Shown here: piece by piece, positions 1 through 64,000 of the stretch | Numbering within the stretch: the stretch's first letter is position 1 | Layout: each line of letters begins with the position of its first letter | Origin: an uncultured Dehalococcoidia bacterium | GTDB taxonomy: Bacteria > Chloroflexota > Dehalococcoidia > Lucifugimonadales > UBA1123 | Length of the DNA stretch: 64,000 nt | Direction: 5' to 3' | Assembly (NCBI GenBank): GCA_951812505.1 | Contig: CATOSI010000002.1 | Location: 248,001 to 312,000 of the forward strand | Translations under genes and position numbers: made by a program | Notes under the pieces: generated by a model | Told to the model about the DNA's origin: nothing | Databases searched by the model: none | Seen by the model: the letters and a program-made list of their open reading frames with translations, nothing else

Positions 1-56
1 CGAGAAGGGAGTCGCCGATAAGCATCCCAGAAACTGGGATGAGTGTACGAACGCAA
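1..56 (-). CDS. RelE/HigB-like toxin, N-terminal fragment
   Basis: Reading leftward from a TTG at 56-54, directly after the antitoxin stop, the frame is open to the window edge and begins LRSYTHPSFWDAYRRLPSR. This resembles the N-terminus of RelE/ParE-superfamily toxins, which often carry a THPxFWxxYRxLP-like start. It sits immediately downstream of a typical small antitoxin gene and in the same direction, as expected for a type II module. Only 18 codons are visible, so neither the exact family nor the catalytic residues can be checked, and the TTG start is a guess from spacing. Confidence 0.5.
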   Translation of the reverse strand, partial: MRSYTHPSFWDAYRRLPS

Positions 57-58
57 GC

Positions 59-283
59 CTAAAGTTCTTTCAAATCCAAACGCTTCGTCCGTCCTGAAAG
101 GTGCGCTAACAGAGCATCGTCCGCCAACCCTACCAGAAGGTCTTCTGACTCTGGGCGCTCGAACAATTCCTGCCAGCGTCTTTCCGAATCCAATTCGGAC
201 AGTATGAATCGCGCGAACATATCCTGTTGTTCCTGTGGAAGTTCGGAAGCCCTGTCGAAAGCACGCTGAAGAAGTTCAGTCAT
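59..283 (-). CDS. small type II antitoxin-like protein
   Basis: A 74-residue acidic protein, MTELLQRAFDRASELPQEQQ at its N-terminus, with the helical layout and length of antitoxins found upstream of RelE-like toxins in cyanobacteria and Chloroflexota. It should neutralise the toxin that starts three bases downstream of its stop. No DNA-binding fold can be assigned by eye. A short inverted repeat lies three bases upstream of the start codon and could be its operator. The family name is uncertain; the antitoxin role rests on size, composition and gene order. Confidence 0.6.
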   Translation of the reverse strand: MTELLQRAFDRASELPQEQQDMFARFILSELDSERRWQELFERPESEDLLVGLADDALLAHLSGRTKRLDLKEL

Positions 284-285
284 AG

Positions 286-303
286 TATGCTCATTTTAGC
301 ATA
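286..303. promoter_or_regulatory. inverted repeat upstream of antitoxin gene
   Basis: TATGCT and AGCATA form a 6-bp inverted repeat separated by 6 bases, ending three bases before the antitoxin ATG. Type II antitoxins usually repress their own promoter at such palindromes. The operator role is inferred from position only. Confidence 0.3.
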
Positions 304-317
304 TCTACCGATGGGTA

Positions 318-3300
318 TTACCCCCGTCGATACGCCGGCAGCGGCTTGATGCTGTACTCTGATCCCGACCCGGACATACTCTCCACCGCGGCGCGCGCCG
401 TGTCCAGCGACGTGAAGCACGGGATTCGGGCCTCGGTTGCGGCCCTGCGTATGTCGAACCCGTCCTGAAGCACCTCGCGGTCGCCAGTCACGGTGTTGAC
501 CACCGCCTGTACCGTGCCGTCCTCGATGATGTCAACGACGTTCGGGTGGCCGGACAGCACCTTGGGAATGGCTATAACCGGCAATCCCAGACCTGAGATC
601 ATCGCCGCGGTGCCGTCCGTGGCATACATGGCGCATTCGGCGGAGTGCAGGTCGCGGATCATCTGAACCGACTCCGCTTTGTCGCGGTCCGCTATGCTGA
701 GCAGCACCGAGCCGCCGGGCTTTACCGACAGGCCCGCCGCCATCAGAGCCTTGGCGACAGCGGGCGTAAACTCCGTGTCTATGCCCATGACCTCGCCCGT
801 GGACTTCATCTCCGGGCCGAGGTATGTATCTACGCCGGTCAGCTTCGACATAGAGAATACCGGAGCCTTCACACCGACGAGCTTCTGTCGTTTCCACAGC
901 CCGCCCTCGTAGCCCAGCTCCTTCAGCTTGTGTCCGAGCATCACCTTGACCGCGAGCTTGACCATCGGAACGCCCGTCACCTTGGAGATGAACGGAATGG
1001 TGCGACTGGAGCGAGGGTTGACCTCGATGACGAAGACGGAAGTCTCTTCGGAACCGTTGTCCGTGGACTGCGGACTGCGGTACGCCGGTCCACCGACCAC
1101 CACGTACTGGATATTCATCAGCCCACGCACTTCCAGCGCCTTGCCGATTCGAGTCGTGTAGTCAACGACTGTGTTGACCTCGTCTTCGCTCAGCGTAAGT
1201 CCTGGGTAGATTGCCATCGAATCGCCGCTGTGTACGCCGGCCCGCTCAACGTGCTCCATGATTCCGGGTATGAGCACGGTATCGCCGTCGCAGACTGCGT
1301 CCACCTCCACCTCGCGCCCCTCGAAATACTTATCTATCAGCACACGGCGTCCCGAACCTGCCTCGAATGCGTTGTTCATGTAGCGCACCAGCTCGGTGGC
1401 GTTCTGGACTATCTCCATGGCGCGGCCGCCCAGGACGTAGCTCGGCCTGACGAGTACCGGGTAGCCTATCTCCTGGGCGACGTTCAGCGCGCTCTCCAGG
1501 TCCATTACCGCCGCTCCCGGCGGGTTGGGTATGCCGACTCGCGCCAGGAACTCCTCGAACAGGTGCCGGTCGGATGCGATGTCTATGGACTGCGCAGTGG
1601 AGCCGAGTATCGGCAGACTCGCCTTGTCCAGCGACTGGGACAGGTTTATGGCCGTCTGGCCTCCGAACTGCACCATCGAGGGCGGCACGATGACCCCGTT
1701 CCGGTCCGTCTCCACAGCCTCGTTTTCCAGGATGTCGCGCACAGACTCCTCGTCAAGCGGCTCGAAGTAGAGCCTGTCGCTCGTGTCGAAGTCGGTCGAG
1801 ACCGTCTCGGGATTCGAGTTGGCCATCACGCTCTGGATACCCTCTTCCTGCAGAGCCCACGCCGCGTGTACCGAGCAGTAGTCGAACTCGATGCCCTGTC
1901 CGATGCGTATGGGCCCGCTTCCCAGCACCAGCGCCTTATTGACCGGGGAGGGAATTGCCTCGTTTTCCTGTTCATAGGTGCTGTAGAAGTATGGAGTCTG
2001 CGCCTCGAACTCTGCCGCGCACGTGTCCACCATCTTGTACACCGGGAGGATGTCCCACTCTTTTCTGGTCTTGCGGATCTGGTCCGCGGTTCGGTCCGCT
2101 AGTATGGCAATCTTCTCGTCGCCGAATCCCAGGCGCTTGGCCGTCCACAGCAATTCGGGCGTCAGTGTCTCGTGGATCAGCCTGCTCTCCATCTGGGCTA
2201 TCCGGTTGAACGCCCTTGTGAACCAGGGGTCTATCCCGGTGACGCGGGACAGAACTTCGGGTGAAATATCCCTGCGTAGCGCCGCCATGAGCGCCCACAG
2301 CCTCTCGTCGTTGGGGTTTATGGGCAGGTGTTCCAGTATGTCCTCTTTGGACCGGTTCCAGCCGTTGTCCTCCCACAGCAGCGAGCGGTTGGTGATCTCA
2401 AGCGAGCGTACCGCCTTCTGGAAGGCCGCCTCGAAGGAGCGGTCTATCGCCATTACCTCGCCGGTTGCCTTCATCTGGGTCCCGATACGGCGGTCACCCC
2501 CTGGGAACTTGTCGAACGGCCAGCGCGGTATCTTGACGACGCAGTAGTCGAGCGCGGGCTCAAATGCTGCCAGCGTGCGCTGTGTGACGGCGTTTGGAAT
2601 CTCATCGAGCCGCTTGCCGACCGCTATCTTTGCCGCTACTCGCGCAATCGGGTACCCGGTGGCCTTCGAAGCCAGGGCCGAACTGCGGCTCACGCGCGGG
2701 TTGACCTCGATGATGTAGTAGCTGCTCTCGGCCCTGCCGCCGCCCGGAAGCGTCTCCGCTACTACGTCCCCCGGCTCCAGCGCCATCTGGATATTACACC
2801 CGCCCTCTATGCCCAGCGCCCGGATTATCTTCAGGCTCGCCGAGCGCAGAAGCTGGTACTCCTTGTCGGTGAGCGTCTGGCTTGGCGCGACAACGATGCT
2901 GTCCCCGGTATGGACGCCCATTGGGTCAATGTTTTCCATGTTGCAGATGGTGATGCAGTTGTCGGCGCCGTCGCGCATCACTTCGTACTCGATCTCTTTC
3001 CAGCCCACCAGCGACTTCTCGATCAGCACCTGGCTTATCGGACTGGCGGCCAGTCCGCCGGTCACTATCTGGTCGAACTCCTCCCTGTCGTTGGCGATTC
3101 CTCCGCCGGTGCCGCCCAGTGTATAAGCGGGACGTATGACGACCGGCAGCCCGATCTCCTCGAGCGCCTCATATGCGTCTTCCATAGACTCAACGATTGC
3201 CGACGGCGGTACAGGCTCGCCTATCTCCACAAGAAGGTGCTTGAACAGTTCGCGGTCCTCGGCGTTCCTGATCGTTTCGAGCGGCGTTCCGAGGAGTCGA

Positions 3301-3653
3301 ACGTCGTATCGCTCCAGAATGCCCGCGTCCGCGAGTTCGACGGCCAGATTCAGACCGGTCTGTCCTCCCAGCGTCGGGAGCACCCCGTCCGGCTTCTCCT
3401 GCGCGATGATCCGTTCTAGGACTTCCACGGTAAGAGGCTCGATGTAAACGATGTCCGCTATGTCCTCGTCGGTCATGATAGTGGCGGGGTTGGAGTTCAC
3501 CAGTACGGTGGTCACTCCTTCCTCTCGCAGCGCTTTGCAGGCCTGCGTTCCGGCGTAGTCGAACTCCGCCGCCTGGCCGATGACTATCGGACCGGATCCA
3601 ATTACGAGAACTTTGCTGGGACTGGAATCTGTATTAGCGTTCGGCATTGTCAA
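318..3653 (-). CDS. carB: carbamoyl-phosphate synthase large subunit
   Basis: Makes carbamoyl phosphate from bicarbonate, two ATP and ammonia passed from CarA, for pyrimidine and arginine synthesis in the cytoplasm. The 1111-residue length fits the family (about 1050-1100). It has the N-terminal [19 protein letters not shown] signature near residue 16, repeated as [18 protein letters not shown] near the middle, which marks the two ATP-grasp halves, followed by a C-terminal MGS-like allosteric domain. The protein has a tail of about 15 residues ending in YRRG. carA is not adjacent, so the subunits are encoded apart. No frameshift is seen. Confidence 0.98.
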
Positions 3654-3907
3654 GATATTTCTCTACGGACTCTACGGCGTCTCGCGACTCCGGTATCAGG
3701 CATTCGAAAGGCTACATAAGGCTATCATAATGGAATGACCGGAGTCAGATGAACCACTCTGGGCGCGCCGTAGCCCGACTTTGTGAATGACGGCTTCCGA
3801 ATGTCCCTCGATATAGGTTCAGCTATGGAAATCCGTACTGTATGGTATGCTAGAATGGCGCGAGCCGAGCGGGAACCAAGATTGCAAATGTCAGAGTGAG
3901 CTGTCAC

Positions 3908-4669
3908 ATGGATTTCACATTCGAGAGAGGTTCGGAGCAAAGACCCAAGGGCCACGCGCTGATCTATTTCCACAACTCCCAGGATGCCTCAGAGTTCTTG
4001 GCTACCTACATGATTGTGTTCCCGATACGGACCGATGTATCCAAGTATGTCCCACCCTTCCTCCTGAACCAGATTGGGGAAGTCGGGGCAAACGACCTCT
4101 CCGCCTTCGCCTTTCCGCCCGCGCCCGAACCGATGGGCGATTTCGAGGACATCGAGAGACTCGCGGAAGCGCGTGAGGACGACATAATATATGGCGGCTC
4201 AATAAACACCACGGATGTCGTATCAATGATCGGTATGGTCAACGAAGCAATCTCGTGGTACTCCGACCTGTGGGAACAGTACGCCCAGCCCGAAAGTGTG
4301 ATTGTCGAGGCAGCCGACGACGAGACGTCTGAAATCGGTCTGAGCGTCAACGACGTGCTCTACGGCCTGATGAGCGACCAGGACAAGCTGAACGAACTCA
4401 CCAGGCTCGTCGGACGACTCCGCGACGCGGTTGGCTCCGGCGACATGTCTCTCGCGGCCGAAACTCGTGGCGAGATCATCGCGCTCGGCCATCACCTCCC
4501 CGACAACCACCAGGTCTCCAGGCTCGCCAAGGCCGCCGGCACCGAGGGCGAGAACGCCGCCCGTCTGACCAGCCTGTACTTGCAGCGCTGCTTCCACCTG
4601 ACCTCCGAGGAGTACGTCATGCTTGGCCAGGTCGAGGACGAGATCCGCTCCATCGAAGACACCGACTAG
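3908..4669 (+). CDS. conserved hypothetical protein
   Basis: About 253 residues, starting at ATG 3908 (MDFTFERGSEQ); a GTG at 3896 is also possible but lacks a clear ribosome site. The protein has no signal peptide or membrane segment. The N-terminal third is mixed (a run like KGHALIYFHNSQDASEFLATY), and the C-terminal half is helical and acidic, ending EDEIRSIEDTD. The phrase on sharing a column of residues such as IIALGHHLPDNHQVSRLAKAAG suggests a helical bundle. I do not recognise a family. The ORF is long, coding-like and undamaged, and stands alone between two genes on the other strand. Confidence 0.75.
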   Translation: MDFTFERGSEQRPKGHALIYFHNSQDASEFLATYMIVFPIRTDVSKYVPPFLLNQIGEVGANDLSAFAFPPAPEPMGDFEDIERLAEAREDDIIYGGSINTTDVVSMIGMVNEAISWYSDLWEQYAQPESVIVEAADDETSEIGLSVNDVLYGLMSDQDKLNELTRLVGRLRDAVGSGDMSLAAETRGEIIALGHHLPDNHQVSRLAKAAGTEGENAARLTSLYLQRCFHLTSEEYVMLGQVEDEIRSIEDTD

Positions 4670-4682
4670 TTCTGAGCCCGAA

Positions 4683-5855
4683 TCAGTAAATCACCCGCTC
4701 TTCGGTCAGCGACTCTATCTCTGCGTCGTTAAGTCCCAGCAGCTCCGAGTACACGTACCCACTGTCCTGCCCCAACTCGGGCGCCGGACCCAATTGGTAG
4801 TCGGCCTGTCCGTTGAATCGCCAGGGCAGAGTTGGCAGGACACGCTCAGTACCGTCGGGATACTCGATAGGCTTCAGATATCCGCCCTCATTCAGGTGCG
4901 GGTCGGTGTGCAGCCGACCCATGTCCAGCGAGAGCCCGCACGGAACTCCTGCGCGCTGTAGTATGTGGAACGCTTCCCCGTCTTCGATCTCGGATGTCCA
5001 GTCGCCGATTGCGCGGTCTATTTCGTCCTCTCGCGCCTTCCTGCCTTGCGGCGTGTTGAGACCCGAATCCGCGCTCATATCCGCTCTTCCAATAACCTCG
5101 CACAGACTGTGCCACTGCTCCAAAGTGTGGACCTCGACCGCTATCCAGCGATCGTCTCCGGCGCACCTGTAAACCCCGTGCGGAGCCAGATTGCGGTCCT
5201 TGTTGCCCATCGGGACCGGCTCGTTGCCGTTCATCTGGTAATCGAGAAGCGCCACCGGCAGACTCGCCGATAGCGCCTCCGCCATGGAGTAGTCCACGTA
5301 CTGACCCTTGCCTGTCGCCAACCTATGATTGAGGGCGGCAACGGTGATCATGGCCAGTTCCATTCCCACCCATGGGTCGGCCCACAGACCGCCCTTGATC
5401 GGCTCGGAGTCGGGATAGCCTGAAATCGAATTCCAGCCGGTGTAGTGCTGGAGCAGGCTTCCGTATGCGACGTAATCGCGGTCAGGGCCAGTGTGTCCGG
5501 TGCCCGACGATGCGACCATCACCAGGTCCGGCCTGACCCGGGACAGAACGTCGTATCCCAGTCCCAGCCTCTCGAATACCCCGGCGGCGTAGTTCTCCAC
5601 CACCACGTCGCACTGCGCCACCAGGTCCAGCGCGAGCTCCTTGCCCCGCTGCTGAGACAGGTTGAGCGCCGTGTACTTCTTGGACTGGTTGTAAACGTGG
5701 AATGCCGAGCCGCGAGTCGAGGGGTCGGGACGCCTCGCGCTCCCCACCTTGATGACCTCAGCCCCCATGAGCGCCAGGTGACGGGTGGCCGTCGGCCCCG
5801 CGATAATCCACGAGAAGTCCGCGACGCGGACACCGGTCAGCGGCAGTCTGTTCAT
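4683..5855 (-). CDS. CaiB/BaiF family III CoA-transferase
   Basis: Moves coenzyme A between acyl groups; the substrates cannot be told from sequence. The 390 residues begin LPLTGVRVADFSWIIAGPTA, the usual family III start, then GAEVIKV at about 31 and NLSQQRGKELALDLV. Asp160 in GGLWADPWVGM is the likely nucleophile that forms the acyl-aspartyl anhydride. The start codon overlaps the stop of the upstream CoA-transferase by 4 bases, so the two are translationally coupled and probably act as a pair or heteromer in the breakdown of a carboxylic acid. Confidence 0.92.
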   Translation of the reverse strand: MNRLPLTGVRVADFSWIIAGPTATRHLALMGAEVIKVGSARRPDPSTRGSAFHVYNQSKKYTALNLSQQRGKELALDLVAQCDVVVENYAAGVFERLGLGYDVLSRVRPDLVMVASSGTGHTGPDRDYVAYGSLLQHYTGWNSISGYPDSEPIKGGLWADPWVGMELAMITVAALNHRLATGKGQYVDYSMAEALSASLPVALLDYQMNGNEPVPMGNKDRNLAPHGVYRCAGDDRWIAVEVHTLEQWHSLCEVIGRADMSADSGLNTPQGRKAREDEIDRAIGDWTSEIEDGEAFHILQRAGVPCGLSLDMGRLHTDPHLNEGGYLKPIEYPDGTERVLPTLPWRFNGQADYQLGPAPELGQDSGYVYSELLGLNDAEIESLTEERVIY

Positions 5856-7036
5856 GTAAGAACCTCGTCGTTGTGCTGACCCAGCGTTGGCGCGGGCATT
5901 CTGTCAAGTGGCAGCGTCGTGGCGGACAGCCTGTACGGGACACCCGGATACCGCAGCTCACCCGCCACCGGATGGCTAATCGGCACGAAGAATCGTCGGT
6001 CCGCCAGGTGAGGGTCCCTCATCAGGTCCTTGACCGTGTTCACCGGAAAGCACGGAATACGGCGCCGCTGACCCTCGCGCGCTATGTCCTGTTTCGACCG
6101 CTGGCTCGTCCACTCCGACAGCAACTCCCACAGTTCGCCCGAGTTCTTCTGCCTCGCGTCCCTCGTGTTGAACTTAGGGTCCTCCGACCAGTCCGGGTTG
6201 CCCATCATATCCAGCCAGCGCGCCCACTGCGCGTCCTCTCTGGGAGATATGGCCACGAATCCGTCATTGCACGGCAGCACTCCGCCTATCGCCGATACCT
6301 GGCCGCCGATGGACGCCTCCCGTACCTCCGCAAGATTCCGGGTAGGGGAGTCCCCGCCGAACGCGATGTTCGACAGCCCGGCTATCGCCTGCGTCGCCAT
6401 CGCCTCGAACGACGAGACCACGATGTGGCATCCGCGCCCACTCATGCGCGCCGCGAACAGCGCACTGAGCGTCGAGGTCACCGCCGCCATTCCTGTGACT
6501 TGCTCCACCTGGTATCCCCCCGCTCGGATAGAGGGCTCTGAATTAGGGTCCTCCACTGGCCCAAGAATACCGTGGGCGTTCGCGCTCATGTGGAACAGCG
6601 ACAGGTCCCTCGCGTCGTACTTCGAGTATGGTCCCCAGTCGCCGAACGGGGTTATCTGACACAGGATGACGTCGTTGCGGACAGCGGAGAGCTCTTCGTA
6701 CCCAATGCCGCGCTCTGAGAGCCATTCCGAGGGATGATTGTCCAACACAATCCGGGCGTCCGCTGCCAGTTTCAGAAGCCGTCTCCGGCCTTCCTCCGAG
6801 TCCAGGTCGAGAGTAACTCCTCGCTTCCCCACGTTGAGTGCCAGAAACAACGCCGACTTCTCAGGATGCGGCGCATCATCCGGGAACGGCCCCATCCGAC
6901 GCGACAGATCGCCTTCAGGCGACTCCACCTTCACCACCTCCGCCCCAAGCCACGCAAGCGTCCGCGCCGCATACGGCCCCGACACCCCTTCCCCGACGTC
7001 CAGAACCTTCACGCCGCCCAGCAACCCGTTGTTCAT
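5852..7036 (-). CDS. CaiB/BaiF family III CoA-transferase, Glu at catalytic position
   Basis: About 394 residues from the ATG at 7036 (MNNGLLGGVKVLDV), which has GGGGA upstream; an ATG at 7054 is less well placed. It has family features: GPYAARTLAWLGAEVVKVESP and ITPFGDWGPY. The segment where the catalytic Asp lies in relatives (GGYQxDYxxG-like) reads AGGYQVEQVTGM, putting Glu where Asp is expected. Glu may still work, or this may be a non-catalytic partner of the downstream transferase, with which it overlaps by 4 bases. The substrate is unknown. Confidence 0.9.
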   Translation of the reverse strand: MNNGLLGGVKVLDVGEGVSGPYAARTLAWLGAEVVKVESPEGDLSRRMGPFPDDAPHPEKSALFLALNVGKRGVTLDLDSEEGRRRLLKLAADARIVLDNHPSEWLSERGIGYEELSAVRNDVILCQITPFGDWGPYSKYDARDLSLFHMSANAHGILGPVEDPNSEPSIRAGGYQVEQVTGMAAVTSTLSALFAARMSGRGCHIVVSSFEAMATQAIAGLSNIAFGGDSPTRNLAEVREASIGGQVSAIGGVLPCNDGFVAISPREDAQWARWLDMMGNPDWSEDPKFNTRDARQKNSGELWELLSEWTSQRSKQDIAREGQRRRIPCFPVNTVKDLMRDPHLADRRFFVPISHPVAGELRYPGVPYRLSATTLPLDRMPAPTLGQHNDEVLT

Positions 7037-7312
7037 CTTGTCCCCAGATTTCATGCGCGCGATTGTACACCGATTGACGGACGATTGTCAGTCGCCGAAA
7101 TACGGAAGTGTAAAGAGAGTCGTATGTGTTTTCACTAAAGCCTGTAGCCCACTATGAAGCACTCCTGAAGAACGTGTCCTAGGCAGACACAGGAGTATCG
7201 GGGAAGCAGCGTTTCCTTCTGAAACTCAGAGTCGGTTGTGGGTATTTTGTCCCATTTGCCCGAAAGCGAACGCATTCTTGATGGACGCTCCGAATTGCAT
7301 GCGAATAGAATA

Positions 7313-7349
7313 GACCCTAGCGGATGTCTGCTTCACATCCGCTAGGGTC
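7313..7349. terminator. 15-bp perfect hairpin just before a tRNA gene
   Basis: Arms at 7313-7327 and 7335-7349 pair perfectly (GACCCTAGCGGATGT) around a 7-base loop. On the minus strand it is followed by TATTCTATTC, so it may end a leftward transcript. On the plus strand it lies 7 bases upstream of the tRNA, without a T run. It could instead be a processing or insertion signal. Confidence 0.4.
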
Positions 7350-7356
7350 ATTAAGC

Positions 7357-7434
7357 GCGTCTGTAACTCAATTTGGACAGAGTGCCCGCCTGCTAAGCGG
7401 GAAGTTGTGGGTTCGAGCCCCACCAGGCGCGCCA
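7357..7434 (+). tRNA. tRNA with GCU (Ser) anticodon on an Arg-type class I body
   Basis: The cloverleaf folds fully. Acceptor 7357-7363 pairs with 7424-7430 (one G-U), D stem ACTC/GAGT, anticodon stem CCCGC/GCGGG with loop CTGCTAA, a 5-base variable loop, T stem GTGGG/CCCAC with TTCGAGC, discriminator G, and CCA encoded. The A15-U48 pair, G18G19, T54T55C56 and A58 are present. The anticodon is GCU, which reads serine AGC/AGU. The long variable arm needed by SerRS is absent, while A20, C35 and U36, the ArgRS identity bases, are present. The body most resembles a tRNA-Arg(UCU) in which U34 became G. Confidence 0.88.
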
Positions 7435-7580
7435 TGGTTAAATCCTAAAGGACAAATGAAGAAAGTGCAATCTTGAGTTGGTCTCTGAATCTCCTCTTTT
7501 GTACGACACCTATCCTTTGTATAAACACATCGAGGTTGACGTTGGATACTGAATTTCCCGGCAACGGTGAGCAACGAGAC

Positions 7581-8093
7581 ATGTTGACGAGTGCGGTACC
7601 CCTCGACCCTGAGTCTGAACAGATTAGGGAGGTGTACGCTTGGTACGGACTCGCGATGTACCTGGCACAATGCTTGGAGAGGGAACTTGCAATGGTCTTG
7701 TCGACGAAGTACGGGCCGGGTCCGACCAAGATCACGAGAGGGCAATTCGATGATCTCCTCGAAAGTATGTTCTCGAAAACTCTTGGGCAATTGGTACGAG
7801 ATATCCGAGAACTCGCCAATTTAAGCGAATACGAGACAGAACAATTGCAGGTGGCACTCGATACGCGAAACTGGCTCGCACACCGCTACTTCTGGGAGCG
7901 GGCAGTCGATTTCATGTCCGAATCCGGACGGGAGTCTATGATTGAGGAAATCCAAGAGGCAGCACATGCTTTTCAGACACTGGATGAACTCTTCACCAAG
8001 AAAACACTGGAGTGGGGCGAACCTTATGGGTTCACGCAGGAGAGATTGGACCAGGAAGTGAAGTGGTTAACCGCACCCTCGATACAACTTTAA
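7581..8093 (+). CDS. putative HEPN-like protein
   Basis: About 170 residues from ATG 7581; the open frame reaches back to 7473, but that part looks non-coding. It is all helical, with the motif LDTRNWLAHRYFWER near the middle. R-N-W-L-A-H fits the RxxxxH motif of HEPN RNases and HEPN-fold proteins, which often occur in toxin and defence loci. There is no membrane segment. The gene lies 147 bases after an unusual tRNA and 66 bases before a DUF2806 gene, both on the same strand. The base composition (more A/T-rich wobble positions) differs from neighbouring housekeeping genes, suggesting transfer. The HEPN call rests on one motif. Confidence 0.55.
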   Translation: MLTSAVPLDPESEQIREVYAWYGLAMYLAQCLERELAMVLSTKYGPGPTKITRGQFDDLLESMFSKTLGQLVRDIRELANLSEYETEQLQVALDTRNWLAHRYFWERAVDFMSESGRESMIEEIQEAAHAFQTLDELFTKKTLEWGEPYGFTQERLDQEVKWLTAPSIQL

Positions 8094-8159
8094 TGGTGCG
8101 AACCGTTCCAGAATGTCTCGCTGAGATTTCACGGAATTCAGTCAAAAGGAGTTTGTGGG

Positions 8160-9062
8160 TTGGAAGAATTAGAACTGGCAGCAGAAGCGACACCCCCTAT
8201 TGTCCGTGCGGTGGCTCCGGGCATCAACGCTGCTTTTGGAACGTTGCTGAGGAGCGGAGCGGACCGAAAGAACTTGGAAGCCGATCGTGCAACTGTAGAT
8301 GGGATGTTACAAGCGGGGCTAACCGACTTTCGCTATCGCGGCCTGGCGATGGAATTCGAGACATTCGCCGATGCACGCGAAGAGGAGTTTCAGCGCCTGG
8401 TTACAAATACCGTGAATGCGGCTCGGAAAGCAGATTCAATGGTGGATTGGTCGAAGGTCAATTTAGATCAATTTAGCCCCGAGTTCCGGCGCAGATGGAT
8501 ATTAGAGGCAAGCAACGTATCCGATGAGACTCTGCAGGGCCTCTGGGCGCGACTATTGGCAGGGGAACTGGAATCACCGGGCAGTGTGTCGAACGACACC
8601 ATGTCGATAGCTAGAGACATGAATAAGGAGCGCGCAGGCGAATTTCAGATACTATGCTCGGCGGCATTGTGCAGCGTGGACCGAACACCGATGATTGTCG
8701 TGGGTTGTGGGGATCCCGGAGCCAATTCGTTGCAGCCTCATGGATTGTCATACGAAATTCTTATGCGATTGGCGCACCATAGGCTCATCGTCAGCGATAT
8801 GAGTACGCGCCTCAATTTTTCAACAGATCTGGGTCAACGCCGAGTCATAGTCCGTCAACAGGAATCCGCTTGGGCACTAAGGAAATCCGATGACTCGGAG
8901 CCAAACACTCAGATTGGAGGGGTTTTGTTCACTCCAGCCGGTAAAGAACTATTCGCGGTCGTGCAGAAAATCCCTGTTCCAGCATACACAGAAGCTATGC
9001 TACAGACCTTGAAGAAGAATGGCTGGAAAGTGACTCCAACAGATATCGTGGAGATATACTAA
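8160..9062 (+). CDS. DUF2806-like protein
   Basis: 300 residues from a TTG at 8160, chosen because AAAAGGAG ends 8 bases upstream and no ATG fits. The middle part, RRRWILEASNVSDETLQGLW followed by ARLLAGELESPGSVSNDTM, matches the conserved core of DUF2806 proteins, whose function is unknown and which are mostly found in accessory DNA. The N-terminus is helical (PPIVRAVAPGINAAFGTLLRSG), and the C-terminal part is mixed, with LTPAG-type helices. It is probably co-transcribed with the HEPN-like gene upstream. The family call is from memory of the core motif. Confidence 0.6.
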   Translation: MEELELAAEATPPIVRAVAPGINAAFGTLLRSGADRKNLEADRATVDGMLQAGLTDFRYRGLAMEFETFADAREEEFQRLVTNTVNAARKADSMVDWSKVNLDQFSPEFRRRWILEASNVSDETLQGLWARLLAGELESPGSVSNDTMSIARDMNKERAGEFQILCSAALCSVDRTPMIVVGCGDPGANSLQPHGLSYEILMRLAHHRLIVSDMSTRLNFSTDLGQRRVIVRQQESAWALRKSDDSEPNTQIGGVLFTPAGKELFAVVQKIPVPAYTEAMLQTLKKNGWKVTPTDIVEIY

Positions 9063-9464
9063 TCAGGAAGCAACCCTGATTCCGCTACGGACTTTACATA
9101 ATACAAATAGGGCGAACCGCTCTACGCTGTCTCATTCTGCATTACAAGTTGCGCGACCAGTCGTGGTTCCGAAGACTCCCATGCACTGACTGATAGACTC
9201 AGCCAATTCGGGCGCATGATTCGGGCAGGCCCTCCCCACTGCTACTTCTCCAAACCTTGCCTGCACAGCAGCTGGCCTGACGCAGTCCGGATTCTCACAT
9301 GTCGCCTACATATCAAATCTCTGTCATCTCAGCCGGGACAGCGGTGACCTCAATAGCCCTCTGGCCGGTCAGACCATCCGAACCGTGCCAGCTCGGGAGC
9401 TACGCATACCAGCGGAACAGGCTCGTGGCCTGGACCTCGAACGCCGACAGTACCGGCGGGGCCC
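9063..9464. other. 400-base non-coding stretch
   Basis: No convincing gene, RNA or repeat is seen here. Open frames exist on both strands but have biased, low-quality composition. It joins the DUF2806 gene to transposase debris and is probably decayed accessory DNA. Confidence 0.5.
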
Positions 9465-9620
9465 GCCGACATCGCCCGACCAGCCACCCTCAAAACCCTT
9501 GCCGCGGCGATAGACAGGATCGTGCATCACTCGGTCATACTGGAGTTCGACCTGCCGAGCTACCGGACCAATGCTGCGTAGAGTCGGCAGGCGGAGAAGT
9601 TGTCGCACCGGCAAGAGTAA
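9465..9620 (+). pseudogene. IstB-type (IS21) C-terminal remnant
   Basis: In one frame the DNA reads LKTLAAAIDRIVHHSVILEF then DLPSYRTNAA, a stop (TAG 9579-9581), and SRQAEKLSHRQE. IstB ATP-binding helpers of IS21 elements end with a conserved xxDRLxHHxxIxExxxxSYR segment, so this is the tail of a dead copy. It is not the same sequence as the IstB gene at 37492-38286. The following 290 bases, up to the short-chain dehydrogenase, hold a minus-strand open stretch (EAFATAATEGTSGTIADYTA) that may be another remnant I cannot identify. Confidence 0.5.
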
Positions 9621-9913
9621 TTGACGCGCGGCAAAAATGGTTGTTGCGGTACAGAGACGGCGAACTTGACGGAAGCAGGCTTTGCTCAGATATTCCCGTG
9701 AAGATGCGACCGCCGACTCCGCGTCCAGCGAAATCTCCGCCGTGTAGTCGGCAATCGTTCCGCTCGTACCCTCCGTTGCAGCTGTGGCGAATGCCTCGTT
9801 CCAAGCGCTCGGCGACCGGAGTCGGCTCCGGCGGCGGAGTGAATACAGGCATTGAGACAAGCGTCTCTCAGATACCCTTTCCCATCAAAGGAGAGGACCA
9901 GGGTGAAGATAAT

Positions 9914-10705
9914 CTACATTACCGACCGCACCAACCCGCCGTCCACCAGCATCGTCGTACCCGTGATGTAGCTCGACCGCGACGACGCCAGGAACGCTAC
10001 AAGGTACGCTAGTTCCCGCGGCTCACCAATGCGCTTCAATGCCGTCTGTTCCGCCCGCTGCTCCAGGGCGTCTTCAATGGAAATCCCCTGCGCCCGCGCC
10101 CGATCCTCCACGTTCTCCATCATCCGCTCCGACATGATGCTGCCGGGACACACGTTGTTGATGAGTATGTTCTCGTGCCCGATGTCGTCGGACAGGTTCT
10201 TCATAAATCCGATGACGCCCATCCGAGTCGCCGCTGACAGCGCCAGGTTTGGTATCGGCGTATAGACCGTGCTGGCCAGGATGTTGATGATGCGTCCGCC
10301 GCCCTGTGCCCGCAGATGTGGCAGCGCCTCCCGCGTCATCCGCGCGAAGAAGAACAGCGAGCGATTCGCCGACTCCTGCCACAGTTCTTCGGTGGAATCC
10401 TTGGCGTAGGCTTGCGGCGGACCCCCCGAGTTGTTCACTGTGATGTCCAACTGGCCGAAACGGTCCACTGTGCCAGCCACCAGCTCGGCAATGGTCTCTT
10501 CCTTGTCCAGGTCGCCGGCAAATGTGAAAATCTCTGCCCCCGTAGCGCCCCGTATCTCGTCCGCCGCCCGTTCAAGGTCTGACGCCGTGCGCGCACACAT
10601 CGCCACCCGCGCACCCTCCTCTGCCAGCACCTCCGAGCACGCGCGTCCCAGCCCTTTGCTGGCGCCGCCCACAATCGCTACCTTGCCATTCAATTCCAAG
10701 TCCAT
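9914..10705 (-). CDS. SDR-family oxidoreductase lacking the YxxxK pair
   Basis: A 263-residue short-chain dehydrogenase/reductase. The start at ATG 10705 (MDLELNGKVAIVGGASKGLG) has GGAGG 11 bases upstream; a longer frame to 10735 is less likely. The NAD(P) motif GGASKGLG is at 13-20, then NNSGG at 91 and Ser145 in NILAST. The usual Tyr and Lys of YxxxK align to Ser157 and Arg161 in NLALSAATRMGV. A known SDR subgroup shares this loss, so the protein may have altered chemistry rather than being dead. The C-terminal PGSIMSERM and GTTMLVDGG are normal. Its substrate is unknown. Confidence 0.88.
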   Translation of the reverse strand: MDLELNGKVAIVGGASKGLGRACSEVLAEEGARVAMCARTASDLERAADEIRGATGAEIFTFAGDLDKEETIAELVAGTVDRFGQLDITVNNSGGPPQAYAKDSTEELWQESANRSLFFFARMTREALPHLRAQGGGRIINILASTVYTPIPNLALSAATRMGVIGFMKNLSDDIGHENILINNVCPGSIMSERMMENVEDRARAQGISIEDALEQRAEQTALKRIGEPRELAYLVAFLASSRSSYITGTTMLVDGGLVRSVM

Positions 10706-10835
10706 TATCAACCCGGCCTCCTCAACTGCTGCCACCGATTATAGCAGGTGAGGCGGGTACCTTTTCAGTCGTCTGGCCGCTGCTCAATCATAATTGGCGC
10801 TGGGCTCGTTGTCCCTTGATTGGTTGTCTAATCCA

Positions 10836-10883
10836 CCACCTCAAGGGATGCGATGCATCTAATAGTAGTGTCCCTTAAGGTGG
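10836..10883. repeat. 13-bp inverted repeat with a related copy at 36177
   Basis: CCACCTCAAGGGA at 10836-10848 faces TCCCTTAAGGTGG at 10871-10883 with one mismatch in 13. The perfect form CCACCTTAAGGGA recurs at 36177-36189, just upstream of the replication-relaxation gene. It may be an operator or an end sequence of a mobile element. Confidence 0.4.
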
Positions 10884-11064
10884 TGTATGAGAGAGCGTCA
10901 CCACACCGATTCAGAGTAGAGCCCGAACGGTTGTCTGGGCCAAACCAAGCCTGTTTCAGCAAGAAAGGGCCAGCACTGGAGGCCCATTTCTTCGGTATAA
11001 CCAAGACGGACAGGAGCAGAGAACAGCCCGTCAGGGTAGTGGACTCGCCGGAGGTTGTCGCCGA

Positions 11065-11429
11065 GTGCATGAGGTTGTCTACGGCGGCGGCCCCACCGAG
11101 TGGCTTGAGCGCACCGGCACCGACAGTATATGTGCGCGCGACAACTACGTCGCAGCGTTCAGGGCGCGCGAGAACCTGCAGCTCTACCGGGTGCTTGCGG
11201 TCGCGAGCGGCCATGTGAACAGCCGCAGGGCCGAGTCCCACAGCGACACCAGCTGGAACGTGTCGCCCGTTATCTTGAAGCTGCCGAGTCGGCCACGGCG
11301 TCGTATCCGAGCATGGTGCCGCTGAAAGACGCGCCGTTATCCAGCCTGACAGGCCGCATACCGGCCGAGTTGTGGAATGTCCCCGACAACCACTTTGCCG
11401 AGACCGACCTGCCCTTCTGCGGACAGTAG
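11065..11429 (+). pseudogene. frameshifted unknown gene
   Basis: Two plus-strand frames join into one protein-like stretch. Frame one reads NYVAAFRARENLQLYRVLAV then ASGHVNSRRAESHSDTSWNV; from about 11280 the coding-like sequence continues in another frame (ASYPSMVPLKDAPLSSLTGR, ending VPDNHFAETDLPFCGQ). No intact start is seen, and I do not recognise the family. It lies between the SDR gene and a tyrosine recombinase and is best viewed as a decayed accessory gene. Confidence 0.4.
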
Positions 11430-11474
11430 CTGGTTTGATGCAATTGGCCATCTGTCCACATGGATGGACCGCCC

Positions 11475-12449
11475 TCAGAACCTGATCCTCTCTATCTCAT
11501 CCAGCGTGATCTGGTCCCCGGTGCGATCGTACAGCCTCGTGGTCTGAGAGGACTCGTGCGCGGCGATGGCGCGAGCGTCCTCGAGACTACCGCCATTGGA
11601 GAGATAATTGGTTATGCCCGTGGCGCGGAAGCTGTGGCAGTTGACCGTGGGCGGCAGTCCGGCGGCCCTGGCCCTGCGCCTCACCATCTGGAACACGATC
11701 TGCCTGTTCATGCGGGAGCCCTTTAGCCGACGCCTGGTGATGTCGAGAGCCTGGAACATCGGCGCCTTCGGCGTGCGCCAGAGGCCGGTGGCGTCCATGT
11801 ACTCCCCGAGGTATTCGACGAGCCTGTAGTGAGCCGGCACCTGGTGCTCCTTCCCGCCCTTCTCGTGCAGCAGGAACATGCGCTGGTGGTTGGAGATGCG
11901 GTAGTCCTCGACGTCCATCGCGATCACAGCACCGACCCGTCCGAAGGTGTACAGCATCGCGCCTATGAGCGCGCGGTCCCTGAGACCTCCGATCTTCTCT
12001 GTAGGAATCGACTCGAGCAGCGTCCGGGCCTCGTCGTCGCTGAGCACCGGCGTCTTGCCCACCCGGACGACGTGTCTGGGCCTCTGGACCGAAGTCGCCG
12101 GGTTTGTCTGGAGAACGCCTCCCGACACCAGCCAGTCGAAGCACCTGCTGATGGCGGACAGGTGCTGCCTGACAGAGGCTCGCGAGAGCGGGAGATGCTC
12201 GACATACGCGGCGACGTGGATGGGCATGACGTCGCCGAGGCCGTGCAGCCCCCGCCCCTCGCACCAGTCCATGAACCGGCAGACGGCGCGGTAGTATGCC
12301 TCGCGGGTGTTGGGGTTTCGGATGGTCACGGCGAAGAAGTCCACGAACCTCCAGGCCGTCCGCTCGTCTGCGGCGACCATCGGCGGCAGTCGATCTGTGA
12401 AGGCGGCGAGAGGCGCTGCCGCTGAGGACTGAACGAGCTGTTGAGTCAT
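11475..12449 (-). CDS. XerC/XerD-like tyrosine recombinase
   Basis: 324 residues with a complete tyrosine-recombinase set. The SAM-like N-terminal core-binding domain (about 28-115) has NTREAYYRAVCRFMDWCE; the catalytic domain has Arg170 (YTFGRVGAV), Lys199 (HEKGGKEHQVP), His271 and Arg274 (HSFRATGITNYL), His297 (IAAHESSQTT) and Tyr306. It cuts and joins DNA at a specific site. The genes upstream on the same strand are separate TA genes. It lies near a plasmid-type ParA and RHH protein, so it may be the recombinase of an integrated plasmid or integron-like element. All catalytic residues are present, so it is likely active. Confidence 0.93.
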   Translation of the reverse strand: MTQQLVQSSAAAPLAAFTDRLPPMVAADERTAWRFVDFFAVTIRNPNTREAYYRAVCRFMDWCEGRGLHGLGDVMPIHVAAYVEHLPLSRASVRQHLSAISRCFDWLVSGGVLQTNPATSVQRPRHVVRVGKTPVLSDDEARTLLESIPTEKIGGLRDRALIGAMLYTFGRVGAVIAMDVEDYRISNHQRMFLLHEKGGKEHQVPAHYRLVEYLGEYMDATGLWRTPKAPMFQALDITRRRLKGSRMNRQIVFQMVRRRARAAGLPPTVNCHSFRATGITNYLSNGGSLEDARAIAAHESSQTTRLYDRTGDQITLDEIERIRF

Positions 12450-12630
12450 GAAAACTCCCGTTTTCGGAGGTGTTTGGGAAAGTGCTTAAGAATATACCAT
12501 AACTACGTTTATGATAGTGTCTATTTCAAGACTCTGGCCGGCGGAACTTCAGCGCAGAATATTGGGCGGTAGACGCCGGACTTGCCCATAACCCCCATAA
12601 CCATGGTGGGCCGGCTCGGCTGCGGGAGAG

Positions 12631-13011
12631 TCACCAGACCGCGTGGGAGTAGAAGTTCCTCATCGCCCTGTCGGATGTCACAAGCGGGCATTCGTTCACC
12701 ACGGCGGTCGCCACGATGACGCGGTCGGCGGGGTCCCGGTGGTCCCAGGAAAGCTCGAAGCTGGCCAGCCAGGTCCCAGCGTCGACCGGCAGGACTTCGA
12801 CGCGCGCGATTCGCTCCAGTCGTCCAGCGTATTCCCTGACGGAAACCGGGATCGACAGTCCACCCCTTGCGACCTTGATGCCAATCTCCCAGATCGAGAT
12901 GGAGCTGACCAGCACGCGGTCGACCTCTGAGATAGCGTCGGACGCCGCTTCGGAAAGTCGTTCGCGGTGGAGAGTCCAGAAGAGCAGGGCCGATGTGTCC
13001 AGTACGACCAC
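12631..13011 (-). CDS. PIN-domain toxin, VapC family
   Basis: 126 residues with the PIN RNase acidic set: Asp5 (VVLDTSALL), Glu42 (SISIWEIGIK), Asp93 and Asp96 (HRDPADRVIVATA), and Asp114 (LVTSDRAM). It should cleave RNA when freed from its antitoxin. It starts at a GTG whose G is shared with the TAG stop of the antitoxin gene upstream, a tight coupling typical of toxin-antitoxin pairs. Confidence 0.9.
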   Translation of the reverse strand: MVVLDTSALLFWTLHRERLSEAASDAISEVDRVLVSSISIWEIGIKVARGGLSIPVSVREYAGRLERIARVEVLPVDAGTWLASFELSWDHRDPADRVIVATAVVNECPLVTSDRAMRNFYSHAVW

Positions 13012-13241
13012 TAGACCTCATCCCATTCGCCAATTGTCGGAGCGTCGACGTCCTCATGGAATACCAGTTGTCCCTGGAATGGGCCGAACATGTCCTCGAC
13101 GCTCTTCTTATCCTCAATGGGCAGTATGCGGAGTACCGGCCGATTGCGGTCCGTAACGATCAGCTCTTCGCCGCTGGCCTCTATCTCGCGGAATACCCGC
13201 AGCATGTTGGCCTTCAGTTTGCTCTTGGATATTGTCGCCAT
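13011..13241 (-). CDS. Phd/YefM-like antitoxin
   Basis: 76 residues, MATISKSKLKANMLRVFREI at the start and VTDRNRPVLRILPI in the middle, the Phd/YefM fold pattern that binds DNA with its N-terminus. The acidic C-terminus (DVDAPTIGEWDEV) should block the active site of the PIN toxin encoded immediately downstream. It is the first gene of the pair, as expected for an autoregulated operon. Confidence 0.85.
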   Translation of the reverse strand: MATISKSKLKANMLRVFREIEASGEELIVTDRNRPVLRILPIEDKKSVEDMFGPFQGQLVFHEDVDAPTIGEWDEV

Positions 13242-13624
13242 CGGCGTCTGACCCCTTTAGTGACTATAGTCCTGAAAGTAGTCAGATCGTATCCGAGGGT
13301 GCGTGTAAATGTCAATGCGAGTGGTTGGCCAGTCTTCACCACCTGACGATGGTGTTGCGGTGTCGCAGGTGGGGGCTCTACGGGCGTCCGGCTGTTAGGC
13401 CGAGGTCGTTACCCATCGGCTTGATGAACAGTCCGAAGTTCGGCATCGCCACCGCCTCGCGACGGCGTCGAAAGCGGTGGCGAAAGAGATCAGTGTTGGA
13501 TCGAGTCCCTGTCCATGAAGGCGGGAATTCTGTGGAGGTCGATCATACCGGGCATCTATGGCTTACAATCATGCTACAGCCTCGGCAGGCGAGGTCACAT
13601 GCGGGCAATCGAAAGAGCGGGATC
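13242..13624. other. 380-base intergenic region between TA modules
   Basis: No gene is seen. The segment CATGAAGGCGGGAATTCTG near 13516 looks like a worn copy of the dispersed repeat family found at 42-48 kb. TACAAT near 13563 could be a -10 box for the DUF433 gene, without a good -35. Confidence 0.4.
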
Positions 13625-14065
13625 ATGACCAGCAGAAACGTAACCGGCCTGAGCGGCAAGGAGAGGTTCGAGCCGGACCTTCCTAAAGTGAAAAAAGACG
13701 CTCCGAGGTTCGAGGGCACCGACGTGCCGCTGGCATATCTGTTCTTTTACCAGGACGACGTGCACAACGTGCAGGCCTTCCTCAGGGACTATCCGGAGGT
13801 CAGCAAAGAACAGGCGCTCTCGGCAATCGTCGAACGCGCAAGAGCCGATCTGCCCATCGAGAGTGTCCAGGGGTTGGTGAGCGGCGCGCCTGTCTTCAAG
13901 GAGACTCGCGTAATGGCCGAGATGCTCTTCGGGTACTTCCTCAGCGGCTACGACATGGAAGATTTCCTTATCGATTACCCCGGGGTAACTAAAGAGCGCG
14001 TGGAGAAGCTTCTCCTGCTTGCAAGAGACCTGGTGGAGGCTGCCGCATATGAAAATTCTCCTTGA
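13625..14065 (+). CDS. DUF433 antitoxin-like protein (two DUF433-like halves)
   Basis: 146 residues from ATG 13625. The C-terminal half has the DUF433 core: GAPVFKETRVMAEMLFGYFL, then DYPGVTKERVEKLLLLARD, a winged or split helix-turn-helix antitoxin fold. The N-terminal half (TDVPLAYLFFYQDDVHNVQA, FLRDYPEVSKEQALSAIVER) looks like a second, diverged copy. It overlaps the following DUF5615 toxin-like gene by 17 bases. DUF433 and DUF5615 commonly occur as such pairs. Confidence 0.85.
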   Translation: MTSRNVTGLSGKERFEPDLPKVKKDAPRFEGTDVPLAYLFFYQDDVHNVQAFLRDYPEVSKEQALSAIVERARADLPIESVQGLVSGAPVFKETRVMAEMLFGYFLSGYDMEDFLIDYPGVTKERVEKLLLLARDLVEAAAYENSP

Positions 14066-14378
14066 CCACAATGTGTGGCCGGTGCTCTGGATTCATATCA
14101 AGCCGCACGGGGTGGAGTCGGTTGTGCGAATGGGGTGGGAGCGAACAGGGGACCGCGAGATCGTGCGGCTTGCCGAATCTAATGGCTTCGACGTCATTCT
14201 CACTCTCGACCGGAACTTCGCAGAGGAATTCAGGGGGGCGGACTTTCGCCTTCGGGTCCTGATTCTCCGTCGAATCCGGCAGAATCGAGAACCGCTCATT
14301 CGGGCAGTTCCTGATATTCTCGAAATGTCTGAGCGGATGAGCCCAGGGCAAGTTGAGGAACTCCGTATTGGAGAATAG
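14049..14378 (+). CDS. DUF5615 PIN-like toxin
   Basis: About 109 residues from ATG 14049 (MKILLDHNVWPVL); the frame opens at 14019, but this ATG fits the family. Hallmarks are LLDHNV at the N-terminus, SVVRMGWERTGDREIVRLAE, and DVILTLDRNFAEEF, the acidic residues of the PIN-like DUF5615 fold. It is the putative ribonuclease toxin partner of the overlapping DUF433 gene. Confidence 0.87.
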   Translation: MKILLDHNVWPVLWIHIKPHGVESVVRMGWERTGDREIVRLAESNGFDVILTLDRNFAEEFRGADFRLRVLILRRIRQNREPLIRAVPDILEMSERMSPGQVEELRIGE

Positions 14379-14494
14379 GCATCTTCCCTCTGCGACGCGG
14401 AACGGTGAGTGACACGCCCGACCTCGCGGTGGTTCTGCTTTCCTGGAAGCCATTGCGCACCCGTGCTCTCATACATATAGATATGCCACGTCCA

Positions 14495-14746
14495 TCAGCC
14501 GACCTCTTCCTGGAGCTGTGCGGCGAGGTCAGCGAAGTCTAGGTCGATCCGGTCCCCCATGCACTCCAGGATGTAGTCGGTGGGGGTCATCCCCCTGCCG
14601 GTGGCGACCAGGTGTATCTTGCGCGCCACGCTTTCGGGCGGCCTGAACGCTATGTACTTCCTGGGCTCCTTGCCGGTCCCTCTCATCCCCTGGCCGCTGC
14701 CCCTTCCGCTGCCGGACGATTCCGGCGGCGCCATCTGTATCGCCAT
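14495..14746 (-). CDS. ribbon-helix-helix-like plasmid partition protein
   Basis: 83 residues. A glycine/serine-rich N-terminal tail precedes a short strand (KYIAFRPPESVARKIHLVAT) and a helical part (MTPTDYILECMGDRIDLDFA), the order seen in RHH DNA-binding proteins. It lies 34 bases downstream of the parA gene on the same strand, so the two probably form a ParA/RHH partition operon in which this protein binds the centromere and the promoter. The fold is assigned by pattern only. Confidence 0.6.
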   Translation of the reverse strand: MAIQMAPPESSGSGRGSGQGMRGTGKEPRKYIAFRPPESVARKIHLVATGRGMTPTDYILECMGDRIDLDFADLAAQLQEEVG

Positions 14747-14780
14747 GTCGCTTTCTCCTGTCTCTTCTGCTAAGTGCCAC

Positions 14781-15459
14781 TCAGGCCGCTCTCACTGAAC
14801 CCGTGCGCGTGAGCGCTTCCCCAAACACGACCTCGTACAGTGCGGCGAGTTCACCCGCCGCCTTCTCCGCCCGGGTGTCGTATTCCTCCACTGTGCGTCC
14901 CAAGGAGAATGCGCGCTGGAAGGCCACCCGGTCACAGAGCGTGGGCTCCGCAACCCGCATCGCGGAGCATCCCCGCTCCAGCGCCCGTCGCGTCTCCTCC
15001 GCGGCGGGCTGCCTGGGATTGGTCGAAGCGAGGTTAATGAGCGCCCAGGCCACAAGACCGGGATTGGCGGACATGGCCTCCGCGATGCGGCTGTCCATGA
15101 GAGTCATCGTCCACACATCGGAAGCGGCCGGTCTGACCGGAACGACAGCGCAGTCCGAGGCGACGAGCGCGAGCTCCATCTCGTCGCTGTCGCCGGCGCC
15201 CACGTCGATCACCACGTCGTCATATCGGGAGATCCGGGTCTGAAGGTACCGCCTGAGAGCCGCGCCGTAGACCGGCGCGCACTCGACCCGGGGCAGTCTG
15301 TCACCAGACCGGAGCTCAGCCCCAGCGCTCGGAGCTGCCCTGGCGGTCCGCGTCTATCAGCAGAACTCTTCTTCCCCTTCCGGCCCTCATGCCCGCAAGG
15401 TTCGTCGCCGCCATCGTCTTGCCCGTTCCACCCTTTTCGGCAAGTACAGTCAGTATCAT
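14781..15459 (-). pseudogene. plasmid-type ParA ATPase, interrupted by a +1 frameshift
   Basis: A start at ATG 15459 with GGAGGAGG just upstream gives MILTVLAEKGGTGKTMAATN with the deviant Walker A KGGTGKT, then VLLIDADRQGSSERWG and a TGA at 15318-15316. The rest (AELRSGDRLPRVECAPVYGA, DDVVIDVGAGDSDEMELAL, VPVRPAASDVWTMTLM) follows in the +1 frame to 14781. The shift lies in a GGGG run, as if one G was added. It may be a true mutation, a sequencing error or slippage. An intact protein would be about 225 residues and would segregate a plasmid or element with the RHH protein downstream. Confidence 0.85.
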
Positions 15460-15527
15460 GAGCCTCCTCCTCCAGGGCATACCATGTCTTTACAGAATGT
15501 GTATAAGCAGACTGGGAATTGACGTGA

Positions 15528-15541
15528 TGTGTTTTAACACA
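15528..15541. promoter_or_regulatory. palindrome upstream of parA
   Basis: TGTGTT TT AACACA is a perfect inverted repeat about 70 bases upstream of the parA start. The same half-sites recur in opposite order at 15666-15678. It is a candidate operator or centromere site for the ParA/RHH pair. The rest of the 15460-15935 gap shows no gene. Confidence 0.4.
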
Positions 15542-15665
15542 GAACATCTTCATGTCTATCCACATCGAACTTTAACACCGTGCGGGAGTGGCGGGCGGCG
15601 GGTATCAGGGTCATCTTTGGGACGTCTTGTCAGGGGGTTCGCCAGGCTACTGAGCTACATGGTCA

Positions 15666-15678
15666 AACACAGTGTGTT
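15666..15678. promoter_or_regulatory. second palindrome upstream of parA
   Basis: AACACA G TGTGTT is a perfect inverted repeat built from the same half-sites as the palindrome at 15528-15541. Two related sites within 150 bases support binding by one protein. Confidence 0.4.
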
Positions 15679-15935
15679 AAACCATATAGCTAGCGCCGGG
15701 CTTCGGCAGCCTGTGAGATGACGTTCGTGACGATATTCCTGCACAGACCCTCACGATCTCCATTGAAGACTCTGAGTCGCACTTGCCGCTTCTCCGTTTG
15801 CCTGCTCCGTCGTAAGTTCTCCGGGGCTCCAGCTATGAGTCTTGCACGCCTTTCCAGACCACCATCTTCTGAAATTGACTGGTCGTTACTCGATGTGTAC
15901 GATGGATACACATCATAAGGAAAGTAGCGAACTCC

Positions 15936-16211
15936 ATGGCCAGGGTCCAATTGATAATTCCCGACGCGGACCGCGACAGGTTCGTTCACCAGGCTCATCT
16001 TGAAGGGATGACCCTGAGCGGGTGGCTGAGGGCGGCCGCAGAAGAGCGACTCAAGCAGAGAGAGCGTCTCGATCCGTTCACGTCGTCCGAGGAAGTCAGG
16101 GAATTCTTCCGAGCGCATGACGAGCGTGAGTCCAGCGGTCGAGAGCCCGACTGGGAGGAACACCTCCGGATACTCCACGAGTCGAAGATGTCGGGGACCG
16201 GCGATTCGTGA
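15936..16211 (+). CDS. RHH-type antitoxin
   Basis: 91 residues, MARVQLIIPDADRDRFVHQA then EGMTLSGWLRAAAEERLKQR: a short strand followed by two helices, as in ribbon-helix-helix antitoxins. The acidic C-terminus (EPDWEEHLRILHESKM) would bind the toxin. Its stop overlaps the GTG start of the PIN gene (GTGA), so the two are coupled. Confidence 0.8.
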   Translation: MARVQLIIPDADRDRFVHQAHLEGMTLSGWLRAAAEERLKQRERLDPFTSSEEVREFFRAHDERESSGREPDWEEHLRILHESKMSGTGDS

Positions 16212-16600
16212 TCTTTGTCGATACCAATGTCTTCATGTACGCGGTGGGCCGCTCGCACTCGCTGCAGGATGCGGCCCAGGACTTCTTTGTCGAAGCTGCC
16301 GAAAGCAATCTGAGGTTGTTCACCTCGGCGGAAGTCCTGCAGGAACTCATGCACGTGTATGAGGCCACGGGGAGAATGGATACCTTTGCCGTTGCCATGG
16401 ACCTCGTCGATAGATCCACCGCCGAAGTGTGGCCTCTTGAAAGAGAGGATATCGAGCTGGCCCGGCAGCTGTACGTGCAATATCCTGAGCTGAGCGCGCG
16501 GGACCTATGCCACCTGGCGAGCTGCCGCAGACGCGGGATAAGCCGGGTCAAGACCTTCCACCAGGCTTTCCTCGCTGTTGCCGGCGAGTCCTGGACTTAG
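16208..16600 (+). CDS. PIN-domain toxin, VapC family
   Basis: 130 residues starting at GTG 16208. It has Asp5 in FVDTNVFMYAVG, Glu46 in EVLQELMHVY and an Asp in ELSARDLCHLASC, the PIN RNase pattern. The last acidic site (usual SxDxxF) reads KTFHQAF here, so one metal ligand may be weak. It pairs with the overlapping RHH antitoxin and is the second VapBC-like module within 4 kb. Confidence 0.85.
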   Translation: MIFVDTNVFMYAVGRSHSLQDAAQDFFVEAAESNLRLFTSAEVLQELMHVYEATGRMDTFAVAMDLVDRSTAEVWPLEREDIELARQLYVQYPELSARDLCHLASCRRRGISRVKTFHQAFLAVAGESWT

Positions 16601-16795
16601 AGTCCGGAAGACAGGCGGTCGACTGGACAGTTCTTGGCAGGAACGTCTGAGGACGACCTGCATCAAAACACCGTGCGGGACATTTGATAGCAGAATGTCC
16701 TGCGGGTTTGAAGGGGTCTGGTCTGGTCCTCCGAACCTGTTCAGATACAACGGCGAGGGCAACCGGCGCAGAAGTCCTCACAGGGACTGGACTGT

Positions 16796-17482
16796 CTATT
16801 CCCCTCGCAGGCGCCTAAGCTCCGCTTCGAGCTCCGCCAGGCGCGATTCGGCCTCCAGCCGACCGGCGCGTTCCTCGTCGTGCCTCAGTAGCCAGCGCTC
16901 GGCGACGGGGTCCCAGAAACGAAGGTCCCCGTCCGTCCACCAGATGTCCAGGTTCAGGATGTCGCTGTGAGACCACACGCGCCCGTCGCTCTCATGTCGA
17001 AGCTCGAACCTGTGATACTCGCCGTCCTGAAGATATTCCCCCACAAGCGGCTCGCCGTAGAAATCGCCGCCGGTCGCGTCGAATCGCCAGTATTCTCTCA
17101 CCCCAAGCTCTGCGTATAGGTCCCTCTTGCGACCCAGGTCCGCCGCAGCCGTGCTCCTCGATCCTATCTCGAGTACGAAGTCGGGGGCCTTGCCAACCTC
17201 CCACAGAAGGTATGTGTTGTTCCCCTCCAGAGACAGAGACCTCAGGGCGACCTCCGACAGACCGAAGACCACGTAGCAGTCGGGAGAGACGGAACGTCGG
17301 GGATTGCCCTCGACGTAGTACAGGAAAGTGTTTCCGTTCACGTGCGCGCCCGGAGTGTCCCTGAAGTGTTCTTCGATGTCGCCCACTATCCTGCGGAACA
17401 GAGGCGATTGGTATTCTCCGTCGGGCAATGGCATACCGTCCGTTTCGGGGTAGACGATGGCAGTAGCGGCTCGGGTGGTCAT
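16796..17482 (-). CDS. Uma2-family (DUF820) PD-(D/E)xK nuclease-like protein
   Basis: 228 residues. The core has RRSVSPDCYVVFG, then KAPDFVLEIGSRST and KRDLYAELGVREYWRFD, the standard Uma2 pattern in which Asp, Glu and Lys/Ser form a PD-(D/E)xK-like site. The C-terminal 30 residues are a charged coiled coil (EERAGRLEAESRLAELEAEL). The biological role of Uma2 proteins is unclear; they are common in cyanobacteria and Chloroflexota and often sit in mobile regions, as here. Confidence 0.88.
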   Translation of the reverse strand: MTTRAATAIVYPETDGMPLPDGEYQSPLFRRIVGDIEEHFRDTPGAHVNGNTFLYYVEGNPRRSVSPDCYVVFGLSEVALRSLSLEGNNTYLLWEVGKAPDFVLEIGSRSTAAADLGRKRDLYAELGVREYWRFDATGGDFYGEPLVGEYLQDGEYHRFELRHESDGRVWSHSDILNLDIWWTDGDLRFWDPVAERWLLRHDEERAGRLEAESRLAELEAELRRLRGE

Positions 17483-17579
17483 TGACTCCTCCTGACTCGT
17501 GTGAATTCTACCACAGCAGGTGGATTGTATTTCCTACGCCCAAGCGGATAGGTATGCGACAGAAGGGTGCAGAATGCCC

Positions 17580-17937
17580 TGTTGTCTGTTAACGGCCAGC
17601 GATTCCGTCCCTCATAACTGTCAGCCGGAAAGACTCATAGACGGAGAGCAGAGCGAGTATGTGATAGCGGACATGGGATACTACTCGGACAGGTTTCCAG
17701 AGTCCATCGCCGGGCAGTGGTGCGGTGGCGGTGATTCCGTCCCGGTCGAACTACAAGGAGCCTCGCACATACGATGAGCACCAGTACAAAGAGCGACATC
17801 TTGTGGAGTGTTTCATAGGCAAGATAAAGCACTACCAACACATCTTCTCTCGATTCGACAAGCTGGCGGACAGATATTTGGGATTCCTTCAATTCGTTGG
17901 CACGCTAATATGGCTGACGCTAATATGGCTGAAATGA
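17580..17937 (+). pseudogene. IS5-family transposase C-terminal remnant
   Basis: One frame gives DGEQSEYVIADMGYYSDRFP, matching the second DDE aspartate region of IS5 transposases. After a frameshift near 17725 another frame gives AVIPSRSNYKEPRTYDEHQY, then KERHLVECFIGKIKHYQHIF and SRFDKLADRYLGFLQFVGTL, the usual C-terminus with the catalytic Glu. The N-terminal half is missing. A perfect 15-bp tandem duplication (17902-17916 and 17917-17931) lengthens the tail by five residues. Confidence 0.85.
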
Positions 17938-18118
17938 AATGTAAACCCAACCTAGTCTGAGATGTATCCATGAAGTCTAGAGGGAGTAGTTCCTTCGAGA
18001 TCGTGCAGACTACTCTCCCGTTAGTTTCTCAATGGGTGATCTTGAAAGGAGCTCGGGACCAAATGCGATGTAATGGAGTCCCGGCCCACTGGGTATGTTG
18101 CGGCTGCACCTATGATCA

Positions 18119-18565
18119 TTAGCGCCTGATGGAAGGCAGCAGGATGGTCACTCCCAGAAGCGATATTGCCACTGGCCAGACGATACCCCAAGGTATCGAG
18201 CCGAACACCCCCAGATTCTGGAGCAGAATGATCATGCCAGCTACGATAAGTCCGACGCCGAGCAGGTTCCTGACAACATGTCTCTTAGTCGGTCGTCCTT
18301 CCGGGGCTGACTTGACATTGCTATCCTGGGAGTCGCTCGTTGGTTCGCTTGCGGGCGTGGAGTCCTGACGTGCGCTGTCGGGTGTGAATATCGCCATAAC
18401 GATATACGCCAGTGCGGCTATCCCTGCTGTGGCTATCGTCAGCAATACCCAACCCACGCGAACCAGGACAGGATCGATATTAAAGTACTCGGCCAGTCCG
18501 CCTGCCACCCCGAACATGAACCGGTTGTCACGACTTCTATGGAGTCGCTGCGCTTGTTGAACCAT
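18119..18565 (-). CDS. PspC-domain membrane protein with LiaI/DUF5668-like tail
   Basis: 148 residues from ATG 18565, chosen because AGGAGG lies 7 bases upstream. The PspC domain (RLHRSRDNRFMFGVAGGLAE, then YFNIDPVLVRVGWVLLTIAT) has one membrane helix; after a polar linker comes a two-helix membrane tail (NLLGVGLIVAGMIILLQNLG, PWGIVWPVAISLLGVTILLP). PspC and LiaI-type proteins respond to membrane stress. It is the last gene of the leftward block and a paralogue of the gene at 24222-24953. Confidence 0.88.
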   Translation of the reverse strand: MVQQAQRLHRSRDNRFMFGVAGGLAEYFNIDPVLVRVGWVLLTIATAGIAALAYIVMAIFTPDSARQDSTPASEPTSDSQDSNVKSAPEGRPTKRHVVRNLLGVGLIVAGMIILLQNLGVFGSIPWGIVWPVAISLLGVTILLPSIRR

Positions 18566-18680
18566 CCAATTCCTCCTGCTCAACGAGGGAGTACCTGTCA
18601 GCTAAGCATACAGCAATCTTAACTGTGTTCAAAGCTGACCAGCCGATACTGACAGGTCCACGGGTCCCATGGGAGCCGAG

Positions 18681-19934
18681 TTATTCGTGTCTCAGCGCCT
18701 CTATGGGGTGGAGCCTCGCGGCTCTGAGGGCAGGGTATATGCCGAAGAAGAAACCGATTCCGATGGACACACTCAGGGCAAGCAGTGTGATCTGCACGTC
18801 GATGGACGTCTCCAGCTTCGGCCCGCCGAGGAAGTCCTGACCGTTCATCGCCACTGTAATGAGTCCACCGAGGGTCAGACCGACGAGGCCTCCGACGAAG
18901 CACAGGACAGCGGCTTCAGTCACGAACTGAAGCAGTATATCTCGCTGCTTGGCGCCCATAGCCTTGCGAATTCCAATTTCGCGTGTGCGCTCCGTTACTG
19001 AGACGAGCATGATATTCATTATGCCGATTCCGCCTACCAGGAGACTTATGGCCGCAATGCTGCCTAGGAAGACGGTGAACGCTCCGATTGCGCTCTCTAT
19101 CGCCTCGAGCGCCTGCTCCTGCGTTGTTATCGTGAAATCGTCCTCATCGAGAATGCGATGTCGCAGGCGGAGTATCTCCCTTATCTCTCCCTCAGCGCTC
19201 TCGATGACCTCCCCGGACGCTGCCTGAACATTGATGCTGCTGACCTGGATCTCTCCCTCGGAGTTAGGGTGGAAGTGCAAACGATAATGGGCGGTGGTTA
19301 TGGGGATCATGACTCGGTGTGAAAAGCTGAAGATACCATCCTCCTTGCTCTCCAGAACCCCGATGACTGTGAACGGCCTGCCGCTTAGCTTTATCCTCTG
19401 CCCGACGGGATTCCGCAGGCCGAACAGCGACTTGGAGATGCCCGCGTCCAGAACGGCCACGGAGGCGGCATCCCGGACATGGACGGGCGAGATGAACTCA
19501 CCTTGCTCCACGTTATAGAGGCGGACTTCGTCGTAATCGGCTGTAACTCCCAGAACTGCGGTGCCTGCCGCCCGACTGCCGAATTCGACGGGCGCCCCCG
19601 TGTCTATCTGAGGAGCGACGGCGGCTACGGACGGCGCCTTGATGGGATCGAGCAGCGCGTACGCGTCATTCAGCGTCAGTGTATCCACATCGCCGCCGTC
19701 GCCGAAGAGAGCGTCGAATCCGTCGCCATCGCTCGATCCGGACGTAACCGTGATGAGGTTAGTGCCGAGTGACTCGAATGCCGAGGTGATCGACTTCTGA
19801 ACTCCTCTTCCGAGCGAGACGAGCACTATGACGGCTGTGACGCCGATTACGATTCCCAGCAGGGTAAGCGCGGCGCGCAGCTTGTTCGATGCCAGGGCAG
19901 AGAGCGCTGTTAGTACCACGTCCAGCGGATTCAT
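18681..19934 (-). CDS. MacB-like ABC transporter permease
   Basis: 417 residues: N-terminal membrane helix (LRAALTLLGIVIGVTAVIVL), a large extracytoplasmic MacB-PCD domain (about 45-280), and three C-terminal helices with the FtsX core (GGIGIMNIMLVSVTERTREI, GIRKAMGAKQRDILLQFVTE). It would work mechanically with the ATPase and the membrane-fusion protein to export a peptide, lipid or antibiotic. Its ATG at 19934 shares its last base region with the stop of the ATPase gene, so the two are coupled. Confidence 0.93.
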   Translation of the reverse strand: MNPLDVVLTALSALASNKLRAALTLLGIVIGVTAVIVLVSLGRGVQKSITSAFESLGTNLITVTSGSSDGDGFDALFGDGGDVDTLTLNDAYALLDPIKAPSVAAVAPQIDTGAPVEFGSRAAGTAVLGVTADYDEVRLYNVEQGEFISPVHVRDAASVAVLDAGISKSLFGLRNPVGQRIKLSGRPFTVIGVLESKEDGIFSFSHRVMIPITTAHYRLHFHPNSEGEIQVSSINVQAASGEVIESAEGEIREILRLRHRILDEDDFTITTQEQALEAIESAIGAFTVFLGSIAAISLLVGGIGIMNIMLVSVTERTREIGIRKAMGAKQRDILLQFVTEAAVLCFVGGLVGLTLGGLITVAMNGQDFLGGPKLETSIDVQITLLALSVSIGIGFFFGIYPALRAARLHPIEALRHE

Positions 19935-20698
19935 TACATGTCCGCCAGTTCCGTCTTAACCGGTTGTCCTGGATTGACGCCCGGCCCGATCGACCATAGA
20001 CCGCCCGCCTGCACCCAGTCCTCCCTGTGACTGTCCCCAACGACGCGTCCGTCCAGCATCGAGATTATCCTGTCCGTTGCCGCAGCAATGTCGAACTCGT
20101 GAGTTACGATCATCACGGTGATTCCCCTTTCGCGATTGAGCGCCATCATCAGTTCCATGACCTCCTCGCTGGATGCGCTGTCGAGATTCCCCGTCGGCTC
20201 GTCTGCCAGCAGAATGCTGGGCCGCTTGACCAGCGCCCTTGCGATCCCAACCCGCTGCTGCTGACCGCCGGAGAGTTCGGTCGGCTTGTGTCCGGAGCGG
20301 TCTCTGAGTCCCACGAGTTCCAGCGCCTCCAATCCACGATGTCTGCGACCTTTACCGTTGCCGTACACCAGGGGGAGTTCAACATTGGCGCGCGCACTGA
20401 GTCTCTTCAGGAGGTTGTATGTCTGGAAAACAAAACCAATCTGCCGTCCCCGTATTTCTGAAAGAAGGTTGTCGGACATGGAGCTGACTTCGTGACCGTT
20501 AAGCTCGTAGCGCCCACTCGTAGGGGTATCTAGGCAGCCCACGACGTTCATCAGGGTGGACTTTCCCGACCCGGACGGACCCATTACAGACACGATCTCC
20601 CCTTCGTCGATATCCAGGGAGACTCCCTGGAGCGCGCCCACTTCCACGTCACCCATCCTGTACGTCTTTGAAACGTTTTCCAATCGTATAAGCGACAT
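19934..20698 (-). CDS. MacB/LolD-type ABC transporter ATPase
   Basis: 254 residues from ATG 20698 (MSLIRLENVSKTYRMGDVEV); the frame extends to 20773, but the upstream part is not family-like. Walker A GPSGSGKST, signature LSGGQQQRVGIARAL, Walker B ILLADEPTGNLDS and the H-loop VTHE are all present. It has about 30 extra C-terminal residues beyond the usual end. It powers the permease downstream and lies just after the membrane-fusion gene, completing an exporter operon. Confidence 0.95.
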   Translation of the reverse strand: MSLIRLENVSKTYRMGDVEVGALQGVSLDIDEGEIVSVMGPSGSGKSTLMNVVGCLDTPTSGRYELNGHEVSSMSDNLLSEIRGRQIGFVFQTYNLLKRLSARANVELPLVYGNGKGRRHRGLEALELVGLRDRSGHKPTELSGGQQQRVGIARALVKRPSILLADEPTGNLDSASSEEVMELMMALNRERGITVMIVTHEFDIAAATDRIISMLDGRVVGDSHREDWVQAGGLWSIGPGVNPGQPVKTELADM

Positions 20699-20765
20699 TC
20701 GATACCACCAGGGACCATGTCTGTCTATTTCTGCTCCTACCCTGTGCGCCATTTCCAACGTCGCC

Positions 20766-23207
20766 TCATTCATCTTCGGTGAAGAATTCGACGTCCTGTC
20801 CCTCAGGTGCGATTGCGACCACCATGTCGCCCTCGTCGAGGCCGTCGGATACTACTATCCAGAAGTCGTCACTGCTGCCCAGACTGACGGGCATTTCAAC
20901 CGGTTCGCCGTCCAGCACAAGTTGCACGAACGGATCATCGAAACTGCCACGAATGGCATTGACCGGAATGAGGAGGACGTCCCTCTCGTGACTGAGGATA
21001 ATCGTAGCGATAGCGCTGAGTCCCTCCGGCACCTTCATATCTGGCGGAAGCTCGATCTCGATGCGCACCTGGTAGCTCACAGTAGCCCGGTTTTCGACAG
21101 CTTCCACTCCAACGAACGAGACTTTGCCGAGCATTGTCTGGTCAGGCAGGGCGTCGATCATGACCTCCGCCTCCATGGCCAACTCGACCGAGAGCACGTC
21201 AATCTCGTCTATTGCGCCGTCAACTTCAACCACCCCTGTATCGACCAGTATGGCGACCGCATCGTTAGCCTCGACATTGCTGCCCTCTTCAAAGTTCACC
21301 CGGGAAATGAAGCCGTCGGACGGCGCCCTTAGACCGGTCGCATCAGTAAGACGCTTGCGGGACTGGTTGAGAAGGGTCTGCGCAGATTCCACCCTTGCCG
21401 TCAGCAGATTGAGGTCTGCCGGATCCGGACCGTTTAGAAGATCGTCCAGGTCCCTCCGACGTTGGGCAAGCGATTGCTTGGCGACAGCGACGGCGTGGAA
21501 TGCCGAAGGGTAATCGGGTCGGTCTTCACCTGAAAGCGCCTCCGCTTGTTGCAACTTCAGATCTTCGAGGTTTGCTCGTGCGAGTTCGACCTTAGCTGTG
21601 AGGTCGGCAACGGCAGCTCTGTCTTCGAACTCTCTCAGTTCGTGGAGTCGCCTCCGTGCATCTGCCAGAGTTGCCTGTGCTACATCGATCTCGTGTGAGT
21701 TGAGGGTAATCTCCATCTCATCCGCTGGGTCCGTCAGGTCTGAGAGGTCCAGCCTGGCGTCTGCAAGTTCCCCTTCAGCGACGCGCACCGCGGATTCCAG
21801 CTGTGCGTGTACAACCGGGTCGAGTGGCTGAGTGAGGTCTCCGATGCGGTCTTGGATATTCCTGATGGCCAATATCGAGGAGGCTACGAGGGCCTGCGAC
21901 GAAGCGAGTGCGTTGCGCGCATCAGCCTCGGCTTTTTCTTTGGCATCGATGGCGTCCCGGTACGCTGAACCCGCCGACCTGAACTCCTCCTCGATACAGA
22001 GTCCGACTTGGGCGGGAAGTTCGCCGGTGTCGCAGGTCGGCAACAACTCCTGTCTCGAGAAATGTCGCCACACAAAGACGAGCGCCTCATTCCACGCCGT
22101 GTCGGAGTTGTCGGACGGCACCGACAGGTCGAAGGTCAGTCTCGTACCAGGATATGGCTTAGAGAACAACGCCTCCAGATCGACTCCATAGTCAGAGAGA
22201 GCGACTCGGTAGTCAAAGTCGATCGAGTCCGGCGACTCAGCTATGCCAAGCCACTTTTCGAATACCTTGACGTAGGCTTGTCTCGCCATGCCGAGTGCTT
22301 CTTCCGTGTCCTCCAACCTGGCATCCCACTCTCTCCGAGCAACTTCGTAGTTCGACTGAGCGTTGGACAAGCTGCTCTCCGCGGTGTCGAGTTCGTGCCG
22401 GGCGTCGGCGAGGTCCCACGAAATGTCTTCATCATTCACCCCGGCCTCGTAACTTTCGAGAGTTTCCATAGAGTCCCTGAGGACGCCTTCGGCTCGTGCA
22501 ACTCTATCAAACGCGTAAGCGACTTCCAAGGATGAGGGGGGCTCTTGAAGGTCAGCCAGAGAGCGCTCGGCTTCAAGAACGTTGAGTGCTGCCCGGGCGG
22601 TCTGCAAAGCGGTTGGCCTCTCCATCTCCTCTCTAAGTGCATCCTCGGCCTCTCTGAGCGTGCGACCTGCGGCCGCGACTTGGGCCTCCATATCGCTCAT
22701 CTGCAGATCTGTGGGATTGAGAATTTCGCCGAGCGAGTCATTTGCGTCCCTGAGGACGTCCTCGGCGAGCGCTACGGCCCGTCTCGCTTCTGCAACATCG
22801 AGATCAGGAGGAGAGACCAAGTCTTCCAATTCATCGCAGGCGTCCCGGAATGAGGAGATAGCTTCGGCAACCTCCCGTTCAAGACGCGCGACGGTCTCTG
22901 TGTCGAGTCGCGCTATCAGATCACCCTTCGAAACACGTTCGCCCTCTCTGACCAGCACCTCGGCAACCACTCCCTTGGAGCCGAATGCCATGTTCTCCCG
23001 GTAAGGGAAGATGATGCGGCCGCTGATGGAGACTTCGTTTACCAGGTCTCCACGTCGAACGGCAACGATCTGTTGGTCCTCTTCCAGTTCCAGAGACCCC
23101 GAGTTGCTCGTGCTGCGATATATTGCGAAGGCGCCAGCGGCGATGATGGCAAGCACTGCAACAAAGACTACGATCCGCCTGCGATTCAATCGATGCATGA
23201 GTTTCAA
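20766..23207 (-). CDS. very long HlyD/MacA-like membrane-fusion protein
   Basis: 813 residues, about twice the usual size. An N-terminal membrane anchor (RIVVFVAVLAIIAAGAFAIY) leads to the first lipoyl half (GSKGVVAEVLVREGERVSKG, DLIARLDTETVARLE). Then about 480 residues of coiled coil are built from repeated helix units divided by Pro-rich turns (SPPDLDV, NPTDLQM, EPPSSLE, QPLDPVV, DPADEME, GPDPADLN). The second lipoyl half (LRAPSDGFISRVNFEEGSNV) and beta-barrel domain follow. It connects the MacB-like pump to the outside of the cell. Confidence 0.92.
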   Translation of the reverse strand: MKLMHRLNRRRIVVFVAVLAIIAAGAFAIYRSTSNSGSLELEEDQQIVAVRRGDLVNEVSISGRIIFPYRENMAFGSKGVVAEVLVREGERVSKGDLIARLDTETVARLEREVAEAISSFRDACDELEDLVSPPDLDVAEARRAVALAEDVLRDANDSLGEILNPTDLQMSDMEAQVAAAGRTLREAEDALREEMERPTALQTARAALNVLEAERSLADLQEPPSSLEVAYAFDRVARAEGVLRDSMETLESYEAGVNDEDISWDLADARHELDTAESSLSNAQSNYEVARREWDARLEDTEEALGMARQAYVKVFEKWLGIAESPDSIDFDYRVALSDYGVDLEALFSKPYPGTRLTFDLSVPSDNSDTAWNEALVFVWRHFSRQELLPTCDTGELPAQVGLCIEEEFRSAGSAYRDAIDAKEKAEADARNALASSQALVASSILAIRNIQDRIGDLTQPLDPVVHAQLESAVRVAEGELADARLDLSDLTDPADEMEITLNSHEIDVAQATLADARRRLHELREFEDRAAVADLTAKVELARANLEDLKLQQAEALSGEDRPDYPSAFHAVAVAKQSLAQRRRDLDDLLNGPDPADLNLLTARVESAQTLLNQSRKRLTDATGLRAPSDGFISRVNFEEGSNVEANDAVAILVDTGVVEVDGAIDEIDVLSVELAMEAEVMIDALPDQTMLGKVSFVGVEAVENRATVSYQVRIEIELPPDMKVPEGLSAIATIILSHERDVLLIPVNAIRGSFDDPFVQLVLDGEPVEMPVSLGSSDDFWIVVSDGLDEGDMVVAIAPEGQDVEFFTEDE

Positions 23208-23261
23208 TGGTCGTGCACTCCCGATAATAGGATGGAGTTTCCATTCAATTTATGGGTGGGC

Positions 23262-24215
23262 TCATCTGACGGCGACATCGGCTATCAGCGCCTCGATTTC
23301 GACCCGGACGCGATTCCGGGCCTCAGAATAGTTTGCTGATTGGTACACGTCGTCGATTTCCATAAACCGGCCCGGGGCAACCCAGGTTGAACCCAGAGGT
23401 GAGGCGATGTCGATGTGAGCGGCGACACTGTCTGGAACCATGAGCTCGATATTGGTGGCCCCGGCTGCGATATCGACGTACGTCTGACCCGCGCTGGTTG
23501 GAAGCAGCACTCTGATATCCGAAACCCCGGCCTCGATGTCGAGCCTGCGCAGGTTGAGATCCCGAAGATCTAGATCCAGGCCTGTGGCCCCTGCGATGAT
23601 TTCGATGTCCACTTCCACGCTGGGAGACACCACCAGCTTCCAGTCCGCCCGGCCAATGGGAAAGCTGAGCCTGCTCTCGTGCCTGGTGTAGCCGTCATCG
23701 CTGGAATGCCTGAGAAAGGGTCCGGAGGACACGAGGTGGAATTCGGCATATCCATTCGATCGCTCACGTACGACCCGGGCGGGGTGGCTCTCGAAGTCCG
23801 CCGACAGCAATCTGGCGAACGAGTGAGAACCGGCTGTGTCTGAAGTCAGCTCCACGTCGCCCCCGATGAACGCCATGCTCAAATGGAGTCTCTCAGCGCT
23901 ATCCAGTGGCTCCACATACGCGGCACGCAGCGGCTCGGGGGGATCGTAATCGGGCATCGAGAGATGTGCTACGGCAACTACTACCGTCAGGGCGGCGGCG
24001 ACTACCATCACCCTTACCAGGAGCAGACGTCCCGAGAGGACGAGTTCCATACCGGTCAACAAGAATAGCACCGGCCAGTATTTTGCCAGTTCGAGCCAGA
24101 TGCCGAAGGAGACCACACCGGTGGTCGTGAGTAGCAAAAGCACGCCGAGTGCTGCAAGCAGGAATCCGACCAGGAAGGAACCACGGCGCCCGCGACCTGT
24201 TGATAGTGAACTCAT
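23262..24215 (-). CDS. toast-rack (LiaF-like) membrane protein
   Basis: 317 residues. Three or four membrane helices at the N-terminus (SFLVGFLLAALGVLLLLTTT, YWPVLFLLTGMELVLSGRLL, VMVVAAALTVVVAVAHL) precede an all-beta extracytoplasmic domain with repeated strands (IIAGATGLDLDLRDLNLRRL, DIEAGVSDIRVLLPTSAGQT, YVDIAAGATNIELMVPDSVA), the toast-rack pattern of LiaF/DUF2154 proteins. LiaF-type proteins hold a LiaS-type kinase inactive until the membrane is disturbed, which fits the kinase encoded nearby. Confidence 0.85.
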   Translation of the reverse strand: MSSLSTGRGRRGSFLVGFLLAALGVLLLLTTTGVVSFGIWLELAKYWPVLFLLTGMELVLSGRLLLVRVMVVAAALTVVVAVAHLSMPDYDPPEPLRAAYVEPLDSAERLHLSMAFIGGDVELTSDTAGSHSFARLLSADFESHPARVVRERSNGYAEFHLVSSGPFLRHSSDDGYTRHESRLSFPIGRADWKLVVSPSVEVDIEIIAGATGLDLDLRDLNLRRLDIEAGVSDIRVLLPTSAGQTYVDIAAGATNIELMVPDSVAAHIDIASPLGSTWVAPGRFMEIDDVYQSANYSEARNRVRVEIEALIADVAVR

Positions 24216-24221
24216 TACGGA

Positions 24222-24953
24222 TCAGCGCCTGGACTCGATTACGGAGGGCAGCAGGATGGATAGTCCAACCAGCACGATGCCCACGGGCCAGACGATGTCC
24301 CATCGTATTGATTCAATCACATCCAGTTGGTGGAGCAGTATGATAATACCGACGACGATCAGCCCGATTCCAAGAACGTTCCTCGCTAAATTGCTCTTTG
24401 ATGTGTCCTGGTCCGGTTCGGATTCAGTAAAAATGTCTGCGTTGTCTCCAGAGTCAGTGTTCCGTGATTTGCCCCTGGAGATCCTAAGTTTACTGGTGAG
24501 TGTCGTCAGGGTGGGCCTCAGTATGGTTATTCCCAGGAGCACGATGCCCACGGGCCAGAAGACGTCCCATCGAATCGATTCGATCACATCCAAATGATGG
24601 AGCAGGACGATCAGGCCGACGACGATCAGCCCAATCCCAAGCACGTTTCTGGCAACGTGTCTCTTCGTTGGGCCCCGGTCTGGTTCAGCGTCCATAACGC
24701 TGTCCGAACTGCTGCCTGAGCTTTCGCCCTCATGCCTGAACTCAGACACGGGCTGCCCTCTTCCCCTTGGCACGATAATCGCCAGAACGATATAGAACAG
24801 CAATGCAATCCCCACCGTGGCAACCGCCAGAAGTACCCAACCCATGCGTATCAGAACAGGATCAACGTCGAAGTATTCGGCCAGTCCGCCTGCGACCCCG
24901 AAGAGGAGTCGTTCTTCACGGCTTCTGTAGATTCTCTGCGCTTGTTGAACCAT
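24222..24953 (-). CDS. PspC-domain protein with duplicated LiaI-like membrane unit
   Basis: 243 residues from ATG 24953 (AGGAGG upstream). The PspC domain (EERLLFGVAGGLAEYFDVDP, LIRMGWVLLAVATVGIALLF) is followed by two near-identical membrane units: RNVLGIGLIVVGLIVLLHHL with IESIRWDVFWPVGIVLLGIT, and RNVLGIGLIVVGIIILLHQL with IESIRWDIVWPVGIVLVGLS. The paralogue at 18119-18565 has a single unit. It is the first gene of the leftward stress block and faces the kinase gene across a 220-base promoter region. Confidence 0.88.
   Translation of the reverse strand: MVQQAQRIYRSREERLLFGVAGGLAEYFDVDPVLIRMGWVLLAVATVGIALLFYIVLAIIVPRGRGQPVSEFRHEGESSGSSSDSVMDAEPDRGPTKRHVARNVLGIGLIVVGLIVLLHHLDVIESIRWDVFWPVGIVLLGITILRPTLTTLTSKLRISRGKSRNTDSGDNADIFTESEPDQDTSKSNLARNVLGIGLIVVGIIILLHQLDVIESIRWDIVWPVGIVLVGLSILLPSVIESRR
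24281..24670 (-). repeat. about 130-bp direct duplication inside the pspC-like gene
   Basis: DNA at about 24281-24410 and 24541-24670 is roughly 80% identical by eye, sharing runs such as GATGCCCACGGGCCAGA and CCGACGACGATCAGCCC. It encodes the two tandem membrane units and points to a fairly recent internal duplication. Confidence 0.75.
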
Positions 24954-25175
24954 CGAATTCCTCCTGTTCAGCGGCTCTACGGGCCTGTTCTTGCTCAGCG
25001 CTCGTCCAATGTGGCGAGCCGACAACTCAGGTTGCCTAAGACACACGCAATATTCGCACGAGGGGAGCCGACAGAACATCGGGAGAAAGTCTGGATTCAT
25101 ACCAACCGATTGGACGAGTAGCGCGTCGTACTTTCGGCCAATGCGCCTACGGCCAATGTTTGTTAAACTTCGACC

Positions 25176-26315
25176 ATGTTTACGGGCGCATTGCGAAGGT
25201 TGTGGGAGCTACCGCTGGCCCTGGATCCCCCGGAACAGTCATGGAGAGACTGGCTGCTCACGTTCGCCCTGGTAGCCGCCGGTCTGATCGAGGGACTCTT
25301 GCGGACGGATGTTGGGTGGCGGCCGGTCGTGGTCGGTGTGGCAGTGGTCGGGCCCCTGGTGATCCCGTGGGCGCGCAACCATCCACTGCCGGCGACCATC
25401 ATCGTCTTCGGGGGATACGGCGTACTGCACCTGGAAATGCTCATCACGAATGTAGAGAGCGCTCTGGTCAACCCCTTTGCGCTACTCGTGTTGACGCATG
25501 TTCTGGTACGCTGGGCCCCTGGCCGGCAGATCGCGACGGGTCTGGGGGTTGCCGTTGTCTGCTGGATGATTGCCTGGAAAATCCCCTCGGACAGTCTCAC
25601 CGGGATAGGACTCAAGGGCGTTGCGATATCCCTGCCGATCTTGAGCGGCGCGGTCATGCGCCACCTGGCAGAATTGCGTCATGCACGATCCCTCGAATCG
25701 CGATACAGAGAGCGCCATCAGATCGCCCGTGAGTTGCACGATACTCTCGCCCATAGAATGACTGCCATTGCCATCCAGGCGCAGGCCGGACGCGCTGTGG
25801 CAGGATCGAATCCGGATGCCGTCCTGGACACTTTGGCGACAATCGAAGAGACCGCCTCCAGCAGCCTGCAGGACATGCGCCGGATCATAGGAGTGCTCAG
25901 GGATAGCGACGCGTCCATCGAGTCGCCTCATACAGTTGCGGATATCGAACGCACCGCCAACACCGGCGCCGGGGAGGTCCCGGTCAGCGTACGCCTCGAG
26001 GGCGAGTTGGACGATCTCGGAGCATCGGTAGAGGCAGGGCTGTTTCGGGTCGTGCAGGAATCCATTACCAATGCTCGCAGGTACGCCCGCCACGCTGGCC
26101 GAATCACTGTCCACATCAACGGATCCACCGACAGCGTTCAACTTACCGTTACCGACGACGGTGATCCCGTCAGGCCCAGCGCCCGCGGCGGCTCCGGCTA
26201 TGGGGTCATTGGCATGACCGAACGTGTGGCGCTGCTCGGTGGGAACCTAAGCGCTGGCCGGGGGCCGGATGGTCGTTGGGTCGTTGAAGCACAGATACCG
26301 AAGAAAAGAGGATAA
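25176..26315 (+). CDS. NarL-type sensor histidine kinase (LiaS/DesK-like)
   Basis: 379 residues. Five or six membrane helices fill about 25-165, then a short coiled coil, the HisKA_3 box RHQIARELHDTLAHRMTAIA with phosphoacceptor His188, and a HATPase domain (ESITNARRYARHAGRITVHI, then GSGYGVIGMTERVALLGGNL). There is no large sensor domain, so the membrane part or a partner such as the toast-rack protein probably senses stress. It is followed 3 bases later by its response regulator. GTTTGTTAAAC lies just before the start; no clear ribosome site is seen. Confidence 0.93.
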   Translation: MFTGALRRLWELPLALDPPEQSWRDWLLTFALVAAGLIEGLLRTDVGWRPVVVGVAVVGPLVIPWARNHPLPATIIVFGGYGVLHLEMLITNVESALVNPFALLVLTHVLVRWAPGRQIATGLGVAVVCWMIAWKIPSDSLTGIGLKGVAISLPILSGAVMRHLAELRHARSLESRYRERHQIARELHDTLAHRMTAIAIQAQAGRAVAGSNPDAVLDTLATIEETASSSLQDMRRIIGVLRDSDASIESPHTVADIERTANTGAGEVPVSVRLEGELDDLGASVEAGLFRVVQESITNARRYARHAGRITVHINGSTDSVQLTVTDDGDPVRPSARGGSGYGVIGMTERVALLGGNLSAGRGPDGRWVVEAQIPKKRG

Positions 26316-26318
26316 GAC

Positions 26319-26969
26319 ATGGCAGTCCGGGTACTCATCGCAGACGACCAGGTCCTCATACGCGCAGGTCTGCGTGTGATCCTTGACCACCAGCCTGGCA
26401 TCGAAGTGATAGGGGAGGCCGCCGACGGACGGCAGGCGGTCGCGCTTGCCCGCCAACTCCGGCCCGACGTTTGCCTCTTTGACATACGTATGCCCGAGAT
26501 GGATGGCATCGAGGCCACTCGAATACTGGCCGGACCGCAGGCCGATGCGCCGTTCGCTATCGTCATGATCACCACCTACGACCTGGACGAATACGTGTAC
26601 AACGCGCTCAGGGCGGGCGCGCGCGGGTTTGTGCTCAAGGACGCGGGGCCGGAACTGCTGGTCCAGGCGATTCACGCTGCAGCAAATGGAGACGCCCTCA
26701 TCAGCCCCAGCGTAACCGCACGGCTGCTCTCAACCTTCGCGCACGGTCCACCCAAGGGGAAGACCGCTCAACCCTCTACGCCCCTGACGGAGCGGGAAGA
26801 AGAAGTGCTGGTGCATGTATCCCACGGTCTGACCAACGCCGAGATAACTGACGAACTGCATGTGAGCCTCAGCACCGTCAAGACGCACCTCGCCAGCCTA
26901 ATGAACAAGCTCGAGGTTCGCAACCGGGTAGAGCTCGCTATATGGGCCCACGAGACCCACCGGGCATGA
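26319..26969 (+). CDS. NarL/FixJ-type response regulator
   Basis: 216 residues. The receiver domain has Asp9/Asp10 (LIADDQVLIRAG), phosphorylated Asp55 (VCLFDIRMPEMDG) and a Lys in FVLKDAG; the C-terminal LuxR-type helix-turn-helix (LTEREEEVLVHVSHGLTNAE, ELHVSLSTVKTHLASLMNKL) binds DNA. It is cognate to the kinase 3 bases upstream and likely controls the divergent pspC/exporter block. Confidence 0.95.
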   Translation: MAVRVLIADDQVLIRAGLRVILDHQPGIEVIGEAADGRQAVALARQLRPDVCLFDIRMPEMDGIEATRILAGPQADAPFAIVMITTYDLDEYVYNALRAGARGFVLKDAGPELLVQAIHAAANGDALISPSVTARLLSTFAHGPPKGKTAQPSTPLTEREEEVLVHVSHGLTNAEITDELHVSLSTVKTHLASLMNKLEVRNRVELAIWAHETHRA

Positions 26970-27642
26970 GGGTGTAATTTCCATACTGAACATCTGCAGC
27001 CGTGGGGCACTGCCCTGAAAGGAATGTTGGCACTTACATTTCCCATTTCCGTCATCCGCCACAACGGCCTTTACATAACGGCTCTAATGCGAATGGCTGA
27101 AAGGCTCGAAGACGCGTCGATTGTCAGGATAATAGAGTGCAACGCCTATGAATTGGAGACCAAATCCTATCAGTATCAGCACAAGGCCGGAGTATGCGGT
27201 TGGTCGATTAATTCGGACTGAACATCAGAATCCACTACACCGGGAGGCCGTATCAGATTTGCAGGCGGTGATCTCACCCCAGCCCAGCAAGGGCGATGGA
27301 ACAGCAACGGGTCTCGTGCCAAAATCATAGCACTCGACAGGTGCGTGATAGGATAGATATCCGCCGAAGTTAACCGATGCAGGATTCCAACTGAGCCTCA
27401 TTGGCTCGCTGACGCTGGCTTCAGCAACTTACAGTAACGCGCTGCCGGAGGCTCTGGTCACACAGCCAGCGGCAGCTTAATGGAACTAAAAGGTTGACAA
27501 ACTCCCACACCTCTTGACGGGATACTGCTTCGGAGGGCTTAACGCGTTAAATGATGTTGGATGGAGGTAGAATCAATGACTCTCTTATGGTGAACTTGGA
27601 GCAGAATCTCTACTTGTGGCATAAGAACCAAGTGCCCGGAAG
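26970..27642. other. 670-base gap with no supported gene
   Basis: Open frames here are short and have non-coding composition. AACGCGTT at 27540-27547 is an 8-bp palindrome. A short stretch with GGAGGTAG before ATG near 27577 opens only five codons. It is probably decayed DNA upstream of the SDR remnant. Confidence 0.5.
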
Positions 27643-27903
27643 ATGGTGGACCACGGAATAACAGACGAGGAAGCCAAGCACGCCTTAAGCCATATCGTCA
27701 CCTTCTTTGAGGAGGGCTATCCTCTCAAGCGCGCAGGTACGTCCGAAGACATTGCCTACGCCACGGTGTACCTGGCTTCCGACGAGAGCCCTCATATCGC
27801 CGGCGAGAATATTGTCGTCGATACCGAGATTACAATAGGCAGGAACGCCAAATTGCAGGTGGAAGGAGGCACCTCGATGCAGAGGGCCATGTCTGGGGCC
27901 TAG
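27643..27903 (+). pseudogene. C-terminal remnant of an SDR dehydrogenase
   Basis: The 86-residue frame contains YPLKRAGTSEDIAYATVYLA, SDESPHIAGENIVVDTEITI and GRN, which is the usual end of classical short-chain dehydrogenases (substrate loop, then the IxGxxxxVDGG-type strand, here VDTEI). The NAD-binding and catalytic parts are missing upstream, so the gene is truncated. It lies just before an intact aldo/keto reductase. Confidence 0.75.
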
Positions 27904-27926
27904 CGGTTCAGTTGTGGAGGTCATGC

Positions 27927-28979
27927 ATGTCAAGCGCACTGGAACAGCGCTCCTTCGGGCGTACTGGTGAGAAAGTCAGTGTTATCGGCCTGGGTGGGGC
28001 CGCTCTATACAAACACTCCTACGAGCTAGGTGTAGCGACCGTCAAGCACGCCATCGACCTGGGCGTGTCGTATTTCGACACGTCGCCCGCTTACGGTAGA
28101 GCGGGCGCGGATGGCAGTTGGACCGATAGGGGCATGTCCCAGTTGATTATGGGTGAGGGGCTTGACGGGACCACGAGACCGCATCTCCTTGCGACAAAAT
28201 TAATTAACTATACAACCGAGGTGAGGGGCTCGACATCGCGATCTCTGCTTGCGACAAGTCCAATTGGCTATCGCACGGTAGAAGACTGTCGCGCCCAACT
28301 GCTCGACAACCTACGTGCACTGCGTCGCGATAGCGTCGACATACTCTTGGGCCACGACATGGAGAAGGCGAAGGCCTGGGAACCCGACGCGCAGGATGAC
28401 GACGAGCTCCTGGACCTCGATAAGGAGCACGACTTCGCGAACGCAACCATCATCCAGGCGCTTCATGAAGCAAAGGGGCAAGGGCTGTGCAGCTACATTG
28501 GTCTCGGTTCAAACCGGTCCGCTGCTTTGGCACATGTTTTACGTCGGGTAGACCTCGATATGTGTCTATCGGCCGGCGAGTATTCGCTGCTGGACCGCCG
28601 TTCCCCGCAGAAGCTGCTGCCGGTCATTCGTGAGCGGGGAATCCCCTATGTCATAGGAGGTATCTTCAAACGTGATCTGGGCGTGTCAGATGACGCGTCG
28701 CCATTTCAGCTCGCCTCAAAGGGCCCACTAGCTTCGGTTGGAGCAGTGTTCTCAGATGAGCGACTCATCAAGCTGGCCCAGACTACCGGTATTTCGATCG
28801 CGGCATTGACGGTCCGTTTCTTGATTGCCAATAGGGAACTGTCGTCTATCCTGGTGGGTGCATCCACACCCGGGGAGATCGAGGAGAGCGTCGTAGCCGC
28901 GCAGGCAGGTCCGCTACCGCCCGACATTCATCAGACCCTTGAAGAGTTGCATGAGGGCGGTAATGTTCAAGAAGCTTGA
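27927..28979 (+). CDS. aldo/keto reductase family protein
   Basis: 350 residues from ATG 27927, with GGAGGT 6 bases upstream (the frame opens at 27912). It folds as a TIM barrel using NADPH. Catalytic tetrad candidates are Asp and Tyr in SYFDTSPAYGRAG, Lys in LLATKLINY, and His in VDILLGHDMEKA. VEDCRAQLLDNLRALRRDSV and GLGSNRSAALAHVL fit the L-fucose/galactose dehydrogenase-like subgroup, and the substrate is probably a sugar or sugar-like aldehyde. A small insertion (KAWEPDAQDDDELLDLDKEH) follows the His. The gene is intact. Confidence 0.9.
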   Translation: MSSALEQRSFGRTGEKVSVIGLGGAALYKHSYELGVATVKHAIDLGVSYFDTSPAYGRAGADGSWTDRGMSQLIMGEGLDGTTRPHLLATKLINYTTEVRGSTSRSLLATSPIGYRTVEDCRAQLLDNLRALRRDSVDILLGHDMEKAKAWEPDAQDDDELLDLDKEHDFANATIIQALHEAKGQGLCSYIGLGSNRSAALAHVLRRVDLDMCLSAGEYSLLDRRSPQKLLPVIRERGIPYVIGGIFKRDLGVSDDASPFQLASKGPLASVGAVFSDERLIKLAQTTGISIAALTVRFLIANRELSSILVGASTPGEIEESVVAAQAGPLPPDIHQTLEELHEGGNVQEA

Positions 28980-29039
28980 TTCGAGATTGTGGACACGTTC
29001 CATGATTCGATTGACATAAAAAGTATAGGGCGAACAAAT

Positions 29040-29325
29040 CTATCCTGAAGCTAACTCTGCCGCGAACGATGTCGGCAGCGTCCACACGCCCTGACGGCAA
29101 TTTATCGAGATCGGTTCCAGCCGGTGCAGGTTCTGGCACACCCACAGCCACCTGCCCACCGAAAAGTCCCCATAGGGGTCCGGTGAGATCATCGCATCAT
29201 ATTCAGGGACCTCTCCAGGTTCCTCGTATCCGCGGCAGCCGACCAGACCGTCGGAGTCCCGGTCCGCCCACCACTTGCATGCACTCGACCAGACGGTCGG
29301 TCGCCACGACCGCGCCTTTCGGCAT
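29040..29325 (-). pseudogene. possible ASCH-like domain remnant, frameshifted
   Basis: Two minus-strand frames join: MPKGAVVATDRLVECMQV (from 29325), then after a shift near 29262 WADRDSDGLVGCRGYEEPGE and DPYGDFSVGRWLWVCQNLHR, ending LEPISINCRQGVWTLP. The order, a GAVVAxxxLVxC strand, then YGDxSxGRxxWxLxxxxRL and QGxWxLP, resembles ASCH-type proteins. No start region is intact. The family call is tentative. Confidence 0.4.
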
Positions 29326-29390
29326 CGAGTGAGGGCTGCTCGCAATCGACCTACAGACTGTAGAGATTTCGAAGGGGCAATAAGAGTTCG

Positions 29391-30032
29391 CTACCCGTTC
29401 TCCGCAGTCAAATCGTTCTGAGCCGACAGCAACTGCCAACTCACAAGCCAAAGGCAGCCATAAAGAATCCCCTCCGCAAGTCGCTGCAACAATCCCCGCC
29501 ACTCAGCGAAGTCGGGCACCAGCGCCAGTGAGTAGAGCGTGATGAAGACCCCAGCCAAGGTCAACCATCCCAGTCTCCTGACTGGCGCAATCCCTTTGTT
29601 GAAGAATAGAAGGACCAGTCCCAATGTCGTTATGGGAAGGGTTATGGCGCTTACGACGTTATGGATATTCTGGGAAAGACTGCCTTCGACGGGACAACCT
29701 ATATCGCAAGGGAAAATGGCAGAGGCAACATAGACCACCGGTTCCGCAACGAGCAGCCAGCAGCCCACTCGACTGACTCCCGTCAACCCTGTACTTGGCG
29801 CAACCGCCAGCAGCAGGACGAAACCGAGCAGACCCAAAGGGAGAAACCCGAAATAGCCGATCTGCCAGCTCCAGGCAGAACCCATGGCATTCAATTCACT
29901 GATGTACTGGCTGATATGGCTGTAGTCGGTCTTTAGGGAAGCGCCCCCGAACAATACGACGAGATAGAATAAAGGAAGCGCCGTAGGGAGCCAGCGTCTA
30001 TTCGTCCAGAGTCTATTTCCTGCTTCCCGCAC
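29391..30032 (-). CDS. DUF998 membrane protein
   Basis: 213 residues with six membrane helices (for example WLPTALPLFYLVVLFGGASL, IGYFGFLPLGLLGFVLLLAV, ILYGCLWLVSWQLLSA). The hallmark HISQYISELNAMGSAW in the first loop, FPCDIGCP, and IHNVVSAITLPI are those of DUF998 proteins, which are of unknown function and act in the inner membrane. The gene is intact and alone. Confidence 0.85.
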   Translation of the reverse strand: MREAGNRLWTNRRWLPTALPLFYLVVLFGGASLKTDYSHISQYISELNAMGSAWSWQIGYFGFLPLGLLGFVLLLAVAPSTGLTGVSRVGCWLLVAEPVVYVASAIFPCDIGCPVEGSLSQNIHNVVSAITLPITTLGLVLLFFNKGIAPVRRLGWLTLAGVFITLYSLALVPDFAEWRGLLQRLAEGILYGCLWLVSWQLLSAQNDLTAENG

Positions 30033-30267
30033 GCTCGAAATCTCCCGAGAGTCGCACCACGGCGCCTACTGTTTGTGCCGCAGCCACTTCAACTACTATT
30101 TTAGCACGCGGTCAATCCAGCCTGGCGTGGCAGGACAGGCCTGACTTCCGGGGGTGAGTCCGTCACTGCGGGGCACGGAAGACAGTTCAGTCACTCTGCA
30201 GCGGCATTCGCCGGCAGGTTCCCCTCCATGCCTCTGTGCTGACTCCGGTAACCCTCGGGGAAGCTGT

Positions 30268-31534
30268 TCAATACTGATGCGGTGCAGTGGCATCGTCTTC
30301 AGGACCGGTCGGAAGGTCGCGAAGACTCCATACCGGGGTGAACAGGAGCCAGACAATCCCCAACATCTCGCCGGCAGCGCCGATAAACAGGGTCGGCCTG
30401 AAGCCTATGGCCTCGTCCCCATCACGCCTCCTATCAGAGCGCCGATAGGGACGAGGCCCACCTCGAGGGTGTTCATCGCGCCGTGCATGCGTCCCTGGAG
30501 ACGGAGTGGCGTGTACACCTGTCTCAGGCTCACATGGCTGACGCTGTAGACAGTAGCCCCTATTCCGAAGAAGAACATCGCCGTCGTCGATACTAATGTC
30601 GCGGCAATGACCGGGCCTCCCGCAAGGGGAGTCGCCATGTCAGTCAGCCCTAGTACAACGACACCGAAAACCAAGGCCCGGCCTGCGCCTGCCCACCGGA
30701 TGACCCGGGCAGAGACGAACGCACCCGCCAGAAAGCCGACGATGGACACCGAGAACGTCGTTCCGAATGCGAGCGGTCCGATCCCAAGGCTTTGGCTAAC
30801 GTACAGTAACCACACCGACTCGAACATCGCATTGAATACGGACAGTCCGACGACGACACCCGCGATGGGAAGCAGGACTTCGCTCCGCACAATCAGCTTG
30901 AGACCCTCCATGGCGTCACCTATGAACTGGGATTCTTCGGTGGACGGCACGGACCCTGGTTCCGGCGTTCGGATCGTCCGGATCGCTACGGCGGACATGA
31001 CGAAGGTCACAGCATCCACTATCAGCGCAACGGGGGCGCCGAGCACACGTATCAGTATGCCCGTGATTCCCGGACCGACGAGCGGCCGACTTCGAGCTTG
31101 CCATTGGCCTCCACCAGTTCGTCCCGGCCAACAGTGTCGGGAGCATGGGGCCTGTTAGCCACGGTGAAGAGCCTGCTGAAAGCGCCCATTGCAAATGCCA
31201 CAAAATACAGGTGCCAGATGTTGAGCAAATGAAATACGGCCGCAATCGGTACCGTGCATATCAGAAATGCTCGTCCGTAGTCGGCGGCAATCATCACAGG
31301 GCGCTTTTTCACACGATCAACCCATACCCCTGTCCCAAGTCCAAACATGAGTGCGGGGATGCTGCCTGCCGCGGCCAGGAGGCCCATCTGAAGTGGCGTT
31401 GCGTCCAGGGCCAGAACTGCGGCAAGCGGCAGGGCCAGGAAGGTGATCTGGGAGCCGATACCAGATACCGTACTTCCAATCCACAGTCTCACGAAGTCGG
31501 CGTGCTGCCAGAGACCTGTAAGCGGTAATCGCAT
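30268..31534 (-). pseudogene. MFS exporter broken by two frameshifts
   Basis: An EntS-like major facilitator. From ATG 31534 (MRLPLTGLWQHADFVRLWIG) the first five helices run to about 31075, where the frame is lost at EVGRSS; the next frame resumes with VGPGITGILIRVLGAPVALI. That frame runs to GVMGTRP at 30405, and a third carries the end (IGFRPTLFIGAAGEMLGIVW) to 30268. Two independent indels suggest a dead gene rather than one error. The motif A-like loop GTGVWVDRVKKRPVM is present. The 320 bases to the divergent kinase-like gene hold nothing clear. Confidence 0.85.
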
Positions 31535-31853
31535 CGCTGATACTTCTGCCCCTCGGGCGCGTGAAGCGTCCGTTTCGACTGTGCTGAACTTGGTGTGTAG
31601 TGTCCTGAAAGCCGAGATGTCGTTCGGCCGTCCCGGGAATCCTATCACTGCCGGGACTGAGATAGATTGCAATAACCCCAGTTATACGGAGCACGCACAC
31701 ACCGCCTCAATAACGGTCTTCACAACAGGATGTGATACTATGCGGAGCAGGCATTCGCGGTTCTTCCTGCGATGTCTGGGCAGACAGCTTTCACGACATG
31801 GAACTCAATTGCGCCGGAGTACGCCATTTCGCCAGCGAGAGAGTGGATTGTAC

Positions 31854-32765
31854 ATGGGGCCTTTCCTTAACGACAACCTCCTGGATCAATACATTCGAAC
31901 CGTGTACCCGAACGGAGTCACCCGTAATCGGGACCTGCTCTGGGATTGGCGGCTTTCAAGGGTGGAGCGAGTATTCCTCGATGGGGGCGGCACTTTCATT
32001 CTCAAGAGGAGCAGACATCCCCTGACCGACGAGGCACGCGTGATACACAGTCTCCGGGAATCCGATGTGCCCGTGCCTGAGCTGGTCATGTCGTGTGTTG
32101 ATGAAGACATCCTCACGATGATCCTTGAGGACCTTGGACCGCCGGTACGCCAGCCCACTCTCAGTGAGGCCGCTTCGGCCGCCGTTGCGTTACACAGGAC
32201 GGCACCGCCAGAATGGCTGCCGGTTCTGGACGAGGCTGCACTGAGGATGCTACCCGCCAGGATCCGTCGCGGTGTCGAAGACCTGACGTCATCTGGACGA
32301 TGGCAGGAGGTGGACGAGGTTTGCGCCCTGCTCGACAGGATAATCGCATGCGCTCCCCGGATAAGCCGCGGGGCATCGACTCCGCCATTCGGACTCTGCC
32401 ACAGCGAGTTTCACCCAACGAGTCTGCATGTCGGTACGCATAGGACCGCGGTCGTCGACTGGGCAAGGGCGTTCATAGGCCCCGGACTTCTTGATCTCGC
32501 GTCTTACGGCGGGACCATTGATCCCCCGGACCCGGCTGCCTGCCGTTCACTCATCGAGGCTTATCGAGCAGCCGGGGGATCAGAAGAGGCGACCGACCAG
32601 CGGGGCGGTCTTCCGGCACAGGATTGGGCGATTGTCTGGCACAGGCTCTGGGCAGTGGACTGGCATGTCGAAAGTTGCAATACATGGATGACAGAACGGG
32701 AGCTGGACTCAATATGGCAGTCTGCCGTGGAGAGACATCTGGGTGAGGCCGCGAGTTTCATTTAG
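31854..32765 (+). CDS. APH-family phosphotransferase-like protein with altered catalytic loop
   Basis: 303 residues from ATG 31854 (the frame is open back to 31443, without coding quality). It has the aminoglycoside phosphotransferase fold: FLDGGGTFILKRS (nucleotide Lys), MILEDLG hinge, then the catalytic loop LCHSEFHPTSLHVG and the metal site AVVDWARAFIGPGLLDLA. The usual HxDxxxxN reads HSEFHPTS, so the catalytic Asp is Glu and the Asn is Ser. It may phosphorylate a small molecule weakly or act as a binding protein. It is not a recognised resistance gene. Confidence 0.8.
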   Translation: MGPFLNDNLLDQYIRTVYPNGVTRNRDLLWDWRLSRVERVFLDGGGTFILKRSRHPLTDEARVIHSLRESDVPVPELVMSCVDEDILTMILEDLGPPVRQPTLSEAASAAVALHRTAPPEWLPVLDEAALRMLPARIRRGVEDLTSSGRWQEVDEVCALLDRIIACAPRISRGASTPPFGLCHSEFHPTSLHVGTHRTAVVDWARAFIGPGLLDLASYGGTIDPPDPAACRSLIEAYRAAGGSEEATDQRGGLPAQDWAIVWHRLWAVDWHVESCNTWMTERELDSIWQSAVERHLGEAASFI

Positions 32766-33013
32766 ACTGAACGTCTACTCCGGGAACTAGGACTGGCGCT
32801 GGCGGAGATATCCGCTCGGCTCACTCTACCAGCCGTCTGGTAACTCGTTCGTGCGCTCACAGCATCCATCGCCTCCGGCCACCCAGCCCCCGGCGTCGGC
32901 GTCGAAGATGAAAGTGAATTCGGTGTCGTTTCCGCCGTCCGCAAATACCACTAGTACCATTTCCACATATATTTGACAGAGACAAGAAATAGGTTAGTCT
33001 TCTGCATGATCCT

Positions 33014-34175
33014 ATGAGGAGAATATACGAGGACATGCCCGCTCTCAAGTACAAGGTGGTGTTGAATGAGTCGGAACGGACCCGTCTCAAGCAGATAGCG
33101 AGTCGTGGCGAGGCCTCTGCCCGTAAGGTCAAGCGAGCGCTGGCGTTGCTGAAGGCAGACGAAGGTTTGCCCGACGATGACATAGCGAGCGGACTGTTGA
33201 TAAGCGCGTCCACAGTGGGGCGTGTGCGCACGCGGTTCGTCAAGGAGGGACTCGACAGCGCGCTCAACGAGCGCCCGCGACCCGGACAGAGACGTAAGTT
33301 GGACGGCAGAGCCCAAGCGCATCTGATAGCCATCGCGTGCAGCGACGCGCCCTCCGGCCATGCGAACTGGACACTCCAACTGCTTGCCGACAAGGTGGTG
33401 GCACTCGGTTTAGCAGAGAGCGTCTCCCTTGAGACGGTGCGCCAGACGCTCAAAAAAACGAACTTAAGCCGTGGAAGAAGAAACAGTGGTGTATCCCCGA
33501 AGTAAGTGGGGAGTTCGTGGCTCGGATGGAGGACGTACTGGACTTGTACCACCAAGACTACGACCCGAACCATCCGGTGGTCTGTTTTGACGAAACATCC
33601 AAGCAACTGGTAGCTGGTAAAAGACCAACCATCGCGGCCAGAGCGGGTCGGATGGAACGATATGACTACGAGTACAAGCGAAACGGAACCCGAAACCTGT
33701 TCATGTTCTGTGAGCCCAAGGGTGGGTGGAGACACGTGGAGGTGACCGAGCGACGCACCGCTGTGGACTTCGCTCATCAGATGAAGTGGCTGGTTGATAA
33801 GGCGTACCCTGACGCAGAGGTGGTGCGGTTGGTGATGGACAATCTCAATACTCACAAATTAGGATCGCTCTACGAAGCGTTCGCGCCATCCGAGGCTAGG
33901 CGCATCGCCAAGCGCCTGGAATTGCACTACACGCCGAAGCACGGCAGTTGGCTGAATCCTGTCCTGAGCCTGCCGAAGGGATGGCCGAGATAGAGTTGAG
34001 TGTCTTCGGCAACCGGTGTCTCAAACGCAGAATCGGCGACGAGGCGGTACTGAAGCGAGAGGTCGCGGCGCTGGAACATGAGCGCAATGAGGCTGGCGCT
34101 ATCATAGACTGGCGCTTCTCTACTCAGGACGCTCGCCCTAAACTTCAACACGTCTATCCATCATATACAGATTGA
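33014..34175 (+). pseudogene. IS630 transposase, two frames plus disrupted C-terminus
   Basis: The first frame (33014-33505) is the helix-turn-helix part (LNESERTRLKQIASRGEASA, LLISASTVGRVRTRFVKEGL). The catalytic part continues in the -1 frame from a run of seven A near 33452 (ELKPWKKKQWCIPEVSGEFV, then VVCFDETSKQLVAGKRP and VVRLVMDNLNTHK) with the first two DDE Asp residues. After PKHGSWLN a 23-base insertion shifts the frame; the true end (MAEIELSVFGNRCLKRRI, with the last Glu) is in another frame to 34175. The A7 shift may be programmed; the insertion is inactivating. Confidence 0.9.
33958..33980. repeat. 23-base insertion in the transposase gene
   Basis: Comparison with IS630 proteins (GSWLN directly followed by MAEIE) shows 23 extra bases, CCTGTCCTGAGCCTGCCGAA then GGG. 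The unit resembles a short GTCCTGAGCxTGxCGAAGG repeat that I recall as common in genomes of this phylum, where it yields SLSKG- or PEPAEG-like peptides. Here it acts as a small spreading insertion. Confidence 0.6.
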
Positions 34176-34436
34176 AATGGTACTAGGCACTTAAGGAATC
34201 CGGATAGTCTGTGGACTGGACGCTAAACGCCGTTCGGAGAGGTGCGTCGCTCCAAAGCTGAAGAGGCTCCCTGGAGGGCGAATTTGCTGTACTGCGCGCT
34301 TAATTTGGCGAGACTCGGAAATCGGGCCAAAATATGCCTAAGGTCGCCGCCTCATTTGTAGCTGGCTCAGCTATGAGGGCGACCACCGCTTATTGACTAT
34401 GTCGGCCGTCTGTTACGGATGGTGCGCCCCGACCCA

Positions 34437-36158
34437 CTAAAGGGTATCAGTACGATTGGAGTTCACGGACCCTATGTCGGCACGAAGCCGCCGAAGATGC
34501 ATTCGTCTGTTCTCACCGCCGGTCACTGGAACCAGCCATGACGCGCCTAGAAAATCCGTCGCCTGGATCTGGTCGAGGTTTGAGAGGGCGAAGGGCGTGC
34601 CGATCGGGCTCTCGCTTTCGCGCTCCATCTGTGTCGCGACCCGGAAGAAGACGCGCTCCTGTGCATCGGTGTCGAAGACGAAGAGGGCGAGGGGCGGGTC
34701 GCTGGGCTCCCCCCACTTATGTCCGGACTGAAAGAACCGCTGGTACAGGGCGACCTTGGCCCTCGCCCGGTCTCGCGTGATGCCGCGGCGCTCCAGTTCC
34801 AGGACAACGGAAATCCATCGCGTGCCGCCATCGGACACGTACCGGATCCGTCCGGTCGCGTCGGGCTCGACCTTCGCGCCGTTCGCCGCGTGGTTCGACC
34901 GCAGGATTGCACGCTCAGGCGGTTCCAGCTCGCTGAGGTAGTAGCCGGGAGTGGCCTTCGCGGACTTTGCGAGTTCGGCCATCAGCCTCTGCACCGTTTT
35001 CGTGTGGGCGCTCTGGTCGCGAAGCGTACTTATCTGGCGCCCATACATCCTGCCCTGCTTAGTCGTGTCCACGCTCCACGTGCCGAAGGCGGGCGCGACT
35101 CGATCCCGGTTTGATACATAGCGGATGCCGTCATCTGTCAGAGCATAGTCCTCTCCCTTATCGCTGGTGAGGCTTGTCACCAGGCCGTGCTCTGTCAGGG
35201 GCGTTAGCATCTGGCTGACCCGCTGTGTTGAGGCGTCGGCCAGTCCGGGCAGATGTGTCCGGCTGACCAGGCGCCAGTCCGCTATGACGTCCAGAAGTCT
35301 CTTCTCGGCCGAGGTGAGGTGAAACGCAGGGTGGGCGGCGGCCAGGGTCTCCGGGTCCAGGTCCGCCGGCGCGGCCCCGCGACCTCGCGGCTTGGCTGGC
35401 GCGGCCCTCGACTTCGCTGGCAGCCGTTGGACGAGATCTGGCAGACTGATGACGAGTTCATCGTCTGAAGGCGTCCCCCATGTGCGCCGACGCGTCATCA
35501 CTATGTTTTTTTCCTGGGCGCAGAAGGCGGGCAGACTAGGCTTGGCGGCCATTATTTCATACGCATATCGCCAGGCCGCCGCCGCGGCCGTTACTACGAG
35601 GACGGCATCCGGCCGCTCTCCATGTACCCGACCGATGGCATACCACCTGTGTCGGAACCCGGTTGCGGTCTGCTGGCGTCCAACGCGGACGACTCCGATC
35701 GCAGGCCCTGACTCCAGCCGGATCATGGCGTCGTAGGGTCCGGTCGTGAAGTGGTCCATTTCTGCTGAGCAGTACTCCGTGTGCTCGATCATAAGGGCCG
35801 CCAGCGTGTAGATGACGGCCAGGGCGTCTATCCTTCTGACCAGGGCACCGAAAACCGTCGGGCGGACCGGCCGCACTTCAGAGAACGCCTCGGGCTCCAT
35901 GTCCAGATCGTCAGCAGCTTCTTTGATTCCATCGATTGTGGGAATGAGTCGCTCGCGTCGGTGCGTCAGCCCTCCCAGATCCACCTGGTGAGGCAAACTG
36001 GACACCAGGCCCCGCTTGCGCAGCAACTTCACCTGATTGTAGATCGTACTCCTCGACCTCCCGGTGAACCGGATTAGCTCGCCGCTGCTCGCAAGGGGCA
36101 GGCGGCAAATGTGGTGGAGCAGCTCTAGGTGGTCGATAGGTATGCTGGACTGGGACAC
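34437..36158 (-). CDS. replication-relaxation family protein
   Basis: 573 residues from a GTG at 36158, chosen because GGAGGTGA lies just upstream; the frame opens at 36269. Two winged-helix units are visible: SGELIRFTGRSRSTIYNQVK at the N-terminus, and RLVSRTHLPGLADASTQRVS followed by TPLTEHGLVTSLTSDKGEDY past the middle. The C-terminus holds ALYQRFFQSGHKWGEPSDPP and ALFVFDTDAQERVFF, the conserved part of the replication-relaxation family of plasmids and integrative elements, thought to act in relaxosome or replication start. CCACCTTAAGGGA lies 19 bases upstream. Confidence 0.8.
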   Translation of the reverse strand: MSQSSIPIDHLELLHHICRLPLASSGELIRFTGRSRSTIYNQVKLLRKRGLVSSLPHQVDLGGLTHRRERLIPTIDGIKEAADDLDMEPEAFSEVRPVRPTVFGALVRRIDALAVIYTLAALMIEHTEYCSAEMDHFTTGPYDAMIRLESGPAIGVVRVGRQQTATGFRHRWYAIGRVHGERPDAVLVVTAAAAAWRYAYEIMAAKPSLPAFCAQEKNIVMTRRRTWGTPSDDELVISLPDLVQRLPAKSRAAPAKPRGRGAAPADLDPETLAAAHPAFHLTSAEKRLLDVIADWRLVSRTHLPGLADASTQRVSQMLTPLTEHGLVTSLTSDKGEDYALTDDGIRYVSNRDRVAPAFGTWSVDTTKQGRMYGRQISTLRDQSAHTKTVQRLMAELAKSAKATPGYYLSELEPPERAILRSNHAANGAKVEPDATGRIRYVSDGGTRWISVVLELERRGITRDRARAKVALYQRFFQSGHKWGEPSDPPLALFVFDTDAQERVFFRVATQMERESESPIGTPFALSNLDQIQATDFLGASWLVPVTGGENRRMHLRRLRADIGSVNSNRTDTL

Positions 36159-36337
36159 GATGTCACCTCCTCCAGGCCACCTTAAGGGATAGTCGATTTT
36201 GTGATCAGATTTCGCGGGACCTTTTTGACATGACGCGTCTTCTGTACAGCCAGGGCTGGTCAACGCCAATTATTTTGGCCGCTTGTGCGCCAGTTATTCT
36301 GTCCACTCAGGGTCCTGTGTAACTGTCGTTAATCACA

Positions 36338-36363
36338 GGCCGGTGTATTGACGGCCGGTGTAT
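36338..36363. repeat. 11-bp direct repeat with 15-bp period near a TATAAT box
   Basis: GGCCGGTGTAT occurs at 36338-36348 and 36353-36363. The second copy runs into TATAATGGAGG, which contains a -10-like box and a ribosome site. TTGAC lies between the copies but too near to act as -35. It may be an operator. Confidence 0.35.
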
Positions 36364-36377
36364 AATGGAGGTGCGAG

Positions 36378-36680
36378 ATGGCGGAGACCCGACCGGCTAC
36401 CCCCTATATAGCCGCTGCCGCGGTGGGGACGTCGGGAGCGTCCTGTCGGCCGCAGGGGAGACCGCCGGGGCCGCAACCAGCCCTGTCGGGCGAGTTGCCC
36501 AATTTCGTGGCGCGAAAACCGTTGAGGCCCACTGCGCCGGGACCCCGCGTACGCGGGGTCCCAGTCTGTCACCAGATTCTCCGTAGAGATGAACTGGAAC
36601 GCTGCGGATGGTGGGGCGACACAGTAATGGAACCCGCGTCGTCCCAAATTTCTTCAGACCTGCACAGGCACTGCTATTGA
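36378..36680 (+). CDS. doubtful small ORF with a good ribosome site
   Basis: 100 codons from ATG 36378 with GGAGGTG 6 bases upstream. The protein (MAETRPATPYIAAAAVGTSG) is low in complexity, rich in Pro, Ala and Gly, and no family is recognised. A perfect 24-bp palindrome lies inside it, so at least the second half may be repeat DNA. It is kept only because of the ribosome site. Confidence 0.25.
   Translation: MAETRPATPYIAAAAVGTSGASCRPQGRPPGPQPALSGELPNFVARKPLRPTAPGPRVRGVPVCHQILRRDELERCGWWGDTVMEPASSQISSDLHRHCY
36539..36562. repeat. 24-bp perfect palindrome
   Basis: GGGACCCCGCGT followed by ACGCGGGGTCCC. It is similar in style to the dispersed hairpin repeats at 42-48 kb but has a different sequence. 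It could form a cruciform or RNA hairpin. Confidence 0.7.
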
Positions 36681-37434
36681 CGTGTATAGCGGTGGCAGTC
36701 CAGCCTACAGTTGCACGTTGACCGTCCGTCTTGGGACTGGATAACCTGGGACACGAGGCATCTGCTGAATTAACGAAGGTAAAGCAGTGAGGCGACCAGA
36801 AAGCGGGTCCGACAACCCTTCGAAGTCCGCGATATCGACTGACCGGAGACGAACTGCGGAGTATAGTTGCTCAGGGGAGATTCAGGACGCCGCGGTGGAG
36901 GCCAGTTAGAACCCATTGGGATCTGAACGGGCTTCGACAATGCGTTGGAAACCATTTGGGATTGAGTCTGACTCTCGATAGGAGTAGATATGTGCCATAG
37001 TACCACGCAGCTGTGAAGTTCGCTGGAATGGCAGACCACGGCACTCGATTCGTCGGATCCCTTATCTCGGGGTTGACTCTGAGCCTTCTGCTCCGCCTCA
37101 CCGTACTCCATCGCGGGAGCTACTCCTCTGCCATTACTTCGCTATTAGTCGGTGAATCCAGTCTCGAGTATCGCCTCCGGTCTCTGCAGCAGATGTACTG
37201 TGTGGACTCACAGAGGTCATGAATCGCTTGATCCGAAAGCGTTCCGTCAACGACTCTAATCGCCAAGTACGCGTTGGAAAGCACCAACCTCATGCCTTGC
37301 TCTCAGTCGGTTAGACTCGACTTTGTACAGAAGTGTAGTCCATCAGGCGGCGTAGGTGAGAGATTCCATGAGACGATTGAACAGTGGTAGAGGGACTTTT
37401 GCCACATCGTTCGCCGACACCGACGTTGTGTCAA
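36681..37434. other. 750-base gap with no supported gene
   Basis: Open frames are short and overlap on both strands without family resemblance. Two loosely related segments, CCCATTGGGATCTGAAC near 36913 and ACCATTTGGGATTGAG near 36951, are the only structure noted. It is probably mobile-element debris next to the IS21 end. Confidence 0.5.
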
Positions 37435-37480
37435 CGCCGATTTACATTTGACCCATTATCGCCGACTTAACATTGACCCA
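37435..37480. repeat. IS21-type terminal repeats
   Basis: Two 21-base direct repeats, starting CGCCGATTTACATTTGACCC (37435-37455) and CGCCGACTTAACATTGACCC (37460-37480), lie just outside the istB stop. IS21 elements carry such multiple end repeats as transposase binding sites. They mark the left end of the element. Confidence 0.65.
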
Positions 37481-37491
37481 CCCTTGTCCGA

Positions 37492-38286
37492 TCACGTGGT
37501 ATCCTTATTGACTTCAGACCCCGCGTTCAGCAGTTGCTGTGAGGTCAGCAGTCCAGATTGTCTCTTGTCCTTCAGCCTGTAACTCTCACCGCGGATGTTC
37601 AACACGTAGCTGTGGTGCAGCAGACGGTCCAGTATCGCCGTCGCTATTACCGTGTCTCCCAACAACTCTCCCCAGTCGGCGAAGCCCTTGTTCGAGGTCA
37701 GTATGATGCTGCCTCTCTCGTATCTGGCCGACACCAGGCTGAAGAACGCGGTTGCCGACTCCCGGTCGTAGGGCCAGATCCCGAACTCATCGACCACCAG
37801 CACCTTCGGGGCAAGATACACACGCATCCTTCGGTCCAGACGATGTTCCGCCCTGGCCTTTCTCAGGTCCTCCATCAGGTCGTATGCCCGCACGAAGTAG
37901 GCGCCCTGACCGTTCTCTATGGACTTCAGGGCCACTGCTAGGTGCGTCTTGCCAACTCCAGGAGGTCCCAGCAGAAGGATGTTAGTGGCCTCCGACACGA
38001 AGGCGAGCGTCGCGAGTTCCTTCATCTGTCGCTCGTCTATCGAGGGCTGGAAGCTGAAGTCGAAGTCGTCGAGGGTGCGCTGGAAGGGTAGCTTGGCCAT
38101 GCGGGTCCTGGTGGTAAGGTAGCGCTCCCTGCGAGCGGCAACCTCCACTCCGAGCAGGTCGGCGAGCATCTCAGGGTACGGGAGTTGTCTCCTGGCAGCG
38201 TCGTCCAGCCTGCTGTCCAGTACCTCCACGGCCTGGTTCAGTCCCAGGGTCTCCAGGTGGGCGCGCGCCTGTTCGAGGGCTATCAT
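37492..38286 (-). CDS. istB: IS21-type IstB ATP-binding helper protein
   Basis: 264 residues from ATG 38286 (MIALEQARAHLETLGLNQAV). The AAA+ domain has Walker A NILLLGPPGVGKTHLAVALK, Walker B PKVLVVDEFGIWPYD, sensor RGSIILTSNKGFADWGELLG and the end AILDRLLHHSYVLNIRGESY. It assists the IstA transposase in target choice. The reading frame runs without a stop from the end of the damaged istA gene, so the two are fused in frame, which is abnormal for IS21, where the genes overlap in different frames. Confidence 0.93.
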   Translation of the reverse strand: MIALEQARAHLETLGLNQAVEVLDSRLDDAARRQLPYPEMLADLLGVEVAARRERYLTTRTRMAKLPFQRTLDDFDFSFQPSIDERQMKELATLAFVSEATNILLLGPPGVGKTHLAVALKSIENGQGAYFVRAYDLMEDLRKARAEHRLDRRMRVYLAPKVLVVDEFGIWPYDRESATAFFSLVSARYERGSIILTSNKGFADWGELLGDTVIATAILDRLLHHSYVLNIRGESYRLKDKRQSGLLTSQQLLNAGSEVNKDTT

Positions 38287-39100
38287 CGCACACCTCCGCC
38301 GGCCACGCTCATACACGTCCAACGAGCGTCTCTCAACTTGCTCAGACGACACTTGCACTGCCAGCGCCTCACGTCTGGGTCCCGCGTCCCCGTTGACCAG
38401 TCCATCCCACTGACCGGGCATCGTCAGACGCTGTCTGCGCGTGTGAGCCCTGGGATGTACCGCCAGTCTCTCATCACCGGACCATATCTCCACCATGCCG
38501 GCTCTCACTCCCACCTGCACGATCTGGCCGGCCCACGTCCACGACACCCCGTACCACGATCCGTCCCAGTTCACGTATCCGTCCCTGCCCACCCTGCGGT
38601 CCTCCCGGAGGTATACCGCCATGGATCTTCACTCGAGCACAGCCCAGGCTCTCACGCTCTATGGCGAGCATGGCCTTGGGTATACGGTTGGTGGTTCCGT
38701 GCACACGCTCGTTGGCAACAGTGTCGCACCACTCGAGCGCCTGGCGGTTCAGATCGTCGTCGTCGGTGAACCGGGCCGAGGGCCAGAAGTTGCGACGAAC
38801 GTACTTGACGCCACTCTTCACCTTCCCCTTGGTCTGCGCCCTGTACGGCTTGCACAGGTGCATGTCGAAGCCCATGCGACGGGCGAAGTCCGGCATACGA
38901 CTGTTCCACTCGTGGCGACCCTCTCCGTCACGCTCGATAACCACCACCTTGGCGTTGTCGTACAGACAGCGGCGCGGAACTCCCCCGAAGTACTCGAAGG
39001 CGTTGATATGGCAACGGATGAACGTCGCGACATTCGCCCTGCGCACCAGCTCCGCGTACACCGTCCGCGAGAAGCCCAGGACCATCACGAACGCGTTCAT
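38287..39100 (-). pseudogene. istA: IS21-type IstA transposase, truncated and frameshifted
   Basis: The fragment begins at MNAFVMVLGFSRTVYAELVR in the DDE core (first Asp region lost), continues CLYDNAKVVVIERDGEGRHE (second Asp) and PYRAQTKGKVKSGVKYVRRN (Glu region replaced by Lys-rich text as in IstA), to LAIERESL. A frameshift near 38620 moves the C-terminal part (VYLREDRRVGRDGYVNWDGS, RRSLDVYERG) into the istB frame. The N-terminal helix-turn-helix half is absent. The copy cannot move by itself. Confidence 0.88.
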
Positions 39101-39449
39101 CCGGCACTTCCCAAATCCGTATCAAGCGCATCCTGTCTGGATATATTGTATGTTCCACCTCAACTGAATTCTGCTTGCAGATTACCTGAAGTATTGAACA
39201 CTGACCAACTTTTGAGATAGTTGCTAAAAGCTGTAAAATCTCGGCAGCATTTTTCGATGAGGCAACAGGCCTGCAAAAATGGTTAACGTGATACACCACT
39301 GTGTGGTGTGCATGAACCGAGGTGGATCTCCCCGGCTCTAGCTCCTATGACTTGCAGTCTCGGGTGACTATCTAGACGCAGATTGACAAGACATCCTGTA
39401 AGCGCGAACCTATATCTAAGGCCCAAGAAGCACCTCAGGAGAGCCTGCG
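39101..39449. other. 350-base gap before a recombinase gene
   Basis: No gene is seen. The IS21 right end is missing here, so the junction is old. TTGACA at 39384 and AGGAGAG 9 bases before the next ATG may serve the recombinase gene. Confidence 0.4.
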
Positions 39450-40415
39450 ATGCGCCGTTTAGAAAGAGAGTTCAGGAACAGGCCCGCACTGTCCGACCAC
39501 GCTTCCACCATCGCCGACTTCCTGAGTAACAGCAACTCTATCTCGACTGCTGCTGCAATAGAGAAGCGCTTCCTGGCTTTCATCAGATGGGTAGAGCAGG
39601 AAGACCTCCAAGACGAATCACGGGCACTGACACTGCCCGTTGAGCCGGAGCAAATGCTTCGCTACGCCATGCACCTCGACAGACACGAACTACCACTGCA
39701 GACCATATACGGCTACCTGTGGGCAATAGGGTTCGTGCACAGGGCCCTCAGCTACTACGAACCCGCGCATCACCCGATGGTCAGGGGGTTTCTTGCCGAG
39801 CTGCGCCGCGAACACCAGGACACCAATATGTTCAAGGCCTCTGCTCTTTCGGAGGAAGAGCTCAACCGCGTCCTCGACAGTCTGCACACCGCTCGCAGGA
39901 CCAGGGGCGGCAGATTGGAGACAGAGCACGCGGCGATTGAGAGAGCCAGAATCGACAGAGCACTATTGCTGACGATGATGCAGGCAGGTCTGCGCCGCGC
40001 AGAGGCGTCGAGACTCACCTGGGAAGACATAGCTACCGCCGATGATGGATCCGGAACGGTTCTGATACGCTCCGTCTTCCCGAAGGGCAGCGGGCATAAG
40101 TTGGCCGTTACAAAGAACTGCATTGAGGCCCTCGAGGACATAAAGCTCCCGGACGCCGATGGCAGCACACGCATCTTCAGGCTGTCCGGATCGCAGATAA
40201 GCCGGCGGATGAAGACGATGTGCGCCGTCGCCGACATAGATACGTCCAACGTGAGTGGCAACACCCCGCGGGCGACGCTGGCGAGGATGATGACCGAAAG
40301 GGGCGCGCCGGAGGCGCTGATCCACCGCCAGCTCCGCCTCCGCCCCTCCTACACGCACTCGCCATACTTCATCGAGCCGGACGCACCCGAAGCGCTCCCC
40401 TGGCTCTACCCATAG
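39450..40415 (+). CDS. tyrosine recombinase with variant HxxR box
   Basis: 321 residues. A SAM-like N-terminal part (AAIEKRFLAFIRWVEQEDLQ, LQTIYGYLWAIGFVHRALSY) precedes the catalytic domain: Arg182 (MMQAGLRRAEASRLTW), Lys near 212-217 (VFPKGSGHKLAV), then SGNTPRATLARMMTERGAPE, in which the HxxR box reads NTPR (Asn271, Arg274), His292 and a Tyr at 301 or 306. The loss of the first His is tolerated in some recombinases. It resembles recombinases that act on plasmid-like elements. The start is supported by AGGAGAG. Confidence 0.85.
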   Translation: MRRLEREFRNRPALSDHASTIADFLSNSNSISTAAAIEKRFLAFIRWVEQEDLQDESRALTLPVEPEQMLRYAMHLDRHELPLQTIYGYLWAIGFVHRALSYYEPAHHPMVRGFLAELRREHQDTNMFKASALSEEELNRVLDSLHTARRTRGGRLETEHAAIERARIDRALLLTMMQAGLRRAEASRLTWEDIATADDGSGTVLIRSVFPKGSGHKLAVTKNCIEALEDIKLPDADGSTRIFRLSGSQISRRMKTMCAVADIDTSNVSGNTPRATLARMMTERGAPEALIHRQLRLRPSYTHSPYFIEPDAPEALPWLYP

Positions 40416-40504
40416 GAAGCCTCACGAACGCGAATTCGGGTCCGTAGTCGCGTCCCGGGTTTGTCTCCGCACCACACTTCCGGACATGCTATGAATATCA
40501 ATCC

Positions 40505-40533
40505 TTGACACATTATAAATGCACGGGTAATAA
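40505..40533 (+). promoter_or_regulatory. strong sigma-70-like promoter
   Basis: TTGACA (40505-40510), a 17-base spacer and TAATAA (40528-40533). It points toward the integrase at 40953, 420 bases away. A 29-codon frame at ATG 40604 has GAGGTGAG upstream but no family. The gap 40416-40952 holds no other gene; a long leader or a small RNA is possible. Confidence 0.5.
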
Positions 40534-40952
40534 AATTTTAACGGACTTCAAACTTGCGCCTAGTGCGGACCCATATCAGAAGCGAGGATGGGATGAGGTG
40601 AGAATGACTATCCTGACTTCCAACTCCTGTGTTGGACTGGGCACAGTTAAAGTTCAGACCTCAACCAAATCCTTAGTGCCGACATCATACTGAAACGCAC
40701 GAAATGCGACTGTCCACGAATCCGAAAGACTTGGTTGCCTGCTATTATCAAATATCGTACAATTGTCCTATAGCGTGAAGATACAAAAAGGGCCGAAGGA
40801 GCGGCAACTCCGACGACCCGTAAAGCAACTGGGAAGGCGTGAACACCCAACAGCGGCTCAGTCGGATTTTACATCCGAGGGGCCTACAACACAACTCCGC
40901 CCTTCCCCGATATCGCAGAACGGCTTCCAATTGCGGAAGGGAGTGGAGCGAA

Positions 40953-42116
40953 ATGGCCCGAGGATCTATAAGAAAGCGCGGGACCAACTGCTGGCAGATC
41001 ACCTACGACCTGCCGCGCGGTCCCGATGGGAAGCGACAACAACGGTACGTGACTGTGCACGGCCCCAAGAAGGAGGCTGATGCGCGACTGGCGGAGATAC
41101 AACACGAACTCAATCGTGGTACCCATTTCGACCAGACTACTATGACCGTGCAAGAGTTCCTTGACCTCTGGACGCGAGACTATGCGGACGTGTCCGTGCG
41201 CCCACGTACCCTTGAGGGGTACACGGGCATCATCAAGACACATCTAAAGCCCGCCTTTGGCACCGTGAAGTTGGTTGACCTTGGTGCACACCAGGTCCAG
41301 CGTTACTATTCCAAATGTATCCGCTCCGGCCTGTCCGCGCAGACTGTCCGGCATATCCACCGCCTGCTGAGCCAGACGCTCCGACAGGCGGTACGCTGGA
41401 AGATGCTCTATGGAAACGTCCTCGAAGGCATTTCGCCCCCGCCCGTGCGAAGGCCTGAGATGCGTGTGCTCACGCCCCACGAGGCGGACGCACTACTCAA
41501 GGCCGCAGAACATACCGACTTGTACCTTCCGATTCTCCTAGGGCTTTTCACGGGCCTGCGTCGTTCCGAGATTCTTGGGCTCACCTGGGCCGATGTGGAC
41601 ATTGCATCCCGCAGGCTCGTCGTTTCGAAGACAATGATCAACCTCGTCGGAGACCCCGACCATAAAAATGAGCCCAAGTCGCGTCGCTCAGCGCGCGCGA
41701 TCTTCTTCAGCGAGGAGGTCGCCGCGGCGCTAAGGTCCCATCGGCAGAGATTAATTGCCCAGTACGGTACCGTCATTATCCCGAAGATTCAGGTCTGCGC
41801 GCGTGCTGACGGCAGTACTGTGAAGCCCAACGCCCTCTACAAGGGAGTCAAGAGAATAACCGCCAGTGCCAGCATAACAGGCGCACACATTCAATGTCTG
41901 CGGCACACGCACGCAACGTTTCTCCTGCTGGCAGGTGTTCCTATACACGTTGTACAGGCGCGACTGGGGCACGCCAGTATTCAGACGACAGTGGACACAT
42001 ACGGCCACCTCCTTCCCATATCAGGCGCTGCGGCTGGAGAGGATCTCCAGAATTTTGTGGGCAGAATGTGGGCAGGCTTGGACTGGGACTGGGTATATAG
42101 GGTCCAACCAGTCTGA
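40953..42116 (+). CDS. phage-type tyrosine integrase
   Basis: 387 residues from ATG 40953 (MARGSIRKRGTNCWQITYDL); the frame opens at 40839. An AP2-like DNA-binding arm (1-57), a SAM-like core-binding domain (TMTVQEFLDLWTRDYADVSV) and a catalytic domain with Arg203 (TGLRRSEILGLTW), Arg317 (IQCLRHTHATFLLLAG), His340 (ARLGHASIQTT) and Tyr350. The first His of the HxLR box is Gln314. It ends 20 bases from the 3-prime end of tRNA-Arg(CCU), the normal position of an integrase next to its attachment site. Confidence 0.93.
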   Translation: MARGSIRKRGTNCWQITYDLPRGPDGKRQQRYVTVHGPKKEADARLAEIQHELNRGTHFDQTTMTVQEFLDLWTRDYADVSVRPRTLEGYTGIIKTHLKPAFGTVKLVDLGAHQVQRYYSKCIRSGLSAQTVRHIHRLLSQTLRQAVRWKMLYGNVLEGISPPPVRRPEMRVLTPHEADALLKAAEHTDLYLPILLGLFTGLRRSEILGLTWADVDIASRRLVVSKTMINLVGDPDHKNEPKSRRSARAIFFSEEVAAALRSHRQRLIAQYGTVIIPKIQVCARADGSTVKPNALYKGVKRITASASITGAHIQCLRHTHATFLLLAGVPIHVVQARLGHASIQTTVDTYGHLLPISGAAAGEDLQNFVGRMWAGLDWDWVYRVQPV

Positions 42117-42136
42117 ATTTGTAGCTAAATGGGGAG

Positions 42137-42209
42137 TACCCCTGCCCGGACTCGAACCGGGGCACCCGGTTTAGGAAACCGGTGCTCTATCCTCCTGAGC
42201 TACAGGGGC
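42137..42209 (-). tRNA. tRNA-Arg(CCU), 3-prime end altered
   Basis: Read on the minus strand: acceptor GCCCCTG, D arm GCTC/GAGC, anticodon loop TTCCTAA (CCU, codon AGG), T arm CCCGG/CCGGG with TTCGAGT. The acceptor 3-prime strand is CAGGGGT, so pair 1-72 is G-U; discriminator A is followed by CTC instead of CCA. The 3-prime end abuts a phage integrase, so the gene was probably recut by integration. It likely still works if CCA is added by enzyme. Confidence 0.88.
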
Positions 42210-42429
42210 ACGAATGTGTTTTCATAGCTAATTCGGCGTTGATTTGAGAGGTAAGAGACGCTTGATCATGATTTTGTGCACCAACGCTACGGAATCGCCT
42301 CTCGAACGCCTCAGCCGCAGCGACGTTCACCTCCCTCAGAACGTGGGAATAGGTGTCCATCGTAGTCGTAATTGTACTATGTCCGAGCCTCTCCTGTACA
42401 ACTTTCGGTTGAAATTGAACCTGTATCAT
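42187..42429 (-). pseudogene. C-terminal remnant of a second integrase, ending inside the tRNA
   Basis: The frame contains VQERLGHSTITTTMDTYSHV, the last His and Tyr boxes of a tyrosine integrase, then about 45 residues, and stops within the tRNA-Arg(CCU) 5-prime half. No catalytic Arg boxes remain. It records an earlier insertion at the same tRNA from the other side. Confidence 0.8.
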
Positions 42430-42450
42430 CTCTTAGTTGGTCACCTCATC

Positions 42451-42480
42451 GTCATACCCGTGAAGGCGGGTATCCAGGGG
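42451..42480. repeat. dispersed hairpin repeat, copy a
   Basis: GTCATACCCGTGAAGGCGGG then TATCCAGGGG. The stem is TACCCG/CGGGTA, with compensatory changes relative to the copies at 43508, 44914 and 48356 (TTCCCGC/GCGGGAA), so the hairpin is conserved. Confidence 0.75.
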
Positions 42481-42576
42481 TGGGGTGGCGCAGGTCTTGG
42501 TTTAGTCCACCGACCAAATTGGTACAGCATCGTTGAACTTTGGCACTCATAAGGATCGTCGCGTGCCGCAGAAGTT

Positions 42577-43407
42577 TTATTTCGCTACGCGAGCGACTGT
42601 GATGCGCAATCGCCATGCAAGCGTTGATTGCGCTCGGTCCAGAATGTAATGCTTCGCCTTAGGCCCGTAGAGACGTCCGAGGATCGCCGCGGCCTCAGTC
42701 ATATCGCCATAGTCGGTCACGTACGTAAAGTCGCGGACACTCGCGGGAGCGACGAGAGGTATCCCGCCCCATGAATCCAATACGCTTTCAGCCGGCGGAC
42801 AGTGCGGGTCAAAAGACTCGGGAGACGCTACGCTCCTGATCAACTCCGGGTATTCGGGAGCGAGCGTGGCTGTCAACTCGCCGCACAGCGAGCCGGGAGT
42901 AGGCCCAAGGGAGACCAACAGACCCTCTGGCCTCAGAATCCGATATGCTTCTATGTGATTCAGGATTGCCCAGGAGTGTATGGCTACATCAACGGAGTTG
43001 TCCGACAGGGGAGTGCTTGCGGCGTCGCCTTGGACGTAGTCCACATTGCTCAGACCCTGTTCCCGTACCAGGTCCCGCCCAAATTCGACCACCGAACGAT
43101 AGGCATCGACGGCGTAAACACGTCTGGCTTTCTCCGACGCTTGGACCGCAGCCCGCCCTGTGCCTGCGCCTATATCGGCGATCACCAGGTCGGTTAGATC
43201 AACCAGCTTGTCGAGCTCATCCATCAGTCCTTCGGTGGAAAGCGAAAACCTATGGTAAAGGTCGGGATGGTATGCGCTGAACCAGTCAAATTCGAAGTAT
43301 CCGGGTACAGGATCGCATGTGTTGTAGCCCCGCCAGTCATCGGGAGGCGCTGCCTCTAAGGAGTAACCGGCTTTCCGTATATCCTCTACCGTTACTGCCG
43401 GGCTCAT
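42577..43407 (-). CDS. class I SAM-dependent methyltransferase
   Basis: 276 residues. Motif I VIADIGAGTGRAAVQA (about 84-99), acidic VYAVDAYRSVVEFG, motif IV VDVAIHSWAILNHIEAYRIL and RPEGLLVSLG are the usual Rossmann methyltransferase features of the UbiE/COQ5-like group. The methyl acceptor is unknown. The N-terminal 60 residues (GYFEFDWFSAYHPDLYHRFS) likely cover the substrate site. It stands alone between repeats. Confidence 0.88.
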   Translation of the reverse strand: MSPAVTVEDIRKAGYSLEAAPPDDWRGYNTCDPVPGYFEFDWFSAYHPDLYHRFSLSTEGLMDELDKLVDLTDLVIADIGAGTGRAAVQASEKARRVYAVDAYRSVVEFGRDLVREQGLSNVDYVQGDAASTPLSDNSVDVAIHSWAILNHIEAYRILRPEGLLVSLGPTPGSLCGELTATLAPEYPELIRSVASPESFDPHCPPAESVLDSWGGIPLVAPASVRDFTYVTDYGDMTEAAAILGRLYGPKAKHYILDRAQSTLAWRLRITVARVAK

Positions 43408-43460
43408 GATTCACTAACACCTGCGACGATTGCGCATCTCGAATTCTCCCCCAGCTCGGA

Positions 43461-43584
43461 GCAGGGCTTGTGCAAAGTCCCGATTCCAGGATTCCGAACC
43501 CCGTCTCGTCATTCCCGCGAAGGCGGGAATCCAGTGCGCGGTTGCTGACGAAACGACAGTAATGCCAACCTTGCACAGGCCCTG
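43461..43584. repeat. MITE-like element with dispersed repeat at its core, copy b
   Basis: Outer inverted ends GCAGGGCTTGTGCAAAG (43461-43477) and CTTGCACAGGCCCTGC (43569-43584) enclose 91 bases, which include the hairpin GTCATTCCCGCGAAGGCGGG at 43508-43534. No coding capacity. A related element lies at 44868-44991. Confidence 0.6.
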
Positions 43585-43659
43585 CGCCCGGAGGCTTTGC
43601 ACGGCGTCCGGCGTCCTGGGACAATATACTCCCTATAAGAATTCCTCTGCGCCCCGGCC

Positions 43660-44769
43660 TTATGCCACCACAACCCGCCGTCCTTCATCGCTTGACTGCC
43701 GAATCGCATCAATAAGGCGATGCAGTCCCACGGCATGGTCGAAGTCGGGCACCCTGGGTTCTCCGTTGTCCGTGCCCCGGATTGACGCTGAGAACTGGCT
43801 ATATAGCTGACCCACGTTATAGGCCGCTCCCCCGGGTATTTCCGGTGCAGTATGCAGTTCCGCCGCTGGCGTCAGTTCCTGCAGATCGTTGCTTCCGCCC
43901 CTGGCCCCTAGGATGCTTACCTGCTGCAGTTGAGGTGAATCCACCGAATCCGCCACCAGGGTTCCCTCTTCACCGTAGATTTCCATCCTGTAGCCGCTGC
44001 CGGCCCAGGCTGTGCTGCCAATCTGCACCGAAGCCACACCGCCACCCTGAAGGTTGCCGCTGACCAGCACGTTGTCCGGCGACGTCACTGGCAGGTCCAG
44101 ACCGGTGTCCGTCTCGTGCCAGGTGTTGGCTTGGGTGCTTACCACGGTAGCCACGTCCGCGAACTCGCCCACCACGCTGCACAGCGCGTCAATGGTATGC
44201 CCGCAGGCGATTGTCAGGGTATGCGCTCCCAGATCATTCTCCCGCTGCCACGTCCTGCCTGAAACCCGCGACAGCACGCCCTCGCGCATCAGCCGCACAT
44301 GACAGGTCATCACCCGGCCCACGTACCCGTTAGCCACGAGGTTCCGCAAGTGGACTATAGCGGGATTGGCCCTAGCCTGCAGCCCCACCGCCGTTCTGAC
44401 ACCCTTCAGCCGGGCTGCTTCAGCCATCTCGACGGCCTCCGCGGTGGTGCGACCCAGCGGCCACTCGGTGAAGGTGTGCTTACCTGCCCCCAGCGACGCC
44501 ATGGTCGGCTCGTAGTGTAGAGGCACCCTCAGTGAGATGGTAGCGGCCTCTATGTCGGCCTCGGCCAGCATCCGGTTGTAGTCATCCCACGCACTGCCCG
44601 CGTTGAATGCTGCCATCGCCTCATCTGCCGACTCCCGCCGCGTGGTGCAAACGGCCGACAGATCGAATTCCGGGTGCGCCGCCAATGCCGGCAGGTGCGC
44701 CCGCGGCGACCAACCCTGGTGAATATTCGCCCCAATCAGTCCAATGCGAATCGGCCGCTGTGTAGTCAT
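43660..44769 (-). CDS. Gfo/Idh/MocA-family oxidoreductase (Gal80-like, no catalytic Lys)
   Basis: 369 residues. The Rossmann NAD(P) site IRIGLIGANIHQGWSPRAHL is at 7-26. The usual EKP motif reads EWP (Glu102-Trp103-Pro104, in HTFTEWPLGRTTAEA), so the catalytic Lys is missing; Gal80-like members share this trait. The C-terminal domain has NDLGAHTLTIACGHTIDAL and GYRMEIYGEEGTLVADSV. It may be a sugar-binding regulator or an oxidoreductase with altered chemistry. MITE-like elements lie on both sides. Confidence 0.9.
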   Translation of the reverse strand: MTTQRPIRIGLIGANIHQGWSPRAHLPALAAHPEFDLSAVCTTRRESADEAMAAFNAGSAWDDYNRMLAEADIEAATISLRVPLHYEPTMASLGAGKHTFTEWPLGRTTAEAVEMAEAARLKGVRTAVGLQARANPAIVHLRNLVANGYVGRVMTCHVRLMREGVLSRVSGRTWQRENDLGAHTLTIACGHTIDALCSVVGEFADVATVVSTQANTWHETDTGLDLPVTSPDNVLVSGNLQGGGVASVQIGSTAWAGSGYRMEIYGEEGTLVADSVDSPQLQQVSILGARGGSNDLQELTPAAELHTAPEIPGGAAYNVGQLYSQFSASIRGTDNGEPRVPDFDHAVGLHRLIDAIRQSSDEGRRVVVA

Positions 44770-44867
44770 TCTTCACCTCCTGACCCGTCTCTGGACGTCG
44801 GGCCATCTGTAATTGCGACCATCGTACCCGGAATTCGTCAGATGTAGAAGACTCTTGTGCCGAAACT

Positions 44868-44991
44868 CAGGGCCTTTGCAAAGTTGCTGTTCATGGCTCA
44901 TAGCTCCGCTTTCGTCATTCCCGCGAAGGCGTGATTCCAGGGGAGGGACCTGGTCGAATCCTGGGCAGCCTCGACTTTGAAAAGGCCTTGG
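44868..44991. repeat. MITE-like element, copy c
   Basis: Ends CAGGGCCTTTGCAAAG (44868-44883) and CTTTGAAAAGGCCTTGG (44975-44991) are inverted and imperfect; the core hairpin GTCATTCCCGCGAAGGCGTG is at 44914-44943. It is a worn relative of the element at 43461-43584. Confidence 0.55.
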
Positions 44992-45072
44992 TCGAAACTA
45001 ACCTGCGTTTCCCGCCGAGCCCGCGCCAACGCTTATGTGATCGTATCTATTCTGCATGATGCTGGGACTTTC

Positions 45073-46467
45073 CTACATGCGAAGCTCCAGCCGTGGCAGT
45101 AGCAGCCGTTCCGGTACCTCGGTCTCGCGCATGAAATCCACCAGCAGCCGGTGGATTTCCCTGGCTGTGTCCACATGCTTCTCTATCACGTTATCGAGCT
45201 GGTGAGGATCGGACTTCAGGTCGTACAGTTGCGATACACCCGGTTCAGGGCTGTACAGCAGGCTCCATTCCCCCGACGTGACGGTCGTAACAGGAGGATC
45301 CTTGAGGTCTCGGAGAAAATTGTCCACCGATCTAACTGGGTCACCCGGATTTGCGAAGGGAAGACTGCTGACTACATAATCGCGTCCCGAGAGCGAAGTG
45401 TCTCGCATCGCGGGCGCGAGAGAACGGCCCTGTACGAAGGGCGGGATGTCTATTCCCAGAAGGTCGAGCACGGTGGGCATGACGTCAATCGCTGAACTCA
45501 GTCCCGCGTAACCGCCGGGCGTTACCCCTGGCGCGCGGACCAGGAGCGGCAGGTGGACGATCTCCTCGTACAGAGGAGAGTAGCTCCATTGAGAACCGGG
45601 TTCGTCGTATGGTCGAAGGGTGCCGTCCGGGTACTTGTCCGAACTCATCTTTCCGAAGAGGCCGCCATGCTCCCCGAAGTAGAAGCCATGGTCCGATGTG
45701 AAGATGACCATCGTCTTGTCCGCCAGCCCCATGTTGGCTACCGACTTCAGCAGAAATCCCAGCCAGGTGTCCACCATTGTGACCTCGCCACAGTACGTGG
45801 CGTGGCCCTTCCGAAGCTGTGCCTCCTCGTATCCGGGCATGTCATGCCAGTTGCCATAGAGTGGGAGCACCAGTTCGCCGTCGTAGTCGGGCATGTAGAG
45901 TTCGGTGTAGTAGGAAGGAGCGTCCCAGGGCTCGTGCGGGTCCCATGTGTCCACGTACAGGAAGAAGTCATCCTTGTAGTGATGCTCCAACCACTGCATG
46001 GCCGTCATGAATGTCTTGGGAGCGTTCCTGTCCGCTTCGTTTCGCCACGCCGCCCGGACATCCAGGGATTCATGATGATAGCCCGGCTCGGGAATCAGCG
46101 ACCACAGGGAGTCCTGTCCTAAGTTCATGAAGAAGGACTGGAATCCACGGTCGTAGTTCATCCCGTCCCTGAGATAGTAGGGGGTATCCACGGAGGCGGC
46201 CGTATGAAAGCCCTGCCCTGCCAGTATCTCGGCTAGGGTGGTCACGCCTCCTGGAAGTGGCTCCCATCCCATAAAGGACATCGTCCACCTTCCAGTTTGG
46301 TGGTCTGCACGAGTGGGCATCGTCGGGAAACCGGCGGAGTAGTGAGAGTCGAACCTGACTGCTCCTGCAGCAAGTGCGTCTATGGAGGGAGTTCTAATCG
46401 TGGAGTTGCCATACGCGCCTATGTGGTCCCGGCGGAAGGTGTCGGAAACTATCCAGATCACATTCAT
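45073..46467 (-). CDS. sulfatase-family hydrolase with Thr at the nucleophile site
   Basis: 464 residues from ATG 46467 (MNVIWIVSDTFRRDHIGAYG). The alkaline-phosphatase-superfamily fold has metal ligands in VSDTFRRD and VIFTSDHGFYFGEHGGLFGK. The sulfatase signature C/S-x-P-x-R is here TMPTR (Thr49-Arg53, followed by ADHQTGR). Thr cannot become formylglycine, so this is not a classical sulfatase; Thr is the nucleophile in related phosphodiesterases. No signal peptide, so it is cytoplasmic. The C-terminus (LYDLKSDPHQLDNVIEKHVD) is typical of the family. Confidence 0.9.
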   Translation of the reverse strand: MNVIWIVSDTFRRDHIGAYGNSTIRTPSIDALAAGAVRFDSHYSAGFPTMPTRADHQTGRWTMSFMGWEPLPGGVTTLAEILAGQGFHTAASVDTPYYLRDGMNYDRGFQSFFMNLGQDSLWSLIPEPGYHHESLDVRAAWRNEADRNAPKTFMTAMQWLEHHYKDDFFLYVDTWDPHEPWDAPSYYTELYMPDYDGELVLPLYGNWHDMPGYEEAQLRKGHATYCGEVTMVDTWLGFLLKSVANMGLADKTMVIFTSDHGFYFGEHGGLFGKMSSDKYPDGTLRPYDEPGSQWSYSPLYEEIVHLPLLVRAPGVTPGGYAGLSSAIDVMPTVLDLLGIDIPPFVQGRSLAPAMRDTSLSGRDYVVSSLPFANPGDPVRSVDNFLRDLKDPPVTTVTSGEWSLLYSPEPGVSQLYDLKSDPHQLDNVIEKHVDTAREIHRLLVDFMRETEVPERLLLPRLELRM

Positions 46468-46829
46468 TCCACTCTCTCCCATGGTCTGTCTGCTCCGAAG
46501 AGTGTATCACGAGCGACCGTGTGTATTCCCTTCCGTCCAAGTCGAACCGATTCGCCAACATCGAGCCGTATCGCCTCCGACCTTGACTCCATAACCCGCA
46601 TCATGTTCCCGCAAAATCGCCGCAAGTCCCAGGTCTGCTGCATTGACCGTTCACCAGATAGGTGTCTATAATCTGTGTGCATTCGACAGCCTTGGGTGTG
46701 TGGCCGTCATTACCCGGGAATTCGAATACGCGGACGGTAGCGAAATTCTTGGCCCTTGAACCGAGGGAGCGTAGTCGCATCAGTCCCTATAGCCCTCACG
46801 GTAAATACCCGCTGCAGACGGACATTCCT

Positions 46830-48314
46830 GTGAATCACGTAGATGCAGATCCGCGGCGGACAGGCACAACTCCCACTTCACCCGACGTACCACGTGAAGC
46901 ATGTGGCGTGGTCGGTGTCTATCACAAGGGCGGGGACGCGGCCCGCGTCGCCTTCTTTGGTATCTACGCGCTCCAGCACCGTGGACAGGAGAGCGCCGGT
47001 ATAGCCTCGGCGGACGGCGAAAGGATCCGAGTTCGCACCGAGATGGGACTGGTAACGCAGGTATTCGAAGAGGACGACCTGCTCGATCTCACCGGCCCAA
47101 TTTCCATAGCCCATACCAGATACTCCACCACCGGCTCCAACCGCATCGTCAATGCCCAGCCAATACTCGCGCGCGGACCGGACGTAGAACTCGCCCTGGC
47201 GCACAACGGCAATGTAATCAACGCTCTCGAACTCCGCCGCGAGATGGAAGACCGCGGTTTCCAATTCGAGGGCACAAACGACTCCGAGATAATAGCCAGC
47301 GTCCTGGCCAATGCCCCCGCTCAGGACTGGGAGGGGCGCATCACGTACCTGATGCGCAGACTCCAAGGCGCCTACTCCTTGACCGTTCTTACCAAGGACG
47401 GCCTGCTCGGAATCAGGGACCCCCTGGGCGTCAGGCCTCTGTGCATCGGCAAACTGAACGGCAACCCGAATGGCGAAGTCAGCGGGTGGATCATAGCCTC
47501 CGAGTCCTGCGCCCTCGACCATGTGGGAGCAGAATACATAAGGGAGATCGAACCCGGCGAGGCCGTGCTGGTGGACGACCGCGGATTCAGAACGGTCAAG
47601 AATTCAGATAACCCCGCCCGGCGTGCCAGCTGCATATTCGAAAATATCTACTTCGCCCGTCCCGACAGTGTGCTGGACGGAAGGCTCATTTACAGCGACC
47701 GTCTCAGAATGGGCGCGGAACTCGCTCGCGAATTCCCCACCGACGCCGACATGGTCATAGGCGTGCCCGACTCTGCGACCGCCGCCGCTGTGGGCTACGC
47801 TCAGGAGTCCGGTATTCCCTACGGGGAGGGGCTGGTCAAGAACCGCTACGTAGGCCGCACGTTCATCGAGCCCAACCAGCGCCTCCGAGATCTCGGCGTG
47901 AGGCGCAAGCTGAACGTACTTCCCGGCATAATTCGCGGCAAGAGTCTCGTCGTCGTTGACGACAGCATCGTCAGAGGCACTACGACCCCCCATGTGGTCA
48001 AGCTGCTTCGTCGCGGCGGTGCGAGAGAAGTCCACCTGCGCATAACCGCCCCGCCGATCACATCCACCTGCCACTTCGGCGTGGACATGGCTACTAAGAG
48101 GGAGTTGATAGCCGCGAATTCCTCTGTGGAAGAGATACGCCGGCTGGTCGGTGCCGACTCTCTGGGATACCTCAGTGTCGAGGGTCTGCTGCGTGCCGCC
48201 AACGGAGCGAGAGACCGCTTCTGCCTCGGCTGTTTCACAGGCGAGTACCCTATCCCCGTCCAACTCGAGATGGACAAACTCGTCATGGAAGTCCAGGATG
48301 TCGGCGGGGACTAA
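46830..48314 (+). CDS. purF: amidophosphoribosyltransferase
   Basis: First step of purine synthesis: PRPP plus glutamine to phosphoribosylamine. The frame opens at 46662; GTG 46830 is the likely start, giving a 24-residue propeptide before the catalytic Cys in PREACGVVGVYHKGG. ALQHRGQESAGIA and HTRYSTTGSN belong to the glutaminase, and LVVVDDSIVRGTTTPHVVKL is the PRPP loop. Cys residues in ASCIFENIYFARPDS, TCHFGVDM and FCLGCFTGEYP match the four 4Fe-4S ligands of the Bacillus type, so it is an oxygen-sensitive Fe-S form. The 360 bases upstream hold no clear promoter. purN follows. Confidence 0.96.
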   Translation: MNHVDADPRRTGTTPTSPDVPREACGVVGVYHKGGDAARVAFFGIYALQHRGQESAGIASADGERIRVRTEMGLVTQVFEEDDLLDLTGPISIAHTRYSTTGSNRIVNAQPILARGPDVELALAHNGNVINALELRREMEDRGFQFEGTNDSEIIASVLANAPAQDWEGRITYLMRRLQGAYSLTVLTKDGLLGIRDPLGVRPLCIGKLNGNPNGEVSGWIIASESCALDHVGAEYIREIEPGEAVLVDDRGFRTVKNSDNPARRASCIFENIYFARPDSVLDGRLIYSDRLRMGAELAREFPTDADMVIGVPDSATAAAVGYAQESGIPYGEGLVKNRYVGRTFIEPNQRLRDLGVRRKLNVLPGIIRGKSLVVVDDSIVRGTTTPHVVKLLRRGGAREVHLRITAPPITSTCHFGVDMATKRELIAANSSVEEIRRLVGADSLGYLSVEGLLRAANGARDRFCLGCFTGEYPIPVQLEMDKLVMEVQDVGGD

Positions 48315-48355
48315 TACCACAACCATATGAATATGCCATATTACGACAGCTATCC

Positions 48356-48384
48356 GTCATTCCCGCGAAGGCGGGAATCCAGGG
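48356..48384. repeat. dispersed hairpin repeat, copy d
   Basis: GTCATTCCCGCGAAGGCGGG then AATCCAGGG, in the purF-purN gap. Stem TTCCCGC/GCGGGAA. Same core as the copies at 43508 and 44914, without the outer MITE ends. Confidence 0.8.
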
Positions 48385-48439
48385 GTGGGGACAGGCTCAT
48401 AACTGGCAAAACTAACTGGACTTGGTACTAGAGCCTCCC

Positions 48440-49069
48440 ATGAGCGGGCGGACACTGGATGCAAAACTCCCCATAGGCGTCATAGCCTCGCACGGCGGCA
48501 CCAACCTCCAGGCCATCATTGACGCCTGCACCGACGGCTCTCTCGACGCCCGGATCCGCGTAGTTATCTCCAACAACTCCCGCGCCCTAGCATTGGAGCG
48601 AGCCCGCCGTGCTAATATCCCCACCGCCCACCTCAGCGCGGTCACCCATCCTGATCCGGCGAGTCTGGACGCCGCCATAGCCGACACTCTGGCATCACAC
48701 GGAGTGGAACTCGTCGCCCTGGCAGGCTATATGAGGAAGCTCGGCCCTGAGACACTGAGCCGGTACCGCAACCGCATCCTGAATATCCACCCCGCCCTGC
48801 TGCCCAAATACGGTGGACGCGGCATGTACGGCGAGCACGTTCACTCTGCTGTGCTGGCCGCGGGCGAACGTGTCTCCGGTGTCAGCGTCCACCTCGTGGA
48901 CGAAGAGTACGACCGCGGCCCCGTGATCGCCCAGGCTGAGGTTCCGGTCATGCCCGAAGACACCCCCGACACACTCGCTACCCGCGTCCTCGAGCAGGAA
49001 CACATCCTCTACCCCCGGACCATCCAGCGCATAGCCTCCGGCGAGATAGACCTGGATTCCCTCGCCTAG
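48440..49069 (+). CDS. purN: phosphoribosylglycinamide formyltransferase
   Basis: Third step of purine synthesis, using 10-formyl-tetrahydrofolate. 209 residues from ATG 48440. PIGVIASHGGTNLQAIIDAC binds the phosphate; the catalytic Asn and His are in RILNIHPALLPKYGG and the Asp in VHLVDEEYDRGPVI. SGTN of most relatives reads HGGTN here. It lies 125 bases after purF and is probably in the same transcript, ended by the hairpin at 49094-49129. Confidence 0.95.
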   Translation: MSGRTLDAKLPIGVIASHGGTNLQAIIDACTDGSLDARIRVVISNNSRALALERARRANIPTAHLSAVTHPDPASLDAAIADTLASHGVELVALAGYMRKLGPETLSRYRNRILNIHPALLPKYGGRGMYGEHVHSAVLAAGERVSGVSVHLVDEEYDRGPVIAQAEVPVMPEDTPDTLATRVLEQEHILYPRTIQRIASGEIDLDSLA

Positions 49070-49093
49070 AGAGCCCTCCAAATCCGACGAAAC

Positions 49094-49129
49094 AACAAGC
49101 CGCCCGCGGGATGCCGCGGGCGGCTTGTT
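49094..49129. terminator. strong bidirectional terminator hairpin
   Basis: A 16-bp perfect stem (AACAAGCCGCCCGCGG with CCGCGGGCGGCTTGTT) and a 4-base GATG loop. It lies between the convergent purN and narK genes, so it can end both transcripts; TTGTT follows the GC core on either strand. Confidence 0.9.
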
Positions 49130-49159
49130 CTTCGTTGTACCGTCCGTCGTCTCGTAACC

Positions 49160-50524
49160 CTAGTCCGCCGCCGCGCCCCCCATTACCACCGCGCCGCCTC
49201 TGGCCGCCAGCGCCGTCTCAAGCTCCTGTCTCTCCTCCACCTCGCGACTGGCGGAGAACCTTACAAGGAACACCAGCGCCGACGCCGCTATCACTGTCAG
49301 CCCGATGAACATCAGGGCCTGGTGAGTAGCGAGCGACTCTATCCTGAACAGGAATCCGAACGCGACCGCTCCGGCATTGCCTCCCGCGCCCACTATTCCG
49401 GCTACCGAACCCAGCGCGCGCTTGTTGATGAACGGCACCACCGAATACGTCGCACCTTCCGACATCTGCACGAACAGGCTGAAGACGATCATCGCGCCGA
49501 CCGCGAGGAACAGGACCGACATCTGAGAAAACAGTATCAGCGCGATCCCCTCCAGCAGCAGCACGACTCCCAGGAACATTACCCTGCCCCTGAGTCCGAA
49601 CTTGATGCCCGCCTTGTCCCCGAATATCCCGCCCAGCGTCCGCGCGAATATGTTCATCAGCCCGAACAGCCCGGCTATGAGTCCCGCCGTCCCCACGCTC
49701 AGACCGAACCTGTCGTGGTAGTACAGCGCCGCTATGTTGTTGATGGTAAGCTCCACGCCGAAGCACGCGCCGTATATCACGAACAGCGCCCAGACACGGT
49801 AGTCCTTCGCGGCCTCAAGGAACGTTCCCTTGACAGCCGACGCCGAGGGCATCTTGCCTTCTGCCCGCAGCTTCGCGTAGTTGCCCTCCGGCGAGTCCTG
49901 CGTGAGCAGGAAGTAGGCGATGCCCACGATCATCAGGGCCACGCCCGGCACCACCATAGCTACCCGCCATCCCACGACTTCTCCGACTCCGAACATCAGC
50001 GCTGCGGCCAGCACCAGCGGCATGACCATCTGGGTTACGCCGCCACCCAGGTTGCCCCAGCCCGCCGTGGTCGCGTTGGCCGTGCCCACCACGTTGGGAG
50101 CGAACATTACCGAGGTATGGTACTGGGTGATTACGAACGAAGCGCCGATAACGCCGATTGCCAGGCGGAACAGCAGGAACGTCTCGTAGTTCTGCGCCAG
50201 ACCGATCGTCATGACCGGAATCGAGCCAAGCACGAGCAGTCCGCTGTAAGCGAGGCGCGGTCCTATCCGGTCGCACAGCCACCCGATCACCAGACGGGCG
50301 ACGATTGTAATAGCTACCGAAGCGATGATAGTGTTGCCGACCTGCGTCTTGGTAAGTCCCAGGTCGTCCCGGACTACCGCCATTAGCGGAGCGATTCCGA
50401 ACCACCCGAAGAAAGCCAGGAAGAACGCGAACCACGTCAGGTGGAATGTCCGCATGTGCGGCTTCTTCAGGCTGAATAAGTTGATTCTCGGCGCTTTAGT
50501 ATGTGTCTCCGATCCTATGGTCAT
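49160..50524 (-). CDS. narK: NarK/NasA-type nitrate/nitrite transporter (MFS)
   Basis: 454 residues, 12 membrane helices. The nitrate signatures TTAGWGNLGGGVTQMVMPLV and AGIVGAGGNAGAVAFGFLFR, and Arg in FLLFRLAIGVIGASFV, define the NNP family. It imports nitrate or exports nitrite across the inner membrane. It is the last gene of the leftward operon nasA-nirB-nirD-hemD-narK, starting 80 bases after hemD. Confidence 0.94.
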   Translation of the reverse strand: MTIGSETHTKAPRINLFSLKKPHMRTFHLTWFAFFLAFFGWFGIAPLMAVVRDDLGLTKTQVGNTIIASVAITIVARLVIGWLCDRIGPRLAYSGLLVLGSIPVMTIGLAQNYETFLLFRLAIGVIGASFVITQYHTSVMFAPNVVGTANATTAGWGNLGGGVTQMVMPLVLAAALMFGVGEVVGWRVAMVVPGVALMIVGIAYFLLTQDSPEGNYAKLRAEGKMPSASAVKGTFLEAAKDYRVWALFVIYGACFGVELTINNIAALYYHDRFGLSVGTAGLIAGLFGLMNIFARTLGGIFGDKAGIKFGLRGRVMFLGVVLLLEGIALILFSQMSVLFLAVGAMIVFSLFVQMSEGATYSVVPFINKRALGSVAGIVGAGGNAGAVAFGFLFRIESLATHQALMFIGLTVIAASALVFLVRFSASREVEERQELETALAARGGAVVMGGAAAD

Positions 50525-50603
50525 TAGTTACCTACCCCTTCAGACATCACCTATCTTGAAAATCCCTTTATCCTGTAAATCCTGATTCAGACGGAAAAGC
50601 GTC

Positions 50604-51437
50604 TCACGGACGCGGGGTTCGGGCTTTAGAAAAATATTCGGACAGATCGGCCACCATGTGCCCCATCTTCGGATGTTCGGGCACCACGTCGGGGGTGACG
50701 CCATAGGCGGCAAGAGCCTTCGCGCAGGTCGGTCCGACCGCCGCCACGACCGTCGAGTTCATCGTTGCTGCCAGCACCGACTCGAATCCCCGCTCCTCCG
50801 CTATCTTGAACATATGCTTCACCTGTGCCTGGCTTGTGAACGCCACCGCATCCAGTTCCCGTTTCAGGACTGCTCTTACCAGTGCTTCCAGCGGCCCCAT
50901 GTCCTCTGGAAGCATCCACTCGTACAGGCACAGTTCATAGAGATTGGCGCACGATGACAATAGGGTCTCGGACAATGCTTCGTTGCGTTCGCCATAGTTG
51001 ATCAGCGCGACTCCGCACCCGGACAGATCGAACTCACTGAGCGTCTCCAACAACTCGTCGGTCGTATATGGAGAGTCCACTTTCACCGGAGTGAGAATGC
51101 CCGCCTTCCTGAGTGCGGCCACTGGCTTAGGCCCTCTGGCGATGCACACCACCTTTCGCAAACCGGTGAGAAGCTCCGACTCCCTGCCCAGCCTTGCCGC
51201 TTCTTTGAACAGCGTGGAGACGCCCACGCCGGTCTGCGCGACTACAACCTGGAACTCACCGTCGCTTATCCCGTCAATCAGCTCCCCGACCATATCCAGG
51301 CAGTCAACCGGAGCCTCCCGCAGCGCGGGCGCGGACATAACTTCCGCTCCCCGCTTGCGGATGAGTTCCCCAAGCTGACCTGCCATTCGTGACTCCAGCG
51401 CGCCCACACGCTTGCCTTCCAGAGAATGGTTAATCAT
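50604..51437 (-). CDS. hemD: uroporphyrinogen-III synthase
   Basis: Closes hydroxymethylbilane to uroporphyrinogen III, the precursor of siroheme. 277 residues with the two-lobed HemD pattern: VGALESRMAGQLGELIRKRG, VVVAQTGVGVSTLFKEAARL, ALINYGERNEALSETLLSSC, AVAFTSQAQVKHMFKIAEER and VVAAVGPTCAKALAAYGVTP. It overlaps nirD by 8 bases. Being within the operon suggests it feeds siroheme to NirB, although it also serves heme synthesis. Confidence 0.88.
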   Translation of the reverse strand: MINHSLEGKRVGALESRMAGQLGELIRKRGAEVMSAPALREAPVDCLDMVGELIDGISDGEFQVVVAQTGVGVSTLFKEAARLGRESELLTGLRKVVCIARGPKPVAALRKAGILTPVKVDSPYTTDELLETLSEFDLSGCGVALINYGERNEALSETLLSSCANLYELCLYEWMLPEDMGPLEALVRAVLKRELDAVAFTSQAQVKHMFKIAEERGFESVLAATMNSTVVAAVGPTCAKALAAYGVTPDVVPEHPKMGHMVADLSEYFSKARTPRP

Positions 51438-51792
51438 CCGTGGCCTCCTGCCTTGCTCTTCTCTCGATGGTTATGACCATGTCTCCGCTATCGCCGACCT
51501 CAATCGGGTATGTCTTCAGCGCCTTGCACTCGTTGCCTATGGGCGCTCCGGTCTCAAGGTCGAACTTGTACGAGTGCAGCGGGCAGTGGAGCTCTCCGCC
51601 GCCGATGATCCCGTCCGCAAGCGGGCCTGCCCTGTGAGGACACAGCGCTTGCGTCGCATAGACTTCGCCCGACCGCGTCCTGAACACTGCGACGGGTATG
51701 TGTCCGACACTGATGCGGCGTCCCTCTCCGGGAGGAATCTGCTCCACCGGGCCGATGTCATAAGTCTGCGCGCTCATTTCTGTCGTCACCAT
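51430..51792 (-). CDS. nirD: Rieske-type small subunit of nitrite reductase
   Basis: 120 residues from ATG 51792, with GAGGG upstream. The Rieske [2Fe-2S] motifs CPHRAGPLADG and CPLHSYKFDLETG are intact. It lies between nirB and hemD, which marks it as NirD, the small subunit of the assimilatory NAD(P)H nitrite reductase, although NirD proteins in many bacteria have lost the cluster ligands. A general Rieske ferredoxin is the alternative. Confidence 0.85.
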   Translation of the reverse strand: MVTTEMSAQTYDIGPVEQIPPGEGRRISVGHIPVAVFRTRSGEVYATQALCPHRAGPLADGIIGGGELHCPLHSYKFDLETGAPIGNECKALKTYPIEVGDSGDMVITIERRARQEATDD

Positions 51793-51843
51793 TTGCCTAC
51801 CCTCAATGGCCTTCGATTATCTGGAAAACTTGGCCGGATTCGT

Positions 51844-51877
51844 CCCTTCTCCCTCTGGGAGAGGGCAGGGGTGAGGG
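51844..51877. repeat. dispersed repeat of a second type
   Basis: CCCTTCTCCCTCTGGGAGAG then GGCAGGGGTGAGGG, in the nirB-nirD gap. It forms a CTCCCTCTGGGAG hairpin. Such units recur widely in bacterial genomes; here it would lie in the operon mRNA. Confidence 0.7.
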
Positions 51878-51887
51878 TGATTTGTCC

Positions 51888-54323
51888 TCATCCCGAAACC
51901 GCGCTCACGAACTGGTTCTCGTGGACCGGCTTCTCGCCCTCCTTCCACGGGTCAAAGTACGCTTCGACCGAGGCCTGAATATCGGATTCGAGGCTTTCCG
52001 CCACGCCGTCGCTGTCGTCCATGATGATCTCCCGCAGACGCTCCACGCCGATTCGTTCGACGAAACCGTATGTGCGCTCCAGGTACTTGGCGTTCTCCCT
52101 GTAATACTGGATGAACCTGCCCATGTACTTGATGACGTCTTTAGGCGAATCAACTACGCAGAGCACATCGCCCTTGCGAACGTTCGCTCCGGCCGCGCCT
52201 CCGACGTATATCTCCCACTTGCCGCCCTCTACCGCCACGACGCCTACGTCCTTCACGGTCGCCTCGGCGCAGTTGCGCGGGCAGCCCGAAACAGCCATCT
52301 TCACCTTGTGCGGCATCTCCATGCCCTGGAAGCGCTTCTCTATATCAATTCCGAGCTTCGTGCTATCGCCGAGTCCGAAGCGACAGAAGTCGGTTCCCAC
52401 ACACGTCTTGCACGTCCTGAAAGCCTTCGTGTATGCGTGGCCCGAAGGCATGTCGAGCTCACGCCACACGTCCGGCAGATGCTCTTTTGGGATTCCGAGA
52501 ATATCTATCCGCTGCCCGCCGGTTATCTTCACCATGCCGGCCTGGTACTTCTCCGCTACATCCGCGATGCGACGCAGTTCGTCGGGAGTCGTGATGCCGC
52601 CGTACATCCTCGGAACGACGCTGAACGTGCCGTCGCGCTGGATGTTGGCGTGTACCCGGTCGTTTATGAAACGCGCGTCCCGCTCGTCCTTGTACTCGCT
52701 GCCCCAGATCGTCCTGAGCAGAGAGGCGAGCCCGACCTTGCTTCCTGCTTCCTCGCGTCCGTCGGCCAGGTTCTCGAATACCGACGACACGCTCTTGAGT
52801 TCGAGCGACTTCACCGCCTCCACGAGTTCCGGCTTGCTCATAGGTATTCCGGGGACGTAGTAGTTGGCCGATAGGTCCTCGGCGACCAGGCCGTCGGCGG
52901 CGAACTCAAGGATCGCCTGCACCTGTGGTTTGCATGAACCGCATCCTGTGCCTGCTCGAGTCGAGTCGCACACCGCTTTGAAACTGCGATGTCCGCCTTT
53001 CACCGCCTCCACTATCTGTCCCTTTGTAACCCCGTTGCAGTTGCAGACCTGCGTCGTGTCCGGCAGCGACTCGATGTCCGTGCCTATGCTCTCCGGCGCT
53101 AATGGGAACAGCATCTCCGCGCGTATCTCCGGCAGCGCCTCGTCTCTGTCGAACGCCTGCAGCAGGCGAGGGGCCGACATGCCGTCCCCCAGCAGAATCG
53201 CCCCTGCAATGTGGCCGTCCCGTACAATTAACTTCTTGTAGATGCCGCGGCCGGGTTCGACGTAGGTGACGACTTCGTCCTGCTCGTCGCGCGGCTCCTT
53301 GACACCCGCCACGGCCAGTTCGACGCCCATGACCTTCAGCTTGGTAGATACACGCGAGCCGAAGTATCGTGCACCCGGATTGCGCTCAGTCAGCCTGTCG
53401 GCCAGAATGCTCGCCTGCTCCCAGAGAGGCGCGACCAGGCCGTATGTAACGTCCCGGTGCTCTGCGCACTCGCCGATGGCGAATATGTCCGAATCGTTTC
53501 TGCAGGATAGGTCGTCATTGACCAGGATCCCCCGCCGCACGTTCAACCCCGATATCTTGGCCACGTCCACGTTGGGCCTGATTCCGGCCGATATGACCAC
53601 CATTCCGCACTCTATTTCTGTGCCGTCCTTGAAGCGGACACCCCTAACCTTGTCTTCGCCGAGTATCTCAGTCGTCAGCTTCTCCAAGTGAAACGTGACA
53701 CCCATCTGCTCCAGCGTCTCCCTCAGCAGGTCCCCGGACTGCGAATCGAGCTGCGTCTCCATAAGGTAGGCCGCGAGGTGTACCACGTGAACGTTCAAGC
53801 CGCGAGTCAGCAGGCCGCGCGCGGCCTCCAGCCCCAGCAGGCCGCCGCCTATGACCACGGCGTCCCTCACGTTGTCGGTGCGCCCAATCATATTCGTGCA
53901 GTCGTCGAGGGTACGGAATGCGTACACCCCGTCTCTCAGCGCGCCGTCGTTGTCATGGAGTCCGTCTATTGGTGGTATGAATGGCACGCTTCCTGTGGCA
54001 ATCACCAGCTTGTCGTAAGGGACAAGGTGACCGCCCGCGGCATATACCGTCTTGCCCCTGCGGTCTATTCCGATGGCCCGGACGCCCGCGTACAGCTTCA
54101 CATTGTTCCTCTCGTACCAATCCAGTGGGTTGATATATATGTCGTCCTGGTCGTGCGTTCCGGACAGCACCCCCGACAGCAGAATGCGGTTGTAGTTGCC
54201 GTGCGGCTCCTCTCCGAAGACCGAAATATCGAACTGGTCTCCGCCGCCCCTGGTCAGTATTTCTTCGACCAGCCTCGCGCCGGCCATCCCATTCCCTATA
54301 ACGACAAGTTTCTGCTTTTCCAT
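51888..54323 (-). CDS. nirB: assimilatory NAD(P)H nitrite reductase large subunit
   Basis: Reduces nitrite to ammonium in the cytoplasm. 811 residues: FAD domain (VVIGNGMAGARLVEEILTRG), NAD domain (DAVVIGGGLLGLEAARGLLT), BFD-like [2Fe-2S] domain with CNCNGVTKGQ at about 427 and CGSCKPQV, then the ferredoxin-like half and siroheme/4Fe-4S site with CKTCVGTDFCRFGLGD at about 640 and SGCPRNCAEATVKDVG at about 683. All cluster cysteines are present. It follows nasA by 182 bases, which hold a dispersed repeat. Confidence 0.96.
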   Translation of the reverse strand: MEKQKLVVIGNGMAGARLVEEILTRGGGDQFDISVFGEEPHGNYNRILLSGVLSGTHDQDDIYINPLDWYERNNVKLYAGVRAIGIDRRGKTVYAAGGHLVPYDKLVIATGSVPFIPPIDGLHDNDGALRDGVYAFRTLDDCTNMIGRTDNVRDAVVIGGGLLGLEAARGLLTRGLNVHVVHLAAYLMETQLDSQSGDLLRETLEQMGVTFHLEKLTTEILGEDKVRGVRFKDGTEIECGMVVISAGIRPNVDVAKISGLNVRRGILVNDDLSCRNDSDIFAIGECAEHRDVTYGLVAPLWEQASILADRLTERNPGARYFGSRVSTKLKVMGVELAVAGVKEPRDEQDEVVTYVEPGRGIYKKLIVRDGHIAGAILLGDGMSAPRLLQAFDRDEALPEIRAEMLFPLAPESIGTDIESLPDTTQVCNCNGVTKGQIVEAVKGGHRSFKAVCDSTRAGTGCGSCKPQVQAILEFAADGLVAEDLSANYYVPGIPMSKPELVEAVKSLELKSVSSVFENLADGREEAGSKVGLASLLRTIWGSEYKDERDARFINDRVHANIQRDGTFSVVPRMYGGITTPDELRRIADVAEKYQAGMVKITGGQRIDILGIPKEHLPDVWRELDMPSGHAYTKAFRTCKTCVGTDFCRFGLGDSTKLGIDIEKRFQGMEMPHKVKMAVSGCPRNCAEATVKDVGVVAVEGGKWEIYVGGAAGANVRKGDVLCVVDSPKDVIKYMGRFIQYYRENAKYLERTYGFVERIGVERLREIIMDDSDGVAESLESDIQASVEAYFDPWKEGEKPVHENQFVSAVSG

Positions 54324-54446
54324 TCTGATAGTCCTTAGCTATAAGTTCTCAGTCGTTAGTTCTTAGTGGCCGGCGAATCTCCTCTTCCTCGATGGACTCA
54401 CAGGGGTATGAAAATGTGCAAACTGGCCACGAATGCCGCGCCAAAG

Positions 54447-54486
54447 TCCCTTCCCCCTTGACGGGGGAAGGCTAGGATGGGGGTGA
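54447..54486. repeat. dispersed repeat of a third type
   Basis: TCCCTTCCCCCTTGACGGGG then GAAGGCTAGGATGGGGGTGA, in the nasA-nirB gap. TTCCCCC and GGGGGAA form a 7-bp hairpin. It is the same kind of unit as 51844-51877, with a different sequence. Confidence 0.7.
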
Positions 54487-54505
54487 AACCTATCGCATCC
54501 AAACC

Positions 54506-56599
54506 TCATTTCTCGATCCTCACCGCGCACACCTTGAACTCCGGCATCCGGCTTATGGGGTCGAGCGCGGGATTCGTGAGCCTGTTCGCTGCCTGGCGAC
54601 CACCCCAGTGGAACGGCACGAAGACCGTGTCATGCCGGATACCCGCGCTTATTCGCACTGTGAACTCGGCGGCGCCGCGCCGGGTGGTCAGGAATACGCG
54701 CTCTCCGTCGTTGAGACCGTAGGACCGGGCCGTGGATGGATGGATCTCGGCGCATGGATTCGGCTCCACGCGGCGCAGGTCTTCTATCCTGCGAGTCTGG
54801 GTGCCGGACTGGTACTGCGCCATGACGCGCCCGGTCGTCAGAAAGAGCGGGTACTCGGTATCCGGCATCTCGGCGGACAGACTGTATCCTGTCGAATGGA
54901 ACCTGGCGCGTCCGTCGGAAGTCGGGAAGCTGTCCACGAACATCCTCGGAGTGCCCGGATGCGACTCGTCGGGGCACGGCCAGAACACGCCCTCCGACTT
55001 CTCTATCCTCTCGTAGGTGATTCCCGAATAGTCCGCCGGGCCTCCCGCGCTGGCGCGTCTCAGTTCGTCGAAGACATCTGCGGGGCTCTCAAAATCGAAA
55101 TACTGACCTCTTCCCAGGCGTTGGGCGAGTTCGCGCAGTATTTCCAGTTCGTCTCTAGCGCCTGGCACAGGGTCGAACGCGCGACGCCGCAGTATGACCC
55201 TGCCCTCCAGGTTGGTCATCGTGCCTTCCTCTTCCGCCCACTGCGCCGTCGGCAGAACCACGTCCGCCAACTCCGCCGTCTCCGACAGGAAGAAGTCCCC
55301 GACTACCAGAAAGTCCAGGGAACGCAGCTTCGCCTCCACGTTTATGACGTTCGGCGCGGACACAGCTACGTTTGAGCCGAATACCATCAGCGAGCGCACG
55401 TTGCCATCCTGTCCCAGCGAGTCCAGCAGCTCATACGCGGACGGCCCGGGCATCGGCAGTTCGGACTCCGGCACTCCCCACACGTCGGAAACGTAGCGAC
55501 GAGCGTCGGGATCGGCGAGCAGCCTGTAACCGGGCAGCTGGTCCGACTTCTGGCCGTGTTCGCGTCCACCCTGGCCGTTCCCCTGACCCGTAAGACAGCC
55601 GTATCCGCTGTTCCGCCTGCCCACCAGACCGAGTGCGAGTGCGATGTTTATATAGGAGAGTGTGTTGTTGACACCCTGGGCCTGCTGCTCCGCGCCCCTG
55701 GCTGTCAGTATCATCGCCGAAGAGCGCGACTCTCCCAGCATCCGCGCCGCGCGTACTATCTGCGCCTCCGGGACACCCGTGATGCGCTCCACTCTGCCCG
55801 GCCAGTAAGACCCCGAACTCGCCTTCGCAAGCTCGAAGTCCGCCGTGCGTTCTCTTATGTAGTCTTCGTCTATCAGACCCTCCACGATCATGACGTGGAG
55901 CAGCCCGTTCGCAAGCGCGGCGTCAGTGCCGGGAGTGAGTTGCAGGTGTAGGTCGGCCCTCTGCGCCGTGGGCGTCAGACGCGGGTCCGCGACTATCAGC
56001 CTGCCACCCACCTCCTGCTGACGTCCGAAATACTGCATTATCGGCGGCATCGTTTCAGCGGCATTGCTCCCAACGAGCAGAATAGTCTTTGCGCCGGCTA
56101 TATCCTCCACAGGGAAAGGGAGTCCCCTGTCAACCCCGAACGCCCTGATTGACGCCCCCGCCGCCGATGACATGCAGAACCGCCCGTTATAGTCAATGTT
56201 GGGCGTCCTGAGTGCGACCCGGGCGAACTTACCCATCAGGTAGGCCTTCTCATTCGTCAGAGAGCCGCCCCCGAACATCCCGACCGATTCTGGCCCGTAC
56301 TTTGCCTGGGAGTCCCGGATCGCTTCCTCGATGCGGTCCATCGCCGCTTCCCAGCTTGCGGTCCGCAACTGACCGTCCGACGTGCGAATCAGGGGAATGC
56401 GCAGCCGTTCGGGGTGGGAGAGCGCTTCCGCCGCCGTCCACCCTTTGAGACAGAGCGCGCCCTTGTTGACCGGAAAGTCCTCGTTGCCGACGACTATCGC
56501 CTGCTCAGGCTCGCCCGATATGTTCATCCCGCACTGGAACGCGCAGTAGGGGCAGTGCGTCTGGGTGGTCTTTGAGGGCGTCTGAATCTGTGTGCTCAT
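54506..56599 (-). CDS. nasA: assimilatory nitrate reductase catalytic subunit
   Basis: Molybdopterin oxidoreductase, 697 residues. The N-terminal 4Fe-4S ligands are in HCPYCAFQCGMN and GALCLKGW; the Mo site has Cys in YNGRFCMSSAAGASI; molybdopterin-binding motifs include TLSYINIALALGLVGRRNSG and FLTTGRVMAQYQSGTQTRR. No Tat signal, so it is cytoplasmic, as expected for assimilation. Its place upstream of nirB sets the substrate as nitrate rather than formate. It is the first gene of the operon, and its AUG lies in the arm of an inverted repeat. Confidence 0.93.
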   Translation of the reverse strand: MSTQIQTPSKTTQTHCPYCAFQCGMNISGEPEQAIVVGNEDFPVNKGALCLKGWTAAEALSHPERLRIPLIRTSDGQLRTASWEAAMDRIEEAIRDSQAKYGPESVGMFGGGSLTNEKAYLMGKFARVALRTPNIDYNGRFCMSSAAGASIRAFGVDRGLPFPVEDIAGAKTILLVGSNAAETMPPIMQYFGRQQEVGGRLIVADPRLTPTAQRADLHLQLTPGTDAALANGLLHVMIVEGLIDEDYIRERTADFELAKASSGSYWPGRVERITGVPEAQIVRAARMLGESRSSAMILTARGAEQQAQGVNNTLSYINIALALGLVGRRNSGYGCLTGQGNGQGGREHGQKSDQLPGYRLLADPDARRYVSDVWGVPESELPMPGPSAYELLDSLGQDGNVRSLMVFGSNVAVSAPNVINVEAKLRSLDFLVVGDFFLSETAELADVVLPTAQWAEEEGTMTNLEGRVILRRRAFDPVPGARDELEILRELAQRLGRGQYFDFESPADVFDELRRASAGGPADYSGITYERIEKSEGVFWPCPDESHPGTPRMFVDSFPTSDGRARFHSTGYSLSAEMPDTEYPLFLTTGRVMAQYQSGTQTRRIEDLRRVEPNPCAEIHPSTARSYGLNDGERVFLTTRRGAAEFTVRISAGIRHDTVFVPFHWGGRQAANRLTNPALDPISRMPEFKVCAVRIEK

Positions 56600-56639
56600 A
56601 CTCTGAATATATGAATGAGAGTTCAGCTATCAGAGTATG
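56597..56639 (-). promoter_or_regulatory. 10-bp inverted repeat covering the nasA start codon
   Basis: CATACTCTGA (56597-56606) and TCAGAGTATG (56630-56639) pair perfectly across 23 bases. On the mRNA the second arm ends with the AUG of nasA, so the start would be hidden in a hairpin. A protein operator is the alternative. Confidence 0.55.
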
Positions 56640-56721
56640 TGAAATTTTTTACGAAGTTATTTCGCAGAGGTAAAATATATATTACCGACCCGTTAACAAA
56701 GTGTTACGTTGACACTGGAAG

Positions 56722-57639
56722 TCACCGCACCGTTTCGTTTCTCAGGTCAATGGCCTTTTCGGCTACTGTCGTGAGCATTCTCCATGCGGTCTCGTGGTGG
56801 GTTGTGGCCTCGACGTCGTCGTAGTAGGTGTCGAGCAGGATGTGGGTGCAGCCGAGGGCCTGCAGTCCATCGAGGTCGGACCTGATCTGGTCGAGACTGC
56901 CTTCGCCGGCGATGCGCTGGTCCTCGGACATGGGCGACTCGGTGATGCGCAGGCGTATCCTCGGACAGAGCGCGGGCATAGGCATCTGCTCGCGGTCCGC
57001 CATCTCGCGCAGGCGAGGAATCTCCCTGTCTTTGAAATCGGACACGCGTATCCTGATCGGGTGCCAGCCGTCTCCGTAACGCACAGTCCGGCGTAGCGCT
57101 CCGTCGCTCGCGCCCCCGACCCAGATGGGCGGGTGAGGCTCGCGGACGGGACGCGCAGCGGTGTCAACATCGGTGAACGAGACGTACCGCCCCTCGTACG
57201 AGGCGACGTCCTGCGTCCACAGTGCCTTGATTGCCGCAAGGTAGTCGTCAGTTATGGCTCCTCTCTGGCGGAACGGGACGTTGAGCGCGTCAAACTCCCG
57301 CTCGGCCCAGCCGACGCCGACGCCGAGGATGAACCTGCCTCCACTAAGCTGATCAACATTGGCCCCTGCCCTCGCGATCTCCAGCGGACTTCGGTACGGC
57401 AGAATGGCGACTGTGGTGCCGATCTCCATGGACTGGGTGGTAGCGGCGAGCCAACCCATCGTCGTCAGCGGCTCGTAGAACGGGGCCGGGTACCTGGAGC
57501 TGACGTCCGGTGTGACGGCGATGTGGTCGGAGCTCATGATCAGGTGGTAGCCTATGGCTTCGACCAGGTTCACGGAGCGGGTCAGCGATTCGGGGTTGGC
57601 GCCCGGACCGAAGTTGATGAGATTGACGCCGAATTTCAT
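56722..57639 (-). CDS. LLM-class F420-dependent-type oxidoreductase
   Basis: 305 residues, luciferase-like TIM barrel. MKFGVNLINFGPGANPESLT, the SSDHIAVTPDV loop, EIGTTVAILPYRSPLEIARA, DQLSGGRFILGVGVGWAERE and PIWVGGASDGALRRTVRYGD are the family's conserved parts. The cofactor is F420 or FMN; the substrate is unknown. LLM enzymes are greatly expanded in SAR202 Chloroflexota. It is divergent from the RidA gene. Confidence 0.9.
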   Translation of the reverse strand: MKFGVNLINFGPGANPESLTRSVNLVEAIGYHLIMSSDHIAVTPDVSSRYPAPFYEPLTTMGWLAATTQSMEIGTTVAILPYRSPLEIARAGANVDQLSGGRFILGVGVGWAEREFDALNVPFRQRGAITDDYLAAIKALWTQDVASYEGRYVSFTDVDTAARPVREPHPPIWVGGASDGALRRTVRYGDGWHPIRIRVSDFKDREIPRLREMADREQMPMPALCPRIRLRITESPMSEDQRIAGEGSLDQIRSDLDGLQALGCTHILLDTYYDDVEATTHHETAWRMLTTVAEKAIDLRNETVR

Positions 57640-57718
57640 TATTCTTTCCTTTCTGTTTTCTCTTGCGGCGCTGTCCGCAATGAATGATAATCGAACATGG
57701 CTGTTAGGAGAATTAACG

Positions 57719-58231
57719 ATGACCTACACTCTCGCCGATTTGGACGCCATGAGCATAGAGGACGCCCAGGCGCTGTCATTCGAGGAAAGGGACGCGCTTC
57801 TGGACCTCATTATCGCAGATGGGCGGCACCAGACGACGGACCTCGACTCGTACCGCGTGGGGCTTTACGGGGACTACTTCGACGAAGACCTGACGCGGAT
57901 GCTGAAGGTGAGGGCGATCAAAGTTCACGTCAGGGGAACGACGGCGTCCGGGTTCGACGGCACGCTTGCGGGGGAGTCCGACGAAGAGCAATACCGCGCG
58001 GCCTTCCGGCATGTGCAACGGTCGCTCGAGGCGGCGGGAACGGACTACAGCCGCGTCGTCACGCTGGTCGTCTTCCTGACGGACATGGACAAGTGGTCGC
58101 TGCTGAATGAGATCTACAGCGAGTTCATCTCCAGCATGCCGTGCAGGGCTGTGATTGGGACGACCGGTCTGGCGCAGCCGCCGTTGACGATAGAGATTGT
58201 GAACTGCATAGCGTATAGGGTGGCAGTGTAG
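57719..58231 (+). CDS. RidA family (YjgF) protein with N-terminal extension
   Basis: 170 residues from ATG 57719, with TTAGGAG upstream. The RidA domain covers about 60-170: VRGTTASGFDGTLAGESDEE, RHVQRSLEAAGTDYSRVVTL, then PCRAVIGTTGLAQPPLTIEI with the conserved Arg. RidA proteins hydrolyse reactive enamines or imines. The first 55 residues (LADLDAMSIEDAQALSFEER) are an acidic helical addition not usual for the family. The partner may be the divergent LLM gene. Confidence 0.88.
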   Translation: MTYTLADLDAMSIEDAQALSFEERDALLDLIIADGRHQTTDLDSYRVGLYGDYFDEDLTRMLKVRAIKVHVRGTTASGFDGTLAGESDEEQYRAAFRHVQRSLEAAGTDYSRVVTLVVFLTDMDKWSLLNEIYSEFISSMPCRAVIGTTGLAQPPLTIEIVNCIAYRVAV

Positions 58232-58321
58232 GGGGCTGGCCCATGGATTGCCGAGCGGTTGGCCTCCTTGTGGATTCCTGCTTTCGGAGACCTTACCAGT
58301 TAACCCACCAGTCATCACCTG

Positions 58322-58337
58322 TTGATTTATAAATCAA
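58322..58337. promoter_or_regulatory. 16-bp perfect AT-rich palindrome upstream of purM
   Basis: TTGATTTATAAATCAA lies 90 bases after the RidA gene and 150 before purM. It could be a repressor site for purM or part of a terminator. Nothing else is seen in the 58232-58485 gap. Confidence 0.35.
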
Positions 58338-58485
58338 GATATATGACTGGGCAGATCCGACCGCCATCCGACAGGATATGTTCAGTGCCGAACGAGATGC
58401 CCACTTTCGATACACTTCTCCCATGTTACCAAGCGCCCCGACGCGGTTATAATCCAGTCATCCCAATAACATGGACACAGCCCGA

Positions 58486-59498
<1,013 letters not shown>

Positions 59499-59502
<4 letters not shown>

Positions 59503-59805
59503 TTGTTCTCCTCGATGAGAAGGACTAAGATGCCAGCGCCGTCGGCACGCTCCTGGTCCAGGGAGTGAATGTTATAGCCTGCGACGACCGCTATCGTGTC
59601 CTGCCCGAAAACTACTCCCAAGGCTTCAGCGGATTGTCGAACCCTCTCTATGTCGCTCCAATCGCACCGGCATACTGAGAAATTCCTCAGTGAGCAGTGT
59701 GCGCAGCAAAAGTTTCTGAGCTTCAGGATTGGCTTGAAGCTCAGCGATGATGCGGGCCACGAGGGACTCGGGATCAATCTGTGTAGATGTGGACGCTGTT
59801 GCCAT
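59499..59805 (-). pseudogene. internally deleted DUF3782-like nuclease remnant
   Basis: From ATG 59805 the start reads MATASTSTQIDPESLVARII then ELQANPEAQKLLLRTLLTEE, like the N-terminus of coiled-coil PD-(D/E)xK proteins of Chloroflexota and cyanobacteria. The frame stops after SMPVRLERHREGSTIR. The other frame gives the usual C-terminus directly after (ALGVVFGQDTIAVVAGYNIH, ILVLLIEENN). The middle, with the nuclease core, is gone. Confidence 0.6.
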
Positions 59806-59959
59806 TGTCCGATTGTTTACTCCGCGCGAATTTGGGACAGGTGTTCAGTTACCCGTTCACTCAGGATACGGAGGATGGCAGGATTGAGTCAAGCACGCCC
59901 ATTGACCCGGCTCGATCCTGAAGCGTAAGATTATTTAATACTGTCCAGGGGGTGGGTAT

Positions 59960-60217
59960 ATGGCAGAGAACGGACTCAAGATACGTCTGGAGTATTGTCA
60001 GCATTGAGGCCATGCTCTGCGCGCCGCCTGGATGGCGGGCGAGGCCCTGAGCCGCACTGGAGAGCACATCTCCGAATTCAACCTGATTCCCAGCGTACAC
60101 GGCATGTTCCATATTTATGTGAACGACGAACTGGTGGCTTCACACCAGCATCTGCCCGACGCCCACCTGTTCCCGGACCTCGAGGATATGATGGCCGCTA
60201 TCCTGTCCCGGATCTGA
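59960..60217 (+). CDS. SelW/Rdx-family selenoprotein with in-frame UGA
   Basis: From ATG 59960 (GGGGGTG upstream) codon 16 is TGA (60005-60007). Read as Sec, the 85-residue protein starts MAENGLKIRLEYCQHUGHAL: beta-strand, then CxxU (Cys13, Sec16) exactly where Rdx proteins (SelW, SelT, SelH) have their redox site. The rest, SVHGMFHIYVNDELVASHQH and LFPDLEDMMAAILSRI, matches the SelW GxFxVxVNGxLVxS...FPDxEDI pattern. Length fits SelW. Ordinary gene calls begin at Met25 and lose the active site. It is a probable thiol/selenol oxidoreductase. A Cys-to-stop mutation is the alternative. Confidence 0.8.
60008..60046 (+). promoter_or_regulatory. bacterial SECIS-like hairpin after the UGA
   Basis: CGC(G)CCGCC (60020-60028) pairs with GGCGGGCG (60034-60041), with one bulged G and the loop TGGAT (60029-60033). 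GGCC at 60008-60011 can pair with GGCC at 60043-60046. The loop starts 22 bases after the UGA and has G as its second base, as in bacterial SECIS elements read by SelB. Confidence 0.65.
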
Positions 60218-60395
60218 AGACCATCCCAAACAGCCCCGATGTCATAGTAAACAAGTCAGGACGGTCAGCGCTGGGTCGCAGGCTCAGACTCTAAGCAATC
60301 ACACCAGATAAGGGTGAAGGCTTAGCCTTCCTTGAAGCCCCAAACGGAGCCTTAGTACATTCATCCAACATCCCGCAGGCGGAGGTTTTGCAGCT

Positions 60396-61538
60396 ATGGT
60401 GACTTCACACCGGAGAGAACTTCGACGAGTATATGGCTTCGACGAGGTCGCAATCGCGCCCGGCTCGATCACGATCAACCCTGAACTCACCAGCACCGAT
60501 TTCTCAGTGGACGGCATAACCATCTCGACCCCCGTCCTGGGCGGAGCGATGGACGCGGTATCCTCCCCAAGTTTCGTGGGAGCGATGGACAGGCTTGGCG
60601 GAATGGCCGTAACCAACATGGAAGGCGTCCACAGCCGCTACGAAGACTCTCAGGGCGTAATCGCCGAGATAGTCGAAACCCCGCAGGCTAAGGTGACCTC
60701 CGTACTCCAGAAGGTTTACTCCGCCCCGCTTCGAGAGGAGCTTATCGGAAAGCGGGTCGAGGAGATAAAGGAAAGCGGCGCGAAGTGCGCCGTTTCGTTT
60801 ACCCCCGCGACCACCAAGAAACTCGCCCCGCTCGCCGCCGAGGCCGGAGCGGACGTAATCGTCGTACAGTCCACCGTCACCACCGCGCGCCACATATCCA
60901 AGAGCCAGCGCGGACTACGATTCCCCGAACTTCTGGAACTCGTCAACGTACCCGTAATCGTCGGCAACTGCGTCAGCTACGAAGTCGCCCTCGAGCTCAT
61001 GACCACCGGCATACACGGCGTCCTCGTCGGAGTCGGACCCGGCGCAGCCTGCACCACGCGCGAGGTAACCGGAGTCGGCATCCCCCAGGTAACCGCAACG
61101 ATGGACACCGCCGCCGCCAGGGACGAGTACTTCGACCGAACCGGACGCTACGTCCCGATCATCACCGACGGAGGCATACGCACTGGCGGAGACCTGTGCA
61201 AGGCCATCGCCTCTGGCGCCGACGCCGTCATGATCGGAACTCCTCTAGCTCAGTCCGAAGAAGCCCCGGGCGGCGGCTACAACTGGGGCATGGCGAATCC
61301 CGATCCCAACCTGCCGCGAGGCACCCGCGTCAACGTGGGCGTCAAGGGAACCCTCGAGCAGATACTCTTCGGCCCAAGCTCCGTCACCGACGGTACCCAG
61401 AACCTCGTCGGCGCGCTCAACATCTGCCTGGGCATGGTCGGAGCCGAGAACATCCGCGAAATGCACGAGGTCGCCGAAGTCGTCGTAGCTCCCTCCATCA
61501 AGACCGAGGGCAAGCACTACCAGCTCGGCCTGGAATAG
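60396..61538 (+). CDS. guaB: GuaB3-type IMP dehydrogenase
   Basis: 380 residues without CBS domains, the GuaB3 type. The barrel has GGAMDAVSSPSFVGAMDRLG, VPVIVGNCVSYEVALELMTT, the catalytic Cys loop GVGPGAACTTREVTGVGIPQ, and PIITDGGIRTGGDLCKAIAS with GADAVMIGTPLAQSEEAPGG. It oxidises IMP to XMP with NAD for GTP synthesis, or is a paralogue of the main enzyme. GGAGG lies 10 bases before ATG 60396. The leader holds a small hairpin (60316-60330). Confidence 0.92.
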   Translation: MVTSHRRELRRVYGFDEVAIAPGSITINPELTSTDFSVDGITISTPVLGGAMDAVSSPSFVGAMDRLGGMAVTNMEGVHSRYEDSQGVIAEIVETPQAKVTSVLQKVYSAPLREELIGKRVEEIKESGAKCAVSFTPATTKKLAPLAAEAGADVIVVQSTVTTARHISKSQRGLRFPELLELVNVPVIVGNCVSYEVALELMTTGIHGVLVGVGPGAACTTREVTGVGIPQVTATMDTAAARDEYFDRTGRYVPIITDGGIRTGGDLCKAIASGADAVMIGTPLAQSEEAPGGGYNWGMANPDPNLPRGTRVNVGVKGTLEQILFGPSSVTDGTQNLVGALNICLGMVGAENIREMHEVAEVVVAPSIKTEGKHYQLGLE

Positions 61539-61598
61539 TTAAGGCGAGACGTTCTACGGAATGTCTTGAAGTGTTGTTGTCGCAGTGAGTACACAGAC

Positions 61599-62294
61599 AT
61601 GACTACACGCACCAAGCGGGTTGTCCGAAACGGTGCCCCCAGAAACGACCTTGTCCTGAGCGCATACCAGGCGTCGAACGAGGATGTGTTCCCCAAAATC
61701 CTGGAACTCTATGTCCTCAGGGGTAGCGCCGTAGCCGACGTCACCTACGGCAAGGGCGTGTTCTGGAAGAATGTCGATCTGGGTAGATACCGACTTCTGC
61801 CGTCCGACATCACAGACGGTACCGACTGTCGCGATCTTCCATACAGAGATGGGGACGTAGATTGCGTGGTGTTCGACCCTCCTTATATGCACTCCCCGGG
61901 CGGCACTGCACACTCCAGCCAGAAACCATATGAAAGCTACTATCGCAACAACGGCACAGGTAATAGGACAGGAAGCAAATATCACGAAGCCGTGCTTGAA
62001 CTCTACATTGACGGTGGTCGCGAGGCTTACAGAGTACTGCGAGACCGAGGAATCCTGATTGTCAAGTGCCAGGACGAGATTTGTTCCAACCGGCAGCGAT
62101 TCACCCATGTCGAGATCATGCGGGAGTATGAAGACATCGGTTTTGTCGCTGAGGATCTGTTCGTGGTAATGCGCAACAACCGCCCAGGCGTAAGCCGTAT
62201 GGCAAGACAGGTACACGCGCGAAAAAACCACTCCTATTTCTTGGTCTTCTGGAAACGCGGCTCGACTGGTCAGATATGGGAACCGCCGAGTTGA
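61599..62294 (+). CDS. putative DNA methyltransferase of an R-M pair
   Basis: 231 residues from ATG 61599. Motif IV is DPPY (93-96, in [16 protein letters not shown]), motif I-like text is [14 protein letters not shown] (46-59), and the C-terminal [20 protein letters not shown] is the strand before the target domain. This marks an amino-methyltransferase of adenine-N6 or cytosine-N4. RNA-targeting relatives are possible. It overlaps the next gene, a PD-(D/E)xK nuclease, by 19 bases. Confidence 0.85.
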
Positions 62295-62794
62295 ACTCGC
62301 TTGACCTCATGCTGGAGGTGATCAGAGATCATTCCCCAGTCTCGAAGTGGTCCGGAGCGACTCTTGAACCCTTCCGTCAGGTTGCAAATACTAACAGGGG
62401 TGACATCGGCGAGGACTTCATAGTCAGGTATTTGCAGCACTTTGGCCTCTCTGTTACTAAGAGCGAGTCAAGGGTGCATCCTTGGGACTTGGATATCGCT
62501 GGCCTTAAATTCGAGGTCAAGACCGCGTCCGAGGACAGCGGGGGCTCATTCCAGTTCAACCATATTCGTCTTGACCGAAGTTACGACTATCTCCTTTGCC
62601 TTGGAATACGTCCCGAGGAAATAGTGTTCAATGCTTGGAGGAAGGGAGAGGTTTCTGAAGGCGTCGCAGGAACTTTGGTGCGAATGGCCGAAGGTCAAAG
62701 CGTAACTCACAAGCTGACGAAAAGGCCGGACGACATGAGGAGCATCGAAGACATGCCCGACTGGATACGCAATATCGAGACGCTCTCCAACTGA
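62276..62794 (+). CDS. putative type II restriction endonuclease, PD-(D/E)xK
   Basis: 172 residues. The core is [20 protein letters not shown] (helix with Glu46), then [20 protein letters not shown], where Asp73, Glu80 and Lys82 make a PD-(D/E)xK site. The rest ([33 protein letters not shown]) is like protective restriction nucleases. Coupled to the methyltransferase by overlap, so the two form a small R-M system. The target site is unknown. Confidence 0.78.
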
Positions 62795-62812
62795 TGTCCT
62801 CACGATAGAAAA

Positions 62813-62840
62813 ACGCCCCCTCCGGGTATGGAGGGGGCGT
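62813..62840. terminator. bidirectional terminator
   Basis: ACGCCCCCTCC and GGAGGGGGCGT form an 11-bp stem around GGGTAT, preceded by AAAA. It lies between the R-M pair and the convergent zinc-ribbon gene, so it can serve both. Confidence 0.85.
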
Positions 62841-62865
62841 TCTACGTTGACAGGATTGACTGACC

Positions 62866-63033
62866 TTACGCGGCGTTCTTCTTCGTCGCGTACTCCAGCA
62901 GCGAAGCCAGCCTGTTCGGGTCCACGATGTCCTCCATGTGGCCGCACTGGATGCACTCCTTATAGGAGCCGTACATGTCGCGGTTGGTGTGCATATCTCC
63001 CTTGCACCTGGGGCAGGCTTTCAATTCCAGCAT
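62866..63033 (-). CDS. small zinc-ribbon protein
   Basis: 55 residues, MLELKACPRCKGDMHTNRDM at the start, with two CxxC pairs (Cys7/Cys10 and Cys27/Cys30 in KECIQCGHMED) that can bind one zinc. AGGAGGG lies 8 bases before the ATG, and a terminator follows. It is too short for common gene callers, but the ribosome site, the paired cysteines and the terminator support it. Role unknown; it is perhaps a nucleic-acid or protein-binding accessory. Confidence 0.8.
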   Translation of the reverse strand: MLELKACPRCKGDMHTNRDMYGSYKECIQCGHMEDIVDPNRLASLLEYATKKNAA

Positions 63034-63138
63034 CTTGGCCCTCCTTATTTGGGTCCCCGTCAGCCCTGGCGAGTATTACTCTCGTTTCATCCGCTCGGAT
63101 GTGGGTAAAATGGACAGGGGCTGGCAACGATAAAACTT

Positions 63139-63205
63139 TTGACACCAGTTAATATGATTATGGTATATTATATCTATTGACACGCTTCATATCAAGTATT
63201 ATTAT
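63139..63205 (+). promoter_or_regulatory. tandem sigma-70 promoters of hspR-grpE
   Basis: The downstream promoter is TTGACA (63177-63182), 17 bases, TATTAT (63200-63205). An upstream one is TTGACA (63139-63144), 19 bases, TATATT. The leader to 63330 can fold (GGAGG/CCTCC near 63225). No clear HAIR repeat for HspR is seen. Confidence 0.65.
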
Positions 63206-63329
63206 TGTCTTGTAGCGACTAATCGGAGGTGACAGCCTCCTGACCGACTATCACCTTATATAACGAAACGAAAGTATAAATAGTTAGCGCGATTCGGCGA
63301 TTTTCGCGCCGGATTTTCCGGGAGTTCCT

Positions 63330-63668
63330 ATGGCTATGCAAGAAGGTGTTTACGTTATTAGCGTGGCCGCGCGCATTCTGGACATGCACCCCCAGACTTT
63401 ACGAAAATATGAAAGAGTGGGACTGATCATGCCGTCTCGGACCAGAGGCATGTCCCGCCTCTACTCCGACGAAGACATAGCGCGCCTCAAGCTGATCAAG
63501 CACCTGGTGGAAAATCTGGGACTCAACCATGCCGGCGTCCACCTCGCAATGGAACTCTTCAACCGCATGGTGCGGATGCGCAGGCAGTTGGCCGAACTTG
63601 AAGGCCAGCCTCTCAGAGTAGCGCTCAACGAGAGCTTGGACGAAATGTTCAAGATACTCGCCGGATGA
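63330..63668 (+). CDS. hspR: MerR-family heat-shock repressor HspR
   Basis: 112 residues. The MerR helix-turn-helix reads GVYVISVAARILDMHPQTLR, then KYERVGLIMPSRTRGMSRLY and SDEDIARLKLIKHLVENLGL, as in HspR of actinobacteria and Chloroflexota. It represses chaperone genes and normally acts with DnaK. It precedes grpE by 33 bases, so it autoregulates a chaperone operon. GGGAG lies 6 bases before the ATG. Confidence 0.92.
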   Translation: MAMQEGVYVISVAARILDMHPQTLRKYERVGLIMPSRTRGMSRLYSDEDIARLKLIKHLVENLGLNHAGVHLAMELFNRMVRMRRQLAELEGQPLRVALNESLDEMFKILAG

Positions 63669-63701
63669 CACGAAACCTGTAATTGGAGGACATAAAGCTT
63701 A

Positions 63702-64000
63702 ATGACCGAAGACAGACAACCCGATATCCGAGACTTGGAAGAGCAGTTCGAGGAGGACGCTGACGAGGCCTCCGATCTGCAGGAACGGCTGGAAGAGGCC
63801 GAACGTGAGCGCGACCAGTTCAGGACCATGGCCCTGCGCTATAAGGCCGACCTCGAAAACTACAAGAAGCGTGCCGCGAGCGAGATGGATGAGACCAGGG
63901 AGCGCGCCAACGCACAGCTTCTGCTCAAGCTGATCGGCGTCGCGGACGACTTCAACCGCGCCCTCGACTACGTCCCCGATGACTCTTCCGACGCAGGCTG
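63702..64000 (+). CDS. grpE: GrpE nucleotide exchange factor, N-terminal part
   Basis: 99 codons to the window edge. The acidic start (MTEDRQPDIRDLEEQFEEDA) and the coiled coil (LQERLEEAERERDQFRTMAL) lead to the GrpE signature RYKADLENYKKRAASEMDET and the ANAQLLLKLIGVADDFNRAL core. It exchanges nucleotide on DnaK. Same transcript as hspR; GGAGG lies upstream of ATG 63702. dnaJ or dnaK probably follow beyond the edge. Confidence 0.95.
   Translation, partial: MTEDRQPDIRDLEEQFEEDADEASDLQERLEEAERERDQFRTMALRYKADLENYKKRAASEMDETRERANAQLLLKLIGVADDFNRALDYVPDDSSDAG

Follow-up and report, generated by a model that had tools for sequence, protein, structure and literature searches.

At positions 59960-60217 of the 64,000-nucleotide stretch of DNA from an uncultured Chloroflexota bacterium analyzed here, referred to as the window, a reading frame carries a TGA as its 16th codon, which raises the question of whether this codon is read as selenocysteine (Sec) and whether the locus is a functional gene of the SelW/Rdx family. 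We consider it highly probable that it is such a gene, with UGA 60005 predicted to be read as Sec. The observation of a UGA-encoded SelW-like selenoprotein, made in an earlier note on this DNA, is confirmed, and its interpretation is supported by the evidence reviewed below. The reading frame and active site comprise the following features, all on the + strand.

59960-60217, + strand: selW-like (Rdx) selenoprotein gene of 85 residues with predicted Sec at position 16, based on the frame, profile matches, conservation and a structural model.
59947-59954, + strand: Shine-Dalgarno-like sequence AGGGGGTG, whose counterpart in the nearest relative (L031) is AGGAGGTG.
59996-60007, + strand: CxxU redox motif C13-Q-H-U16, with the UGA codon at 60005-60007.
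60143-60178, + strand: His-rich C-terminal segment HQHLPDAHLFPD, residues 62-73, in which H62, H64, and H69 are invariant in the subgroup.

As had been claimed, a putative ribosome site precedes the ATG at 59960, with a gap of five bases, and the TGA is indeed the 16th codon of a frame that then stays open until the TGA at 60215-60217. The read-through product is MAENGLKIRLEYCQHUGHALRAAWMAGEALSRTGEHISEFNLIPSVHGMFHIYVNDELVASHQHLPDAHLFPDLEDMMAAILSRI, where YCQHU forms residues 12-16 and the UGA falls at the second redox position of CxxU. Under table 11, the only ORF listed at the locus has 61 amino acids, starts at ATG 60032 and is devoid of the active-site motif, in agreement with the view that normal gene calling misses the gene and that its active site is lost without read-through. 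That this truncated ORF is the only product made, as the presence of its ATG might suggest and as standard ORF finders would call it, is extremely improbable: relatives conserve the region ahead of ATG 60032, with both YC and Shine-Dalgarno-like sequences, neither Y12 nor C13 varies, and the fold would lose both its first strand and its active site.

The read-through protein scores 51.5 bits (E 1.2e-13) with the Rdx profile PF10262, whose cut-off is 22.6, and 37.9 bits with the TIGR02174 CXXU_selWTH profile, whose cut-off is 34.2, with YCQHU located after the first strand, and the placing of CxxU at the redox-motif site of Rdx proteins is thus borne out. The Pfam alignment stops at residue 63 of 85, the remaining 22 C-terminal residues being divergent, because the C-terminal part HQHLPDAHLFPDLEDM is unlike the usual Rdx end. 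The statement that the downstream part matches the end of SelW needs to be qualified in this respect. An AlphaFold2 model, for which an 11-sequence family alignment served as input, has a mean pLDDT of 93.5 with the first strand at residues 6-13 and a helix at residues 18-36, and predicts a thioredoxin-like SelW fold for the product. The best PDB matches obtained with Foldseek are the SelW-related 2ojl and 2fa8 (E about 7e-7), and SelW-related entries from structural genomics (2ojl, 2fa8, 2obk, 3dex, 2p0g, 2oka) fill all the top places, thioredoxins ranking after them with far weaker E-values; a sequence search of the PDB returns the same SelW-related entries. The model has its fold in common with Cys-type Rdx structures from Agrobacterium (2fa8), Bordetella (2ojl), Vibrio (2p0g), Pseudomonas (2oka), and Streptomyces (3dex), with a TM of about 0.8, E down to 6.7e-7 and an identity of about 25-36%. 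Unlike the protein of the window, these have CxxC instead of CxxU (seen for 2fa8 and 3dex), hence no UGA, and a SECIS hairpin is not needed.

Numerous relatives carry the same in-frame stop. A genome-contig scan retrieved 11 of them, with identities of 55-93%; each comes from a Dehalococcoidia or Chloroflexi MAG and has the TGA in C-x-x-TGA. In an order-level survey of 250 genomes, 26 full-length matches, among them the copy in the window, score over 140 bits; every one of them has exactly one internal stop, a TGA, and those that were read codon by codon show this TGA in C-x-x-TGA. Among 400 genomes drawn from the phylum, the next best match reaches only 58 bits, and the subgroup therefore looks largely confined to the order. 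Downstream of the TGA the median pairwise dN/dS is 0.16, i.e., purifying selection acts on this part, and upstream of it the median is 0.40, a value obtained from only 10 codons. The decay across the frame in relatives that the earlier note had named as counter-evidence is not seen. A Cys-type selW gene killed by a nonsense mutation, or a sequencing error at the codon, would also leave an in-frame stop, and the frameshifts found elsewhere in the gene in two relatives could be taken in favor of a pseudogene; however, the single TGA of all strong matches, its persistence in the aligned set even where protein identity to the window copy drops to 57%, and the selection acting downstream leave this explanation with next to no probability; a TGA that is retained in different genera and families refutes it as a general explanation. 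As regards the frameshifts themselves, they lie mid-gene in L111 (same genus) and in L113/L041, with the UGA and the hairpin upstream intact, and may reflect either assembly errors or decay.

A hairpin lies just downstream of the putative Sec codon and is listed here as its core and with its lower extension.

60024-60038, + strand: core SECIS-like hairpin with a 5-bp stem, the apical loop UGGAU at 60029-60033 and a synonymous compensatory pair at 60025/60037.
60020-60041, + strand: the hairpin with its lower extension, in which 60020-60022 are paired with 60039-60041; this extension is variable among relatives.

With the stem CCGCC / GGCGG and the loop TGGAT, whose first G lies 22 nt past the UGA, the geometry matches the hairpin that had been proposed, with a G in its apical loop 22 bases after the UGA. 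The RNA fold suggested as a check did not lend it weight, the single-sequence fold energy being unexceptional and not significant (z -0.83), so that the evidence for the hairpin is covariation and not energy; an Rfam search of 59900-60300 gave no family match. Covariation was assessed in an alignment of 45 nt from the TGA onward, including 31 UGA-type sequences (28 distinct), in which the stem corresponds to columns 20-24/30-34 and the loop UGGAU is invariant. Among the 28 distinct sequences, pair 21/33 is CG in 14, GC in 7 and UA in 5, the 2 unpaired ones having a C.C mismatch. Pairing is observed in 92.9% of cells vs. 82.7% after shuffling (0 of 500 shuffles as high), and sliding the pairing partner lowers the proportion of paired cells to 16-74%, whereas in 23 Cys-type Rdx sequences 52.2% of cells pair, which is no better than shuffled. 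In the subgroup, positions 21 and 33 are the third bases of the Ala22 and Ala26 codons, and the changes are therefore silent in the protein; at Ala19, a fourfold site nearby, each of the four codons occurs. In the L099-L101 group, pair 24/30 has become UA instead of CG, alongside a Met-to-Ile change, and RNAalifold recovers the upper four stem pairs unaided. In the protein tree the GC state forms one clade (100/99) while all pair states jointly require at least six changes, which indicates few independent double changes, but more than one. The SECIS hairpin is thus supported by synonymous compensatory changes, and this silent covariation also argues against a pseudogene.

One relative has a cysteine codon at the site. 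L102 (G079) displays TGC, where L101, L103, and L104, of the same genus code, have TGA; it nests within the UGA clade of the protein tree, and its stem GCCGCCTGGATTGCAGG has lost pairing at two core positions. This is what a Sec-to-Cys replacement releasing the SECIS constraint should look like.

Recoding further depends on the Sec machinery, and the earlier note had proposed to look for selA, selB, selC, and selD. All four were found in the genome to which the window belongs, 3.8 Mb in 6 contigs, which was searched family by family, with a single match over the cut-off each for selA (545.3 bits), selB (341.5 bits, covering positions 2-580 of 581), selD (387.4 bits), and tRNA-Sec (66.2 bits, the gathering score being 47), the latter being read by ARAGORN as tRNA-SeC with anticodon UCA. 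Decoding of the UGA as another amino acid, either by a suppressor tRNA or under a reassigned code in which UGA means Trp or Cys, would result in the same frame, since the DNA itself does not specify the residue; yet the gene's own terminator is a TGA, the other long ORFs of the window terminate normally under table 11, the UCA-anticodon tRNA found in the part of the genome scanned for tRNAs is tRNA-Sec, selABCD is complete, and the UGA sits precisely at the Cys/Sec position of Rdx proteins, all of which make such decoding very unlikely. All three alternatives, namely a pseudogene, decoding as a different residue and initiation at the downstream ATG, were rejected.

Reading of the UGA as Sec would proceed as follows: SelB with Sec-tRNA(UCA) would bind the hairpin just 3' of UGA 60005, and the ribosome would for this reason insert Sec at the codon. 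The product would then fold like a thioredoxin, have Cys13-x-x-Sec16 as its redox center and, judging from what is known of the family, most likely act as a small thiol/selenol oxidoreductase through a selenenylsulfide cycle.

Other in-frame TGA codons occur in this genome. The selD gene (L026, G000:C1:893442-894365) harbors one near its N-terminus (SCAGUASKF), and is therefore also predicted to encode a selenoprotein. Besides the window gene, one more Rdx gene (L002, G000:C2:830250-830474) contains a TGA in frame; it has the motif YCVPU and resembles the window gene in the position of the UGA within the motif, but belongs to a different subgroup, with an ordinary Rdx end (KKEEDGQTPHLNRVKEL) and without the HxH segment. 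Scanning the 64-kb window for other read-through frames gave 43 candidates, none of them selenoprotein-like by eye.

The gene neighborhood gives little functional hint and indicates no pathway, either in the window or in relatives. purM lies upstream of the selW-like gene, and the gene directly downstream is the following.

60396-61538: GuaB3-type IMP dehydrogenase-related gene.

GuaB3 is likewise found downstream in L033, L034, and L041, and more distant relatives have different neighbors, e.g., a D-2-hydroxyacid dehydrogenase or an alpha/beta hydrolase. Elsewhere in the window (54506-56599, - strand), a molybdopterin oxidoreductase has as its best NCBIfam match the assimilatory nitrate reductase NasC (848 bits, below the cut-off of 1100).

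Regarding novelty, the SelW-like CxxU family has been listed among prokaryotic selenoproteins since at least 2005-2006 (PMC1088965, PMC1794560), is well established (pfam10262; PMC1794560, PMC2398784, PMC9312934) and is the most abundant selenoprotein family in GOS data (PMC2398784). Chloroflexi selenoproteins totaled three in a 2006 survey (PMC1794560). Among the papers searched, no description of SelW-like selenoproteins in this order was found, nor any report linking selenoproteins with SAR202, a group that this lineage is guessed to resemble. The earlier claim of novelty was overstated, since the gene is an added member of a known family and not a new kind. With this family it shares the Rdx fold and sequence, CxxU with a predicted UGA-encoded Sec, a SECIS-like hairpin just downstream with a G in the apical loop, and a host that likewise has selABCD; it differs in its C-terminal third, where a His-rich HxH...DAHxFPD segment replaces the usual Rdx end. 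The window gene is a member of a Sec-only Rdx subgroup with this conserved His-rich end, and five histidines (H18, H47, H62, H64, H69) are invariant in the subgroup. A role for them in metal or substrate binding is speculation, and it seems rather doubtful that in this subgroup, found largely in this Dehalococcoidia order, they bind a metal or ligand together with CxxU for a chemistry other than that of SelW.

As plain ORF calling drops the active site, such genomes should be annotated with the Sec reading included. With this gene, a large lineage of uncultured bacteria gains a well-supported selenoprotein, and the locus offers a clean case of a coding-region SECIS hairpin backed by synonymous covariation, together with a natural Sec-to-Cys replacement that shows the accompanying decay of the hairpin.
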